From: Lentinus brumalis
Lineage: Eukaryota; Basidiomycota; Agaricomycetes; Polyporales; Polyporaceae
Assembly (NCBI GenBank): GCA_001792895.1
Contig: MARA01000019.1
Coordinates: forward strand, 558,001 to 622,000
Direction of reading: 5' to 3'
DNA length: 64,000 nt
Position 1 is the stretch's first letter. Each line of letters begins with the position of its first letter. Below the pieces are notes generated by a model. The model did not search any database. It was not told the origin of the DNA and saw only the letters and a list, made by a program, of their open reading frames with translations. Position numbers and translations under genes: made by a program. Positions 1 to 64,000 of the stretch are shown piece after piece.

Positions 1-2066
1 CAACTGCGAGAACGGAGATAACGCTGTAAGGCATTTATAACGCCGAATGTCTGGTCCAGAACATGACCGAAGTACGCGTCTATGCACAACAAGGTTCGTT
101 TGCTCTATACTTAGGCCAGTATAGACTTCCGGCACGTCACGCTGACGATACGAGGGCGCAGGATAGTCCGGTCTCGGCAGAGCTCTACCTCCTGGACACT
201 GAGCCCAGGTCGAAGAGGGCACAGGTTCGCGATCGCTCAGCCAGACCAGGCTGGAATCGCGCCGAGCGACCAGACGATCAGTCCACGAGCAACCTCGGAC
301 ATTTGATAGCCGCTGCCGCTTTGGTGAGTCGTATGTGCTTTCAATCAGCGTGCAAAGGCGACCACCTCGTCGCATACTTAGCCGCTATGAGAGCCTGTCT
401 CAATCGCATGAAGTCAACAGGGGGAGTTCGTGGCTCCCATACAAACAGTACATCCTTTGTCACCAGCGGTCAGACGGTACTTGGCCTGCGTGCTTGCCTC
501 TAAAACTCAGTGAATCTGACAAGCCAAGCGCCAGTTGGTGCAACATACTTGCACGAGTCGTCGAATCACTCATATCTGCCTCGCATTGCAGATCAGGCAT
601 ATCACTTTCTCATATCCCCGTTGGACCCTGCTCTACGTGAGCCTCCGCCGATATCATGAAGTATATTATTGGAGTACTTCGAAGTCACGCCCACGTCGTC
701 GTCGATAACAAGCATACCTTGTCCTATCCGCTCAGGAGCTGTGCCAGGTTGACAGACCCGTCGTTCACGTCGAGGTGAGAGTACGCAGTAACCGTTATTG
801 TCCGGCGTGTATTACTAATCAAGGCGACTGACTTCGCGCTTGCTACGGTTTCTTTGACTAGCATCTTCTGCAGGCCGCGGTTTGGACATCATGGAGCTCA
901 GTCCAGCGTCGGTGCGGATAGAATACCAACACATGGATAGTCATTAGCGGGCGCCTACTGTGCCTCCGCAATCTGCGTGCGAAGCTGTAATACTTTCATG
1001 AGTGTTCACACGTTCACATCGGATGACATTACGTGCTCATCTGAGTACTGTCATGCATCAATGATGAGACGACGAGGTGAGGCCTCAACAATCACGTATG
1101 TTCTGGTAGTTCTCATGCTAGGTTGCGCAGACGGGATCGTCGGAGTGTCTTCTGCAAGAGGTGCATGTAAATCAAGGTCAACTGGAGTTCTTTCCATCCC
1201 TGGTGCGGTGAGTCCATTCCGATCTTCGGACGTCTGCGTAGTCAGGGCCTCATACGATTGTCTCTTTAGCTACCCCAGAGTGCGGCGGCCGATTCATTCT
1301 GCGTCACTACCATCCATCCTGTGAACACTTACGGCATCCCCCAACTTGTGGGCGCTGCAGAGCCTGCTAGATTCGAGGGCAGCTGTGACGTACAGTATTG
1401 GCGGTCCGATGATACGCACCTCAGGTAAGCTGCTGTATCGCCAATGTATCTCTCGACCTCCAACTGATTCTCACTCAGACGCACTCTAGGCACCGCAGAT
1501 CAAGCAGTAGCAGACAGCTACCCCTGGCACTATCCGTGTCGTCGGTAGCTTGAGCCCTCATTCGCAGTGTCATGTGAGCACTGAGATCTTGCTTACTGCT
1601 TGTGACTAGTACCGACAGATACTGACGCTCGGACAGGGACCTACCTGGAGTTTGACAGCATCTATCCAGCCAGCCAAGCCTCGGACCGCAACGTTGTATC
1701 GCTCAGACAGCCAGGAGGTATGCTACCTCCAGCAACATACTCGGCTACGTTTTACCTCGATTTAGTGACCAGGTAAGTCTAGCTTCTCTGGGCTACCCCC
1801 TGGCGACAACTGTATCCGACATGATCACTCCACAGGGACAAGACACGCAGCCATTCTCAAATTGAAATACTCCTCACCGTTGCCCAGAAGAGAGCATCGG
1901 AGCAACATTTCTGGGCGCGGTCTCAAGCGGCCACCCCGATCCTCGGCGCAAAGTACCTAGGATTGTCTCCATCACTGAGAATATCTTTGGGTCCGGGGTG
2001 GTTATTTGTCCATTCGTCGCACTGTCCCTGAAGCGCTACCGCAGTGCGCAGGCAATACGGAATGGC
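1..2066. other. Stretch without a recognisable gene
   Basis: Both strands hold only short open frames with no recognisable domain. A 115-codon frame at 977-1324 (+) has a hydrophobic patch, but no family motif or convincing splice chain was found. It may be intergenic DNA or a decayed gene. Confidence 0.5.
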
Positions 2067-2072
2067 TATAAA
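2067..2072 (+). promoter_or_regulatory. TATA box of the first repeat-peptide gene
   Basis: TATAAA lies 61 nt before the start codon at 2128. The paralogous gene has TATATAA at nearly the same distance (57 nt) from its own start, which supports both start choices. Confidence 0.6.
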
Positions 2073-2127
2073 GGCGAGTCTGCGTTTTGTATCCGCTCCA
2101 ACACCGTTCTCGACCTGCAGTGAAAAG

Positions 2128-2681
2128 ATGAAGTTTACTCACCTCTTCTCCGTGCTCTTGCTTGTCACAGTCCTCGCCATCGTCGACAAGGTTATCCTCC
2201 GTATCCATCACATTACCTGTCCTCCTCCACCATGACTGACCTCTTTGTGTGGCTTTAGTCGATTGCTCAACCCCCCGGCGTCGTCGAACCTGTGACCGAT
2301 GGACGAAGTGTACGTCAGTTTTAGGCTTGTGAACGCTTCGAAGCTCGGTAACTGACGCTCTCTTGTGGCCACCAGGGATACAATCGTCGCGACACAGCGG
2401 AGACCGACGGTCGCAGTGTAGGATTCCTTCCCACAGACCTCCGCTCCCGTATCTCATACATGCACAGGGATATAACCGCCGCTCTACGGAAGAGGAGGAC
2501 GGCCGTAGCGTAGGTGTCCCTTGGACAACTGTCGACCTCATGGCTCACGTTCTGTCGCTGCAGGGGTACAACCGTCGCAACACAGAAGAAGAGGACGGAC
2601 GCAGTGTATGCACGTTTCTGCAAAATATACGGCTCGAACCTAACCGCATCTTTGCGCCAGGGATATAACCGCCGCAACTAA
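2128..2681 (+). CDS. Secreted repeat-peptide precursor 1 (Kex2-type, one repeat per exon)
   Basis: Six exons can be read: 2128-2190, 2259-2309, 2376-2417, 2468-2509, 2564-2605 and 2661-2681. All introns are 50-68 nt, GT..AG and phase 0. The product is 86 aa. Residues 1-21 (starting MKFTHLF) form a signal peptide with a Leu/Val-rich core. A 17-aa leader ending DGRS follows, then three 14-aa repeats, each exactly one 42-nt exon: GYNRRDTAETDGRS, GYNRRSTEEEDGRS and GYNRRNTEEEDGRS. The last exon gives GYNRRN and stop. Arg-Arg is a classical Kex2 site, so secretory-pathway cleavage followed by Kex1-type trimming would give 12-mers such as DTAETDGRSGYN. This mode is known for fungal Kex2-processed repeat proteins and dikaritin RiPPs; I do not recognise this core. 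There is no Cys and no CaaX end, so it is not a basidiomycete mating pheromone. The product's function is unknown. The first donor (GTTATC) is the weakest splice call. Confidence 0.85.
2376..2681 (+). repeat. Array of 42-nt exon repeats in precursor 1
   Basis: Three complete 42-nt exons and one 21-nt terminal exon begin with GGN-TAY-AAY-CGY-CGY. They are separated by unrelated introns of 50-55 nt. Codon third positions differ between units while the amino acids GYNRR and DGRS stay fixed, which indicates selection on the protein. Confidence 0.85.
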
Positions 2682-4375
2682 GTTCTGCCTCATGACGAAA
2701 GACCGGCCACTGTGCCCGATCCAGGTCAGTCTCAGCTCGTCAACTCGCGGACTCCAGGTACGCGGCTAACTCTCCTTCCACCAAGTTGGGACACGGGATC
2801 ATATGGTGGAACGCGTGCTCGAGATGTAAGACTAGTGCACCAGAGAAGTCACCGCACGAATTGATACTATTGAGTGGGCGGACCGTCTGCCCGCCGAAGT
2901 GCAGCGCGGTGTTCCCCGTGCATTCTCGTTTAGTTTCAGGGTACGACTTATGACTCGTCTAGCAGTGCAACGATGAGTTTCTTCAGGAACAAATTGCCGT
3001 CTAGAACTGTGAGTCGCTGAGAGACCGACGAGTTCGATGTACCTAGAAGAGCTGGTTTGATTCCGAGCGTAACTGCGATGTGGCACAGTAATTAAGAACA
3101 TATTTGACTGCAAATGGCCGTGTACTCAGATCATGTAGCACAGACGTCCAGTCACAGGCTGGGAGGAGCGGAAGGGGTTTGAACGAGCTCCTTCGGTGCT
3201 TGCCGGTCGCCCTTCCCAATACGGTAGTTCCATCACAGTTCAGACGCCCGTGTGCACTGCTTGCGCCGGGCGACAAGTTGCTAGCTACTCTCATCTCTCC
3301 TTCCTATCAGGCTATTACCGAGTCTCTTAGATTGTGCCATAGACCTGGCGTCAGCAATACTATTCCCTTAACACAGGAATAAGACCCAGATATCAGAGAC
3401 TTGTCATCGTCTCCATTGCCTACCCATGACAACAGACGACAGGAAGCTGGGCTTGCCGGTTGATATGGTCAGTCGCATTCCCACTACAGATTTGCAGAAT
3501 GTTCAGCTCATATGTATGCAGCTCCTTTCTTTTGTACCCCCGGTATTGAGGGTAAGAATGTAGAGATCATCACCGAAGCGATCGTCTATTTGTGAATCAC
3601 AGCAGGCGCGTCACTTCGTCGCGGATGTCACCCGGAACTTCTCAATCAAACTCTGTTCACTGTGCTATACAAGCTAATCCCACTCCATCTTGTTTCTAAT
3701 TTAGTGGGCTTATCAAGGTCTCGATACCTGGTGCATTTAGCCGGCTGATGACAGAGGACGAGGCCTCGGATGTGGTTGCAGTGCGGCACCCGGACGCTCC
3801 AACGTGGCCTCCTCAAGGTTCGGAGGCTCGTTCACTTTTCCAATACCAAGACTCCATATCTAACCTCTGGGTGGCCTTTGAGGTCCGACAGATGGCAACT
3901 GTATCCGCTTGGAGCTGACGCTGCGTAGCGTTAGCGGCAAATACTGGACGGTAAGGATTCTGTTATTGAAATAGTATAAATTCACACGTACTCCTGCATC
4001 TCAGCCCTTTACCATTTACCTACACCGCAAACTTGCAATCCGCGTCTCTCGCTTCTGAATACATAAGCCCAGATCATGAGTGTAGCACAGGGGGAGAGGA
4101 CCCGTACGAGGCACCGTGCTCGGTGTACTCGAATGGTACCTCGTCTTCCGCGCTTGGACTCCGCTCAAACGGATGGGAACCGCGCCCGCATGTCCAATGA
4201 TTGGCATTTTACCGCAGGAAGGTGACGTAGCACGCTTTTGTTAGCACGCTTCTCACGAAACCTACAGGCCGATGACTTGAATGCAATTGCGCTCAGATAT
4301 AGGTCTTCACCCAAGCTCCGAGATGCAGTGCTGGAAGCTTGAGACTGAAAAAGCTCATGCAGTTAGCAGTGACCG
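2682..4375. other. Spacer between the two peptide genes
   Basis: No gene could be assigned. A frame without an ATG at about 3711-3916 (+), preceded by an AG acceptor-like site, stays open for about 65 codons, starts GLIKVSIPGAFSRLM and ends at a stop. It could be a terminal exon of an unrecognised gene. No further GYNRR repeat was found here. Confidence 0.4.
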
Positions 4376-4409
4376 TAGTTTGCCTCCTGTCATAGTTTGC
4401 CTCCTGTCA
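4376..4409 (+). repeat. 17-bp tandem duplication upstream of precursor 2
   Basis: TAGTTTGCCTCCTGTCA occurs twice in perfect head-to-tail succession, 33 bp before the TATA box of the second peptide gene. It may be a doubled upstream element or simply a local slippage product. Confidence 0.8.
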
Positions 4410-4441
4410 TTACGCGCAGCGTAAATGCAATAGGCTCAGAG

Positions 4442-4448
4442 TATATAA
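4442..4448 (+). promoter_or_regulatory. TATA box of the second repeat-peptide gene
   Basis: TATATAA lies 57 nt before the start at 4499, matching the spacing in the paralogous gene 2.4 kb upstream. Confidence 0.6.
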
Positions 4449-4498
4449 GACCATTGACTGACGACATTTCGGTAGCAACAGATACCTCGAACAGCAAC

Positions 4499-5247
4499 AT
4501 GAAGTTCACTCACGTCCTTCCTTTCTTCCTACTCGCCGCGTTCGCCCTCGTCGACAGAGTATGTCTGCCTCTCTGCAACTCCGACCTGTCCCTGCCCACG
4601 CGGTCTCAGCGCCCATGCACATGGCACTGACTCTCTTTGTACCGCAGTCTACCGCCGCTTCTGTTACCCCGGACATCGGCCGAGGCGTACGTCACGCCAT
4701 GGACATCCGCCAGCCTTCCAGCTGATGTCCTGCGCATTACTAGGGCTACAACCGTCGTGACATACAGGAGACCGACGGCCGCGGTGTAAGTGAATATCTG
4801 TATCTGACTATGCTTTCACTCGTATTGACTCGCAACGCATGACGCACAGGGCTACAACCGCCGCAATGCTGAGGAGGACACCGGCCGCGGAGTGCGTCAA
4901 ACCAATGGACTTCCACGCATCCGCCTATTGATGCCTTCTGCGATACTAGGGCTACAACCGCCGTGTTGCTGAGGACGATGGTGGTAGCGTAGGTGTATTC
5001 CTCCATGTACTGCAGAGTTCATGATCGAATGTCTTCTCCTAGGGATATAACCGTCGTGACGTAGAGGAAACCGACGGCCGCGGTGTAAGTACATATGCTG
5101 ACAATGTGTTCCCAGTAGCTCATCGCACCCACAGGGATACAATCGCCGTGTTGCAGAGGAGGATAGCCGTGGCGTAGGTACCTTCTCCTGCTGGCGATTA
5201 TGATGACTGACCCTCTTGTCCGTCTGATTTGTTAGGGTTACAATTAA
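4499..5247 (+). CDS. Secreted repeat-peptide precursor 2 (Kex2-type, one repeat per exon)
   Basis: Eight phase-0 exons: 4499-4558, 4648-4686, 4744-4785, 4850-4891, 4950-4988, 5043-5084, 5135-5173 and 5236-5247, giving 104 aa. Exon 1 (MKFTHVLPFF...) is a signal peptide paralogous to that of the gene at 2128. Exon 2 is a 13-aa leader ending IGRG. Five single-exon repeats follow: GYNRRDIQETDGRG, GYNRRNAEEDTGRG, GYNRRVAEDDGGS, GYNRRDVEETDGRG and GYNRRVAEEDSRG. The final 12-nt exon encodes only GYN and stop. Cleavage after Arg-Arg and removal of the basic pair would release 11-12-mers that all end GYN. The last unit is encoded already ending at GYN, which supports GYN as the mature C-terminus. The C-terminal MFS gene (5591-7957) converges on it. 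The function is unknown; secretion and processing are inferred from sequence only. Confidence 0.87.
4744..5247 (+). repeat. Array of 39/42-nt exon repeats in precursor 2
   Basis: Five full repeat exons (42, 42, 39, 42, 39 nt) and a 12-nt terminal one. Units 1 and 4 are close (DIQETDGRG and DVEETDGRG, both followed by a GTAAGT donor). Units 3 and 5 are close (VAE..., both followed by GTAGGT). This suggests duplication of multi-exon blocks including their introns. Confidence 0.8.
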
Positions 5248-5590
5248 GGCACCTATGACCACACTACGTACCTCACGCTGAGCCGTTCGCACCATTCGGG
5301 AGCTGTCCTACTCGTACGTCCATGGCCTTTCGGAACGGCGACGCCTCAGGTACACTTTGGTCTCAACTTGTAATATAATGTATGAATCAAAGATTGGACG
5401 AACTTCCAGCTTGCGTTATCAATGTCTTAACGACCAGGATCCCCTGTCCCACATGGACATGTTACTCTCTCAGAACAACAAACTTCAGAGCATCTCAGAC
5501 GGAGACGACGGACGGCGTTTCGTAACTCATGTACAGCACGTCTTCGAACAAGTGAAAGTAGTACGTCTGCATCGTCACGCAATTTCTCCT
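5248..5590. other. Convergent 3' region between precursor 2 and the MFS gene
   Basis: 343 bases without a gene; both flanking genes end here. No clear terminator-like structure was seen. Confidence 0.5.
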
Positions 5591-7957
5591 TCAAGACTCA
5601 GCAACCGCTCCCTTCAACTCGGTACTCCCACCCTCAGCTATCTTATCTTGACTTCCCAGACCCTTCTCCGAGTCGCTCTCCAGACCCTTGGCCTCTTTGT
5701 CCTTGAGACCCCACTGCTCGTCGAGCGACTCGCGCAAAGTCTCCTCACGCATCGGGAGACACGTCAGGATCCCGACGCCCGCGATGCCAAGCATCGTCTT
5801 CCAGATGACTTGCGTCGCGTTCGCGAAGGCAACCTGCACTTCGCGACGAAGTTCTGGGTCAAGGCCCCGGATGTCTGGGATGATGGCGTACGCAAGCTGT
5901 ACACCTTGCGGGAGGGTCGCGACGTAGGAGGGCGGAAGGTCCTTGAGGAGGATATTCTGCAGGATCGTTCCGCCGATGATGATGCCCCAGCTCTACCGAC
6001 GCGAAGCAATAAGTGAGCATACTGATGAAAGGGTGAAGGAGCGCATACCTGAGCGAAACGACGGGTAAACGTGAAGAACGCGAGCGCGTGCGCATTGTTG
6101 GATACAGGGAGCGGGGCTAGGATGGGGAACTGCGTGCCGACCCAGACGATCCCGAGGCCGATCCCGAGCGGGATCTGCGAGCAGATGTACTGCGCGCGAG
6201 TGGAGTCGGCATCGAGGCGCGTGATGGCTCCGAAGCCGATGAGAGTGATCGCCCATCCGATGTAGTTCTGCGGGCGGTACTTCTTGAGAGCCTTGACGGA
6301 GATGCCAGTCGCGAGAGCGGAGAAGGGGATGGTGAAAGTGATGGGGAAGATGTCCACTCCGGACCCGATGGCGGACGCGTTCTGCACGGCTTGGAAGTAT
6401 ACGGGCATGTAGTCTGCACCACGTACCACAACTCCAAACTTAACCATGATACTAGGATACGCTAGAGTTACTCACAGATCGCTGCCAGAGAGATGATACC
6501 ATGGAAGAACGTCCCCATGTATCCGCTCAACGTCGTCGGGCTGGAGAAGAAGTGGCTGGGGACCTGAAGAGACAACGAGGTGAGTTTAATCGAAGACTCG
6601 GACTCGGAGGTGACGAACGACCAATGGAAACTCACAGTTGCGCCCTTGATCCAATACCTTTCAGCGACTAAGAAGAATCCGATGCCGACAGCTCCGATGA
6701 TCATGGGTGCGAGTACATTTGCCGAGTCCCACGGGAACCTGAGTCCGCCCCAGGTGAACGCTAGAGCAAGAGACACCGTGCTCCCGACGATAATGGTTAT
6801 ACCGCTGTCGACACACACATCAGTCCCTACCACTACAGAATGAACGGGACAAGAGAGAGACATACATCCAATCCATTTGGCGGAGCTTCTCTTTCAGACT
6901 CGTCTTCGGTGCACGGACCTTGAGGAACACGGAGGTGAGGACCATAGCGATGCCGCAAAGGGGAAGATTCAGGAAGAAGAGCCATCTCCAGGCGCCCGAG
7001 TTCGCTATGGCGCCGCCAATTGGTGGGCCTATCGCGCTAGCCGGCAGTCAGACAAACATACAGCTACTCATATTGGGACGACATACCAGCCAATTGCCCA
7101 GACCCTGCAACATAGCAGTACGCTAGTCAGCACGACTTGCACCCCGAGAGGAGCTGAAGCGCTGCTTACGACACGACGATGCCTTGGAACTTCCCTCGCT
7201 CTGGAAGTGGAACGAGGTCGGCGTACACAATCTCGGTAACTGCGAGACACCCGCCACCGCCGAAACCCTGGATGGCTAAAGATCGGTGAGTAACATGCGA
7301 CACCATAGAGAAGGCACTGTCATAGATAAGAATGGTTCCTAGCAAACGGTAGCACTGTCTCGTGGATCGCGCAGAGACATAAGATTCGCCCTGACCGATA
7401 GATTCACCCCGAAGCTGCATGCAAAGAAGCGGGAGTGCCGCAAAATTTTGCTGAGCGCGCAGTAGATACCACCACAGTACAGGAGCACTCTCGAGCCGAA
7501 AAGGAGCAAGCTTACCTCGCCCGGCGATGAGCATGTTCATGTTCTGTGCAGCTCCCGAGATGGCGGATCCCAGCGCGAAAATAAACACAAAGGCCAGAAG
7601 AACCGGTTTGCGGCCAAACCCGGAGACAAGGTCTCCGACCAGAGGTACGATTGCGGTAGATGCGATGGTGTACGCGCTTCCAGCCCAGATGAAGTCCGTT
7701 CCGTTAAGGTGGCTCACGATCGTCGGGAGAGCAGTTGAGACCGCCATCTGCGGGAGTCCGAGACGACTTCAGTGGACTAATTTCGCACCCCGTCTGGTTC
7801 ACTTACCAAATCCAGCACAGACAACATGTCTATCACCAGGTTCGAGACATAGACCATCCAAAAGTCGAAGCCGCGCGTCGGTGAAGAGCTACAGTTGATG
7901 ATGGTCAGTTTTGCCTACATGAAGGCCGTAGGATACACACCTGGCATCGTTCTCCAT
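5591..7957 (-). CDS. MFS drug/metabolite exporter (DHA2-like)
   Basis: Major facilitator of the 14-helix H+-antiporter type, expected in the plasma or vacuolar membrane. Exons read on the minus strand include 7941-7957, 7807-7888, 7516-7747, 7170-7275, 7087-7104 and 6866-7036, then further exons down to the stop at 5591. The predicted N-terminus is MENDASSSPTRGFDFW. Recognisable segments are SVLDL/AVSTALPTIVSHLNG, the helix 2-3 loop GDLVSGFGRKP, GFGGGGCLAVTEIVYADLVP with PERGKFQG, and the helix-5 motif GPPIGGAIANSGAWRWLFF. Later helices include FTWGG.RFPW and YMPVYFQAVQNASAIGSG. The hydrophilic C-tail is rich in Glu/Lys. Its stop is 344 bp from the peptide precursor at 4499, and it is divergent from the P450, so a role in exporting a locally made product is plausible but unproven. 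The 17-nt first exon is the least certain part. Confidence 0.88.
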
Positions 7958-8663
7958 GTCGGGCAACAGCAGAGTCAGGCAGTAGCGGAGTACAGGGGCT
8001 GCTGGAGGCTGTCTATGATGGTGCGGGGTATTATTGACGGCACGGGGGAAGCCTGACGGAGCCAGCACCGCGACTGTGCGCCGGCACGCGCAGGTTCACA
8101 TTCGGTCCTGAAGGGAGCAGCATGGCCGCGATACGGAGAGCTCTTCTTCAACATAGAAGTATCATCAATCTGTCAGAGATTGGTCAGAGGTGCTTCTGAG
8201 CGGGATGAAGTGAAGGGTACGGGAGAAGCTGATAGCTCAAGATAGTTCAGGGAAAATCACCGCGCGGCACGGGCGAAGCGCCTGGCCTGAGGCCTGAGGC
8301 CTAGGCGCTTGCGCAAAATCACCGCGCTGCCAGGCTCTTTCTGCTCCAGCAACCACCCGATGCATCGCATACCCGGCGCAGTAGGTCTTCAGACTCCAGA
8401 GATCTCATGCTCTTCACCGCCTTGAAGATATTGTCACTCACATCTGGATTCTCACCAACAGCTCCTGGTTTGTTCAACACAGCCTGGCTACGGCGGCACA
8501 ACCGTCTCCTCATCAGACCTGCGTCATGGTATCACTTCGTATTCCTTTGAGAAGAGATGGTGGTCCACCCAACATCAGCTTCCTGTTTCTGGGAGGCGCA
8601 CATTGTACTTTGAGACATGATAGATTTTTGTCTGCCTTTCCTGAAGAAGGTTTCCAGTCTGCG
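7958..8663. other. Divergent promoter region of MFS and P450 genes
   Basis: About 0.7 kb between the divergent starts at 7957 (minus) and 8698 (plus). It contains the repeat/hairpin at 8253-8327 and no supportable gene. Shared regulation of the pair is possible. Confidence 0.5.
8253..8327. repeat. Direct repeat enclosing a GC-rich hairpin
   Basis: AAAATCACCGCGC occurs at 8253-8265 and again at 8315-8327. Between them lie inverted arms AAGCGCCT (8276-8283) and AGGCGCTT (8303-8310) around a GGCCTGA tandem repeat. It could be a small repeat insertion or an operator-like structure in the divergent promoter. Confidence 0.7.
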
Positions 8664-8669
8664 TATATA
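8664..8669 (+). promoter_or_regulatory. Possible TATA box of the P450 gene
   Basis: TATATA lies 34 nt before the ATG at 8698. The distance is short for a fungal TATA-to-ATG spacing, so the call is tentative. Confidence 0.4.
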
Positions 8670-8697
8670 GCCGTCCTTGCCAGCGGCTCATGCTTGC

Positions 8698-10902
8698 ATG
8701 ACGCTTCCGTTCGAGAGCAAGCTCGTGATGGACGGAACCGAACTCAAGCCATACCTCTTGGCCGCTTCATGTGCGGGCGCTGTACGTCTTCTCTTTTACT
8801 CCTGTCCGCTTCGTTATTGACGACGCGTTCCAGGGCTCATGGGTGTTCCTGAATAGACACACCGTGCGCGGCGACTACGCCCTGGTCTTCTACGTTCTTG
8901 TCGCCGCGATCCTTCACTACTTTGTCCAAGCGTCAGCTTGGTCGTACTCTCCTATCCTTGTTACGCTCTCTTTGATCTCCGCATACTTCGCCTCCTTGGC
9001 CGCTACCACCGTCGGATACCGCCTTTCTCCCTGGCACCCCCTCGCTCAATACCCAGGCCCTACTCTCTGGAAAGTCAGCAGCCTCTTCCTGTCGAAGATC
9101 TCCCTCACTGGCCGGCGCCACAAGATACTCGACCGTCTTCACCAACGCTATGGACCGATACTCCGCATTGGTCAGTGCATACTAGTGCCACGAGACGTTC
9201 ATGATATCTGACCAGATTTTACAGCGCCGAATACGCTCTCGATCAACACCCCGTCGGCCGTCTCGATGTACCAGACCATGGAGAAGAGCGAGGCATACCG
9301 CCGCCCTGCGCGTATCAAAGTTGTCACGATGTTTTTCAAGAACGAGCACGAGAAGCTTCATCGCGAGCGGAAGAAGATATGGGCGACGCTCTTCACGCCC
9401 TCTGGGTATGCTCTCTTACACTCGTCAAGCATGCCGTTCGATTTGACGATGACCTGGCAGGCAAATGGAGCTGATGCCGTCCCTCGAGACACGCGCCTGG
9501 AACCTCATGCAGTGCCTTGAACGTCGTCAGTCCGAGAGTCCCGATGGTCTCGTTGACTTGAGTCTGGCGGTCGCTCATTGGTCCTACGACTTCATGGTGC
9601 GCATAGTAGCTGTGCTTCCGACGGTATAATATTCAGCTCATTATACCTATCACAGGGCGACATGGTGTTCGGAGGGTGTAACAAATATGTACGCTTCCAG
9701 GAGTCTCGGAGCAGTACCCGTGGACCTGACTAGTTGACTACAGGAGCTCATGAAGAACGGGGACCCGCGCGGATTCATCACTACAGGCAAGAACGCTATT
9801 GTCATGCTCGACAGGTACGTGTAGACCACTCGGAGCAGCGGTACATACTAATCTGAGTTTCAGTATCGGTCAGTCGCCGTGGCTCATGGACATCCTCTGG
9901 CACATCCCGACCTCCAAGACCATGCGCCGCCTCATATCGAACTCCAGGGAGATGATGCTCAATCGGCTCAAGACTAAGCCGCGACCGGGTCAGCGCGATC
10001 TCATGTCTTACCTGGTACGCCCCGTTCTACCCTACGACGGCCCATGCTCACGGGGTTTTCCTTGCTAGATTGAGGCGGGTGTGCCTCAACTCGACCTAGA
10101 GCGCGAAGCCCTCGTCGCCATTCAAGCGGGCTCGGACAACACCTCCATCACGATGTCGCTCTCCCTCTACTTCCTCCTCGCCGAGCCGCGCTACTACAAG
10201 AAGCTGCAGGCCGAGCTCGACAAGGCATTCCTGAACCCGACCGGCCCGCTGCCCGTAAACGAGCTCATGGCGCTCCCGCTGCTGAACGCTGCAATCAACG
10301 AGACCCTCCGCTTCAGCTCGCCTTACTTCATTCCTCGTATCGTGCCTGATGGCGGGGCTGTCATCGAGGGAAAGTACATCCCCGCGAAGACCATCGTGGC
10401 CCTCGCGGCGTACTCGCAGCAGACCAGCGCGGAGAACTTCTACCCGGACCCCCAGGTTCGTACCAGGATGTTTTGGTTCGACCTTCATCACGAACTGAGG
10501 TATTGGCTCGCCCTTTCTAGACCTACCGACCTGAGCGCTGGCTTGAAGGCGGTCTCGGTCCGGAGACGAAGACGAACAGGGCCGCCCTCGCCTCTTTCTC
10601 ATTCGGTGCGTCTACGCCGTCCCATTCTCTATCTCCTCATCTGACTGCCTTGTTTTGTTACACTCCTCACAGGTCCTCACGCGTGCGTTGCGAAGAACTT
10701 CGCGTACCAGGAGATGCGCTTCGTGCTCGCTCGGCTCATCCTCGCGTACGACATGGAGCTGCCCAAGGACTTCGACATACAAGGCTTCCGTGACGGCATC
10801 CTGAACATGCGCACGACGCTGCTCGAGAAGAAGCTCTTCGTGCAGGTCACGCGGCGGCCTGGAGTTGACCTCGACAGAGCCTTCGCCGCCGTTGCTGTGT
10901 AG
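8698..10902 (+). CDS. Cytochrome P450 monooxygenase
   Basis: Ten exons join in phase: 8698-8781, 8834-9170, 9225-9405, 9461-9596, 9656-9688, 9744-9814, 9864-10014, 10069-10455, 10521-10605 and 10673-10902. The 564-aa product is a usual length for a microsomal fungal P450. N-terminal hydrophobic helices (about residues 40-95) would anchor it in the ER. They precede the hinge YRLSPWHPLAQYPGP and the motif RIAPNTLSINTP. The I-helix has AGSDNTS (oxygen activation), the K-helix has NETLR (ExxR), the PERF region reads RPERW, and the haem loop reads FSFGPHACVAK with Cys as the thiolate ligand. Compared with the consensus FxxGxRxCxG, His replaces Arg and Ala replaces the last Gly. The substrate is unknown. 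It is divergent from the MFS exporter and close to the peptide precursors, so it could be a tailoring enzyme, but this is inference. Confidence 0.93.
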
Positions 10903-11941
10903 ATATACCCCCTACTATCCCCGCACATTGTCCTCCTCCTTGTTCATTCCTCGTGACTATTCCCCTTGCCCGTATGTATTCTCGTGAGTCGTATGTATAT
11001 TTGCCCATGGTGAATGCAGATCAAAGTGGAAGATAAAGACACCGAGTGATTCGCATTTGCTGTTCAAGTCGGTATTGTACATTGATAACGCATCCCGGCA
11101 CCTTTCAGCATCTTACGGCATCCCGCCCTTTCTGCGCAGTGACTATGTACTTCCTGTTCTATGAGGCGATGAGGCGTGATTCGTTCCAACACACCGCATC
11201 CTATTGCCGCAGTCGTTCCTCACGGCAGCCGGCCACTCACGATGAGCGCTACACTTACGGAATCCCGCAGATCCACTCTCACGACGGTCCATCCGGCGCG
11301 CCAGTGACTAGGCACACCAAGTGAGGAAGTCATTGCCACCAGTAGCACAACGGCTGCGATCATGCCCCAGTTCCATTCATAGTTCAGAAGTAGGAGCGGA
11401 CACAGTTACTTATCGCGGAATGCCTTCCCGTACTGAGTACTAGGGACTCGGCATCACTGACATGAGCCCGGCGGTGCTGTAGCATGCTTTCACTCGAGTA
11501 CCCTATCACAGCCACGATAGTCTTGATGGTGGCGCCGCACAGAAGGCCCGGTAGACGTGACAGCATTGTCAGGCCGCTTTTCTTCGAGCCTCGAGGGCGA
11601 CCTTCATCGTAATCACCACCCACCCTCTTCCATGATGATTCTCGTGGGATGGCATCGAATTGGACGGAACAATCGCGATGGTGTGATTGAGACGTGTTTA
11701 TCTCGACTTCGGATACTCTACATGCTGACCGCTTCAGCGTGACGCAGTCATTGCGGGAGCACGCATCAAGAGTCTGTGGTGACTCAAGCGAGATTCCATG
11801 CGCCGAAGAACTCACGAACGTGGCAGGTATGTTCCGCATGTTGGAGGAAATCGACACGGTAGTACAACCTGTATCGGTACACGGACACCAACCACCACAA
11901 CCCCGTGAGCCCACTGACCACCATTCGTCTCTGCCGGGTCC
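10903..11941. other. Spacer between P450 and DUF6534 gene
   Basis: About 1 kb holding the converging 3' ends of the P450 and the DUF6534 gene. A 176-codon frame on the minus strand (11384-11914) has no recognisable motif and is not called. Confidence 0.45.
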
Positions 11942-14116
11942 CTAGAAACCGTCGGTGCTCGTCACAGGACCCTCCATCGACTTGAAACGTATCACGGTAG
12001 AGGGCAGGGACCCCGCATATGATGGATTCATCTGCATAATGTCACGGTGAGGTCAGAGAGGCTCTGCAGGAGTGCCAAACGACGATAAGGAGACGTACTC
12101 TGAGAGAGTCGACCGCCGTGCCAGTGGCCTGCGTCACGTCAGTAGTGCGGCCAAAGAGCCTGGCCTCCGACACGCCCACGACGCCGCGCAGCATCTTCGA
12201 CGGACGCGTGTTCAGCCTATCCGACACACCGTCATGTCAGCTGATTGCTATTCTCGGCGGCGGTGATAGGATGCTTACGCTCCCAAGAGAGTGTTAGCGT
12301 ACACTGAGAGGCATAGATCAGCGGTGCCGCGTGTTTCACAGCTCGACGATGGAATACGTACACCGGGTGGACAGAATGAACATGCAGGTCGGAACGAGAT
12401 AATCCTCGAAGGGGAAGACCTGCAACGGCGCAGTCAGGGGTGTGTTAGGCGATGCGGTGGAAAGGAAACTTACCACCACAAACGCTGCAATGGCGAAGAT
12501 ACTGGAGACGCTTTGAATTGGGAACACCACGGACGCATGGTAAGCAGCTCACCTGGAAAGTAGTCCTGAGAAAGCGTATGGATCCCACTGGTCAGAGCGA
12601 GCACGGAGATCAGGAAGTCATGCACTCACCCGTATTTATTCCATAAGCAATAATGATATCAAGAGCTTTCGTTCCATCAATGCTCGAAGGCGATTAGTAT
12701 TGACCTGGAAGATATGACTGAAGAGGGCATACCTCCTCCGCATCGCCCGACTGAAGTGCAGCCCATATGCCAGAAGCGCGGTCAGAAGCAAGTCCGTGCC
12801 CATGGCGATCCCGGTACCGGTAGAAATCAGCCACTATAGTAGCGTAACTACAAACGCAGACGAGTGTCAAAGCGGAGCACGTACGACATGTTGCTGGTGG
12901 AAGGCCTCAAAGTTGGACGCCGTGAAACTATGTATCCGATGTGTGGGAACCTCGAGCCAGTCGCATTAGAACTCGCAAGTTACTCACATGAAGAATGTGG
13001 CCACTGCTCATTGCGTCAGCGAGACGAAGAAGAGGATCGTCGAGGTGACATACCGATGAAGAATCCTAGACATTCCTGAGGCGTCAGCACGGCTTTCGCT
13101 ATGAGCAGTCTTCCACAGCACTAACCTAACTCCGCAGCAAGGAGGAGGATCTACGAATTTTGAGTAGGCTCCTGAGGTGGTCCAGAAAGAGGAGGGCTCA
13201 CCGTCATCAAAGTGAATACCTGATATTGTGGTCCGACTGCAAGGAGATACATGATCAGTCGGTCTCTAGATGAGCCGGTGTACTCACTGGTGTACACGCG
13301 AACAGCGAAGAAGCTGAAGGATTGTATAAGCTTTCCACGAACACCCTGGTTTGGAAAAAGCAGACTACAGCTGTGAGACAAAGATGATCAAGCCCTAAAT
13401 ATTAGACGTCAATCAGCAGGCAGTCATGCATTATGGTGCAGGATACTCACCGAGAAGAGAGGGAGTAGCTGCAGATACGGCATAAGTTGACTGAGTCGTT
13501 AACCCTGGTATCTGAACGTACCTTTCCAGACCTGAGAGAGCAGACGGGTTAGTATCCACCACGCAGTCAGAATCGGCAGCCGACCTACTCTATGCTGAAC
13601 AGTTTAAGAGCTGGCTCGAGGAAGTCCGTGACTATGTACACGTAGCTGACGTGGAGTAGTCAGCGTTTCTGGTTGGTGAGCCTTGATACTAGACCGATCA
13701 CGTACCACAGATGCATAGTGAGAACCACATGGGCGGTCTCGAGGGCCCTGCCCGAAACCGTCAGTCAATCGCGTATCACATATGTGCAAACGGACAGCGC
13801 GGACATCGTAGTGTACACCTATATCACGACTGTGAGTGTCATTCCGCACCGAGCGCGAGAATACGTACCAGGGCCTTGAGCCACAATCCGTCCTTCGGGT
13901 ACAGGTGGTTGTAGCGATACAACTGATGCATCGCCATTCCGTACAACCTGAGGCACAAATGCTCAGTGCTAACATGAGCCTCTGGAGTGAGAGTACGCAC
14001 ATAACTCCGAGGAACGTCCCGATGAGGAGCGCGCCGAATGAATCGGCAGACTCTGTGGGAAGCGGAAAGACCAGAGGGCCTGGCGCTCCCGTGGTGCCGT
14101 TGGCTTGTCCGGACAT
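11942..14116 (-). CDS. DUF6534-family multi-pass membrane protein (copy C)
   Basis: Multi-exon gene of the basidiomycete DUF6534 family, whose function is unknown. Exon 1 starts MSGQANGTTGAPG and includes the family start ADSFGALLIGTFLG. The next exon reads YGMAMHQLYRYNHLYPKDG. A 14-nt exon (13805-13818) joins to ALETAHVVLTMHL, then CYVYIVTDFLEPALKLFS, then a 10-nt micro-exon (13522-13531). The conserved core returns near 12.7 kb (LDIIIAYGINTG), followed by VYANTLLGA and LNTRPSKMLRGVVGVSEARLFG. The protein ends KSMEGPVTSTDGF at a stop at 11942-11944. Exon phases and both micro-exons match the other copies in this window, so the gene looks functional, though some middle exons (12.5-13.4 kb) could not be fixed with certainty. 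Likely a membrane protein with about seven helices. Confidence 0.7.
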
Positions 14117-15285
14117 TGAGCTCGAGGGTAATGGAGGTTAGCTACGACGCTGCAGAAGAAAGTTAACGGGGAGAATGCGAATGTCGGTCGGGTTGATACG
14201 AGCAGCGGTCGTTCTCTTCAGCACCAGTCAAGCGTGATTCTATCACGAACCTGAGAAGAAGTCAGCCCTACAAAGAGACAGTCGCGTTCGAGCCCAACTC
14301 ACATGGTCAAAGGTGGCTGTTGTAGAAGCATCACGAATTCATGGAAGACTTTGATGAACATATGGGTGCATTCCAAAGAGTTGTGAACTATGATTGCGTA
14401 TACGCGTCAGAGACGCACCTGTTCCTGGGGGCGGAGGATAGAAGGGCTCTGTGAGGGTGCTCCCACGTCAGTCGCCGGACGTTGTTAGTGTTACGAAAGG
14501 AACCATGACACTGAGAAGGCTCCGTGGACCGCTCACTCGGGTACTTTAATCACGAATCCTCCACCATTGAAGCCGGTGGCGCATCTGAGCATATCTCTCT
14601 ATGTCACAGTGCGGCTTCTGGGAAACACATCGTACGGCATCCCTACTGATCACGAAGACCGGGGAAACTTCGCTGGTCGCAGCAGGTACGAGGGCGGTGT
14701 TCTGCATGGTGCTTCTCATGCGGATGTGTCAAGGATAGCTGCATTCATACGATGATCAAGCTCGGTCTAGTGTCGCGCTGTCAGTGTTCATAAGAAGCAC
14801 AGGTATTGGGCGGGCGGCGCAATCATAATGCGGAACGGTACGGCTTCCCGGCCCGGTACGCTTCTTGCCTCAGTAGGATCTGTCCCACACCGACACCGGG
14901 GATCAGAGAGTTATGAGAGAAAGAGCACAATGGTACGTGAGGTGAGCGAGTACGTTGATGGAAATCGCCATGTTCGTCGTGCATAACAGCCATCAGAACT
15001 AAGTATAACGTATCACCTTCCAATACTGACATCGACTCAGATCAGTGGGACCGCAAAACACTTGTTGGTCTTGTTGGGGCCAATAAGAGCCAACAAGATC
15101 AACAAGCCGCAAGAGCACTGCACTTGTCGGTCTTGTTGGCCCGAACAAGCGCCAACAAGATCAACAAGTGGTTTACGGTTCGACTGATTCGGACATCCCC
15201 CAGCTGCGCACGGCCCAGCGGGATTCTCTTGATATCTCAAATAGCGACATCTCTCCAAGCAATAAAGATAGACTGGCGTCGAGTC
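14117..15285. other. Spacer with two hairpin repeats
   Basis: No gene recognised. It contains the tandem inverted-repeat pair at 15059-15170, next to the end of a truncated DUF6534 relic. Confidence 0.5.
15059..15170. repeat. Two tandem copies of a TTGTTG hairpin repeat
   Basis: Copy 1 (15059-15106) and copy 2 (15121-15170) each start CACTTGT.GGTCTTGTTGG and end CCAACAAGATCAACAAG. Each is therefore an imperfect palindrome with arms of about 17 nt. The middle bases differ between copies while the arms are kept. It may be a MITE-like or other small repeat element; no coding capacity. Confidence 0.8.
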
Positions 15286-15860
15286 CTACACGAGCTCACC
15301 GCCCCTGATCGTCTTGATGTCGTAAATCTGTAGTAGTGAGCGGAAACCGCGAAGTCAGTAGTAACTTGTTGTGTCGAATATACCGGCTGCGAGAGGTCAA
15401 GTTACTCACGTCGTGGACCTCCTGCTGTAACACGCGCATGCCGATGTCGTTTGTGACGACGGTCTGGCGGTATACCTCGACCTTCGGCTAGAGTAAGATT
15501 TCAGCATCAAGCTTAATACAAGCGAGGTTTGAAGAACCCACCACTGCAGGTGCGACGGAACGGAATCCGTTGTTGCTATTCGACTCGAGCGAAGGGCCCT
15601 GAGCCATAGAGTTCGCCTGGTTGCGGATGTGCGACCGGGCGTTTAGACTTCCAAGGAAGGAGTTGGCGTAAACTGCAAAAGGTTGTCGACATGCTAGCCG
15701 ATATCCGAGGACGTCAAGACTTACGCTTGCCGTGGATCTCAACCAAGCCGAGGAAGACAAGACTCTGCTTCTGCGTAGCGTACTACGATGCGTGACACGT
15801 CTTATTCGGCGGCACCAGGAGTCCCCAATGCCCATGTTGCGCGCACCTGGATGCAAGGTG
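15286..15860 (-). pseudogene. 5'-truncated DUF6534 gene relic (copy D)
   Basis: Only the 3' part of a DUF6534 gene can be read on the minus strand. Segments are SLVFLGLVEIHGK, then VYANSFLGSLNARSHIRNQ, then PKVEVYRQTVVTNDIGMRVL and a last exon IYDIKTIRGGELV with stop at 15286-15288. Splice sites between them are intact. The N-terminal two thirds (first helices and both micro-exons) are absent, because the isoprenylcysteine methyltransferase ends at 15885 on the same strand. It is therefore a fragment left by a rearrangement, possibly still transcribed by read-through. Confidence 0.65.
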
Positions 15861-15884
15861 AAACCAAAGTCGCGATATGTACAA

Positions 15885-16703
15885 TCACAGAACGAGCGGG
15901 ATCAACTTGTACGGCACAGCCTCAGCATACTCCACCCACGCATCTCCGAACTTCCTCGCCAGCTCGCCGTCCTCGACTCTGCACCGGCGGCTGAGCGACA
16001 CGAGCACATACGCCGAGGCGAGCTGCCACGAGCGCGCGACCCACATCGCCGCGCTCCCTCCGGCGGAGTGGCATGCGGAGACGTATCCCCCAGATCCGAA
16101 CTGGATGAGCTGCACTCCGAGGAGGAGGAGCGCGATGCCCGTGTACGCCGGGTGCCGGACGTGTGCGTATGGCCCGGAGGTAATGAGGCGGTGGTCGGAC
16201 TTGACGACGACTTCGAAGGTGAAGAGCTCGCCGAGGGTGTGGTACGACCATAGCCTCAGCAAGGCGCCGGCCCACACGAAGGCGAGCCCGGCGACAAAGC
16301 GTGGGTGGAGACCATGAAAAAGTTTTGACGAACTGAAAGAGTGGAGTGCCAGTGGGGAGGTGGTATTGACGAGGGAGTGTGCGGAAGGGCAAAGAGTGTG
16401 CGATATGCCGGTTGCGATAGGGGTGTGGGGAGCGTCCTGTAGGAGAAGAACAGCTGCATTGCAGACGAGCGCAAGTACGACTTCGCTCTGATAGAAAGGA
16501 AACACAGAAGCTTAGAATAAGTGTGCGCTGTAGAGAGGAAGGAGACGTACGCAGCAGATGTACGCGAACGAGCGGACGACGTATTCGAATTGCTGGCCGC
16601 GGTAGACCTTCGTCGAGCTACTTTCCTTCGCCTTCTCGCGAGGAGGGAGGATGCCTAGCGCGAACAGAAGCGCGGAAACGAGCAGCAGGATCGCCTTGAA
16701 CAT
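15885..16703 (-). CDS. Isoprenylcysteine carboxyl O-methyltransferase (ICMT/Ste14-like)
   Basis: Two exons, 16551-16703 and 15885-16487, give 251 aa, the usual ICMT size. The enzyme methylates the C-terminal prenylcysteine of CaaX proteins, using S-adenosylmethionine in the ER membrane. The N-terminal exon (MFKAILLLVSALLFALG) is hydrophobic. The second exon contains the family signature SGPYAHVRHPAYTG, with the His-Pro pair of the SAM-binding region, and the C-terminal motif KFGDAWVEYAEAVPYKLIP with several predicted helices. The intron donor GTACGT and phase 0 fit well. Ste14 homologues mature fungal mating pheromones, but the peptide precursors in this window lack Cys and cannot be its substrates. 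Confidence 0.9.
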
Positions 16704-17776
16704 TGCTCGTCGACGTCGATTGCTTAAGGTTACAACACCGAACGGCTGAAGCTCCTCATCAGCGTCTTGGACAGGTCTCCTCAAGGAGATACTCACCGAG
16801 AAGTGGAACCGAGGCGTTGGGGTGTGGACTTGCGAAGTGCGCTGAGTGGCTTGTATATGCCACCGCACACCTCCATATAGCCTCTGTTGCGAGAACCAGA
16901 AAACCAGTCCCCTTGACAGGAAAAATCACGAAGCATGCTCGACATCCCGAGCCCCCATCGTTCCGTGGCCGTCCATTCCGCACGCACGGTGATGCACTGA
17001 TGTGCAAGGGGGTGGAAGGGATACCCCATTCTGCTATCTTGCTCCCGCTCTGTCACTCCCGATCCGGAAACAACCCGCAGCTTGTGAGTTCAAACGGCCG
17101 CCGATAGCGTCTGTTGTTCTAGCAGAAGCGAAGAAGGATCAGAGGTGGCGCAGACATCGATGATTCCAGCAAGCATCTGAGCACCTGGGAACAATGCAGG
17201 GGCGATCCTGCAGAACACGAACGCCGATGGGCTGCGGAGAGTCGGCGGCCTGCAAATCTGAGCCCGTACCGCCACGGTGCACGAGTGTTCTTCGATCATG
17301 GCCATTGTCCAACCAAGCTCATTTGACAAGGTTCGGTCCTCAAGATGTGATACACTGATGGCTCCCGCAGCGGCTCCGCAGAAGGGCGTGTACTCGGACG
17401 GGCGATGCAAGCTTCCGCCTCAGTTAGATAGCATCAGGGAAGTAGAACAGCCTGTCAAGCTTCAAGTTCAGTAGGTCTTCTGGTCGGGCGCGGAGGGATA
17501 CATCAAGAAGGCGGATACAGGCACGCTGACGGAAGTCCAGATGGACCCAGTAGCAAACTGCGGCGGCGATCACTTCGGCAATGGGGGACGAGGGCACGCA
17601 GAGATATTAGAGACACATGACATAGTGCCCGACAGAAGGTAGTACAACACGCGCCCGTTGTGTCCAAAGAAGCCCCCATGAGACAATCAAACGGCAAGGT
17701 ACACGCAACAACGCACATCGAGCTCCAGCCACCAGGATCGAACACCAGCCAGACAACAACCGTCCGATATCCAACA
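16704..17776. other. Spacer between ICMT and SDR genes
   Basis: Just over 1 kb that should contain the ICMT promoter and the 3' end of the SDR gene. Short frames on both strands show no family motif. Confidence 0.5.
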
Positions 17777-18918
17777 CTAGTCCGCAGCTGGGTACCCGTA
17801 CCGCTTACGTGCGACCTTCGTGATGAAGCCCGGGAAGAGCCAATACAGGAAGAACGCCGTGCGTCCCCTGCTCGGCATCCACACCGTCGTCTGGCCCCTA
17901 TCCACAGCGTCGAGCACGCCACTGACGACCTCGTCGTGGCTCAGCCCGTAGCTCTCGGGGTCCTGCCCGCGCACCTTGCCCCCGTCCGCGGCGTTGCCGA
18001 AGAACTCCTCACCGCGCACGGTCGAGGGCAGGACGGAGGTGAACGTGATCCATGGGTTCTCGATCGCGAGAGACTGGTAGAACGCGAGCGCGGCGGCCTT
18101 GGAGCCGTTGTAGAGCGAGAGTGTTGGGGCAGGCAGCACGGCCGCGAGGCTCGCCATGAGGACAATGGACGGCGCCATCGACGAGGAGAGCGAGGGGATC
18201 TGGGGACAGATGGCGTAAGATGCGTGGAGCGGACCGAATGCGATAAAGCGCACGTACGAAGGTAGCGGCTGACACGACGGGGCCCAAGTAGTTGGTCTTG
18301 GTGACTTTGTCGACGACCTGGACGGCCCGTTCGATGGCTGCAGCGTCGGGCTCGGCGGGTGTGAACGTGCGCCCCTTAGCTTCGAGTCCGGACAGCTCGC
18401 AGAACGGACGGAACGTCGGCACTCCCGCGTTGACGATGAGCGTGTCGAGACCACCCCAGGCTGACGCATTGAAGCTTCAATACGGGCGGAGGGCTGAGCG
18501 ATATACAACGCCACTCACCCTCGTGCACCTTGGACCGCAAGTTCACCATATCCTCGACGACGGTGAAGTCGCCTCTAACGACTAGAACACGTTCTCCATC
18601 CTCGGTCGACGCAGTCTTCGGGCCCGCCTCCCTGCACTCCTCCGCCACGTGAGACAGCTCGAGCTCGCGGCGGGCGAAGATGCAGACGCGTGCGCCTTCC
18701 TGGGCGTACTTGAGCGCAAGCGAGCGGCCCATGCCTCCAGATGCGCCCAAGATGACGACACGCTCCTGGGACCGAGGGAGCTTGCTCGAGCGGCGCGGTT
18801 TGGATGGCCACATGCGGTATGCGACGTAAACGGCAATGAGGGCAGGAGCGATGGGATGGCGACCGAGTGCAGCGGCCAGAGACGAGATATCTAGGGGGAA
18901 AGCAGTGAACAAGCTCAT
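17777..18918 (-). CDS. Membrane-anchored short-chain dehydrogenase/reductase
   Basis: Three exons (18519-18918, 18258-18460, 17777-18199) join in phase to 341 aa. An N-terminal hydrophobic helix (about residues 10-35) is followed by a Rossmann fold. The dinucleotide motif is VVILGASGGMGRSLA, with FARRELEL after beta-2 and DTLIVNAGV (the NAG motif) in the second exon. The active-site region is IVLMASLAA (with Ser) and YNGSK (YxxxK). The C-terminus has a hydrophobic segment, FFLYWLFPGF, then a basic tail. This resembles the DHRS7/3-ketodihydrosphingosine-reductase group of lipid-metabolising SDRs on the ER membrane; the substrate cannot be told from sequence. Its 3' end faces the ICMT gene on the same strand. 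Confidence 0.87.
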
Positions 18919-19985
18919 GTCTTTCAGGCCGCTTCAGAGAAGGGAGAAAGGGGGCGGGGACTGAAGAAGGAGGGAAGCTCGCTCGCGCGCGCCGCGTACC
19001 AGGAAGACGAGGACAGCATACCGTGTTGAGCCCACGCGGCCCTGAAAGCATACGAGAATCATCAAGAAGGCCTGGCATGTTCACCGTGTGAGCGGCACTA
19101 CTGACGGGCCAGAATAGCAATCCGCAGCAGACCCTCAGTACCGCTCGGAGAGCAAGATCACCCGAGTCATCTTCTCCTCCGTTGTTGAATCAAGGAATCA
19201 AGAACTTGGAAGGTGCGGAAGTGATTGTGGTAGGGGCGCAGGGCGCAGATTGGGCGGAGAATAGAAAGACATATCTGTGATCCAGAAATACCGCCAGTCT
19301 GCGGACAATCCCAGCTCAGAAGTGCACACAGCATTCGGAATATTCGGATCAGTGACTCGGACGAGGAAGTGAGGATGTAGTGGAGGGGGAGAAGGGAGGG
19401 AGGTTTTCGCATGAGTTCGCATGTGGTCGTATATGGTCCTATGTTCACACGGTCAAAACGAGTCCGAGCCGCCGCCGACTCCCTCTCCTCCTCCCACTCC
19501 TCCTCCCACCATCATTATGATCAACGGTCTATGTACAGCACCGACACCACGCGTTCGCGATGCCAGCGGCTTTAGATAAGTAGTCTGAACTTCACACCGC
19601 GCCCGTGCAGATAATTCTATCTGATTTACACAATCCCGTCGACGATTGCACTTCTCTGTCATCCACTTCGGGAGGAACGGTGATGACGAAGTTCAGGTGA
19701 TCGTCAACAGAGGTTTGACCGACCTCCGTGTGGGTAATGGATGCACTCTTGCTCCCATGGACCAGACATAGCCCACATTGTCGCAATCACCCAGGATAGA
19801 GTTCAAGGTGAACGCGGGCGCGCAATTCGCTGATCCAGCAGTGTGGTTCAGCGTGACGTTCCGCACCTGCTCAGGTATTCTGGGAGTATGTCAGGGACTT
19901 GGCTACCTAGTTCAGAGTGCGTTCTTGACTTAAGGATCCCCGTACGCGTCAGACCAGACGGATCTCCCTCCTAGCAGCAGCCGCC
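18919..19985. other. Divergent region between SDR and DUF6534 copy E
   Basis: About 1.07 kb between divergent starts. It includes a pyrimidine-rich CTCCTC tract near 19485-19510. No gene recognised. Confidence 0.5.
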
Positions 19986-22383
19986 ATGTCCCTTCCGGCA
20001 CTCCCGGTCTTCCCCAAGCTCGACAACACATTGGGCTCATACTTCATTGGTACCTATATTGGTTTGATGTATGTATTCTGCTCGTGCATGTATCTTACGT
20101 CTGCAATGCTAATCTACGCGGCCCAGTTTCTATGGTATCACGATCCAACAGGCGTTCCGGTACTACCGTCTGTACCCGTCTGATAGCAAGTTCTTGAAGT
20201 CACTGGTAACGGATGTTGCTTTGCTGCCTTTGAACTGATTCTAACCTCTGCGGGTCTGCTCCTCAGGTCATTGTGGTGTTGTATGGCTGTCCGTCTCTCC
20301 ATAACTCACACCTGACGTGGCGATTTAGGATCTTCGAGACGTTCCATACGGTCCTGTGCATACACGTCTGGTGGGACCCGATGTCTTGTCTTCAGTACAA
20401 ACCACGTGCTCAGACGCACGCACAAACAGTTACTTCTCGGCTATGCTCAAGTTCACGCAACCTTTGGCCCTGTTCACCACGCCGGGATCCAGGTGTGTCG
20501 CGCTCCATGGCTTCATGAGCCCATCGGAACGTGGCTAATACTGCGACAGGTCCCTTCAGGTACGTAAAGCCCTCGTGACGAAGCTTGCCTGCTGATCCCG
20601 CACTGGATCAGACCTTACCTCTGTCTGCTGTGAGTCGGGACTATACTCGAACGTTCTAGTCCGATGCTCACGCCATGTGTGTCTCGTCAGGGTCTTGTGG
20701 TTGTCACTGCGCACGCGTAAGTTGTTCATTCCACGATCCTTCATCCACTCACGCCCAAGGTGCGACCTCTGACCTCCTGTGACTCGCAGCTTCTACGTTC
20801 GTCGAGCCTATCTGCGTACGTCTTCATCGACTCCAGCGTCTCAGCTCCTCACATCTGAGCACTACCCTACGCCCAGTTGGCGCACGATGGAGATGGTTGT
20901 TGGCAGTCGCGGTGAGTGTCGTCCCGAGTTTGTGTGTCAACCGCAAGCTGAGGAGATGACGCAGGTCGTACTTATTGTGGCTGAGCTTGGTAAGTACGCC
21001 TCTTTCATGCTGGAATGACATGTCTAATGCATTCCCCAGGTTTTTCCGCTGGTGAGACTTTCCGCAGAGACTCTATAATCTCATAGCAGGTTGCTCACAC
21101 TGCCCTCTGGCTAGCCGCCTCCGCCAAAGCGTGCGTTCCGATTTCCTCTCGCAAGTCTCGCTTCACTGGGCAGCGTACTCACACTATTCCAACACTCAGG
21201 TACATGCTCGTCACGATCGAAGACTTCTCCAAGGCGATCGTGAGTTTCCCCGTTCCTATCTGCAGCCTGCACCACTAAAATGGGACTCCCAGTGGCTGAT
21301 CGCGACGGCATGTGGGATGACAGCATTCGCGGACCTCTTCCTGTGCTCGATGTTCATCGACGCGCTGCATCGGAGCCGGACCGGGTTCAGGAAGTGCGTG
21401 CTTGGCGGGCTATGAGGCCTGCCTGAATTAGCCAGTACTGACGTGCGCCTTAGGACAGACACGCTCATAAACACGCTCATCTTGTATGCGGTAGGCACAG
21501 GTATGGCCCCCTCTCGTCTCATCTCGTAGTGAATAGTCAACTGACTAGGGTATTGCCTTCCCAGGTCTGCTGAACAGGTCAGTCCGCGGCGTCGCCCCAG
21601 AACTCCTGTACATTGACATGTCCACCCTTTTGTAGCATCCTTATCCTCCTCGCGTTTATCTTCGTGAGTATCTGTCCCCGTCCGTGTCTGCACTATGACA
21701 TGCTGACGACAGTGCCTGCGAATACCTCATCCGTCACCCATCCCTGTTGCAGTCCGTCGTCTACCCCAAGAACGAGATTTACGCGGGGGTCGACATGGCC
21801 GGGGCGAAGCGTACGTGCCTCTCTCTCGCGCTTATCCAGTCTCAACTGACGGCCACACTCTGACTCTCCAGTCTACTCCAACATGCTCCTTGTGGCGTAC
21901 GTCCTGTCTCTTTCCCTTCCACCCCTTCCGCTTCCTCTGTCAGCATGCACCTCCACCCCTAAGCTGACATCCACGCTTCCGTCCCGCAGCCTGAACAGTC
22001 GCAAGACGCTCTATGAGTCCCGCCCGAGCGGGGCCTCCACTAGCGCAGCGGAGAGCTCCTGGCCGTTTGGCTTCACATCTATCCCGACCTCCGTCCTCGA
22101 CGGCTCGCGCGGCAGCGCCAAGGGCAGCGGCGGCAGCGGCTTGGAGTTGCGTGACCTCCGCGGTCAGGTGCGTTCTTCTTGTCGTTCTCTCTTCTAGACA
22201 TGATCTTTAACGTCCATGCAGAACACGCAGGCGAGCACGACGATGCACACGAACGCGTCGGCGGCGGACGTCAAGGCCCCCGCGCCGGGGATGCCCATGA
22301 CGTACCTTGACGGGAGCAGGGACTACCACTTCGAGGACGACGGGGAGAGCCCCATGTCGGTGAAGACTGAGGCGGCTGTCTGA
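19986..22383 (+). CDS. DUF6534-family multi-pass membrane protein (copy E)
   Basis: Starts MSLPALPVFPKLDNTLGSYF. Early exons are well fixed: 19986-20068, 20127-20205, a 14-nt exon 20267-20280, 20329-20370, 20430-20492, a 10-nt micro-exon 20550-20559, 20691-20716 and 20790-20815. Segments read YGITIQQAFRYYRLYPSD, FETFHTVLCIHVC and KFTQPLALFTTP. Exons between about 20.83 and 21.25 kb are uncertain. The DUF6534 core is clear: FADLFLCSMFIDALHRSRTG, DTLINTLILYAVGTG, YPKNEIYAGVDMAG, YSNMLLVA and LNSRKTLYESRPSG. The Ser/Gly-rich cytosolic tail ends SPMSVKTEAAV at a stop at 22381-22383. The likely topology is seven helices. The family is basidiomycete-specific as far as I know and has no assigned function. 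Confidence 0.8.
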
Positions 22384-22888
22384 GCCAGGGCGTGCAAGGA
22401 GGAAGGTTTGCTTTTCTATTCTATTCTTGTAGAAGGCGTGTCGCTGTTGGGCCCGCGGGAGTGGCGTATTTATCGGATGTGTGTATTGTGCAGTATGTAT
22501 ATTCTTTGCGGTGGAATGTTCGACTGGGTGCGTTGACTGCGCTAGCGGACAGGACCTTGGCTTCGTATGAGGGCATGTGCGTGCTGTTCGACATCCCACA
22601 CCACTGAGTGGGTGGATACAAGGCTAGACTATGTTATACTTACGCATCACATACCCATGGCGGCAGAGGTGCTGCTGTGTCGAACTCTCCGTTGGTGAGA
22701 AGATGTACGCTCACACGCAGACGGAAAGCGTCATAAATAGAAGTTGGCATTGTAATTTCGATGCAAAACCGGGACATACTCTCTGCAAGGAGGCCACCGA
22801 AGACAAGCAACAATAGGACAAACACGACAATCCCAGCAAGACTCATTTCCGAGTATTCAGCCACTTGCTCTATACACACATTAGCAAC
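22384..22888. other. Convergent 3' region between copy E and the lipase
   Basis: About 0.5 kb between two converging genes. No gene or clear structural signal was found. Confidence 0.5.
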
Positions 22889-24164
22889 TTATGACGCCGT
22901 CCTCGCGGAGAGGTGGGATTCGATCCAGGCGATGTACTCCTCTGTCACCTTGTCCGGAATGTCATCGACTTCGTGGAGAAGGTCGTGATACGCGCCCTGC
23001 AGGATATCAGATCGTCGTCAGAGGCAATAGCGAGCATGCGCAAATGACTGAAGAGCACGTACCTCGTATTCGACGAGCTTCTTGTCCTTCAAATCGAGCT
23101 TGTTGAAGAATGCAACGCCCGACTTGGGACAGTTGACCTGGACGGCTGAGTCAGTGCACATGCTGTGAACCTTGAAGGTCCGATCACGAACCTCATCAAC
23201 CGTGCCCCATGTCATCAAGAGCTGTGAGAGTTCAGAAGCGTCAGATACGGCGTACATTCGGCAAGTGTGAGTGAATACGTACCGGAAGGTCCTTTGGCCA
23301 TCGTTTGTAGCCTTCTTCCAGCATTTCTGCGCCCTGACGTATCAAGTGATGTGAGTGATTTGAGGTGCATAGCGACGGGAGTACTCCATACCTGAGATAC
23401 CATGTCGAGCAGCCCGCGAGTGGTACCACGCGGTATGCGAAGCGGGTCGTTGACGAGTGCCTCGACGGCTTTCGGGTCCTGCGAGAAGCGCTGCGATCAT
23501 ACGTGAGGAAAACAGGTCACTGAAAGAGCAGCAGAGAACCCACCTCTTCCGGCATGGGCGCCGGGATGGACATGGTGGGTGCCACTCGACTGAGTACACG
23601 GGCTATGTACCTCAGGACGGTTGGGGTAGGATGGGTGAGACCCACAAGAGGGGCCTGTGCAATGATACCTGAGACCATGGAGAGCGTCTCTTGCTCGGGA
23701 GGTGGACTAGGGCGCGTGGCGAACGCCATCGTTAGGCCTCCACCCTGTTGTGCCAGTGTCAACGTCAGGGGAATGAGCGGCGACTAAAGTATGTCAGGAC
23801 TCACCGCAGAGTGTCCCATGACGAAGATCGGCACGTCTGGATACGTCCGACGCACATGTTGGACCCACCACTCAAGATCGCGCAGCTCGACGGAGCGGTC
23901 GGTTTTGCCGTAGGCCTCGTCCGGGCTGCGGTGCTCCTCGTCGAGGGCTGTGCGTCCGAACCCGCGCATGTCGTAGGCGAAGACGGTTATGCCCCGTTGA
24001 GCGCATCGAGGGTGGAACTGCTCGTAGCGACCGATGTGGTCTGCAAAGCCGTGGACGAAGACGAGGACGGCTTTGGGAGTGGGAGACGCAGGATAGGTCC
24101 GGCTGTAGAAGTGGTGGCCGTCTGCGCCATCGAGCCAGGCTTCAGTAAAGACGGGCGAAGTCAT
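22889..24164 (-). CDS. Monoacylglycerol lipase-like alpha/beta hydrolase
   Basis: Starts MTSPVFTEAWLDGADGHHFY. Exon 1 is 23805-24164, the next begins at 23744, and several short exons follow to a stop at 22889-22891. The fold of serine hydrolases acting on monoacylglycerols is recognisable. FVHGFADHIGRYEQF is the oxyanion/HG region and AYDMRGFGRT precedes the nucleophile. The nucleophile elbow GHSAGG (GxSxG) is split by the first intron. MTWGTVDEV carries the acid and EGAYHDLLHE the His. The N-lid segment is GIIAQAPLVGLTHPTP, and the C-terminus ends IESHLSARTAS. It would release glycerol and fatty acid in lipid turnover. It is divergent from a fatty aldehyde dehydrogenase, which fits a lipid-catabolic pair, although co-regulation is only inferred. 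Confidence 0.87.
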
Positions 24165-24924
24165 GTCGCGACTACTGGGTTCAGAGGTACTCGTGTGCCA
24201 TAAGTACGTGGACACGCAGGAGGCTCAAGGCATCGCGAAGGTGAAGTTGAAGTTGGCCCCTGAAGGGTCGAAGAACCATATGTTCCAGTCCATCATGATC
24301 CCGCATTGATCCCGAACTACCGAGGAATTGACGCCAAGTTTTGGCAGCGGCCCGACCCCTCCGGTTGTCTTGTACTGTGACGACCACCAGGCTCAAGCAA
24401 AAGACGACCTCTGACACGGCCCCCGACATAACTGACATAGCCATGTACTATACGTGTGAAGTAATAGTGGAAATGGTGCATGCGCAGTATCGCTTGACCG
24501 TAATGTGTCGCTCCGAACAACGCAGCCGTCACGATTCACAGGTGAGTTCACGTCTGGACAATGTTTCATACAAGGTGCTAAGTACTCTGGATTACCATGA
24601 GGCTTGAGCTCACAAACGCAGGGCCCATGGTACAGCCGGCAATTCCTGCATCGTCTCGGAATTGGAAGAGAGCTGGCCCGGCCTTTGACAGACATGACCT
24701 ATCGCCTGTTGCCACAGTAACCGATTAGTAGCACGCCACCAGCGAGCGGCGTGAGGAGGAGGGCATGACGTCCCGCGGGAAACATGCGATCGCGATTATG
24801 ACGGTCAGAGTCTTCGATCTACATAGTCCCGCTCGGACCCTGCGAATTGATCTTACCTGCTTTTCAGTAAGGACTGCTTCGGGCATATTGCGAGCTTTAG
24901 TCACCCTGCCTGGGTAACGAGTGT
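24165..24924. other. Divergent region between lipase and fatty aldehyde dehydrogenase
   Basis: About 0.76 kb of shared upstream DNA. Short frames of 70-100 codons on both strands lack motifs and are not called. Confidence 0.5.
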
Positions 24925-24931
24925 TATATAA
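24925..24931 (+). promoter_or_regulatory. TATA box of the fatty aldehyde dehydrogenase gene
   Basis: TATATAA lies 96 nt before the ATG at 25021, a normal distance for a fungal gene with a short leader. Confidence 0.55.
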
Positions 24932-25020
24932 ACCGAAACTCATGGATGCCCGACCCCTTTCCCCGACCTCTACCGGCATCACTCGTCGCCCGAGTCTCCC
25001 TCGACATACCTTTCTGCACA

Positions 25021-27463
25021 ATGTCCGAGCAGTACACTCCTCTGGACGACATTCCACGGGTAAATCATGCGAGAGACATAGGTCTTTACAGGACACTGAC
25101 CACGCTCGCAGGTTCTTGCATGCGCACGGAACGCCTTCCTGTCTGATAGGGCCAAGCCCGTCGCATTTCGCAAACAGCAGATCGCTCAAGTCGGCTACCT
25201 TCTCAAGGACAACGAGGAGCGGTTTAAGGAGGCTCTGAAGCTCGACCTTGGCCGCCATGCAGTGGAAACCGAGCTGTACGTCTACTACCCCGGCGCGGAC
25301 ACGCTCACTGTGGACCGTCCTTGACGTCCTCGGCGTCGGTAAACTAGATTTGACTTCGGCCCGACATACAAGGACGTCCGGGTCGCGTACGATAACGTCG
25401 ACAAGTGGACGAAGGTCCAGCCTGTCAACTTCAACCTCAACTACATCGTCATGCGTCCGACGATCAAGGCTGAGCCCAAGGGCGTCATTCTCATCGTATC
25501 AGCGTTCAACGTGCCCCTGTTCCTGACCTTGGGGCCGCTGGTAAGTTACTCCTCGACGACTTTGTACGTGACCGCTAAGCCCATACGGGACGATGGCAGG
25601 TGAGCGCGATCGCATCGGGATGCGCCGCAGTCATTAAGCCCTCGGAAGCCGTACCGCATGTCAACCTGCTCCTGGCGGAACTCATCCCAAAATACCTCGA
25701 CCCGGAGCTTTACCATGTCATCCAAGGAGGGGTGGCTGAAACGTCGAAGGTTCGTACTGCGCGACTGCGTGATATAGGATATACCCTCGCTAATCCTTGT
25801 GTAGATCCTCGAACTCCGATGGGATCACAGTGAGTTCTTACGTCCAGTGCTCCGACCGAGTTGCCGTTTGCTCACATCCATCCAGTTCTCTACATCGGTA
25901 CATACAAGGAACATAATACTGGAATCATTTGCTCATCACACTCTCAGGCGGCGAACGCGTCGGTCGTATCATAGCCCAAGCAGCGGCCAAGCACCTGACA
26001 CCGATCACGCTCGAGGTATGTGCCTGCACTGGGTTGCTGAGCTGAGCTGAGATGCTGACGTTGCATCGTGGTGGCAGCTGGGAGGTTGTTCTGGTTGCTA
26101 TGTCGCTCGAAGTTCTTTCTGACGATCTCCAGGCAAGAACCCGGTCGTTGTAGATCCCAAGGTCGACATAGAGATGACCGCAAGGAGGCTCCTTTGGGGC
26201 CGCTTCTCAAATGCGGGTCAGGTACGAGGGCCCGCACGTACCACTGGGCTGAGATTTCACGTTCTGCTGCGATGTCACCGCTGAAGGTCTGCACCTGCCC
26301 GGAGTACGTCCTGGTTCCCCGGACATTCCAGAACACGCTCATTTCGGCACTGAAGGATGCGTGAGTTTCATTACTGCGACTATCTAATACACCGCCTCAT
26401 AGTACTCGCGCTCATACGGCAGCTACGGCAAGTTCTACCCTGACGGACCGGAGAACTCGGACTCCTTCTCGCGCATCGTGACGCGAGAACACGCCGCCCG
26501 GCTACAGGGCCTTCTGAAGCGGACCAACGGCGAGATTGTTTGTGGAGGCGACGTCGACGTCGAGAAGAAGTACGTCGCGCCGACGATCGTCAACGACGTC
26601 ACGGCTGAGGATGCCCTGATGGGCGAGTAAGTAGTTCGGGTCGCAAACAGAGACCTCCACTGGCATAGCGGTATTAATTCGCTCTCAGGGAGATGTTCGG
26701 CCCCGTCCTGCTGATAGTTCCCGTGGAAGACGTCGACGAGGCAATTGCTTTCATTCAAGCTCGGTACGTATGCTACTACACGGCATCGCTTGGATGGTTC
26801 ATGCTCACCGCTCATCCTCACAGGGAGACCCCTCTCGCCGTGTACGTGTTCTCGCAAGACAAGAAATTCCAGGAGAAAGGTACGCAGCGTCCCATCATCT
26901 TGTGCTATCTTCAGGAGCTCACTGTCTTCTGTCGCAGTCTTCTCCAGCACGAGGAGCGGCGCCGCGCTTGCAAACGAGACCGTCCTCAGCCCTGCGGTCC
27001 CCGGCTTCCCTGTCGGAGGCGTTGGTGCCAGCGGATGTAAGCTGACATTACCTCGCGCAACCTCCGAGCTGTGATTTAGCTTTGACGTATCCTGCTCGCA
27101 GACGGATACTATGCTGGGAAGCAGGCGTTCGAGCAGTTCACGCATTATCGCGTGTCGCTCGACAACCCGAGCTGGTAAACCCGCTCTCTCTCCTCCCGGC
27201 CTGAGTTGGAACAAGCTGAACACTCGTGCAGGGTCGACACACTCGTCTTCGGATTCCGCTTCCCACCGTACAACGACAGGTACAAGAAGTACGTCAGGAT
27301 GATGCATGCGCCTCTCCCTCCGCGTCCGACCAAGGGCGCGAAGACGACCAAGCCGGGTTTCGCGTGGACGTGGTGGATCTCCTTTGTGGTATCGATGCTT
27401 GTGAGCACGTTGTCGCTCATGCTGGTGCGCAAAAACGATGTGCTCAGGAAGTTGAAGTCGTGA
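25021..27463 (+). CDS. Tail-anchored fatty aldehyde dehydrogenase (class 3 ALDH)
   Basis: NAD(P)+-dependent oxidation of fatty aldehydes to acids, probably on the ER or peroxisome membrane. It has more than ten exons: 25021-25059, 25112-25275, 25348-25540, an exon starting at 25600, then several short ones to the stop at 27461-27463. Conserved stretches are KLDLGRHAVETEL, VRVAYDNVDKW, ILIVSAFNVPLFLTLGPL, SAIASGCAAVIKPSE (cofactor site), GGERVGRIIAQAA, and ITLE joined to LGG (catalytic Glu). FSNAGQ is joined to VCTCPEYVL (catalytic Cys), then EMFGPVLLIVP, and GGVGASG joins YYAGKQAFEQFTHYR. The C-terminus carries a TM helix (TWWISFVVSMLVSTLSLMLV) and a basic KKxx-like tail, typical of class 3 fatty aldehyde dehydrogenases. 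The end faces the DUF6534 gene at 27594. Confidence 0.93.
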
Positions 27464-27593
27464 CGTCGGAGACGAGATTGCGTAGCGTAGGCGTTCGGGA
27501 CAGGTGCATGAAGTGTAATATATAATAATATGACCTCCTGATCGAGGAAGGAATGTTGAATCACCTGCAGACCTCGTTATTACAGGGGTAAGG

Positions 27594-29781
27594 TCACATC
27601 TTTCTGCGAGTCCCCGAGCTTGCCGCTCCCTTCCGCCCTGTGTGTACTGAAGCCGTGCCTGTACCAGAAAAGTCGAAGTCGGTCGTCATGTTCGTCAGGT
27701 TGGTCGGTCTTGCAAAGTTGATCGTCGTGCCCGTGGCTTCTCCGAGTTTTGCTCGCCCGGGACCCTAAACGGAGATGTGCGTCAAGCTGCCGAGCGTCCG
27801 AAAGAATGCGAGGGGGCCAGCTTACCTGCGGGACATCCCATGTCTCGGCTTCGGTGTGTGGCCGGGCTGGGTGGCCCGACCGGGTGGTTATTTCTAACCC
27901 TCCTTCTAAGATCCGCGTGGACAGGGCTCTCCGGGAGTTAAGTCTGCACTCCGTCCGTTAATAGCATAACGTGGAGGATAGAATGAGGGAAGTCAAATGG
28001 GGAACGTACACTGCGAGCACGCAATTGGCGTAGAGCTTCACGTTGACGATGCTGAACCCGATGTAGATGAGGTTCCCGGGAAGAACGATTGCCTGAATTG
28101 CAACTATTAAGAAGAGGAGCTAGGCTAGCATGGTTGAGTGGCCACTCACGAAGATGAAGGTGCAGATGGCGAAGACCAAGCTCAGAAGCCCTGATTAGCC
28201 ATACTCAGCACACACGCGTGCGTACCTCGTCGAGATATTCATGGTACTCACCCGTGTTGACCGTGTAGACTACTATGATGTCAATTGTCGAATCAGTTCT
28301 GCGAAAAGCATCAGATCACGCAAACCATTGCGCCATAGACTCGGACGTACTGTTTGAACCCCGTGCGTCGGCGGAGGAGCAGGGTGATGAGCGTGACAGT
28401 TAATATTGCATCGCCGGCGGCGGCGAGCCCGACTATGACGGATGCCAGCCACTGAAGTTGAGAGTTGAGCAGAAAAAGCGCAATGGGTACGTAGAATGAC
28501 TGCTTACGCTGAAGTGCTGGAAGTCGTGCAGGCTGAGACGGAAACTGGACAGGCACTGGGTGAGAACCAATAGTAGTCAGCACGTGTATGGCATGCGCAC
28601 CTCTCTACGGTTGTAGCTAGCTCATCGACAACGTCAACCGCAGAAATTTGAAACTTGCTCGGATGTTTGTACTGACCGATGATGAAACCTAGAATGCGTT
28701 CAGCTGCAGTCGGTGGGGGGTGGATGACGACAGACGTGGACAGACGTACCCAGAATAACGAGCATGATGCACCCCTTGAACGTAGCATGAGCGACTCAAA
28801 ATCGCAGGTACATAATAAAGCAAGCAACTCACGACGACACCGACGATATAGCGACATTGAGGTCCCACTGGTTGAACCCTCAGACACAGCCGCAACTTCA
28901 ACACTGCGCGAGCACGCACCATACCAAACCCGTCGCGCGTAGAAGCTATAATCCTGGATATCAGAGCCTGTTTGACGCATCGACTCTCCCGGAAATCATA
29001 CCTCTGGCAGACGAGAACCATCAATCCCTTTTTGAAGAGAATGAGTCATTGACAAGGTCAGCGGGGACGACATCAGTATGTATGCCTCACCGTTGTCGGG
29101 ACCATGAGCTGTAAAGTGTCAGCTTATCAGAGATGCTTGATGCGATACGTCCAAGGTACTCACTCGTGTAGACCTTCAAACGCATATGAATCGCTGTCGA
29201 CGGCTCGCCACGGCAGAGAGACTCACCAATGACCCTCGAGTAGCGATATAGGATTCCAGTAATTGCTGACAAGATGCCAGTAACTGAGGCGGAACGCCAG
29301 TCAGCGCAGCGAATCGGGAAGCGGCAAGCGGGAACGTCCAGCCTACCATGCTTCTACGGTCTGTATAGTGTGGAAGGTCTCCAAGGCTCTGCGAGGGGTG
29401 GAGGATTCACGCTGATACTTGTGATAGCAGGCGAATTGTGCTCACAAGATTAAAATCACCTTGAAGCCACACGTCAATGTGAGGAGACGGTGGGTGTGCG
29501 ATGCGTAGGTGAGACGTACCATCGAAACAATCACAGGGCGGTCGTTGGGATAGAGTCGAAAGTACTCGTATGTCTGGAGGACGGTCATGCCGTATATTCT
29601 AGGGGAGGTCACGTCAGCAACATACTACCGACTCGCTTGCGAGGGACACAAACACAAGGCCGACGGCGGTACCAATGAGCAGCGCGCCATATGTATTGTC
29701 CAACGCAGGCAACAGCGGGTTGCCCACGAATGACTCGGAGACAATTCGAGGAGCGCCTTCGTAGGAGTGGGACATGGCCAT
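27594..29781 (-). CDS. DUF6534-family multi-pass membrane protein (copy A)
   Basis: Starts MAMSHSYEGAPRIVSESF, then NPLLPALDNTYGALLIGTAV. Following exons read YGMTVLQTYEYFRLYPNDRP, a 14-nt exon at 29446-29459, then ALETFHTIQTVEA. Exons between about 28.6 and 29.3 kb are unclear. The core is intact: LQWLASVIVGLAAAGDAIL, LLLRRRTGFKQ, TDSTIDIIVVYTVNTG, GLLSLVFAICTFIF, VLPGNLIYIGFSIVNVKLYA, and LNSRRALSTRILEGG. The cytosolic tail holds HTEAETWDVPQ and a last exon ending SSGTRRKM at 27594. It is the closest relative of copy B at 44249 (shared WD-I/V-PQ tail motif) and both stand head to head. An 11.5-kb LINE is inserted 29 bp upstream of its start codon (left target-site copy at 29810-29828), so its expression may be altered. 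Confidence 0.78.
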
Positions 29782-29809
29782 TGACTGCTGGGGGCGTTGA
29801 TAGCTTGGC

Positions 29810-29828
29810 AAAGATATATGTAGTGCGA
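29810..29828. repeat. Left target-site duplication of LINE 1
   Basis: AAAGATATATGTAGTGCGA, 19 bp, identical to 41374-41392 just after the poly(A) tail. On the minus strand it includes a TATAT stretch about 35 bp before the DUF6534 copy A start, so the target seems to lie in that core promoter. Confidence 0.92.
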
Positions 29829-31230
29829 GCTCCTCTTCCACTTACCACCATCATTGGTCGGTTTCCCACGGTCACTGGCTCCTAGGAGCAGCCACACCGG
29901 GGTCGTCTGTCCTGTAGACAAGGAGAAACGAACAATATGAGAGCATCTAGATGCTTGAGATGGGCCTTGGGCATCCTAGGAGTGGGAATGTCATACCTCA
30001 GACAGTCGCAAGCTCGCTGCGAGAGCGAGGCGAGACCTTGCAACCAGAAACGCTGCTGCAGCGCCTGGCCCCTGGCCATCCTCCTCAGAGGGGAACGTCC
30101 CCGACGACGACTGAACAGACACCATGGATGAGCCCCCCGCCTCGAACGACGACGCCCGAGGGTGCCCGCTACTTGTAACAACTCGGGCTACACCATGGAA
30201 ACGAACCTGACTAAGACGACACCACCATGGGAGTAACCAGCGCCCCGCATCAATACGCGTAGAAACCTCGGTTAACGACAAGTAAGGGAACACTAGACGC
30301 CGTGAGACGCCTCGGGACAGGCTGGAACCGAGAACCCGATGCTCCGATGACTCGCACGCAGCGAAAACGGACTGAAATAGAAGAGTATGGAAGAGGCCTG
30401 GCGGTGCAGAGAGCGTGCAAGAGCGCTAGCATGCGAGATGCTGTGGGCGCGCCACACCACAAACGCGCGCCTTACCCAAACGGAGTCTGCGACAGAGGCA
30501 ACCAAGCGGAAGCGTCTGAGCCCAAACACACGTATGCCAGGCTGAATCTGCACCCGAACCCTGGCAAGAAATATGGAGATGGCACGGTCGTAATGCCCCC
30601 TACGCTAAGAGAAAGCTTCGTAATGCGACCGCCATAACTGCAGAAAGTTAGGGACGCGACAGCAACGCGCCGAATCACGTGATGGGAACGCTGCGCGTGG
30701 CTGAACCCAGGCTGTATCGGCGCCAAAGTGCGGGACTTAGCGTCTGGAAGCCCAAGAAAACCGCAACCGACCTGCCCAGTTGCAGCATAGGGAATGGTAC
30801 CTCCTGCAAGGCTGACAATACCCTCTACCGACCAGACGGCCCACGAGGGGCTCTGAAAGAGGTCGCACTGCTCCAAGAGGTAATAAGGGAGTGCCCGCAA
30901 CTTCCTTTCCCAAAACGTAGCCGATTGCGGCCGCGAATCGGCGAACTGACCGAGGAAGCGACCCTGCCCTCTGCCCATGCTAAGCAGATATGGGAAACGC
31001 CAGAAGTACCCCTATCCCAGGAGGAGAGGGTCATGGCACTGTAGCTCTCTAAGTTATGATATAACAGCTCCCGAACGCTGATGACCCTAACTTCACATTT
31101 TGATCCCCGTCTTGCTAAGCTGGCTGGACCAGCCGATTCGCAAACAATCCACGCTCCTTGCGCTCCACTTATTTTATGAACTTTTCTGAATTTTCTCCCC
31201 CCTCCTCCTCCAAGAAACAAAACGAGCGAC
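29829..31230 (+). other. 5' leader of LINE 1
   Basis: From the target-site border to the first long frame. Frames at 30302-30637 and 30679-31044 (+) are open for about 110-120 codons, rich in Arg/Lys and without known motifs. They may be non-coding leader with internal promoter sequences. Confidence 0.5.
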
Positions 31231-31923
31231 ATGCTACCGCGAACGCCCCGTCCGAACGACACCCAACACCCGTACAATGACCCTACCCCCTCCTCACCCC
31301 CAGTCGACGTCTACGCAAGATGGTCAGGGTACGTGGAGGGCAAGCCCACGGATCCGGAGGATTTTGCAACAACATCGCATTCATACGCGGTCCATAGAAT
31401 TTCGAGCGGACCGCTCTCGCTGGGAACCAGAGTCAGACTCCTCGCACTCTCTCCAGCCCAGTACCACTCACCGGAGTATGCAGCTGATGCGTACGACATC
31501 TACGATCCCCATATAATCGGGCTGATTACGAGGGTTATGGGATGGAAGGGAGCGGTTGTGGGTCTAGAGGTGGTGAACGAATGCAAGATCAACCCCGTCA
31601 GGCGCGTGCGCCTTGAAGTACCCTACCTTCCCGGACAAACGGTCCGCGATATCCGACGTTTCCGAGCAGGAACGGGACCAAAGCACGCTGCGACCTCCGA
31701 TCTGAAGCCTTGCATGGTCGTTAGCGACCTCGCGAACGAAGGTCGATGCGGCGCGGCGGGATGCGCGATGCGCGCCACCGCCCTTCCCGGAGAGGCAATC
31801 CTTGATGAGTTCTGGCTGCCCGGATGCCGGGAAGCACCGCCGCGGAAGAAACCGAAGTACCTCCCAAAGCGGAACCGAGGCCACATGGCGGCCGTGGGAT
31901 GGGTAGACGCAAATGAGGTGTAA
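31231..31923 (+). CDS. Extra upstream ORF of LINE 1 (230 aa, unknown)
   Basis: An uninterrupted 230-codon frame with an ATG at 31231, inside the element and upstream of ORF1. It starts MLPRTPRPNDTQHPYNDPTP and has a proline-rich N-terminus. A central, globular-looking part contains PLSLGTRVRLLALSPAQYHS and HIIGLITRVMGWKGAVVGLE. It ends in a basic tail with KKPKYLPKRNRGH and several Cys residues (CGAAGC). I do not recognise a domain. LINEs usually carry only ORF1 and ORF2, so this could be an accessory ORF0-like protein, a captured host fragment, or fortuitous. Codon-level conservation in other copies would decide. Confidence 0.4.
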   Translation: MLPRTPRPNDTQHPYNDPTPSSPPVDVYARWSGYVEGKPTDPEDFATTSHSYAVHRISSGPLSLGTRVRLLALSPAQYHSPEYAADAYDIYDPHIIGLITRVMGWKGAVVGLEVVNECKINPVRRVRLEVPYLPGQTVRDIRRFRAGTGPKHAATSDLKPCMVVSDLANEGRCGAAGCAMRATALPGEAILDEFWLPGCREAPPRKKPKYLPKRNRGHMAAVGWVDANEV

Positions 31924-32655
31924 TTGGCGCAGACGATTAGCATTAGGGTCGGTACGAAGCAGCGGAGAGCGCATTGGCACCGAAGCAGATTGAATGGAAA
32001 TGTACCTTCTTCAGAATGGCGATTGAGCTTGATCGAACGCACGGACACTGTCTGAATCGATATCCAGACATCGAACGAGGAGCATGTCCTGCTCCCGCCT
32101 GCCACGCGTGCAGAAAACTGACAGCGAGCGATGCGAGTGACGGAGGGAGAGGCCGCATCCAGGGATGATGGAAAACGTGTGATGGGAGATAGTGATTGCT
32201 GCGGCGACACGCGGGCAATGCTTCTGCAGCATTGGTTAAATTTGGAAACCCCGAGCACCGGCATCCGTATATGGACCCCGAGTGACCGAATGGGGCACCC
32301 GCAGCTGTGATGAAACACTTACATAAGGAAACTTTTACGACACGCCCAGCGCCCAATCCAATGCGGCAAACCACTCACTCTCACCGCAACGCTACTACGA
32401 AGCTAAGCACACAAGCGAAGGTTCGACCCCAGCTGGAGGCCGCAAATACTGACTTCAGTGAAATGACAGGGCCAGAGTGTGGGGATAGCCTGCATGGTGT
32501 GATGGACAGGAAATACGACAAGATGGAAGCGACCGCACGGCGACTGGCCTTACGGAAGTTGAAGAACCTGGCGAACCTTAAGAACGGGACACGCCCCTCG
32601 TCGAAACATAGGACCGCTTTCGTCGACCTTTCCTCCCCCATATCAACTCGCAACC

Positions 32656-33534
32656 ATGCCCGTTCCGAACCTCAACCGCAACTACAACCGTCCCACTCTC
32701 CACATGTCTCTCACCCCGACCATGAGCCCCGGCAACGTCCTCGTTGCCAGCACTCCTGAGGAAGGCGAGATCGTTGAAGCCCGCACGACGCAGAACGCCA
32801 GCAACGCCTCTGGAGTGGTCGCCGACGCGCCTCAGCAAAACCAGGGGAGCGCCGCTACTGTACGCGACTGCCTCCTCGATGCAACCAATACTGATCCCTG
32901 TGCCACGCAGGCTGGACAGCATGCCCCCGGGGCCATGAACGCGCCGAGCACCAACGACTACGCTGCCCCGCCTCTCACGCAGCCTGCCCGGGGCCGTGCC
33001 CCCGTCGCTCGCCGTGGCGGCAGAGGTGGTCGTCGCGCTGGGACGACCTCCGCCCGTCACTCAAGCTCCCCCATCGACCTCCCGTCATCCCCGACCCCGG
33101 CCCCTCGCCGCCGCGCAGTCAATGAAAACATCCCGCGCCAGGTAACTAACCAGAGCGACGACGAGGACGGTGGCAGCAGCAACGGCACCGCTGACTTATG
33201 GCTTCAGGCTGGCCCGACCCCCACGAGCTCGGCCATGCGAACCCCTCTGGGAGACACAACGCTCCCTCGTAACCTTCCTACCATTCACGAGATGCCCCAG
33301 CGCAACAACGGTGGCGTGCAGGCCGTCAGGGAGGGGATTCTAGCTGGATCGCTTCCTGGTAAGCTGACATACCGCTCTACTACCAACGCAGCCCTGAACC
33401 CCAGAAAGCGGTTGTGTACGCATTCCCCGAGCCTGGAGCTGCAGGCTGGGGGACGACGAAGCGTCCGAGGCCGAGAGCGAGGCTTCCAACTGAGCAGGAA
33501 AACCTGGCGGCACTCGAAGCGGAGGCGGCGCTGA
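32656..33534 (+). CDS. LINE 1 ORF1 (Gag-like), N-terminal frame
   Basis: A 292-codon frame starting MPVPNLNRNYNRPTLHMSLT. It is of low complexity, rich in Pro/Ser/Ala and Arg (for example RGRAPVARRGGRGGRRAG), consistent with an RNA-binding Gag N-terminus. Its last about 45 codons overlap the next frame (open from 33363), and the overlapping frame continues into the zinc-knuckle protein. ORF1 is therefore probably one protein interrupted by a -1 shift, either a mutation in this copy or recoding. No canonical slippery heptamer is obvious. Confidence 0.6.
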   Translation: MPVPNLNRNYNRPTLHMSLTPTMSPGNVLVASTPEEGEIVEARTTQNASNASGVVADAPQQNQGSAATVRDCLLDATNTDPCATQAGQHAPGAMNAPSTNDYAAPPLTQPARGRAPVARRGGRGGRRAGTTSARHSSSPIDLPSSPTPAPRRRAVNENIPRQVTNQSDDEDGGSSNGTADLWLQAGPTPTSSAMRTPLGDTTLPRNLPTIHEMPQRNNGGVQAVREGILAGSLPGKLTYRSTTNAALNPRKRLCTHSPSLELQAGGRRSVRGRERGFQLSRKTWRHSKRRRR

Positions 33535-35762
33535 ACCCGTGGGCGAGCGGCGGGGCTCGCGGGACTGGCTTAGGTTTCCCAACGATGACAAATGATCTGC
33601 GTTCCATGGCTGCTACGTCTACACCGATCCCCTCCCTGTCTGCTTTTGGACGAGTCCCCCAGCATGTACGTGACGAAGATGACCCGTTTCTTGACTACAT
33701 CAATACCTCTGCTTCGTATCCCACCCCTCACAAACAGTACGACACCACCACATCGGCTGAACCGTCGCGCATAAGCGCCTGGCCGAATGAAGACTCGGTC
33801 CGAGGGACCCGCTCCGAGGCAGCTATGGACATCGACCTCCCGGAACGGGACGCCTCGATGGCGGAAGAAGAAGATGCCGATGAGCCTGTCCTGACAGCCC
33901 GCGGAGCCGCGACTGGGCAGGACGAGTCAGACTACCCGTCCGGGCCTCCGTCACGCAGGCAGCTGCGACTTCGCGACGTCCTCGATGACCCGTCGTACCT
34001 CGAACTGGACGGGAATGGAAGAGGAAGCACTCGCCGCAGCACGAGGAACGGAGATGAAGCGGCACCAAACCCAGTCAGGGTCCCGGTGGCCAGGTACCCA
34101 CAGCATGCCCCCGATCGGGACTGGAGAAGTCGCCCGAACAAGAGAGCCGACACTCGGCATGACTCTGAGGCGGACTGGGACGAAGAACCGGTCGAACTCG
34201 AGCGTGCCCCGCTACCGTGGGCTACGGAAGCGCAGGAGGAAGAAGCTCGAGCACACCTCCGCAGAATGCGCGAACGTGAGGCTACGATCGCGCGGACGCA
34301 GAATAGGAACCCTGAACGCAACGAGTTGGTGCGCGAACCCTCCCTCTTCCGAGAGACGTCCGCCTTCGTGCCGCTGCCCAATACGAGGGCCGCGATGTAC
34401 GTCAACAGATACCCCTCCCAGGCATCCGCGGGGTACCGTCCCGCCATGGCGGTGAGCGCGTCTGGAGGTAGAGTCATGTCGGCTACCCAGCCCACTCCGA
34501 GGTACCGTGACTCGAACCCCTGCCGCTCCCCCTCGCCGACCACGAGCTCAGGACTTCCCCCGTCGTCACCGATACGCACTGAAGACTACTCCATCCTTGA
34601 GCCGAGCACCACGCGCGAGAAGCGGGAACCGCCCTCGCACTCCCCAAACCCGGACGCGACGATCGACCACATCCCATACGCGCTTCCCACCCTCCTTACT
34701 GCAGCCGCGCCAGGAATAGACAAACCGACGGAAGTTGACGAGGACGCCCGTTACCACGTCTATCGTGACGATCCGGAAACGATCATCCGCGGAATCTCCA
34801 AGGCCTGGGCAGACGCCATCTGGACGGACCCGCAACACTCGTGCGTACTTGTGGAACTCTTCAACTTTGGCTACACGGAGAGCGTGCAGGCGAACCGCCT
34901 TGCGGCGGAAACGCTCCGGCATGCGGTCGCCTTCATCACGGGCGAGAGGAGCGTTTGCATAGTGCCGCCGGACGTCGAGCAGCATGGCTATGGCCGGGGA
35001 CGCGACCTCCCGTCAGTCTGGGCGGTGCGAGGCCTCACAAGAACTGGGGAGGCGCGCCTCCTGAGCCGCTTCCCTTGGTCGTTCAGGAGTGTCTCCTTCT
35101 TCGCATACGCGCGCAGACTCACGCCGGATACCTGGGTCTTTGCGCTCGAGGGCTTCCTCGACGACGACACCAACGCAATCAAGGCTGCCGTTCGCTCGGT
35201 CCTTGAAGAGGACTACCACCGGCAGCGCATTGCGGTCCTGACGCGCAACAACCCCGAGTTCAAGAACCTCTCAGCGGCGGAACGCGTCGAATGGATCCTC
35301 GATTCCATCGACATACGCACCTTCCGCCTCTCCAACGACAATGTGGTGGCGAATGTGCACATCCACCCACCGACACGCGACATCCCGCGCTGGCGCGAAT
35401 GGGTGGCCGAGCTCCGCCAGAGACGCTACGGAAACTTCACCAATGGCACTGGGGTTGTCAGGCGGATCACGCACTGCCTGGGGTGCCGCTCGGTTGACCA
35501 CCCCTCGCATCTCTGCCACTTCCCTGACATCCAAGGCTGGAATGGCCCGAAGGCGGGAACGGGATCATACACCGCCACGCCTCTCCCTCTGGCCACCCAG
35601 CAACCGACGCCGCGAGTACAGAACACTGGAGGAGGTGGAACGCAGCCACAGGGGCCCGGAGGGCGAGGGCGGGGACCGCGCCGCCAATGGGGAGACAGAC
35701 TCGCGACGCGCACGCCGAGCAACAGAGATGCGCGCGCGCAGCTCCGTCATGACCGCTTCTGA
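33363..35762 (+). CDS. LINE 1 ORF1 (Gag-like), C-terminal frame with CCHC zinc knuckle
   Basis: Open from 33363; without the upstream frame the first in-frame start would be a GTG at 33414, which is unlikely in a eukaryote, so it is best read as the continuation of ORF1. The middle is acidic and proline-rich. From about 34.7 kb a folded region reads YHVYRDDPETIIRGISKAWA and later YARRLTPDTWVFALEGFLDD. The C-terminus has a zinc knuckle, CLGCRSVDHPSHLC (CX2CX4HX4C), then Gly/Arg-rich RGRGPRRQWGDR. This is the layout of LINE ORF1 nucleic-acid chaperones. The stop at 35760-35762 is 233 bp before ORF2. Confidence 0.75.
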   Translation, partial: ADIPLYYQRSPEPQKAVVYAFPEPGAAGWGTTKRPRPRARLPTEQENLAALEAEAALNPWASGGARGTGLGFPTMTNDLRSMAATSTPIPSLSAFGRVPQHVRDEDDPFLDYINTSASYPTPHKQYDTTTSAEPSRISAWPNEDSVRGTRSEAAMDIDLPERDASMAEEEDADEPVLTARGAATGQDESDYPSGPPSRRQLRLRDVLDDPSYLELDGNGRGSTRRSTRNGDEAAPNPVRVPVARYPQHAPDRDWRSRPNKRADTRHDSEADWDEEPVELERAPLPWATEAQEEEARAHLRRMREREATIARTQNRNPERNELVREPSLFRETSAFVPLPNTRAAMYVNRYPSQASAGYRPAMAVSASGGRVMSATQPTPRYRDSNPCRSPSPTTSSGLPPSSPIRTEDYSILEPSTTREKREPPSHSPNPDATIDHIPYALPTLLTAAAPGIDKPTEVDEDARYHVYRDDPETIIRGISKAWADAIWTDPQHSCVLVELFNFGYTESVQANRLAAETLRHAVAFITGERSVCIVPPDVEQHGYGRGRDLPSVWAVRGLTRTGEARLLSRFPWSFRSVSFFAYARRLTPDTWVFALEGFLDDDTNAIKAAVRSVLEEDYHRQRIAVLTRNNPEFKNLSAAERVEWILDSIDIRTFRLSNDNVVANVHIHPPTRDIPRWREWVAELRQRRYGNFTNGTGVVRRITHCLGCRSVDHPSHLCHFPDIQGWNGPKAGTGSYTATPLPLATQQPTPRVQNTGGGGTQPQGPGGRGRGPRRQWGDRLATRTPSNRDARAQLRHDRF

Positions 35763-35995
35763 ATCAGACCGCAAATGCTAGAGACTGCATAACCCATATC
35801 TACTGTATACACTGACGAGTAATATAACCCGCGCGGCGCGTGACGAACGCCGCGTGATCCCACTCTGGAACTTAGGCGAGCATGGATAAGCCTGCGAAAA
35901 GGGAAGGAGTGAACGTCTCCTCTAAAGCCCACATATACTGGCCCGCGGGTGACAGGAAAGCTTGAAAAGAGGTTTATTCGGGGGTCTATTTAGAC

Positions 35996-38900
35996 ATGGC
36001 AACCCACGCGTCAGAGCGAAAGCGCAGCAGAGAAGCCGCCATGGGCGAATCTACGCGCGATGCCACCTCTGCGGCAAAGGATATTGCGGCTAGAGCAACG
36101 GGTATGGTTGTACCGGGGCTGACAAGAGCAACTGCGATTAACACACAATTTAACATACAAACACCAACGGATGATACACATGGAAATCGGACGATGCGCC
36201 TCGGGTTGCGGGAGAGACCAGTCGTGCGTGATGCCCGCCAACTGGACGATGAAGCGCAACCTGATAGCGGAGGCATTCACCAGGAGACCCCTAATGAAGG
36301 AGGACAACCTGGTGCGATAGACGAAACGACTGACCAGGACAACACTACGAGACAGAGAACGACTAAGCGGAAACGCACGAGAGGGACATTGAAGCTAGCC
36401 ACCTTGAATATGCGGGGATACGGCAGGCCAAGCCCTGGAGGCCCGACGGAGAAATGGATGTATATCAACCAAGTACTGAGAGATAGCAAAATCGCAGTCC
36501 TCGCACTGCAGGAAACGCACCTAACAACAGACCGAATTACGATGCTCAACACTTTCTTTGCTGCCACGATGCTGGTACTGGGAAGCCCGGACCCAGCGAA
36601 TGAGACAGGCGCGAGAGGAGTCGCATTCGCGATCAATAAGAGACTAGTCGCGGTGGACTCGATACGTATGACTGAACTAGACGGAGGACGAGCTGCATGC
36701 CTGGAAATACCGTGGGCGAATGGGAGGAACCTGAAGATCGTTAACATCTATGCGCCCAACGATGCGGGAGAAAATGCCTCCTTCTGGGAGCGACGCACCC
36801 TAGACTCAGCTGAACGACGCGTCACACGTCCTGACATAGTACTGGGTGACTTTAACGTAGTGGAAGAAAGCAGGGACAGACAGCCTGCGCGGCGGGATGC
36901 GAACGAACCTGTCGCCGCACTGCGGGGGTATCGAGTGCGGAACGATCTAGTAGACGGATGGAGAGCACGAGAACCGACGGAAAGAAAGTACACGTACCTG
37001 CAACTCAGCACGGGAAGCCAGTCCAGGATAGACCGGATATACGTGCGACGGGAACATATGGATACAGTTACGGACTGGGAGGTTGCGGGACCAGGCTTTG
37101 TAACTGATCACCGTCTGGTCTCGTGTAGAATCACGAACGCGGGTCTGCCCTACCATGGGACTGGCCGATGGGCGATGCCTCAGGCCCTCCTCACGGACAC
37201 ACACTTCCTGTCAACGATGCGAGAGCTAGGCATGGAGTTCCAAGCGAAACTCAGCGAAATACAAGTAAGGACAGAAAGGGAAAACCCCCAGACGGCGCAC
37301 CTTGCCTTCAAAACGAAGCTCAGAGATGCGGCACGAGAACGCGCCAAGAAGTGTATCCCAATGCTAGACAGGAAGATTGCTGCGATAAAGGACGACATTA
37401 AAGAAATGGCGAATCGGGTGAACATACGAGACGAGACACTCACCCTGAACCTCGCAATACTGCAGGAAAAACTGGTCGAACTTGAAACGAAACGTTTTGG
37501 ATCGCAGAGACAGAGAGTCGCGGCGAACGACTGGGCCCGCGGGGAGACGATATGCAGATACTGGACGCGTCTCAATGCGCAGCCCATGCCGAGTACTGTC
37601 ATCCGCCAACTAAAGGAAGTGAGACCAGCTGGAGTGACTCGATACTCCGAGCGATCTGAAGATATGGCCCGCATTGCAAAGGAACACTACGACGGGCTCC
37701 AAGCTGACCCCGAGCTGGACCGGGAAAAGCAAAACGAGCTAACCATGGAAGTCCTCCGTGCAGTACAGGCCCGCCTCGACGAAAGAGAAGCAGAACGCCT
37801 GGGGGAGGACATACAACAAGCCGAAGTTGCGAGAGCTATAAAGGAATCAGCAAACGGGAAATCCCCGGGATTGGATGGCCTGCCCACGGAGGTCTGGAAG
37901 ATGTACCTGCACTGGTATGCACGAGACACCGCAAAGGAGAAACCGGCATTCGATATCGCTGCAGCTCTGGCAGCGGTCTACGATGATGTAGCAAAGTTCG
38001 GCCCGACCGAGGAGTCGACGTTCTCTGAGGGTTGGATATGCCCTATATACAAGCTAAAGAAGGATCAGCGAGAGATTGTCAATTATAGACCCATAACCTT
38101 GCTAAACTCGGACTACAAGATAATGACGCGTGCCCTGGCGATGCGAGTTGCGCAAGTCGCCCCGCGCCTTATCCATCCAGACCAAGCTGGCTTCGTGCCT
38201 GGACGACAAATCTTCAGCCACATAAAGCTAACGAAGCTGCTGATCGACTATGCAGAAGCTGAAGAGGAGAACGGAATGATCGTCGCCCTTGACCAGGAAA
38301 AGGCTTATGACCGGATTGACCATCAGTATCTCTGGGACGTCCTCAGGGCCATGAGGTTCCCGGAGGCCTTCATTGTAACTGTCCGACATCTCTACCAAAG
38401 AGCGGTCAGCGTGGTGATAGTCAATGGAGTAAAGAGTGACCAATTCAGAATAACACGTGGAGTGCGGCAAGGGGACCCGATCTCCTGCCTCCTGTTTGAT
38501 CTTGCAATTGAGCCGCTCGCGACCATGATACGGAGCTCGACGCTACGAGGCTTCGACATCCCTGGTATAACAGACAGACTAGTCACCACGCTGTTTGCGG
38601 ATGACACCATGGCGTATCTGCACTGTACGGACAACTACGCCACCCTGGAATCCATCCTATCAACGTGGTGTGCGGCCTCCAGAGCGAAGTTCAACGTCGA
38701 CAAGACTGAGTTTGTTCCAGTGGGCACCCCGGAATATAGAGATGACGTCGCGACGGGGCGATCCGACGCTGTAATTGCGAGGTCCCTGCCCGCTGACGCG
38801 AAAATAGTGAAGGACGGTGCCGCAATCAGATCGCTAGGCTCATGGATAGGGAATGGGACTGACCCCGTTGAGCCCTGGCTGCGGATCCTTGAGATAACCC

Positions 38901-41221
38901 AGAGCAGACTCGACCATTGGGCGCGGCGGAGACCAACGATGTACGGACGCAAACTGGTGGTCGGGATGGAAGTGGGTGGGAGAACCCAATTCCTTGCTCG
39001 AGCACAAGGAATGCCAGAGTCAGTGGAGCAGCGCTTCAAGAATATGATATCTGAATTCATCTGGGGAGGGAAGGCGACCTCGCCGGTCTCAAGAGACATG
39101 CTCGAACGCCCTGTAAGAGAAGGGGGACTGAATCTCCTCAACATTGTCACCCGCAACGAAGCGATCGATCTCGCCTGGACGCGCGAGTACCTTACCCTTG
39201 GCCCTACAAGGCCGACGTGGGCTTTCTTGGCGGATGCACTGATTGCTAGAGCGGTAATGGCAACAGACCGCAATGTCGACCAAGCGGCACGAATAAACTG
39301 TTTCTTGCAAACATGGAATGTCAGTTCGCGGAAGGGAGCGAAACTGCCAGAAGACATGAGGAGGATGATCAAGACTGCTCACAAATATGCAGTCACAGTC
39401 GACGCACCGAACCCGGCGAAAGAGCTACAGCATGCGATGCCGATCTGGTACCACCTTGGGAAGGGAGAAGGCAGGAGTGTGGCAAATACGAAATCAAATC
39501 GCTGTTTGCGAGAACACCACGAGGTAGCCACCGTTCTCGATGGGAGGCGGCTGCTGACGCGTCTGGGGGATGCCTCCCATAGAGACCGAGCCACGTGTGA
39601 ATGCACGGACTGCAAGACGGACAGAGAAGAGAAAGGCTGCACTAACCCGCATGCGTGCGTAACGGCTGCTAGGAAGATGATTGCGAGCCTAGTCCCGAGA
39701 TGGAACCCGATAGCTGTCGAGCCAAGAGACGGGCTCACGCTAACTGCGCGGCGCCTCAGAACGAACGTTGAAGCGCGAGCACGAAAAGACCGTATCCTGT
39801 TCAACCCGACGATAACGGACGGACCTGAGCTGAGGACGGTGCTGAGAGCCTTCACCAGGACCGGCAGCGACGGCCTGAGTGCGAATCGTATCGTTCGACG
39901 GCCCGTACGGTCCTTTGCTGTGGCTGAGGAGCAAGTAGAAGTTTTCACGGATGGCTCCTGTGAAAGGAACGGCATGGCAAACGCAAAAGCAGGGGCAGGA
40001 GCATGGTATGGTGACGCAGACCCGCGCAACGCTGCCCTTGCTGTCCCAGGCCCCATGCAGTCAAACCAGACGGCGGAGATGTACGCGGTGGAGCACGTAG
40101 TAGAGGTGACGCCGCCCTTTGCCCCGCTACACATCGTCTCGGACTCGAAATACGTGGTAGATGGACTGACGATTTACCTGCCGGAGTGGGAAAGGAAAGG
40201 ATGGCTGGGAGTCGCAAATGCAGAAGTAATCAGACGGCTGGCCGCCAAACTGAGGAAACGATCGGCGCCCACAACCCTTCGCTGGGTTAAAGGGCACGCG
40301 GAGAACCGGGGCAACGAAGGTGCAGATGCTTTGGCGAAAGCAGGGTTGCGCAAGGACGTAGCCCTTCCCCTGAAACCTACCCCAACGGAGTTCCTGCGAA
40401 ACGGAGTCGCCCTACAGGCATTGACACAGAAACGTGCGTACCTGGGAATCATGCAGGAGAAAGGACGCCCAGATAGACCGTCCACGGAGCGGATGATAAT
40501 GCGAGTACAAGCGGCCGTCGAGCACGAGCACGGTGAGATGCCCACGGCGGCAGCTCTATGGAAGGGAATCCGGCATAGAGATGTCGCCCGAAAGCACCGT
40601 GACTTCTGGTGGAGAGCAATGCACGACTCCCTCAGAATCGGGAGGTACTGGGAGAATATCCCCAACTATGAGATCAGAGCGATATGCGGCGTATGTGGAG
40701 CTACAGAAACGCTTGATCATATACTCACCGAATGTGAAGCGCCGGGGCAAGCGGAGGTCTGGCGGCTTGCGCAGGCCGCGCTCGCAAGGAAAGGTCTCCA
40801 AGTACGCGACCTATCCCTAGGAACCATCCTCGGTGCAGTGGCGACGACCCTGGAGGGATCTACTTCTCGACCGGTACGGAAGGCGAGAGCGCGATTGTAC
40901 CGTGTCACGATCATGGAATCGGCGCACCTTATATGGGCCCTGCGCTGCCAACGAGTTATTGAGTACGGTAATGAACCGACACTCTGGAAATCTGAAGCGG
41001 AAATACGTACACGTTGGCAGGCTGCTATGAAACGGAGACTGAAGATGGACTACGCCCTAACAGCACACCGCTTTGGTAAGAAAGCCTTGGACCTGGCGCT
41101 TGTCCGGGAAACCTGGGAAGGAGTGCTCCCTGGCGAGCAAAGCTCTTCGAGCATGACGAGTAGTATCCCGGGTGGTTTAGTAGGTAGTGTGAGGAATCTC
41201 CTGCCCCTCGGGGTGGGGTGA
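35996..41221 (+). CDS. LINE 1 ORF2: endonuclease, reverse transcriptase, RNase H
   Basis: Intact 1741-aa polyprotein carrying out target-primed reverse transcription. An apurinic-type endonuclease spans about residues 130-375 (KLATLNMRG, LALQETHL, DIVLGDFNVVEE, TDHRLVSCRI). Reverse transcriptase lies at about 600-900, with NGKSPGLDGLPTEVW, RPITLLNSDYKI, LDQEKAYDRIDHQYLW, GVRQGDPISCLLFDLAIEPL and the catalytic FADD box (TLFADDTMAYLH, about residue 866). RNase H lies at about 1315-1455, with VFTDGSCERNG, QTAEMYAVEHV, IVSDSKYVVDG and WVKGHAENRGNEGADALAK. A C-terminal CCHC-type motif reads CGVCGATETLDHILTEC. All catalytic residues expected from the families appear present and no stop interrupts the frame, so the element could be active. 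Confidence 0.95.
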   Translation: MATHASERKRSREAAMGESTRDATSAAKDIAARATGMVVPGLTRATAINTQFNIQTPTDDTHGNRTMRLGLRERPVVRDARQLDDEAQPDSGGIHQETPNEGGQPGAIDETTDQDNTTRQRTTKRKRTRGTLKLATLNMRGYGRPSPGGPTEKWMYINQVLRDSKIAVLALQETHLTTDRITMLNTFFAATMLVLGSPDPANETGARGVAFAINKRLVAVDSIRMTELDGGRAACLEIPWANGRNLKIVNIYAPNDAGENASFWERRTLDSAERRVTRPDIVLGDFNVVEESRDRQPARRDANEPVAALRGYRVRNDLVDGWRAREPTERKYTYLQLSTGSQSRIDRIYVRREHMDTVTDWEVAGPGFVTDHRLVSCRITNAGLPYHGTGRWAMPQALLTDTHFLSTMRELGMEFQAKLSEIQVRTERENPQTAHLAFKTKLRDAARERAKKCIPMLDRKIAAIKDDIKEMANRVNIRDETLTLNLAILQEKLVELETKRFGSQRQRVAANDWARGETICRYWTRLNAQPMPSTVIRQLKEVRPAGVTRYSERSEDMARIAKEHYDGLQADPELDREKQNELTMEVLRAVQARLDEREAERLGEDIQQAEVARAIKESANGKSPGLDGLPTEVWKMYLHWYARDTAKEKPAFDIAAALAAVYDDVAKFGPTEESTFSEGWICPIYKLKKDQREIVNYRPITLLNSDYKIMTRALAMRVAQVAPRLIHPDQAGFVPGRQIFSHIKLTKLLIDYAEAEEENGMIVALDQEKAYDRIDHQYLWDVLRAMRFPEAFIVTVRHLYQRAVSVVIVNGVKSDQFRITRGVRQGDPISCLLFDLAIEPLATMIRSSTLRGFDIPGITDRLVTTLFADDTMAYLHCTDNYATLESILSTWCAASRAKFNVDKTEFVPVGTPEYRDDVATGRSDAVIARSLPADAKIVKDGAAIRSLGSWIGNGTDPVEPWLRILEITQSRLDHWARRRPTMYGRKLVVGMEVGGRTQFLARAQGMPESVEQRFKNMISEFIWGGKATSPVSRDMLERPVREGGLNLLNIVTRNEAIDLAWTREYLTLGPTRPTWAFLADALIARAVMATDRNVDQAARINCFLQTWNVSSRKGAKLPEDMRRMIKTAHKYAVTVDAPNPAKELQHAMPIWYHLGKGEGRSVANTKSNRCLREHHEVATVLDGRRLLTRLGDASHRDRATCECTDCKTDREEKGCTNPHACVTAARKMIASLVPRWNPIAVEPRDGLTLTARRLRTNVEARARKDRILFNPTITDGPELRTVLRAFTRTGSDGLSANRIVRRPVRSFAVAEEQVEVFTDGSCERNGMANAKAGAGAWYGDADPRNAALAVPGPMQSNQTAEMYAVEHVVEVTPPFAPLHIVSDSKYVVDGLTIYLPEWERKGWLGVANAEVIRRLAAKLRKRSAPTTLRWVKGHAENRGNEGADALAKAGLRKDVALPLKPTPTEFLRNGVALQALTQKRAYLGIMQEKGRPDRPSTERMIMRVQAAVEHEHGEMPTAAALWKGIRHRDVARKHRDFWWRAMHDSLRIGRYWENIPNYEIRAICGVCGATETLDHILTECEAPGQAEVWRLAQAALARKGLQVRDLSLGTILGAVATTLEGSTSRPVRKARARLYRVTIMESAHLIWALRCQRVIEYGNEPTLWKSEAEIRTRWQAAMKRRLKMDYALTAHRFGKKALDLALVRETWEGVLPGEQSSSSMTSSIPGGLVGSVRNLLPLGVG

Positions 41222-41376
41222 GACCTGACGAGCCCTACACTATCCCTCGAAGGGGTGTGCGTAAATGCATTCCTCCCGGGAGGTGCTGAAGTTACCGCTT
41301 CTAACCATGCGTACCCTTAGAGAAACTGGAAAATGTTGTCCTAAGGTTAGCACCACAAAAAAAAAAAAAAAAAAAA
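41222..41376 (+). other. 3' untranslated region and poly(A) tail of LINE 1
   Basis: A 135-bp untranslated part followed by 20 A residues (41357-41376). The tail joins directly to the right target-site copy, as expected for target-primed insertion. Confidence 0.88.
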
Positions 41377-41392
41377 GATATATGTAGTGCGA
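41374..41392. repeat. Right target-site duplication of LINE 1
   Basis: The 19-bp copy of AAAGATATATGTAGTGCGA. Its first three A residues cannot be told from the poly(A) tail, so the unambiguous length is 16 bp. Confidence 0.92.
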
Positions 41393-44248
41393 TCAAGCGT
41401 CAAGGCAGCCGGCGTTGTCTGGACTCTGCGAAAGATCGGGGAATAGAACTCTATGTAGTCTGTCGTGCTGCATCTGTAGATTGAGCGCATTGCCTTAATC
41501 AGGAGACATTTATCCTGATGGAATGGGGCGGAACAGACAACTGACCATCATCGGAACGTGGAGAAACACGTATCTGCAGCGAGCTCTTCAGAATCACTGC
41601 TGTGCGTTCTCGTCAAGCCCCTACAAAGCGAGGCCCTAGAGGCTAGAAGCGCAACGCCGAACAACGGCATCTCGGAGCGGCAGCCCATTGGACAACTGGT
41701 GACAAAGCGCCGACGCTGGTGATTCCATCTTGCGCCCCAGTGACCGCGGTGGTCCGGCGATGGGTAGAAATATTGCGGCAGCCTGCGAACAAAGCTTGGG
41801 CGTTGCGTGATAAGAAGCATGATCTGTACATCGGAATACGTATCAGAGGCCTATGACAAGCCCGGAAGAGGTTGGGAGGGAGAGACTGGGAGAGAGCAGT
41901 CAGTGAAGCGTCTGCCTGACGGCCTTGGCTGCAACGTGTCCAGATCGAATCGGGGAGCTATCGGCCTCTGATCCTAACAGTAACAAACACCTTCAGCGAG
42001 TTCGGGTACGCGACATCGTACAACCCTCAACGTATCCAAACATTGCAGCTAGATGATAGGTAGCCCTGCTTCGCTCAAATTACGGAAGAAACTGCAGAAA
42101 ATGCGAAACGTACTTTGTAGGGGCGTTATTCATCGCCGCGTCCTCAAACTCGGTCGACCAGCATGCACGGTTTCAGTAGTTTCCCTCCTTCTTGCTCGTC
42201 CAAACAGTAAACGCATAGGCTCGCTTGCCAGCCGGTAGTTCCCCGTCCCTGTGACAATATACTTAGGTGCTCACTAGTACTGTTGATCGTCGCGAAAATG
42301 CATGTTGAGAACTTCCATGTTAGATCTGCAAGTAATCAATCCCGAGGTATGAGAGCGACCAGGGAACCAGTACTAAGTAGTAGGTGCAGCGGTAAGTACT
42401 AGTGAGTGACAGCCATCACTGGCGCAGCCTGCTGCGGTCGTGCCGTTTTCCGGAGATCCGGGCCGCCACGTTAGCGCCCTTACTCGGTCGACGGCGGTGT
42501 CTGGTTCGCGTTCTTCCAACACATTCTGGACATAAGTATGGTATGTCTAGTTGGAGAAAACCGCTTTTGAAGTGCATAGCTCATGCAATGTTACAGGCAG
42601 GCCAAGTGCACACGGGAGGACTCTCCGGGCGGATGACTGCCGTGGCCAGTGGCGTCCCAGTGTCTGAGCAAAAACAAGCGTGAGCCTTATCATCGTCAAG
42701 CTTTTCAACTAAGCATCGACATACTTCTTGACTCATGACAGTTATGTCTGCAGCGCTCACCATAGCCCTCGGACGACGTGTCCTTCTCGACCGGAAGTTG
42801 TGGTTCGATACGCAGGGTCTTCTGCTGCCAAGACCAAGCCAGCACGGGGAAAACTCTAAGTCGTGCGGTATTACTGAAGTGCCAGTCTCAGTGGAACCCG
42901 TGCATGCGCTACAGCAGTTCACTGACCCTCGACAGACTTCAGCCTGGACCAGCAACGGCGAGGGCAATGGCGCTCGACCATTTAAACCTGGAGGAGAACG
43001 ATTAATTTCTCGGACTGTCACACCTCGGACATAACTTAAGTATGTCGTCTTTAACCCTGATATGAGTGAGTCGTGCCCTTGCCCAGCCCAGCGTCCACGT
43101 TGACTTTCTAGACGCATTGCAGTGCGGTGCGGTGCTACGCACACGTCCATCGGCTTCTGCATCATCTGTTCCGGCGGTATGCCGACATTGCTCGTCGAGA
43201 AGGGCTGTAAAATTGTGGCAAGCTTCCGGGCTTCTATCGTCGCAGGTCACCGGATGCCAGTCGAACGAATCAGCGAAGATCGTCTTCCTGTAGATGACCA
43301 TAGAAGGAAGCTTACAGCCTTATCCCGAACATCCTCGCAATATTACCATGGTCCACGATCTCCTCCGGCCTCACCTGGGGTGCTGGAGAGACACCCCGAT
43401 CCGCTGCATGAACCTCTCCCATGGAGCTCTACCGCCCAGCGTGCGCCCAAGGGATCCCAGTATATGTTTCTAATGACTCCGACCCAATCCCGGCGACGGA
43501 ATGCAGGCACCACAAGAAGTCTCCGCTTGGTCTAACAGCTACCGGGAGACCTTGCTCTCGGCGCGTCATTACCTCTACCACTTAGTCGGTGCAAGGATAC
43601 CTGTGAGTCTGCACTCATCAGGAGACTCCTTCATGGTAGCCGTTTGCTAAAGGAGTCCGCGAAACATGAGCCCTCAAGGCGGCACCCACACACATGGAGT
43701 TGCAGCGTGGAGATCTCATACGCTCGAGGACAAGCCGACGGCATGAAGGGACTTGTCATGTAAGTGTCCCTTTTGGCGTCAACTTCACGTCGGCTGACTC
43801 GGAGCGGACCGTGAATGCGACGTGTTCCCACATCTCGTACCTAACCTCTGCATCCGCTTGATTCAAAACAGGTGCTGCACTGTTTGTGTCCTATGCCGTT
43901 ACAACGAACATTCACCGTGAAACGAAAGATCGTGAAGGGCTACAGCCTGCACGGCGGACTTCTATGAACCTTACATACTCTCCACCCGCTGTCGCCGAAG
44001 GCCATCCTGATGATTGAGCTGCCACAGGATGTCATCCCAGGTGTATCGTGAGACCTTGTCAAGGTCCCGCGCTAGCACCTCGGACAAATCTGCCGCGCAA
44101 GGTTATGTCCAAATTCTATAACGCCCGGCGACTTCTGCTTCTCCCTCAAACCGAGACTGTCTTCCAACCCGCAGTATAACTCCCCCAAACTGCGTTGCGT
44201 CAGGCGGACCAGTTGCTGGCTCTGTACTCGCAAGTCACGACGGATCGG
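41393..44248. other. Former shared upstream region of DUF6534 copies A and B
   Basis: About 2.86 kb between the LINE and the copy B start. Before the insertion it would have been the divergent spacer of the A/B pair. Frames such as 42581-43165 (minus, 194 codons) and 43122-43535 (plus) show no domain, and no splice chain of a known family was found. Confidence 0.45.
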
Positions 44249-46428
44249 ATGTTCTACTCGCATGAGCTCGCCGCCAGGACGATCGCCGCGACCCTCGTTG
44301 CTGCGCCCGAACTGCCCGCGCTTGACAACACTTATGGCGCCCTCTTCCTAGGCATGGTGTTTGGGCTCATGTGCGTGTCCTTCCCGTAATCCTTCTGACC
44401 TCCGTTAATGTCCCTCTCATTAGGCTCTACGGACTGACCGTCCACCAGACGTATAGATACTTCAGGCTATACCCGAGCGATCGGCACTTTCTGTTTTGGT
44501 TGGTGCGTGTGCTAAGTAACCTGATCTCCTTCGCACTGTGGATGCTGACCTCAATACTGGACGCTGGTGTTCAGGTGATCACGATCGTGTACGTGCATTC
44601 GACGCAAGTCTCGCTTCCTCGATCTCATATTTTCCGACAGTATCCTCGAGACGGTCCATACTGTCGCTATAATCGCTGCATGGTGAGCTACCCCGTTGAA
44701 TATTGGGGTGACCAGGAGCTCAAACCGGGTCCTCCAAGTTACTGGCACCTCATTACCAACTTCTTCAATCCGCTATCGTTGCAGGAGGGCTACTGGTACG
44801 TCCTATGCTACAAGTGCCCGAGATAAGGCTGCTAATCATTGAGTGTGCGTTCTTCAGGGGAACGAGGGTGAGTGAAATCAGTCGACTTATAAGAGCGGCT
44901 TCCATCTTACTGTCAACAGGTACTCACTCCAGTCACGGTGAGCTTTTCTCCAAGTTCAATTTGCCTCCCGCCGCTCATGTTTGACTGCAGGGATTGACAA
45001 TCCTCGTATGCCAGTGGTATGCATATCCATCCGATTACTTCAGGCGATATGGCTGACGCCGCGAATACCCATACAGCTTCTACGCACGCCGGGTGTGGTA
45101 TGTCGGACCCAAGTATCGCTACCTTGTCGGTGTCGCAGCAAGTATTCATATGTATGGCGATGAACTCTTACTGATGGCATCTACTCCGCCAGGGATGCCT
45201 CATAGTCGTCATATTCGGTAGGTCTTCACACTCGAGGACCCTTAACGCGCCACTGAGTCTCATAACTGCCCAGGTCTGACTGTAGGTGAGCAAAGCGGCC
45301 GCCTCGTATAGGTGTTCATGTCTGACCACGACCTCGCCATAGCCGCCACAGTGGAAACGTAGCTATTTGGCACTGCCTCCCCTCGAGCGTAACTGATCAA
45401 AGCATCTCTGCGCCAGGATACGCCTAAGCCTTGCAGACTTCCAACATGTCAGCGTGAGTTGACCGCGCTTTTGGAGCTGTGCAGTACTCGCGATGACCTC
45501 CGTCCCGTCCTGGCAGTGGCTCGTGTCAGCCTTGTTCGGCGTTGCCGTTTCAGTAGACATCATCCTCACGACTACCCTGATCGTCATCTTGCTACGAAGT
45601 CGGACCGGGTTCAAGCTGTGGGTGGCCAACCTGCGAGCACATTCCGTTTCCTTATCAATGTTGCTTCTAGCACGGACTCGACCCTCGGAGTGATCGTTGT
45701 CTACACCGTCAACACAGGTATGGAGTCTCGCTCGCTCAAGCGGATATTGGCTCACTCGCGCGCCGCACAGGGCTCTTGACGAGCATCGTTGGTCTCTTTT
45801 GCTTCGTCTTCGTGAGTTATACCGACCTGCTGTTCCGAGTCTGTCATATCCATCGTGGTCTCTGCTGACGACGATGCCAGGCCATCATTCTTCCGGGAAA
45901 CATCATCTACATCGGCATCAGCATCGTCGGCACCAAGCTCTACGCAAACTCAGTTCTTGCAGTGTACGCCTCCCTTCCATCCAGTGTAGTGTACTACTAC
46001 TTAATACGAGCTGACCTTCTCGCTCACGCGCCATGACTGCAGGCTGAACTCCAGACGAGCTCTGTCCAATCGGATGCTCGAGGGTGACGAGATGGGCTCG
46101 TTCGAGCCAAGGGTTGCGGCCCACCGCCCACACACCCAAGCGGAGATGTGGGACATCCCCCAGGTGCGTCTGCTCGTATCCGTCTCGCAGTCCTGGATAC
46201 GGTCATGCTCACGTTGTCGTGACCCGCGTTTAGGCAGACAGGCCCGTTAATGCCGGCTCCGCCATGAGCTTCGTGCGGCCGACGGACCTCACCACGAACT
46301 TTACGACGGAGCTCACGACTTTGGACTCGGAGACGGCGCGCACGCGGAGCGTCACACTACAGTTTGGTCTCGATGACAAGAAGGCGGACGTTTTCGGGAA
46401 GAAATCCAATACGTCGTTGCCCGTCTAG
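44249..46428 (+). CDS. DUF6534-family multi-pass membrane protein (copy B)
   Basis: Starts MFYSHELAARTIAATLVA, then ALDNTYGALFLGMVFGLM. Exons 44249-44370 and 44424-44502 (YGLTVHQTYRYFRLYPSD) are followed by a 14-nt exon (44575-44588), then ILETVHTVAIIAAC, CYWHLITNFFNPLSLQEGY, a 10-nt micro-exon (44858-44867), GLTILVCQ and FYARRVWYVGPKYRYLVGVA. The core follows: VPSWQWLVSALFGVAVSVDI, LLRSRTGFK, TDSTLGVIVVYTVNTG, GLLTSIVGLFCFVF, LPGNIIYIGISIVGTKLYAN and LNSRRALSNRMLEGDEMGS. The tail has HTQAEMWDIPQ and ends FGKKSNTSLPV at a stop at 46426-46428. It is the close paralogue of copy A, in head-to-head orientation. Exons around 45.2-45.5 kb are not all fixed. No function is known. Confidence 0.8.
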
Positions 46429-46879
46429 GGTGATGGATGTGCGCTTGAAGAGGACGGGTGAAACCCCGGTCGAGGTCGGTCTCTGGCGGCCTGTGAGAGG
46501 CGTGGCACACCCAAGCATCGCAGTTGCACCCATCCCGTTATCATGTTGTCTCTCACAACTCGGGACTTGCTCTGGTGCATACTATACTTATAAGATTGCT
46601 ACGTCAGTATGAGCGAGCCAGTATATGTACGAGTCGTATGTATGAGAACAACCTATCTTTGCTCGGCACAGGGATCGAGCAAGTTGACATTGAGTTGAAC
46701 GGTGCTGCTGCGGCGTCCTGTATATGACATCTCGACGTTCTTACAAAGAAGAGAAAACGTCTGGCAGGAGTAAGCTAAGTTGGTGCATAGCGCGAGTAAC
46801 CCGTTCTCCCGAGCCACGTACAATACAGCCGGCAGCCAAATATGTCGAGCCCGTCAAGAAGATGAAACTGCAACACGCG
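46429..46879. other. Convergent 3' region between copy B and the methyltransferase
   Basis: 451 bases with no gene recognised; both neighbours end here. Confidence 0.5.
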
Positions 46880-47605
46880 TTACAGCTTCGCACCTACACC
46901 CTTCGGCTTGCGCGCCTCGAACAGGGCGACGACCCCGACAATGCGCACATCCCACTCCTCATACGACTCTCGCAACGCCTCCCTCAAGCCCTCTGCTGAG
47001 TCTGCGACGTTTCCGAAGATGCCCTTCTTGTTGTAGATGCCCATGAGGCGCGTCCCGAACCAATTGTGGGAGACCCCCGCCCCGAGGATCGTCGCCCCGT
47101 AGACGACCGCACCTGGCGCGAGCACCGGGGCGATGTTCGCGAACACGTCCGTGGCCTTCTTGGGCAGCGCGCCTGGGAGGCAGTGGAAGACGTAGAAGAG
47201 CGCGACGGAGTCGAACTTGCCGCTCAGGCGCGCCGGCAGCGGTTGGAACACGTTGTGCTCGAGGAGCTCGATCTGGCCCTTGTACCCGGCACGCGCGAGG
47301 CGCTGCTGCGCGTGCACGAGGGTGGTCGGGTTGAGGTCGAGGAGGGTGATGAGCTTCGTCTTCGCGAGCGCGGGCACGGACGCGGCGGGGTAGTACCCGG
47401 TGCCGACACCGATCTCGAGGTGGGCGGACTCGCCGAGGTGCTGCTGGTAGAACGGGAGGAGGACGGCGCCCGTGCGGCAGCGCCAGGCGAAGATGTTGGA
47501 GATGGTGAGGACCCAGAGGTCGTAGATGCTGAGACCGAATTTGGTGTAGATGGAGGCCGACGCCTCCATTTGCGGCTTGCTCGCTGAGCTCCCGGAGTTG
47601 GACAT
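46880..47605 (-). CDS. Class I SAM-dependent methyltransferase
   Basis: Single-exon 241-aa protein. The Rossmann-type SAM-binding motif I is HLEIGVGTGYYPA (about residues 61-73). It is followed by the acidic loop ITLLDLNPTTLVHAQQRL (motif post-I), FDSVALFYVFHCLPG (motif II) and VYGATILGAGVSHNWFG (motif III region). The upstream segment SIYTKFGLSIYDLWVLTISN is typical of small fungal type-11/12 methyltransferases often found beside secondary-metabolite genes. Its acceptor is unknown. A truncated polyketide synthase fragment lies about 0.65 kb upstream on the same strand. The two may be remains of one cluster, but this is speculative. Confidence 0.87.
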   Translation of the reverse strand: MSNSGSSASKPQMEASASIYTKFGLSIYDLWVLTISNIFAWRCRTGAVLLPFYQQHLGESAHLEIGVGTGYYPAASVPALAKTKLITLLDLNPTTLVHAQQRLARAGYKGQIELLEHNVFQPLPARLSGKFDSVALFYVFHCLPGALPKKATDVFANIAPVLAPGAVVYGATILGAGVSHNWFGTRLMGIYNKKGIFGNVADSAEGLREALRESYEEWDVRIVGVVALFEARKPKGVGAKL

Positions 47606-48258
47606 CGCTCGACTCGACGGAGGGCAGATGGGTGGCGGAGAGATGGTGTTCCCTGCTTTTGGTGCCCACGCAGATTTTGAGCGCAGTGCTGGCAGTGGCC
47701 CTGTAAGCTTCGGACCTGGAGCTCAGGGTGCCAGGATCAGAAGGGGCGGAAGGGCATGCAGTAGAAGCGCGGACGCACTACATACGTTTTCCCGGCGACA
47801 GAGAAATTCCCACACGCCGCCGAGGCGGTGAGCCGAGTGTCAGATCTTTAGATGAGTAGTCGGCGACTTGAATGATACTTATCTTCCACTGCCAGCGTGC
47901 TGGTAGGGTTTGTGGATGACGAGGGGCAACCACTGGCCATGGTTCGAACAGAGAGTTCTTTGACCATGGGCGGCTCCATGGCCATATCACGCTCCCGGGG
48001 TACACTTAGACTACATACCTTATGGAAGCCCTCAGTAAGGCTCGATAGAAACGACCGATTACTATGAGTAGTTCATTGGTATTCATGCAGCACATCCCGT
48101 TCGTGACTGTGAATGCCGGTCGAATCCGCGTCCTATATGGAACTGACTGTGGTAGCTACCACTCGACTACTTGACAAATAGCGAATATACATCGGTGGCT
48201 CATGGGGGAACTTGGTACTTACGACCGTAGGGCGCGACATAGTAGTGTCCCGCAGCGA
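47606..48258. other. Spacer between methyltransferase and PKS fragment
   Basis: About 0.65 kb. No gene recognised, and no trace of the PKS domains expected downstream of the acyltransferase. Confidence 0.5.
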
Positions 48259-49471
48259 CTATACGGCCGAAGGCTCGGCCGTGTGAGGGTCCATTTGTGT
48301 GTTCCGGATACGCGGAAGGGGATATGTGACGGTGATATTCTCGTTGCCTTCTGTCATGGCATGCAGGTGGCTCGCGAGCACAGGTTGGGGCCCGATCTCG
48401 ACGAAGGTCGCGGTTTCGTGCCGCAAGAGCATCTCCTCTACGGCGTCTTGGAACAGAACCGGCTGCACGGTGCCGCCCCAGAAGTACTCCGGGTCGAACG
48501 AGCCGTTGAAGAGCCCACCGGTGACTGACGAGTACACGGGGACCTTCGGAACGCACTCGCCCTCCGCCGGAATGGGAAAAACGTTGGAGAGTCGCTGCAT
48601 GAATTCTGCGCGGCATAACTCCATCATCGAGGTGTGCACGGGGATGCGTGTGTTGAGGCGCCGCGCGGGGATGCCAGCAGCAGTAGCCGTGGAGACTGCG
48701 AGCTCGACGTGAGCCTCCTGGCCCGAGAGGGTGAGCGCCTGGGGCGCGTTGTAGCATGCAATTTCCAACACCCCCTCCCCCAGCTCGGCGCAAACCTCGG
48801 CGATGATGGACCGCGCCTGGTCGGAGGTGCACGACATTGCAGCCATAGCACCCTCCGCGTCCTCGAGACGGGTCAACGCCTGCCCTTGAGCGATAGCGAG
48901 CTTGAGTGAGACGAGCTTTCCTGCGGCCCCAGATGCACAGAGGACTGCGATCTCGCCGGCGGAGTGTCCGACGACGACGTCGGGGCGAACACCTGCGACT
49001 GCCAAGGCATCGACGACGGCGAGCTGGAACATTGTGAGGGCAGGGAGTGTAATGACGATGGGCCAGGGATGGCCGAGCACGTCAGTCGGTTGATTAGCTG
49101 AGTTGTCGAACAAACCCGTAGACAAAACGAGTGAGATGCCAACGACGGATTCATAGGCTTGGTCGAGCTCGAGGATGCTTTCACGAAACGGCTCGCAAGT
49201 GCGGAACAGCTCCCTTCCCACTGCGAGAGACGGACATCAGAACTGGTGCTGTTGCGGATAGTACGTAACGCAACTCACTGTCGAAGTACTGCGTCCCCTC
49301 TCCAGAGAACACGAAGACAAACTTTGGGGATGTGCCGATGTTGGTAAGCAGCCGTCCGACGGGCAAGCCGTCCGTCTCTCGCTGCACGACAAAGTCGAAA
49401 GACGACATATGTTCCACGTCGTAGTCGGGAGAGTCCCCGCATCGCATCTGGCACGCTATGAGATCCTGCAT
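48259..49471 (-). pseudogene. Truncated polyketide synthase: acyltransferase domain only
   Basis: Two exons are readable. The first (to 49471) ends KFVFVFSGEGTQYFD, the AT entry motif. The second, beginning near 49221, starts MGRELFRTCEPFRESILELD and carries the AT nucleophile motif VVGHSAGEIAVL (GHSxGE). It then reads AGIPARRLNTRIPVHTSMME, with the partner His, and ends FVEIGPQPVLASHLHAM. The frame stops at 48259, immediately after the AT fold. No ketosynthase was found upstream and no DH/KR/ACP downstream, although a weak linker-like stretch (LLLLTRTEKGSSART) occurs near 49.7 kb. It resembles basidiomycete reducing PKS acyltransferases, which load malonyl units. It is probably a relic; a standalone AT is less likely. 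Confidence 0.78.
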
Positions 49472-52052
49472 GGCTATGTGATCGATCTCAACTACTCACG
49501 ACGGCGATCATTGGAGGTAGTTCGAGCGTGTACGGCGTTGCGCAAAGTGCGGTCATCTCTTGCAGTGTGTCTCAACAGAGACTCGACCAGCCCCTTTATG
49601 CGCACATCCTCCAGTGCATGGCTCACGCGTCAGCCTCCTCAGGGTTCAGGACTCTGTGTGCGGCGCTGGGAGAGGATCGGTGGACGGTCCGCGCGGAGCT
49701 GCCTTTCTCCGTCCTCGTGAGTAGGAGCAATGCTGTAGGTTTGATTAAGGATGTTACTGGCTGCACCAGGGCTGAGCTGTCAGTGAAATTCATCCCGCAC
49801 AATATCAATCGTCTAGATCCGGAAACTCACCTGTGAATAAGAGATGGCTCCTGCCAGGGACTACTAACCACTTGATTTCGACCCGGTGGTGAGAACGGCT
49901 GGAGCTCGTATGCCGGAGGGCTCGAGCTGACGCGCAATATGCCCTGACAGAAGACTTGGTAAATTTTTGCTGAACAGTCATGCGCCACGGGCGGTCGATG
50001 TGTAGGCGGCGGCGGCGACTGGGCGTGGTGGTTCAACTTCAGAAAGGTTCTACTCAAGCGCCAATCTGTCCGGAGATATCGTCCCGCAAGGCCGGCTGGC
50101 GCGGCTATTGAAGGCGGTACTTATGTTACTTACCTCCATGTTTGTTCTGCCGTCTCTAGCTCCTAGAAGCTCAGGTGAGTCTGGTGTATTGATCACGATC
50201 CTGTTCTTGACCTGACCCTCGTTAAGATGAAAATTTTTGTAGGGAATCAAACTTGCTCTGCCCTGCAGAGTTCTTCGACGTTTGACCCCGCGGACTCGGA
50301 CCCGTCTCGTCGGCGGTCGCATCCCCTGAATCTTAGAGGAAGACAACGGGTGTCATATGCTCTGTTTCATTAGCGCATTTGTATTTTACTGAACTCTGCT
50401 TCGTCCCGCATCATTCAACCTTCCACATGCATGTGAGTGGGGTGCGCCTGTAGGTCCTTCCTTCATCGGCTGCACCCTTGATAGCAACCTCCTGACCATT
50501 GGTATCTCTGTGTCTACGGACAGCCGCCCTCGTGGGTAATCTTGGAGCCACCCAGCTCGGTACTCGACCACCGGCAGCCGATATGGACTTCTTTGCGAGC
50601 ACTTCGTTTTCATACCGACGGTTGCAATCTCATGCAGGGCATGGCATGTGAGACTTTCGGGGTCCGTGACCAGACGGCGCAAAAGGTGAAGCGCCGGCTT
50701 GGCGCACCCGACACTCATTATGCCGGTATAAGTCGCTAGTCCTACAGTGTCCGGCACGGAATCTCAGCTACAAGGTGCGCACTACTTGTGAGGGTAAAGA
50801 GGCATACGATTGTGAATGTTCACTACCGCTACAGTTGTACTTGCCGCCTTTTCTTCCCGAGCTGTCCTCGCTCATTCCCTACAAAGTATGACGGACGGCT
50901 GTCCGGCCACGCGTTAGATCGCTACGTCCTTCCCGTGGACTAATAGCGCATCGGTCTGATCGTCAACATCCTGCAACGTGGGCCCACGGAGCATGTCTTC
51001 CGTCACGGTACCGCCTACATGGACACACGTAGAGCGGCTCGCGGGTGGAACACCTCGGTGAGCCGTAGGGTTGCTACGTTCCTGGCCCAACGTGACTCTT
51101 CGCCAACCTCGAGGCCGGCTTCTAAGCACCCAGAATTTGGATTGAAGGCGCTTCCTCGCACTTCCTCATTATGAACCCTGAGCGGTGTCAGGGCCGGTAT
51201 GTCTTCCTCATGCTCGTCAAGACGCGCCGGCGAGGTCGAGGGTCAGTGACTGAGGTGACTCAGTACCTTCAGGCGGGTTCAGCCAGCACGGGCCGAGGAC
51301 CACCCAGCATCCACAGCACAGCCGCGGACTTACAGGTTCTTACGTGGGGCGTTCGGTCCGGTTGTCGCTGACGCTCTTCCCAAGATGGTGGTCTCACCGC
51401 ACAGAAGCCGCCCACCAGGTGCAGCAGAAATCCGAAGGAAGAGAGGATAGGTCAGCATCCGACTGGAAATAAATGGCAAGGCGCCGACCACTGCCAGAGC
51501 CCGAGAGAGAAGTAATAGCACTCACAGGTAGTGATCTTCCTTTCCGCCTCGGACGAAATCACAATCTTGGCCGGCTTTCTACGGGCATTCTTAAACTGTG
51601 AGCTCTCCGCCATTCGCCCGGCTGAACGCGAGGCCGACTGTTCACGATGAGGAACCCACGGCGTATCAATGTCCTTATAATCATCCCTGTCTCAGCTAGG
51701 TGTCACCGCGTTGTTCACCTGGTCATCTTCACTCGGCTTCCTTCTCCCCTCTCCCCTCTCACCTTGCTCCCGTGCCCCCGGCTTGTGATCTGCGGTGTCA
51801 TATCTTGCTCGGCCTCTCGTTCGCTAAATAAGGACCAGCCTATGCACTGATACTCAAGCCCTCAGGAGTATCCTCCGAGTGCAGCCAACGGTACTCAGGT
51901 CTCAGCGGGCGAAGTTGGGCGAGTCGTGAATGCGGCCTCAATTCCCACAATCTATCTGTCAGTATGTTGAACCCTGTCCAAAACCTCGTTGAGCTCGGGC
52001 TTCGTTCGTACTGACGGACTAAGTACAAGCGATAATGAACGACACCCCAATC
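49472..52052. other. Stretch without a recognisable gene
   Basis: About 2.6 kb. Possible remnants of the KS-AT linker occur around 49.55-49.8 kb. The rest (50-52 kb) has only short frames on both strands without family motifs. Confidence 0.45.
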
Positions 52053-53647
52053 CTACACCAACTCGTCTGTCTTCCTCGAGCCATAAGGTGTTTCATCTGA
52101 CGACTCGAGCCCTCGCCGCCGCCCTTCGTCCACGCCTCTGAGGCTATGCGGCTTCGTAACGGATCGCGACTCGATACTCTGTACGTCTTCGAGTTCGATG
52201 GTATCGACCTGGGTCTCTCCTGTGCCCGTTTCCTCGAAACCGTCTGTGCGGCGTAGATGAAGGACGGTCCCATAAGACCCGCTGCCGACGCAACTGGTCG
52301 TGTTTACCGCTGCAGCTTGGAAGGAGGTTAACGTCTTTGATTGAGTGCGATTCATGTCGTCGTGGAACGTCAAGTTTAGGGACACTAGGATGATGATCCC
52401 GGTCGGGTATATCCCCTGTGTTCTCGTGAGCGACTTCATCAATGATAGAGCACACGCTGTAGCGCACGAACCGTGAAATGTGGAATCATATCTGCAATGA
52501 TGTACACGCCGTTGTCGCCTATCTCGAACAGCGCAACAGTGATGAGCTGCTTCATGGTTAGAATAAGTCGTTGAGATGGATCGTAGGATGCTCACCAAAA
52601 CTACGCTGTAGATCGCACCTGACTCAATGAAGATGAGGAGAATAGTGCGGTGATACCCGCCTCCATGCGCGCTGGAATTCTTGAGGACCCGTAAAGCTTG
52701 CAAGCTTCTCCTACATTAGGCGTTAGCAATGACGCGATTGGATATTGTCACGTAAGTTGAAGACACACCATGCCTTGTAAGATATGGCACTGATTGCGTA
52801 CAAGTTTGCGACGCAGGTCAGAGCGGCTACAGCGGAGAACCACTGCATGATCTCGTCACTGTAGACTGCTTGTCCGGGAGGTGAGATCACAAAGGCGCGG
52901 ACGAGCCCCAAACCTGATGCTGTGAGTACTGCTGAGTCTGATCTTTCCTACGGGCAGTAAGGATGGTACCCGTACCGAGGCCGCCAAGTATACACAGGGC
53001 GGGAAGGGCGATGACTTTGTAGCTTCTCGCCCAGAGTACCCATGTTCTCCAACAGACGATGGAATCCTGTGATCTCCTCAGTAAATTTCAAAGTCGAGAA
53101 GGATGGAACTTCGCTTACGCTCAAAAGACACTGATCATCGTACTGTCAGCCTCCCGGGTAACTGACGATGTAGTAGAAAATTACTGACGTTGACCACTTC
53201 GATGGCTATTTGACAATAAACGAGGGGATTTCCTTGATCGTTTAATATAGATAAGCGACCATCAGCAGCTTGTTGATCGAAGAACGCGATGAGGTTCTGC
53301 TGCATGGAGAGGGCCAAGTGGGCTGTCGAAAGGCTGTACATGATGACCGTGAGGATCGTCATGTTAACGTTGGCCAATGACGTCCTCTTGGTCCGTCTTC
53401 TTCTCCCAGGAGCTCTATACAGCTGTCAGAGAAGCCGCATGGGCGATACCAACAAACGCAGAGATGCGACATACACTAGAAGATACATGGTGCCTGCGAA
53501 GAGCACCGTGTACACGCCTGTAGGCATATCAGGCGGTCAGTTGATTATTCGCAATATTGAACATGTCGGCAACATACCGTGCAAAATTGCTTCACAAAGT
53601 AGTGCGACAAAGTATGCTTTCGGGAGAGAAATGGAGCTTCCGCCCAT
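52053..53647 (-). CDS. Fungal seven-TM-like membrane protein of unknown function
   Basis: A splice chain can be read from MGGSSISLPKAYFVALLCEA at 53647. It continues GVYTVLFAGTMYLLV, NMTILTVIMYSLSTAHLALS with MQQNLIAFFDQQAADG, NDQGNPLVYCQIAIEVVN, DSIVCWRTWVLWARSYKVIA, GLGLVRAFVISPPGQAVYS, VAALTCVANLYAISAISYKA, and LLIFIESGAIYSVVL. FEIGDNGVYIIADMIPHFT joins GIYPTGIIILVSLN. A long hydrophilic tail ends SSDETPYGSRKTDELV at 52053. The pattern of about seven helices, with conserved W-R-W near helix 4 and GIYPT at helix 7, matches a large agaricomycete family without assigned function. It is distinct from DUF6534. One exon near 53.1 kb is uncertain. Confidence 0.75.
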
Positions 53648-54853
53648 AGCGAATGACGACTGGGAGTGGCGTAGTAACACAGTCAGACGTTAGAAAACTC
53701 CAGGGAGCAGATGAATTGGACGGGCGACGGTGAACACAGAGTGAACTTGGGGAGAGAAGCCCGAGGGAATAATACGGCGAGGCCATTTTGACGGCAACAA
53801 GAGATATGTGGTCCCTCCCGAGCGCAGTTTGGGCGCAGTTGGCAAGGTTTGATGAGCTACTTATGTGATCATTAGTAGATCAAGGGAGAACAATCGACCG
53901 TCTCGCAGATTCACCGCCGACGCTGTGTCTCAGGCTTCAGCCTGTGTTCGGCCACATTGACAGGTCACGCAGCCCAGGACTAGCCGCTCCACGTTGACCA
54001 TAGCCCCATATCAGCCCAATCTCCGGATAAGTAAGCAGCGCGATTGGGAGTCCCGTAAGTACCGGAACGAACTGCTCGGAACACCTTGACCTCCGCTGGC
54101 ACTGGCAGTGGTGCGCCAGTAGCAATGCAACTTCAGATGCGCTCATACTTCCAATGTGCTCCCGAGGACCCTGCGATGGATGACGTTATCGTAGCTCTGG
54201 ATCACATGAGCAACAAGTAGGTTTTACGGCGGCGAGAATGTCCCTCCCTCGCTTTCCAGGAGAACCGAGTTGGGAGGCGAAACCTGTCCCGTCCGGGCGT
54301 GCCCATCCAGGCCCATTCACTTCTGAGAAGCACATACATACGTAGTATGTAACTGGGACGGATGATCATCGATCTTGGCCACTTGGGCGGCGAGCGATTC
54401 AGATGGGCGACAGTGGGCGCTGCGACGTTCGCGCTTGGCACGGCGACGTGCGGCTTCAATTGTTCCCCACTGCCCTCCAGTGCTCGCCCGATCAATCAAA
54501 GCGGGTTTACGGTCTACCGTATGCAGCGTTTGTCGATGACGACAGCATGATACAAGATATTCACTTACGGTGCGGTACAGTGGAAAACTGTTGAGCCGAC
54601 TGCAGCAGGCAGGAACCCACGCACTGCCAGATGGAGACCTTCTTTAACTGTCCTCGTGAAGTGAAGCGTATCGGCATTGGGGATCTTTCCGGTTGTGGAT
54701 TGCCACGATTCACGAAACAAGGTGCATCGCGCGACAGCTCCCGGGAGTATCGCAAGTCCATCGTCAGTCTGCCATGGCCCATAGTATTTCTCGTATTCTA
54801 TCCAACATGAATCAGCTCGGGCGGGTATGCAGCTCAAACCATGACCAATCGAC
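53648..54853. other. Spacer without a recognisable gene
   Basis: About 1.2 kb. Frames of up to 97 codons (for example 54202-54495, minus) lack known motifs and are not called. Confidence 0.45.
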
Positions 54854-56330
54854 TCAGAGTTTGGATAACCCCACCGCTCTTACAGAACTTGCGTATGACG
54901 CGTAAGATGGAGATGCGGCGAGCTCACGCGGATGGAGGTGCGACTTCTCCTTCCGTTCCTTCTCCGCCATCATGAACGCCCACTCCAACAGCCTGGTGAT
55001 AAGGTCATCCAGCTCTGCTTCCGTGTTCTTGGCATGAACGACGACGCGGATGCGCTCCTGGCCGCGGGGGACCGCCGGGTAGGGTATGGGGCGGGTGTCG
55101 TAGCCCAGGTTGCGGAGGAACTCCGCGAGGGGCATGGGTGCGCTCGTTATGATTGGGAAGATAGGACTAGTGATTCCCTCCGGGAAGCCGGACGGTGTGT
55201 TTCGAGGGAAAGGCGAGAGAATGTGAGGGGGTGTAGACGCAAGCGCAACTTTGAGCTTTTGCTCGAAAGACGCGGATAGACGGTGGAGCGACGATATCAG
55301 CTGCGAGGGATGGGCCAATCAGCGCGGAACACATAGCAAGCGATATAACGTCGTACCTCGGTTCCAGCTTCGCTTTCAATGTAGTCGCAGGATGCATCCA
55401 TTGCGGCGACGGTGGCGTAGGAGAGCGAAGTCGAGAATATGAATGGGCGACCGTAGTTGATGATGTACTTGCGGACGACCGGAGAGCAGAGCAGGACCGC
55501 TGAAGGGATCGAACGTCAGTACAACACTGAGCGCCATGCCACAACTGACATGCACAGAACGTACCACCGGTGAGCGCACGTGCTTTACCAAAGGTATGGA
55601 GCACGGTGTCGACACGGTTCTCTAGGCCAAGGGCGGACACAAGTCCGCGGCCCTGCGTACCGTATATTCCAGTCGAATGCGCCTCGTCGACAGCGATGTG
55701 TCCGCACCCAGGAGGGATCAGTTCGTCGACCAGCTGAACGAGTTCAGGCAAGGGTGCGAAGTCGCCGTCCATGCTGTACAAGCTCTCCACGGCTATGAAC
55801 AGAGTCGCCGAGCCGCGAGCGATCTCCGGGTGTGCGCCGAGGACACGAAGAATGGTGTCGCGCAGCGACGGGATGGAGTTGTGTGAGAAGGAATAGAGAG
55901 CACTCCGGGCCCGGGAGCCGAGCAGCCCGTCGCGCGTGGAGGCGTGTACGAGCTCGTCGAAAATGATGGCGTCGCCTGCCTGAGGTACGGCCTGCCAGAA
56001 CGCGACGTTCGCATCGAATCCGGAGTTGAAGAGAAGGGCGGATGGAGCCCGGAAGAACGTCTTCATCCTCTCTTCAAACAGGACGTGCACGTGGGCGTTT
56101 CCGCACAGCACGCGCGATCCTCCGCTCCCGAAGACGAGTGGCATCTGCGAGATCTTGTCCAGGAATGCCTGACGGAGCTTTGGGTCGGTGCAGAGCGAAA
56201 GGTAATCATTGGAGAAAAGATCTGCGGTGGGGAACGAGACGTCGTTGTGCAGAAGGTCCTGCGTAGGTACCAACCGGCGCTGGCGTTCATCGATAGCTCG
56301 CTCGAGAGCGACGGAAAGGGGAGGTGACAT
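54854..56330 (-). CDS. PLP-dependent alpha-oxoamine synthase-like enzyme (BioF/KAPA synthase type)
   Basis: Exons 55565-56330, 55357-55499 and 54854-55300 join in phase to 451 aa. Class-II aminotransferase fold: the N-terminal region reads LFSNDYLSLCTDPKLRQAFL, and the glycine-rich substrate loop is FGSGGSRVLCGNAHVHVLFE. Next come ALLFNSGFDANVAFWQA, DAIIFDELVHASTRDGL (PLP-stacking His), and IAVDEAHSTGIYGTQGRG (Asp and His contacting the pyridine ring). The PLP lysine lies in HTFGKARALTGG. The C-terminal domain has RVVVHAKNTEAELDDLITRL. Such enzymes condense an amino acid with an acyl-CoA; KAPA synthase in biotin synthesis is one example. In fungi, related copies also occur in secondary metabolism. 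Substrates cannot be read from the sequence. Confidence 0.9.
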
Positions 56331-57749
56331 GGTTCCTTGCGAACGAGTGTGCGTATGAGGAGATGGAGAAGAACGACAGGGAGAGACTTCTGGATCGAGA
56401 CCGCAGATTTTACCCTCGTCGTGATGCTTCTAGGACGAGGAAGAACATATCAGATGTGTACTGCATGTGGTGTATCTTGTACCTGCAAGTGGTTCAAGCG
56501 ATCAGAACTGTCACCGCTCGAGACTCACAGACAATGCGGGAGATGAACCGCCGCATAATGCGAGGCCGCCTTGTCGCAGTGGGTATCTCCGTATCTGCGC
56601 AGGCTACTAGTTCATCACGCCGGAACACCGTGGAGAGTGAATCGAGCGTAGCGCTGATGAGGGGGATCCGCAGACTTGGACTAGGCTGTGTCGAGCAGTG
56701 TCGAGACTCGAGCGGGATGATGAGGACGGAGACGTCGAGGAGAAGAAGAGAATGAACATGTCAGAATCCGCCAGTGCCACAGGTGCAGCCAATTTGAAGT
56801 TTGAAGTTGCAGTGCCGCTCAAAGAAATCTCGCTATGTACGTGGAGGATGCCATGAGGATGATGAGCTGGATACCTGCAGGCGTAGCAGGCCGGACCAGG
56901 ACATGATGATGATGGACTGCTTCAAGGTCGAGGGCGTCTAAAACTTTGCCTCCTCCCACTGCCAGCTCCTCCCGCCACCTGGCATCCGGACGCCGACGCC
57001 CCGTCTACATAAATTAAAACGTATAGTCGGCTTGTACTCACTGCTCAGTGTACTCGCTTGAGTCAATTACTTGTCATCGGCACCCCGTCATCGTCTCACC
57101 CCTGCGCCAGGATGCTGCCGTGACGTATGTCTGAGTCTCACGTATGTCTTGCCAACATGCAGTACTGTACACACGAATCTAACAGTGCAAGGGCCATATA
57201 CGGTACGTGCCTACCCACTGCGACAGACAATCGAATTTTAAGCACAGGGCGAGTAGTGCCTGCCGCCGGCTTTTAGACCCGAGGGATCCCCGTTTTAAGC
57301 ATCAGAACCGCCTCCGGCGTGGTTCGGGCGCGGAGTGAAGTGCTTTGGTAGCTTCGTTATCCTGAGCGTCCTGTGCCCGACTCATGCCTTCCCTTCATCA
57401 TGATAGATGCGGACAGCTGTCGTCGAAGACAAGAAGTCGTGCCACAAAGCACCGCGGTTGGACAGAAACCGGACCCCGGAGACCTGCGCTGCCGCTTTCC
57501 GAACGTCTTCGTGGGATCACAGTTGGATCACAGCCCCCTGAAGCGACTCCCGCTGATCAGCACGCCCACTGTGCGCCCACTGCGGCGCAGTACCCTGTTC
57601 GTACATACCCGAAACCCTTCAAGCTGTGGGCGATCCGGACACAAGACCGCACTGCTCATAAACGTGGTTAGTGCATGTGTGGAGGCGATAGCACCCTTGA
57701 CTGACCATTGGCTCTCTGTTCGTTCAGCTGCCACTGCTTGCGAACCAGC
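56331..57749. other. Divergent region between BioF-like and GNAT genes
   Basis: About 1.4 kb of spacer between divergent genes. Frames at 56324-56755 and 57373-57828 overlap it but show no domain and are not called. Confidence 0.5.
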
Positions 57750-58785
57750 ATGTCGTCCAAAAGGGATCCCGGGGCTTACGTCCGAGTGGCCCGACCCTCT
57801 GATCACGCTGCGAGTGCCCGGGTTCTGACGCGGGCTTTCGCGAAGGACCCTGCGATGAATTGGTACGGGGGCGTGACGGAGTTGGTGGAGGATGTCGAGC
57901 ACCCGACGCCCAAAGCCAAGCGCAGCATGCGGAACCTGAGCTGGTTCCAGGAGGCGTTGCTCAAGCTCACGGTGCTCGTCGGGGGCGTCGTCACTGTGGT
58001 TGTTGTCCCACGAACCGATGCCAAGGATGAAGCTGGAGCGAGCACGATCAAGGACAAGGAGAAACCAGACGAAGAGGTCGTGGCAGTGTGCCTATGGCTT
58101 CCGCCGGGCAAGACGCTCGACGTGGGGCCCATCACCGTGTTCCGATCTGGCCTTCTGAAAGTCCTCAGAGGTTGGGGATTCGGAGGTGTCAAGGTGAGTC
58201 GCTGCAATTCTGTTGACGCCGGGCCGCGTGTCGCTCACATTATGACTTGTCAGCGCGTGTTATTCGAGTTCTCGCCTGCTGTGGAACACAGCTTGGAGAA
58301 GTCGTTCAAGGCCCGCGGACTGGAGCGACTTGACTCGTGGCACTTACTGACAGTCGTCGTGGACCCCGACCATCAGAAGAAGGGTACGTGGCGTCGTGGC
58401 GCTTGTTGTTGAAAAGTCGTCGATAACGCTCTTGTGCTATGCAGGATATTCTTCTATGCTCATGGAAGAAGGATTCCGACGCACTTCCCCGAAACCGGTA
58501 CATCTGGAGGCTACGACGCCGGCCAGCCGAGACATTTATGCCCGGTATGGGTTCGAGGTACTACTCTGCGCCGTGTGATGGGACATGAACGCTGTTGTAA
58601 GACTGATATGCTGTCGGATAGATCGACGAAGTACACCACTTTGGCGTCGGGAAGGTTGACAAGAACGGCGTCAAGGCCAAGGGCGAGGCTGCGACTGGAT
58701 TCCCGGAGTGGATCATGACGAAGGTAGGGTCTCTTTCCGGATCTCCGGATAATGTCTGACCTTCGTGTTGCTCGAGCAGTGGTAG
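57750..58785 (+). CDS. GNAT-family N-acetyltransferase
   Basis: Exons 57750-58193, 58254-58383, 58445-58557, 58622-58723 and a 6-nt last exon 58780-58785 (Trp-stop) give 264 aa. It begins MSSKRDPGAYVRVARPSDHA and ARVLTRAFAKDPAMNWYGG. A hydrophobic insertion follows, then VVAVCLWLPPGKTL. The acetyl-CoA site is TVVVDPDHQKKGYSSMLMEE (beta-4 and the Q/RxxGxG/A loop), and the C-terminal strand reads LEATTPASRDIYARYGFE. Asn/Asp at the beta-4 bulge and the ARYGFE ending are classic GNAT features of fungal single-domain acetyltransferases. The acceptor is unknown. LINE 2 is inserted only about 28 bp after its stop codon, so the native 3' UTR is cut. Confidence 0.87.
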
Positions 58786-58813
58786 ACACGACAGTGGTCG
58801 ATGCGCATGTATC

Positions 58814-58968
58814 TTTTTTTTTTTTTTTTTTTGGGTTCTATTGCGACGCAGACGATACACATGTACAGGACTAGTATACGGGCTGTGAAGTATCCCAGGC
58901 TTGCGTATACAAGGGACCTCGCGCCGTCGGCGAGATGAGGCGGTGGCCGCCCTCTTAGGCGGGGTGCG
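58814..58968 (-). other. 3' UTR and poly(A) tail of LINE 2
   Basis: Poly(T) of 19 nt on the plus strand (58814-58832) and 136 bp between it and the ORF2 stop. It lies directly downstream of the GNAT stop codon at 58785. Confidence 0.85.
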
Positions 58969-61900
58969 TCAAGCACCGGCGTGATTGAAGAAACGGTTCT
59001 CGCGAACCATCTCGAATTGAAGTTCGTAGTCGTAGCGCGGGGACTCGGCGTCCCACGTCGCAGGATTGCAGGTGACGCAGCGGGGGTCGTAGTCCGTTTC
59101 GTGACACACCGCGAAGGTGAAAGAGCCGGGGAAGGCGCGGAGCCATTGGGAGATCAGGGGGAAGGGGTCGAGGGCCTCGGTGAAGAGGCGGAAGGGGATG
59201 CGATCCGGGGACGTGAGGTCGAACCAGCTGCACTCCTCGACGATGTGGAGGCGTGTCTGCAGCCCGCCCACCCAGCAGTGGCAGTGGGTCGGGTTGTCGG
59301 GGTGGAATCGCACGCGGTATTCGCCCGTGGGTGCGTGCCCGGTGAGGAAGCGGATGGCGCGAGCGGTCAGGGCAGTACCCTCGAAGTGCGTGAGCGGGAA
59401 CTTGCCCGTGTGGGTGACAACGCGAAGCGCGTCGGAGTCCGGCCACGAGCTGCCCCAGTACGCGTCCCGTTTGCGGCGGTACTTGTAGTTCGGGCAGTCG
59501 CCGCCCGGGCAGGGCAGTTCGAGTGGGTGGGAGTGCGGTGGCGGCGTGCCGATGTGAGCGGCCGTGCGCCAGGACGCGAGCGCGTCCGCCTTCGCCGCGG
59601 CCCGTAGAGAGAGGTAGGAGCGGAGGCTGGTGCCGTCGTCCGCCGCGGCACCCTTGACGTCCTCGTCGATGAGTTCGTTGTAGCGGATGCCGGTGTGGGA
59701 TGGGATCCAGTGCAGCTCCACGCGGTGTTGTGGTGCCGCGTCGAGCCACTGGTTGAGGATGGTGCAGGTGCGTACGGAGACAGACTGCTGTCCGTGCACC
59801 GTAGTCTTGAAGATCGTCTCCAGGGCCGAGCGGCTGTCCCCGAAGACGTGGATGGTGCCCGCACAGTGGCGGGCTGAGATGGAGAACGCGAACCCGAGGG
59901 CGATCATCTCAGCGTCGTAGCTGTGGCAATCGCCCTGGGGACGCACATGACGGTGCTGCAAGCGGCCGTGGTGGTAGATGTGCACGCCGGCGGCGGATTG
60001 TCGGTGCGTGCGGTCGACGCTGCCGTCCGTGAAGCATGTGTAGGCCGTGTCGTCTGCCAGAGCGGCGTCGATGCGCGGCGTGAGGGACGTGCGGACCCAG
60101 GCCTCGAGCTCGTCCGAGTTCTTTTTCTTCGGGGCGTCGAGGTGCATCACGATGCGCTGCTCGAAGTCAGCGCGGTCTGTGAGCCGTTCGCCTGGGCGGC
60201 AGATCGGTGCGTAGAGGTCAAAGCGTTCCGTGACAGTGTTGACGTCCGCGGCGGCGAGAGCCGTAGGGAGGGAGGCAGCCGGGCCGGTGAGGCGGACAGG
60301 GAAGCGCGGGAGGATGGGGACCCCGTCGACTGACACGTCGCTGCGGACGGCCAGATAGAGCGCGGCAACGGGGTGTGATTGCGGAAGGGTGGTGATGCGG
60401 GCATAGTACCGCTTGCAGAGCTTGAGGATCTGGTCGCCGATGGGCATGAGCCCGCCGAACGCTTGCAGTGCGCCTGCGGGCGACGTGCGGAACGCTCCAG
60501 TTATCCACCGGGCGGCGGCGTTGTGTGCGAGGCGGAGCGGCTTCATGCGCTCCTTGGTGCGGGTGTGGTACCACGCCTGGCATCCGTAGGTCATAAGTGG
60601 GACCACACAGGAGATGTAGAGCTGGCGCTTCTGCCGCGGAGACAGGCCACGCTCCGAGTTGCCGAGCGAGAGCATGGCGCGGACGGTGTTCAAGGCCGAC
60701 TGTGCGTAGTGCTTGATGTGCGCCGTGAAGGTCAGCGCAGGGTCGTAGAAGATGCCCAGGTACCGCCAGACCGCAAGAGCGTCCAAGCGGATGGTGTCGG
60801 TGAGCTGAAGGGGCGCAGCGGACTGATACTGCGCCCACCAGATCATGCGAGGGTGGTCAGGAGGCGCAGCGCGGGGCTTCGGCGGTGGGAAGTGACAGTA
60901 CTCGGTCTTGTCATGCTCGATGACAAGACCGAGGCGGGTGAGCTGCACGACGCAGCCGCGGTACGACGTGCGCAGGCGGTTGTGGACGTCGTCCGTGGTG
61001 GCAGCCGTGCTGACGAGCAGTCCGTCGTCGACATAGAAGGTGAGGGGTGTGCGGGGCGGGGAGTCCGCTTCGACGGGACAGAGGACATGCAGCGCGGGGG
61101 AGAGATAGATGTTGGTCAATACCGGAGACAGCGCTGAGCCCTGGCCGGCGCCGACGCCCGGTGCCGCGTAGGTGCGTTCTGAGGTGCGCGTGCCCCAGAC
61201 GAAGCGAGTGGAGCGGTTGAGGAGGTAGGAGCGGAAGAAGTTCTGGTACGCTCCAGCAAAGCCATAGCGTGCCAGAATGCGGATGAGCATGTCATGCTGC
61301 ATCGAGGGAAAGAACTGCGCAACGTCAAAGGCCAGGCAGCCCGTGACGAGGCGGTTCTTCCAGCCTGATCGGATGTGGTGCGTGAGTGCGACAGCTGCGT
61401 CGACAGTCGACCGTTGTTTGCAGCCGCCCATCTGGTTGGGGTGAAGGAGTTGCAGGGCGTTGCAGTCGAAGTGTAGGCGTTCAGCCAGCATCCGCTCGCA
61501 TAGCTTGCCGATGCAGCTGAGCAGGACGATGGGCCGGTAAGCCTTGACGCGGGAGTAGTCGGGCTTGTGCGGCTTGGGGATGATGACGGAGACTGCCGTC
61601 TTGAATGCCTCTGGCCAGTGCCCAAGCCGCAGGCAGGCATTGAAGAGCTCGAGCAGCACGTCCGTGACGTCGTGCGTGATCTCCCCGGTATCGTCCTTGA
61701 AGCCGGGGAGCCGGGTGAGGGCGCGGATGTGCATCCAGCGCACATGGTCGCCACCGGGCGAGGAGTTCGGCGCGGTTTTGAGCTGATCCAGAAGTTCAGC
61801 GCGGGAGAAGGGGGTGAACGGGCGGGTGGGTGGCTGCGGGACAGCAGGCTCGTCGAGAATGGAGTGGTCGACAGGCCGGTCCACAGCCGAGTGGAAGTTC

Positions 61901-63420
61901 CGGTGTAGAGCGTCGAAGAGCTCCGCGTCAGAGGTGACAGCGCGACCCTGGTCGACGATGGTGGTAGTGGTTGGCAGCGGACGCGGCCGCGTCCAGGACA
62001 TGAGGTCCCAGACGCGCCGCTGGGTGTCGGCAACCTCGACGATTTGGCCGTCGAAGAATGTGCGTTTGGCGGCCTTGGCGGCGGACCGCATGCGGTGTCG
62101 GGCGTCGCGCAGCGCTCTTGTTGAGGCGGCTGCCCGGGCCCGAAGCGCGACGGTGTAGAAGTCGAGGATGGCGGTCTGCGTCGCAGCATCGCAGACGAGG
62201 CCGTCGTCATCGGGGAAGATGGAGAGCGCGTCGTGCGCTACACGGCGGGCGTCCGGCGAGGCGAGGTGCCAGGATGGCTCGCGAGCCAGGAGAGAGGCTG
62301 CGGTGTCCTCGGCAGTGGCGTGGTCGAGTATGACGCGGCGCAGAGATGAGCGGGCGATATTGAGGTCGCGCGCGTAGGACCGGTCGTCCAGGGCAGCCCA
62401 CGCCCGGGATGCAGACGTACAGGACCCGTCCCACCAGCGCCGAGAGCGGTCGCAGATGTCCGGGACCACTGCATTGCCATTCCAAGCCCAGGCGAAGGCA
62501 GACATGAGGCGGTTGACGCGGAGGTCAAGCTCGTCGACAGAGTCGATGCGGGCGGGTGAGACGAAGATCATGTCGTAGAACACATCTTCGACGAACTCGG
62601 CATTGAGCTCGCTGTTGCGAGGGCTGATGGTGGCCGTGTGCTCGCCCGCTGCCCGCATGAACGGAACGCGGGCGAGGAGGGGTGCGTGGTCGGAACCGAG
62701 CCGCCAGTGACTGCGGACGGCCACTTCCAAGTCTTCACCGGCCGGCCCGAAGACGAGGTCAATGACAGAGCGGCGGAGCGTGAGGTTGTGTGGAAAATGG
62801 GTGGGCGTGTTGGCCGGAGAGAGGAGGACGTGCCCCAGTGCCATGGAGAGCTCCACGACCTCCTGAACGCGTGCCGCAGAGGACGTCTGGTCAGGTCGGA
62901 GGCGGGAGTCCCACAGAAGAGCGTGAGTGTTGAAGTCTCCGCCGCAGAGGTCGATGCCGGCCAGGGCGTCGGGCTGCGATAGGAGGTATGAGACGGCGGC
63001 ATTGTCGGTGTCGTTGTAGACATTGAGGATGTCGATGGTCGCGACACCAGGGTGGAGGGAGACCGCGACGCGCATCGCATCGCGATGTTTGATTTCACTC
63101 GCCAAGCGAGCTGCAGCTCGAGGCCAGCGGGAGCGGTTGATATATACGACGACGCGGGCCGCGTACTGAGGTGAGACGAGCGTCCACTTTGGGTGGTGCT
63201 GCGTTCCTAGGAGGTTGTTAGCATCGTCGACGCGCTCATGCGGGCCGAGGGCAGAGCGCGCCGACACAGATGTGACTTTGATGATACCGTAGTATGGTTC
63301 CTGCACGCAGAGAACGTCCACTTTATCTGAGAAGAAGTCCAGGGCGGCCGAAGCCACCGCAGGAGAGTGATTGACATTAAAGAACGCCACATTGATACAA
63401 TGCTCGCCCGGTGTGATCAT
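58969..63420 (-). CDS. LINE 2 ORF2: endonuclease, reverse transcriptase, RNase H
   Basis: Intact 1483-aa polyprotein. The endonuclease begins at about residue 8 (INVAFFNVNHS) with VLCVQEPYYG, GGDFNTHALLWD and GSDHAPLLARV. Reverse transcriptase motifs include NSSPGGDHVRWMHI, RPIVLLSCIGKLCERMLAER, HPNQMGGCKQRSTVDAAVAL, AFDVAQFFPSMQHDMLIRIL, GVGAGQGSALSPVLTNIYLS and the catalytic FYVDDGLL at about residue 790. RNase H starts at about residue 1125: CFTDGSVDRTHRQSAAG, SYDAEMIALGFAF, VFGDSRSALETIF and HWIPSHTGIRYNELIDEDVK. A C-terminal Cys/His motif reads HCHCWVGGLQTRLHIVEEC. All expected catalytic positions are present. The start at 63420 is 9 bp after the ORF1 stop, which suggests reinitiation or coupled translation. 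Confidence 0.95.
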   Translation of the reverse strand: MITPGEHCINVAFFNVNHSPAVASAALDFFSDKVDVLCVQEPYYGIIKVTSVSARSALGPHERVDDANNLLGTQHHPKWTLVSPQYAARVVVYINRSRWPRAAARLASEIKHRDAMRVAVSLHPGVATIDILNVYNDTDNAAVSYLLSQPDALAGIDLCGGDFNTHALLWDSRLRPDQTSSAARVQEVVELSMALGHVLLSPANTPTHFPHNLTLRRSVIDLVFGPAGEDLEVAVRSHWRLGSDHAPLLARVPFMRAAGEHTATISPRNSELNAEFVEDVFYDMIFVSPARIDSVDELDLRVNRLMSAFAWAWNGNAVVPDICDRSRRWWDGSCTSASRAWAALDDRSYARDLNIARSSLRRVILDHATAEDTAASLLAREPSWHLASPDARRVAHDALSIFPDDDGLVCDAATQTAILDFYTVALRARAAASTRALRDARHRMRSAAKAAKRTFFDGQIVEVADTQRRVWDLMSWTRPRPLPTTTTIVDQGRAVTSDAELFDALHRNFHSAVDRPVDHSILDEPAVPQPPTRPFTPFSRAELLDQLKTAPNSSPGGDHVRWMHIRALTRLPGFKDDTGEITHDVTDVLLELFNACLRLGHWPEAFKTAVSVIIPKPHKPDYSRVKAYRPIVLLSCIGKLCERMLAERLHFDCNALQLLHPNQMGGCKQRSTVDAAVALTHHIRSGWKNRLVTGCLAFDVAQFFPSMQHDMLIRILARYGFAGAYQNFFRSYLLNRSTRFVWGTRTSERTYAAPGVGAGQGSALSPVLTNIYLSPALHVLCPVEADSPPRTPLTFYVDDGLLVSTAATTDDVHNRLRTSYRGCVVQLTRLGLVIEHDKTEYCHFPPPKPRAAPPDHPRMIWWAQYQSAAPLQLTDTIRLDALAVWRYLGIFYDPALTFTAHIKHYAQSALNTVRAMLSLGNSERGLSPRQKRQLYISCVVPLMTYGCQAWYHTRTKERMKPLRLAHNAAARWITGAFRTSPAGALQAFGGLMPIGDQILKLCKRYYARITTLPQSHPVAALYLAVRSDVSVDGVPILPRFPVRLTGPAASLPTALAAADVNTVTERFDLYAPICRPGERLTDRADFEQRIVMHLDAPKKKNSDELEAWVRTSLTPRIDAALADDTAYTCFTDGSVDRTHRQSAAGVHIYHHGRLQHRHVRPQGDCHSYDAEMIALGFAFSISARHCAGTIHVFGDSRSALETIFKTTVHGQQSVSVRTCTILNQWLDAAPQHRVELHWIPSHTGIRYNELIDEDVKGAAADDGTSLRSYLSLRAAAKADALASWRTAAHIGTPPPHSHPLELPCPGGDCPNYKYRRKRDAYWGSSWPDSDALRVVTHTGKFPLTHFEGTALTARAIRFLTGHAPTGEYRVRFHPDNPTHCHCWVGGLQTRLHIVEECSWFDLTSPDRIPFRLFTEALDPFPLISQWLRAFPGSFTFAVCHETDYDPRCVTCNPATWDAESPRYDYELQFEMVRENRFFNHAGA

Positions 63421-63429
63421 AAATTCAAC

Positions 63430-64000
63430 TAGCGTGAAGAATGGACCGCCCTCCCGCCCGTGTCAAGCTCACTGGGGGACGCATCGTGTGAGAAGAGGCA
63501 GACAGACGTTGGGCCGAAACGTACCTGTCTGCCATCATGTGAAGGTCGCTTGCCGGCGGCGCGCGATGAGCTGCCGCCGGAGCTGTGGCGGTCAAACGCG
63601 CCGGGGATGTACTGGCGGTTTCCCTGGGAGTCGACGACACCGACCGAGCCAGAAGGCTGCGCGTCGCGGCTGTTGACGAAGACGATGCCCGGTGCCGCCG
63701 CCGCCGTGGAAGGCAGGCGTTGGGCCGGGGCAGAGCGTGCAGGAGCTGGGGTGTCCGGGGCGAGGCGACGGCGAGCGTCGCGGACATCGCGGTAGAGGGC
63801 GTGGATGCGCTCCTGGTCGAAGCGCGCGCCATAGAACGGGCACGCCTCGTCGGTGGCCTCGTGAAGCTGGTCGCAGTTGATGCAGACCGGCGGGGTGTCG
63901 CAGCGCCCAGCGGCATGGGCGCCGCTCGCCTGGCAGCACTGCGCGTAGCTGAGGTGGTTGCGGGAGTTGTGGCTGCCGCCGCAGTGGGCGCACGCCGTGT
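63430..64000 (-). CDS. LINE 2 ORF1 (Gag-like), C-terminal part, cut by window edge
   Basis: The frame enters from beyond position 64000 and stops at 63430-63432. Its visible start holds Cys/His clusters resembling zinc knuckles: CAHCGGSHNSRNHLSYAQCC, and CINCDQLHEATDEAC (CX2CX3HX6C). YRDVRDARRRLAPDTPAPAR and a low-complexity Ala/Ser/Arg tail ending TGGRAVHSSR follow. This is the nucleic-acid-binding end of a LINE ORF1. The start codon and N-terminus are outside the window. Confidence 0.8.

What the first reader, a model, noticed from the sequence alone, without database searches (positions are those of the whole stretch)
2128..5247. Two tandem genes for secreted repeat peptides with one GYNRR repeat per exon
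Seen: two paralogous genes, each with a signal-peptide exon, a leader exon and 3 or 5 repeat exons of exactly 42 or 39 nt, all phase 0. Every repeat exon begins GYNRR. Known: fungal Kex2-processed repeat proteins release peptides by cleavage at Lys/Arg-Arg, and dikaritin RiPPs use such precursors. Inference: the genes release families of 11-12-residue peptides ending GYN. I know no described fungal peptide with this core, nor a precursor with a strict one-exon-one-peptide layout.
Basis: partly seen in the sequence, partly recalled or inferred. Interest (0 to 1): 0.93.

Follow-up and report, generated by a model that had tools for sequence, protein, structure and literature searches.

The report
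Fungal secreted peptides resembling plant peptides
Two neighbouring genes of a mushroom-forming fungus encode chains of short secreted peptides ending in Gly-Tyr-Asn, and much the same ending recurs in small repeat proteins of many other fungi and of flowering plants, which raises the untested possibility that fungi imitate a plant signal.

Summary
Two paralogous genes (2128-2681, 4499-5247) have phase-0 micro-exons, one 39- or 42-nt repeat period each. A public Polyporus arcularius protein differs from gene A at one residue and Lentinus brumalis has a close gene B relative, so the exon chains are very probably real. GYNRR varies only by synonymous codons (75 to 0). Kex2-type release of 11-12-residue acidic peptides ending GYN is likely from the anatomy but not shown. 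It does not look like a dikaritin locus: 14 UstYa matches in the genome, none on this contig.

The conserved unit is [D]GR[GS]GYN, spanning the splice junction. It occurs in all 67 named fungal hits (30 of 60 ascomycete ones end at it) and in 39 of 40 plant hits, from Amborella to rice, willow and oak. Gene A shares AETDGRSGYN with a willow protein. I found no printed description. Leading named role, unproven: imitation of a plant secreted peptide. Against it: many fungal members lack a signal peptide or dibasic sites, the plant proteins grade into the Pfam glycine-rich protein family, and short motifs converge. New variant of Kex2-processed repeat proteins.

The parts
2067..2072 (+). TATA-box-like TATAAA, 61 bases before the ATG of gene A
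   Evidence: script
2128..2190 (+). gene A exon 1: MKFTHLFSVLLLVTVLAIVDK, signal-peptide exon
   Evidence: AlphaFold2 of the P. arcularius ortholog gives one helix 4-23, low confidence after it
2259..2309 (+). gene A exon 2: leader SIAQPPGVVEPVTDGRS
2376..2417 (+). gene A repeat exon GYNRRDTAETDGRS (42 nt)
2468..2509 (+). gene A repeat exon GYNRRSTEEEDGRS (42 nt)
2564..2605 (+). gene A repeat exon GYNRRNTEEEDGRS (42 nt)
2661..2681 (+). gene A last exon GYNRRN-stop (21 nt)
4442..4447 (+). TATA-box-like TATATA, 57 bases before the ATG of gene B
   Evidence: script
4499..4558 (+). gene B exon 1: MKFTHVLPFFLLAAFALVDR, signal-peptide exon
4648..4686 (+). gene B exon 2: leader STAASVTPDIGRG
4744..4785 (+). 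gene B repeat exon GYNRRDIQETDGRG (42 nt)
4850..4891 (+). gene B repeat exon GYNRRNAEEDTGRG (42 nt)
4950..4988 (+). gene B repeat exon GYNRRVAEDDGGS (39 nt)
5043..5084 (+). gene B repeat exon GYNRRDVEETDGRG (42 nt)
5135..5173 (+). gene B repeat exon GYNRRVAEEDSRG (39 nt)
5236..5247 (+). gene B last exon GYN-stop (12 nt): the last peptide ends at GYN without trimming

Best explanation
Genes A and B encode small secreted, largely disordered precursors. After signal-peptide removal a Kex2-type protease cuts after each RR, and a Kex1-type carboxypeptidase removes RR (inferred). This leaves acidic linear peptides: DTAETDGRSGYN, STEEEDGRSGYN and NTEEEDGRSGYN from A; DIQETDGRGGYN, NAEEDTGRGGYN, VAEDDGGSGYN, DVEETDGRGGYN and VAEEDSRGGYN from B; plus one N-terminal peptide from each. 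The functional part is the C-terminal GR[GS]GYN (degenerate at two of the six B sites) with a free Asn, the element shared with other fungi. The peptides act outside the cell as signals. Shown: gene anatomy, selection on GYNRR, close relatives, the wide motif family, no UstYa match on the contig. Inferred: processing (about 0.8), signalling (about 0.55), and, as the single most likely named role, imitation of a plant secreted peptide with the same core (about 0.3).
For: Phase-0 exons with signal-peptide exon. 75 synonymous to 0 replacement codon differences in GYNRR, against 33 to 57 in the remaining codons of the six 42-nt repeats. Close relatives in two polypores. GR[GS]GYN followed by KR/RR in 21 of 60 named ascomycete and 3 of 7 named basidiomycete database proteins. 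Gene A shares the 12-mers EEEDGRSGYNRR and VTDGRSGYNRRD with Colletotrichum proteins P0144 and P0136. One Kex2-type P-domain match in the genome. Model of the ortholog disordered beyond the signal helix, mean pLDDT 53.5. Kex2 cutting of agaricomycete repeat precursors into detectable linear peptides is published (PMC9769878; abstract and part 1 of 3 of Results read). For the plant-directed clause: gene A's repeat DTAETDGRSGYN contains AETDGRSGYN, also present in Salix protein P0060 (script one search lists the same 10-mer in P0036 and P0060).
Against: No transcript or peptide evidence here. The single P-domain match reads through one TGA and one TAA in a six-frame search that ignores introns, so an intact gene was not confirmed. 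4 of 4 named Suillus proteins have no dibasic site after the motif. In 45 of 219 proteins (8 named ascomycete, 37 unnamed) the motif starts within 20 residues of Met, leaving no room for a normal signal peptide; only 37 of 60 ascomycete hits have a hydrophobic N-terminus. So neither secretion nor Kex2 processing is common to the motif. Published C. cinerea kep knockouts showed no detectable phenotype (PMC9769878 abstract).
Confidence: 0.72

Rival explanations
1. A fungus-intrinsic motif: GR[GS]GYN serves a fungal purpose (a signal between fungal cells, or an intracellular role in the members without signal peptide), and the plant proteins arrived at the same short core independently.
For: Members without room for a signal peptide: 45 of 219, 38 of them ending exactly at the motif; the named ones include Aureobasidium and Hortaea proteins. 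Plant and fungal precursors share no evident leader similarity (alignments, read by eye). The longest exact plant-fungus match is 11 residues, in one Salix and one Cytospora protein. The plant proteins grade into the Pfam glycine-rich protein family: 7 of 9 tested match PF07172 at E up to 1, 1 of 9 over its cut-off, and glycine-rich composition favours convergence.
Against: Four grass proteins share DGRSGYNSV with 18 fungal proteins, more than the core itself. Of 108 hits with organism names, 107 are plants or fungi; the other, a Streptomyces protein (E 4.6), does contain the core.
Confidence: 0.37
2. A repetitive secreted protein that is not cut and acts as a surface or matrix component; RR is incidental.
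For: Suillus and many ascomycete members lack dibasic sites after the motif. Kex2-cut repellent peptides of Ustilago are structural (PMC4617103, passages).
Against: RR is invariant in all repeats of both genes, by synonymous codons only. The proteins are short, the predicted peptides acidic, and the ortholog model disordered. A 12-nt exon ends gene B precisely at GYN.
Confidence: 0.12
3. A dikaritin-type RiPP: the Tyr of each core is cross-linked by UstYa enzymes.
For: Signal peptide, Kex2 spacing and a Tyr in each repeat; UstYa genes exist in this genome (14 matches).
Against: None of the 14 matches, a list that may be a lower bound, lies on contig C48. The 30 window reading frames scanned with Pfam show an MFS transporter next door but no UstYa or tyrosinase domain (other frames not scanned).
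Confidence: 0.05
4. A chance or mis-annotated exon chain.
For: No transcript data were available.
Against: 10 AG|GYN sites against 0.09 expected; database relatives; codon pattern.
Confidence: 0.02

Closest known systems
Kex2-processed repeat proteins (KEPs) of fungi
   Same: Signal peptide, tandem near-identical repeats, dibasic RR between cores, short secreted product (PMC6339444, PMC7329392, PMC9769878: abstracts, one section or part each, and passages).
   Different: A term search for GYN in the main texts of these three papers gave no such core (the one hit is 'trichogynes'); supplementary tables could not be read. One repeat period per phase-0 micro-exon: 'exon' does not occur in the three texts and 'intron' once, in a cDNA method. 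Related motif proteins without Kex2 sites or signal peptide exist.
Dikaritin RiPPs (ustiloxin, phomopsin type)
   Same: Kex2-spaced repeats containing Tyr in a secreted precursor.
   Different: No UstYa match on the contig; the published ustiloxin/phomopsin core is EDYXI (PMC6339444 section 10).
Plant GR[GS]GYN proteins, annotated 'glycine-rich protein' or uncharacterised; marginal to Pfam GRP (PF07172)
   Same: Hydrophobic N-terminus in 34 of the 39 with the motif (heuristic), 1-6 copies of GR[GS]GYN, 21 of 40 ending exactly at the motif.
   Different: No evident leader similarity; KR/RR after the motif in only 2 of 40; RRxL before the first motif in 21 of 39, which resembles the site-1-protease site of RALF precursors (recalled). 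PF07172 is reached weakly: 1 of 9 tested over its cut-off. No function known to me.
Microbial mimics of plant peptides (CLE-, RALF-, SCOOP-, PSY-like)
   Same: Short core shared with a host secreted peptide family.
   Different: No receptor, no response data; the GYN family is not in the table of known mimics in PMC13157962 (section 15 read).
Plant PEP peptides, and soybean GmPep914
   Same: Pep has a G-[RK]-x-G-x-x-N ending (recalled); a C-terminal Asn is conserved in CLE, GLV and PEP families (PMC13157962, passage). GmPep914 is recalled as containing RGGNY.
   Different: Spacing and order differ from GR[GS]GYN. GmPROPEP914 has no obvious signal sequence (PMC6547358 section 16). Kinship untested.

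Membership tests
Kex2-processed repeat proteins (KEPs) | N-terminal signal peptide | tested here: met
   Hydrophobic N-terminal stretch in both proteins by heuristic; predicted helix 4-23 in the ortholog of A. No SignalP run.
[quoted passage not shown]
   4 GYNRR in gene A (4 of 4 GYN), 5 in gene B (5 of 6 GYN; the sixth is followed by the stop).
Kex2-processed repeat proteins (KEPs) | Actual cleavage by Kex2 and release of peptides | not testable with these tools
   Needs peptidomics. One P-domain match exists in the genome.
Dikaritin RiPPs | UstYa gene beside the precursor gene | tested here: not met
   14 UstYa matches in the genome, none on C48 (counts may be lower bounds).
Dikaritin RiPPs | Cyclised, Tyr-modified core | not testable with these tools
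   Needs mass spectrometry.
DUF3602 (PF12223), considered from a recalled GRGG motif | Match to the Pfam model | tested here: inconclusive
   Genes A, B and 8 relatives give no PF12223 match up to E 10. The genome search was negative, but its controls were silent too.
Mimic of a plant peptide family | Shared core with a plant secreted family | tested here: met
   GR[GS]GYN in 39 of 40 plant hits; DGRSGYNSV in 4 grass and 18 fungal proteins; AETDGRSGYN in Salix P0060, P. arcularius P0036 and gene A. Hits were selected by shared words, so presence of the core among hits is partly by construction.
Mimic of a plant peptide family | Perception by a plant receptor | not testable with these tools
   No receptor is known to me for the plant proteins.
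Plant glycine-rich proteins (PF07172) | Match to the Pfam model | tested here: not met
   Genes A and B: no PF07172 match up to E 10. Of 9 plant relatives, 7 match at E up to 1 and 1 passes the cut-off; Colletotrichum P0126 has none.
Poplar RISP | Small cationic protein, 60-residue mature form, four cysteines | tested here: not met
   Genes A and B have no cysteine and their RR-delimited peptides are acidic; RISP features from the search listing and passages of PMC3975113 and PMC4756128.

The most novel reading that the evidence does not exclude
GR[GS]GYN is the active end of an uncharacterised angiosperm secreted peptide group, and fungi of both Ascomycota and Basidiomycota (Colletotrichum, Diaporthe, root endophytes, Suillus, polypores) have built the same ending into their own repeat precursors, so that a Kex2 precursor releases many copies of a ligand addressed to a plant receptor. 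If so, the window gene pair belongs to a cross-kingdom peptide language spanning pathogens, mycorrhizal fungi and wood decayers.
Probability: 0.3. Interest if true: 0.93.

Novelty: new variant of a known kind. Interest (0 to 1): 0.77.

Why it matters
Functions of fungal KEPs are largely unknown (PMC9769878 abstract). A motif shared with small plant proteins gives one of them a concrete, cheap test: synthetic 12-mers on plant tissue. If plants respond, both an uncharacterised plant peptide group and its fungal counterpart come into view together; if not, the family still offers a conserved fungal peptide ending whose secreted and apparently non-secreted forms can be compared. The phase-0 one-period-per-exon layout would also let exon skipping change peptide number without breaking the frame.

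Tried and rejected
Dikaritin locus: rejected, no UstYa match on the contig. DUF3602 kinship: no Pfam match, and the genome search cannot decide because its controls were silent. More family members in this genome: a contiguous GR[GSR]GYN pattern gave 3 forward and 3 reverse matches against 2 and 4 for the reversed control, so no sign of intron-free members. AG|GYNKR gave 0, control 1 and 2. GYNRR gave 50 forward and 54 reverse against 26 and 33 for the control; of the 100 of 104 places listed, the only ones closer than 1 kb to each other are the nine of this locus, and 46 are one 14-mer, GGATACAATCGAAG (counted by hand). A protein search of the genome gave 3 matches, all in these genes, but the best E was only 0.07, so its power is low. 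RISP as the plant counterpart: rejected. GmPep914: precursor paper not held, so kinship stays a recalled lead. A paper on rice immune peptides was not held. A search for an each-exon repeat layout in Kex2 precursors gave 2 papers and nothing on point. GRGG/fungi/small protein/repeat motif gave 23 papers; none of the 20 listed contains GRGG. Searches on PEP-type peptides and on Kex2 with peptide mimics were used only to find reviews.

The second and third scored only the 7993 and 7992 candidates sharing most words, and the second listed 120 of 173 hits. Plant or fungus labels were assigned by me from the organism names printed; the N-terminal test is a hydrophobicity heuristic, and in Colletotrichum the stretch may be a membrane anchor.

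The Pfam link of the plant proteins is new; for it I lowered the plant-mimic odds from 0.33 to 0.30 and raised the fungus-intrinsic rival from 0.35 to 0.37.
Full report
What is there. The window lies on contig C48 (bases 558001-622000) of a 53.4-Mb genome in 136 contigs. Two genes on the + strand, 1.8 kb apart, encode an 86-aa and a 104-aa protein when spliced by eye. Both start MKFTH, have a hydrophobic first exon, a short leader exon ending DGRS or GRG, then 42- or 39-nt exons; the 12 introns are all in phase 0 and 50-89 nt long. Each gene has a TATA-like box 57-61 bases before its ATG. Gene A: MKFTHLFSVLLLVTVLAIVDK|SIAQPPGVVEPVTDGRS|GYNRRDTAETDGRS|GYNRRSTEEEDGRS|GYNRRNTEEEDGRS|GYNRRN. Gene B: MKFTHVLPFFLLAAFALVDR|STAASVTPDIGRG|GYNRRDIQETDGRG|GYNRRNAEEDTGRG|GYNRRVAEDDGGS|GYNRRDVEETDGRG|GYNRRVAEEDSRG|GYN. 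All 4 GYN of gene A and 4 of 6 of gene B lie in a strict GR[GS]GYN.

Is it real? Yes. Ten AG|GYN sites lie on the + strand of the window, all at these exon starts; none on the - strand; Markov resamples give 0.09 on average. The GYNRR codons vary only synonymously across repeats: 75 pairwise codon differences, all synonymous, while in the remaining codons of the six 42-nt repeats 33 are synonymous and 57 not. These pairwise counts are not independent events, but the contrast is plain. A public protein of Polyporus arcularius has the length of gene A and differs at one residue; a Lentinus brumalis protein follows gene B and then departs at two places, apparently at introns. The organism of the window is therefore probably a close polypore (P. 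arcularius is in Polyporaceae); I did not identify it.

Exon and peptide. The exon is one repeat period, but it starts with the last three residues of one peptide. Each peptide such as STEEEDGRSGYN is made from two exons. Skipping any one repeat exon removes one period and still leaves complete peptides.

Processing. RR follows every GYN except the last in gene B, where a 12-nt exon encodes GYN and the stop. Kex2 cutting and trimming of the basic pair is established for yeast alpha-factor (recalled), and Kex2 cutting is published for mushroom KEPs (PMC9769878; abstract and part 1 of 3 of Results read). Here it is inferred. The genome holds one match to the P domain of Kex2-type proteases; two stop codons are read through in that match, and the search ignores introns, so the gene itself was not verified. 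AlphaFold2 on the P. arcularius ortholog with 11 sequences shows only the signal helix; the rest is of low confidence (mean pLDDT 53.5), as expected of a precursor to be cut.

Relatives. Three searches of 5.8 billion proteins gave 219 distinct listed proteins at E up to 10. The conserved element is not GYNRR but GR[GS]GYN, preceded by D in 146 of 239 ascomycete sites. In fungi three architectures occur: (i) hydrophobic N-terminus with KR/RR after the motif (the window genes; Phialocephala, Cadophora, Heliocybe; Colletotrichum with a more internal hydrophobic stretch); (ii) hydrophobic N-terminus without dibasic sites (Suillus with single basic residues, Diaporthe with SV); (iii) motif within 20 residues of Met, hence no room for a normal signal peptide: 45 of the 219, of which 8 are named ascomycetes (Aureobasidium, Hortaea, Hyaloscypha, Colletotrichum, Cytospora) and 37 unnamed; 38 of the 45 end exactly at the motif. 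Counts: hydrophobic N-terminus in 37 of 60 ascomycete, 6 of 7 basidiomycete and 39 of 111 unnamed hits; end exactly at the motif in 30 of 60, 1 of 7 and 70 of 111; of the 30 ascomycete ones only 13 have the hydrophobic N-terminus. Gene A shares EEEDGRSGYNRR with one Colletotrichum protein and VTDGRSGYNRRD with another.

Plants. The 40 plant hits are 58-140 aa long. Of the 39 with the motif, 34 have a hydrophobic N-terminus by the same rule; 21 of 40 end exactly at the motif; copies number 1-6. They come from Amborella (P0215, E 3.4 but with the motif at its end), Acorus, grasses including rice, Salicaceae, Euphorbiaceae, Fagales, Theobroma, Pistacia, Oleaceae and others. Several lie on contigs of tens of megabases, so contamination by fungi is unlikely. 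Outside the motif glycine is scarce in the five plant examples checked (2-12%). Yet 9 of the 40 carry the Pfam glycine-rich family PF07172 in the precomputed column, and of 9 plant proteins that I scanned 7 match it at E up to 1, one over its cut-off. The plant proteins are thus at the edge of a known plant family, not outside all families. In 21 of 39 an RRxL precedes the first motif, like the S1P site of RALF precursors (recalled). Four grass proteins share the 9-mer DGRSGYNSV with 18 fungal proteins (Colletotrichum, Diaporthe, Cytospora, Schizothecium); Salix P0060 shares AETDGRSGYNA with a Cytospora protein and AETDGRSGYN with P. arcularius P0036 and hence with gene A, whose repeat reads DTAETDGRSGYN.

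How far can this be pushed? The hits were chosen by shared words, so the presence of the core among them is partly built in. What is not built in: that 107 of 108 named hits are plants or fungi, that 34 of 39 plant proteins look secreted, and that about half of the plant and ascomycete proteins stop right at GYN. The C-terminal Asn is conserved in several plant peptide families, probably for receptor binding (PMC13157962, passage). A reading in which fungal peptides imitate a plant peptide fits the many plant-associated genera in the list (lifestyles recalled, not tested). It is weakened by the members without signal peptide, by genera such as Hortaea, by wood decayers that feed on dead tissue, by the lack of evident leader similarity, by the brevity of the motif and by the glycine-rich-protein link. 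I put it at about 0.3, a little below a fungus-intrinsic role.

Surroundings. Pfam scans of 30 reading frames of the window show an MFS transporter at 5.8-7.7 kb on the - strand, an isoprenylcysteine methyltransferase-like frame at 15.9-16.5 kb, a short-chain dehydrogenase near 18 kb, two LINE-type retroelements (36.0-41.2 and 59.0-63.4 kb), a methyltransferase, an acyl transferase and an aminotransferase. No UstYa domain was among them, and the 14 UstYa matches of the genome are on other contigs.

Literature. 'GRGGYN' occurs in 4 papers of the library, on nuclear localisation, delivery or phase transition by title. 'GRSGYN', 'DGRGGY', 'DGRSGY', 'GRGGYNK', 'GRGGYNS' and 'RGGYNKR' occur in none. 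'RSGYN' or 'RGGYN' occur in 42; none of the 40 listed names a fungal or plant secreted peptide in its title, and they were not opened. The main texts of the three KEP papers have no GYN core by term search. A 2025 review of plant peptide hormones has no GRGG or GRSG in the 300,000 of 467,095 characters held. Supplementary tables, most subscription papers and preprints could not be searched, so 'undescribed' is limited to these searches.

Verdict. The gene pair is a sound new pair of KEP-type precursors with an unusual exon layout, in a wider and, as far as searched, unnamed GR[GS]GYN group that crosses from fungi to plants. Processing is likely; function is open, with a clear test.

Noticed in passing
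P0050, P0060, P0106, P0135, P0215 and other plant proteins: Small plant proteins with 1-6 copies of GR[GS]GYN, 21 of 40 ending exactly at the motif and 21 of 39 with RRxL before it; annotated only as glycine-rich or uncharacterised, marginal to Pfam PF07172.
   Followed up: partly
P0024, P0027, P0058, P0062, P0071, P0076: Proteins with the motif within 20 residues of Met and at the very C-terminus, without room for a signal peptide; the named ones are fungal; role unknown.
   Followed up: partly
P0126, P0128, P0136, P0139, P0140, P0143-P0145, P0149, P0151, P0157, P0179, P0185: Proteins of 13 Colletotrichum species with GRSGYN repeats; those read alternate DGRSGYNRREEE-like and DGRSGYNSV-like units behind a hydrophobic stretch. 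Two are annotated as collagen triple helix repeat.
   Followed up: partly
window 5767-7747, - strand: MFS transporter frames directly downstream of gene B, convergent to it.
   Followed up: no
window 35996-41218 (+) and 58972-63420 (-): Two long open frames with endonuclease, reverse transcriptase and RNase H domains: LINE-type retroelements.
   Followed up: no
genome-wide: The 14-mer GGATACAATCGAAG makes up 46 of the 100 listed pattern places, often as pairs about 4.8-5.5 or 7.3-7.4 kb apart, as if part of a mobile element.
   Followed up: no
G000 C46:714960-803606: Six of the 14 UstYa matches lie within about 90 kb on one contig, a candidate UstYa-type cluster unrelated to this locus.
   Followed up: no
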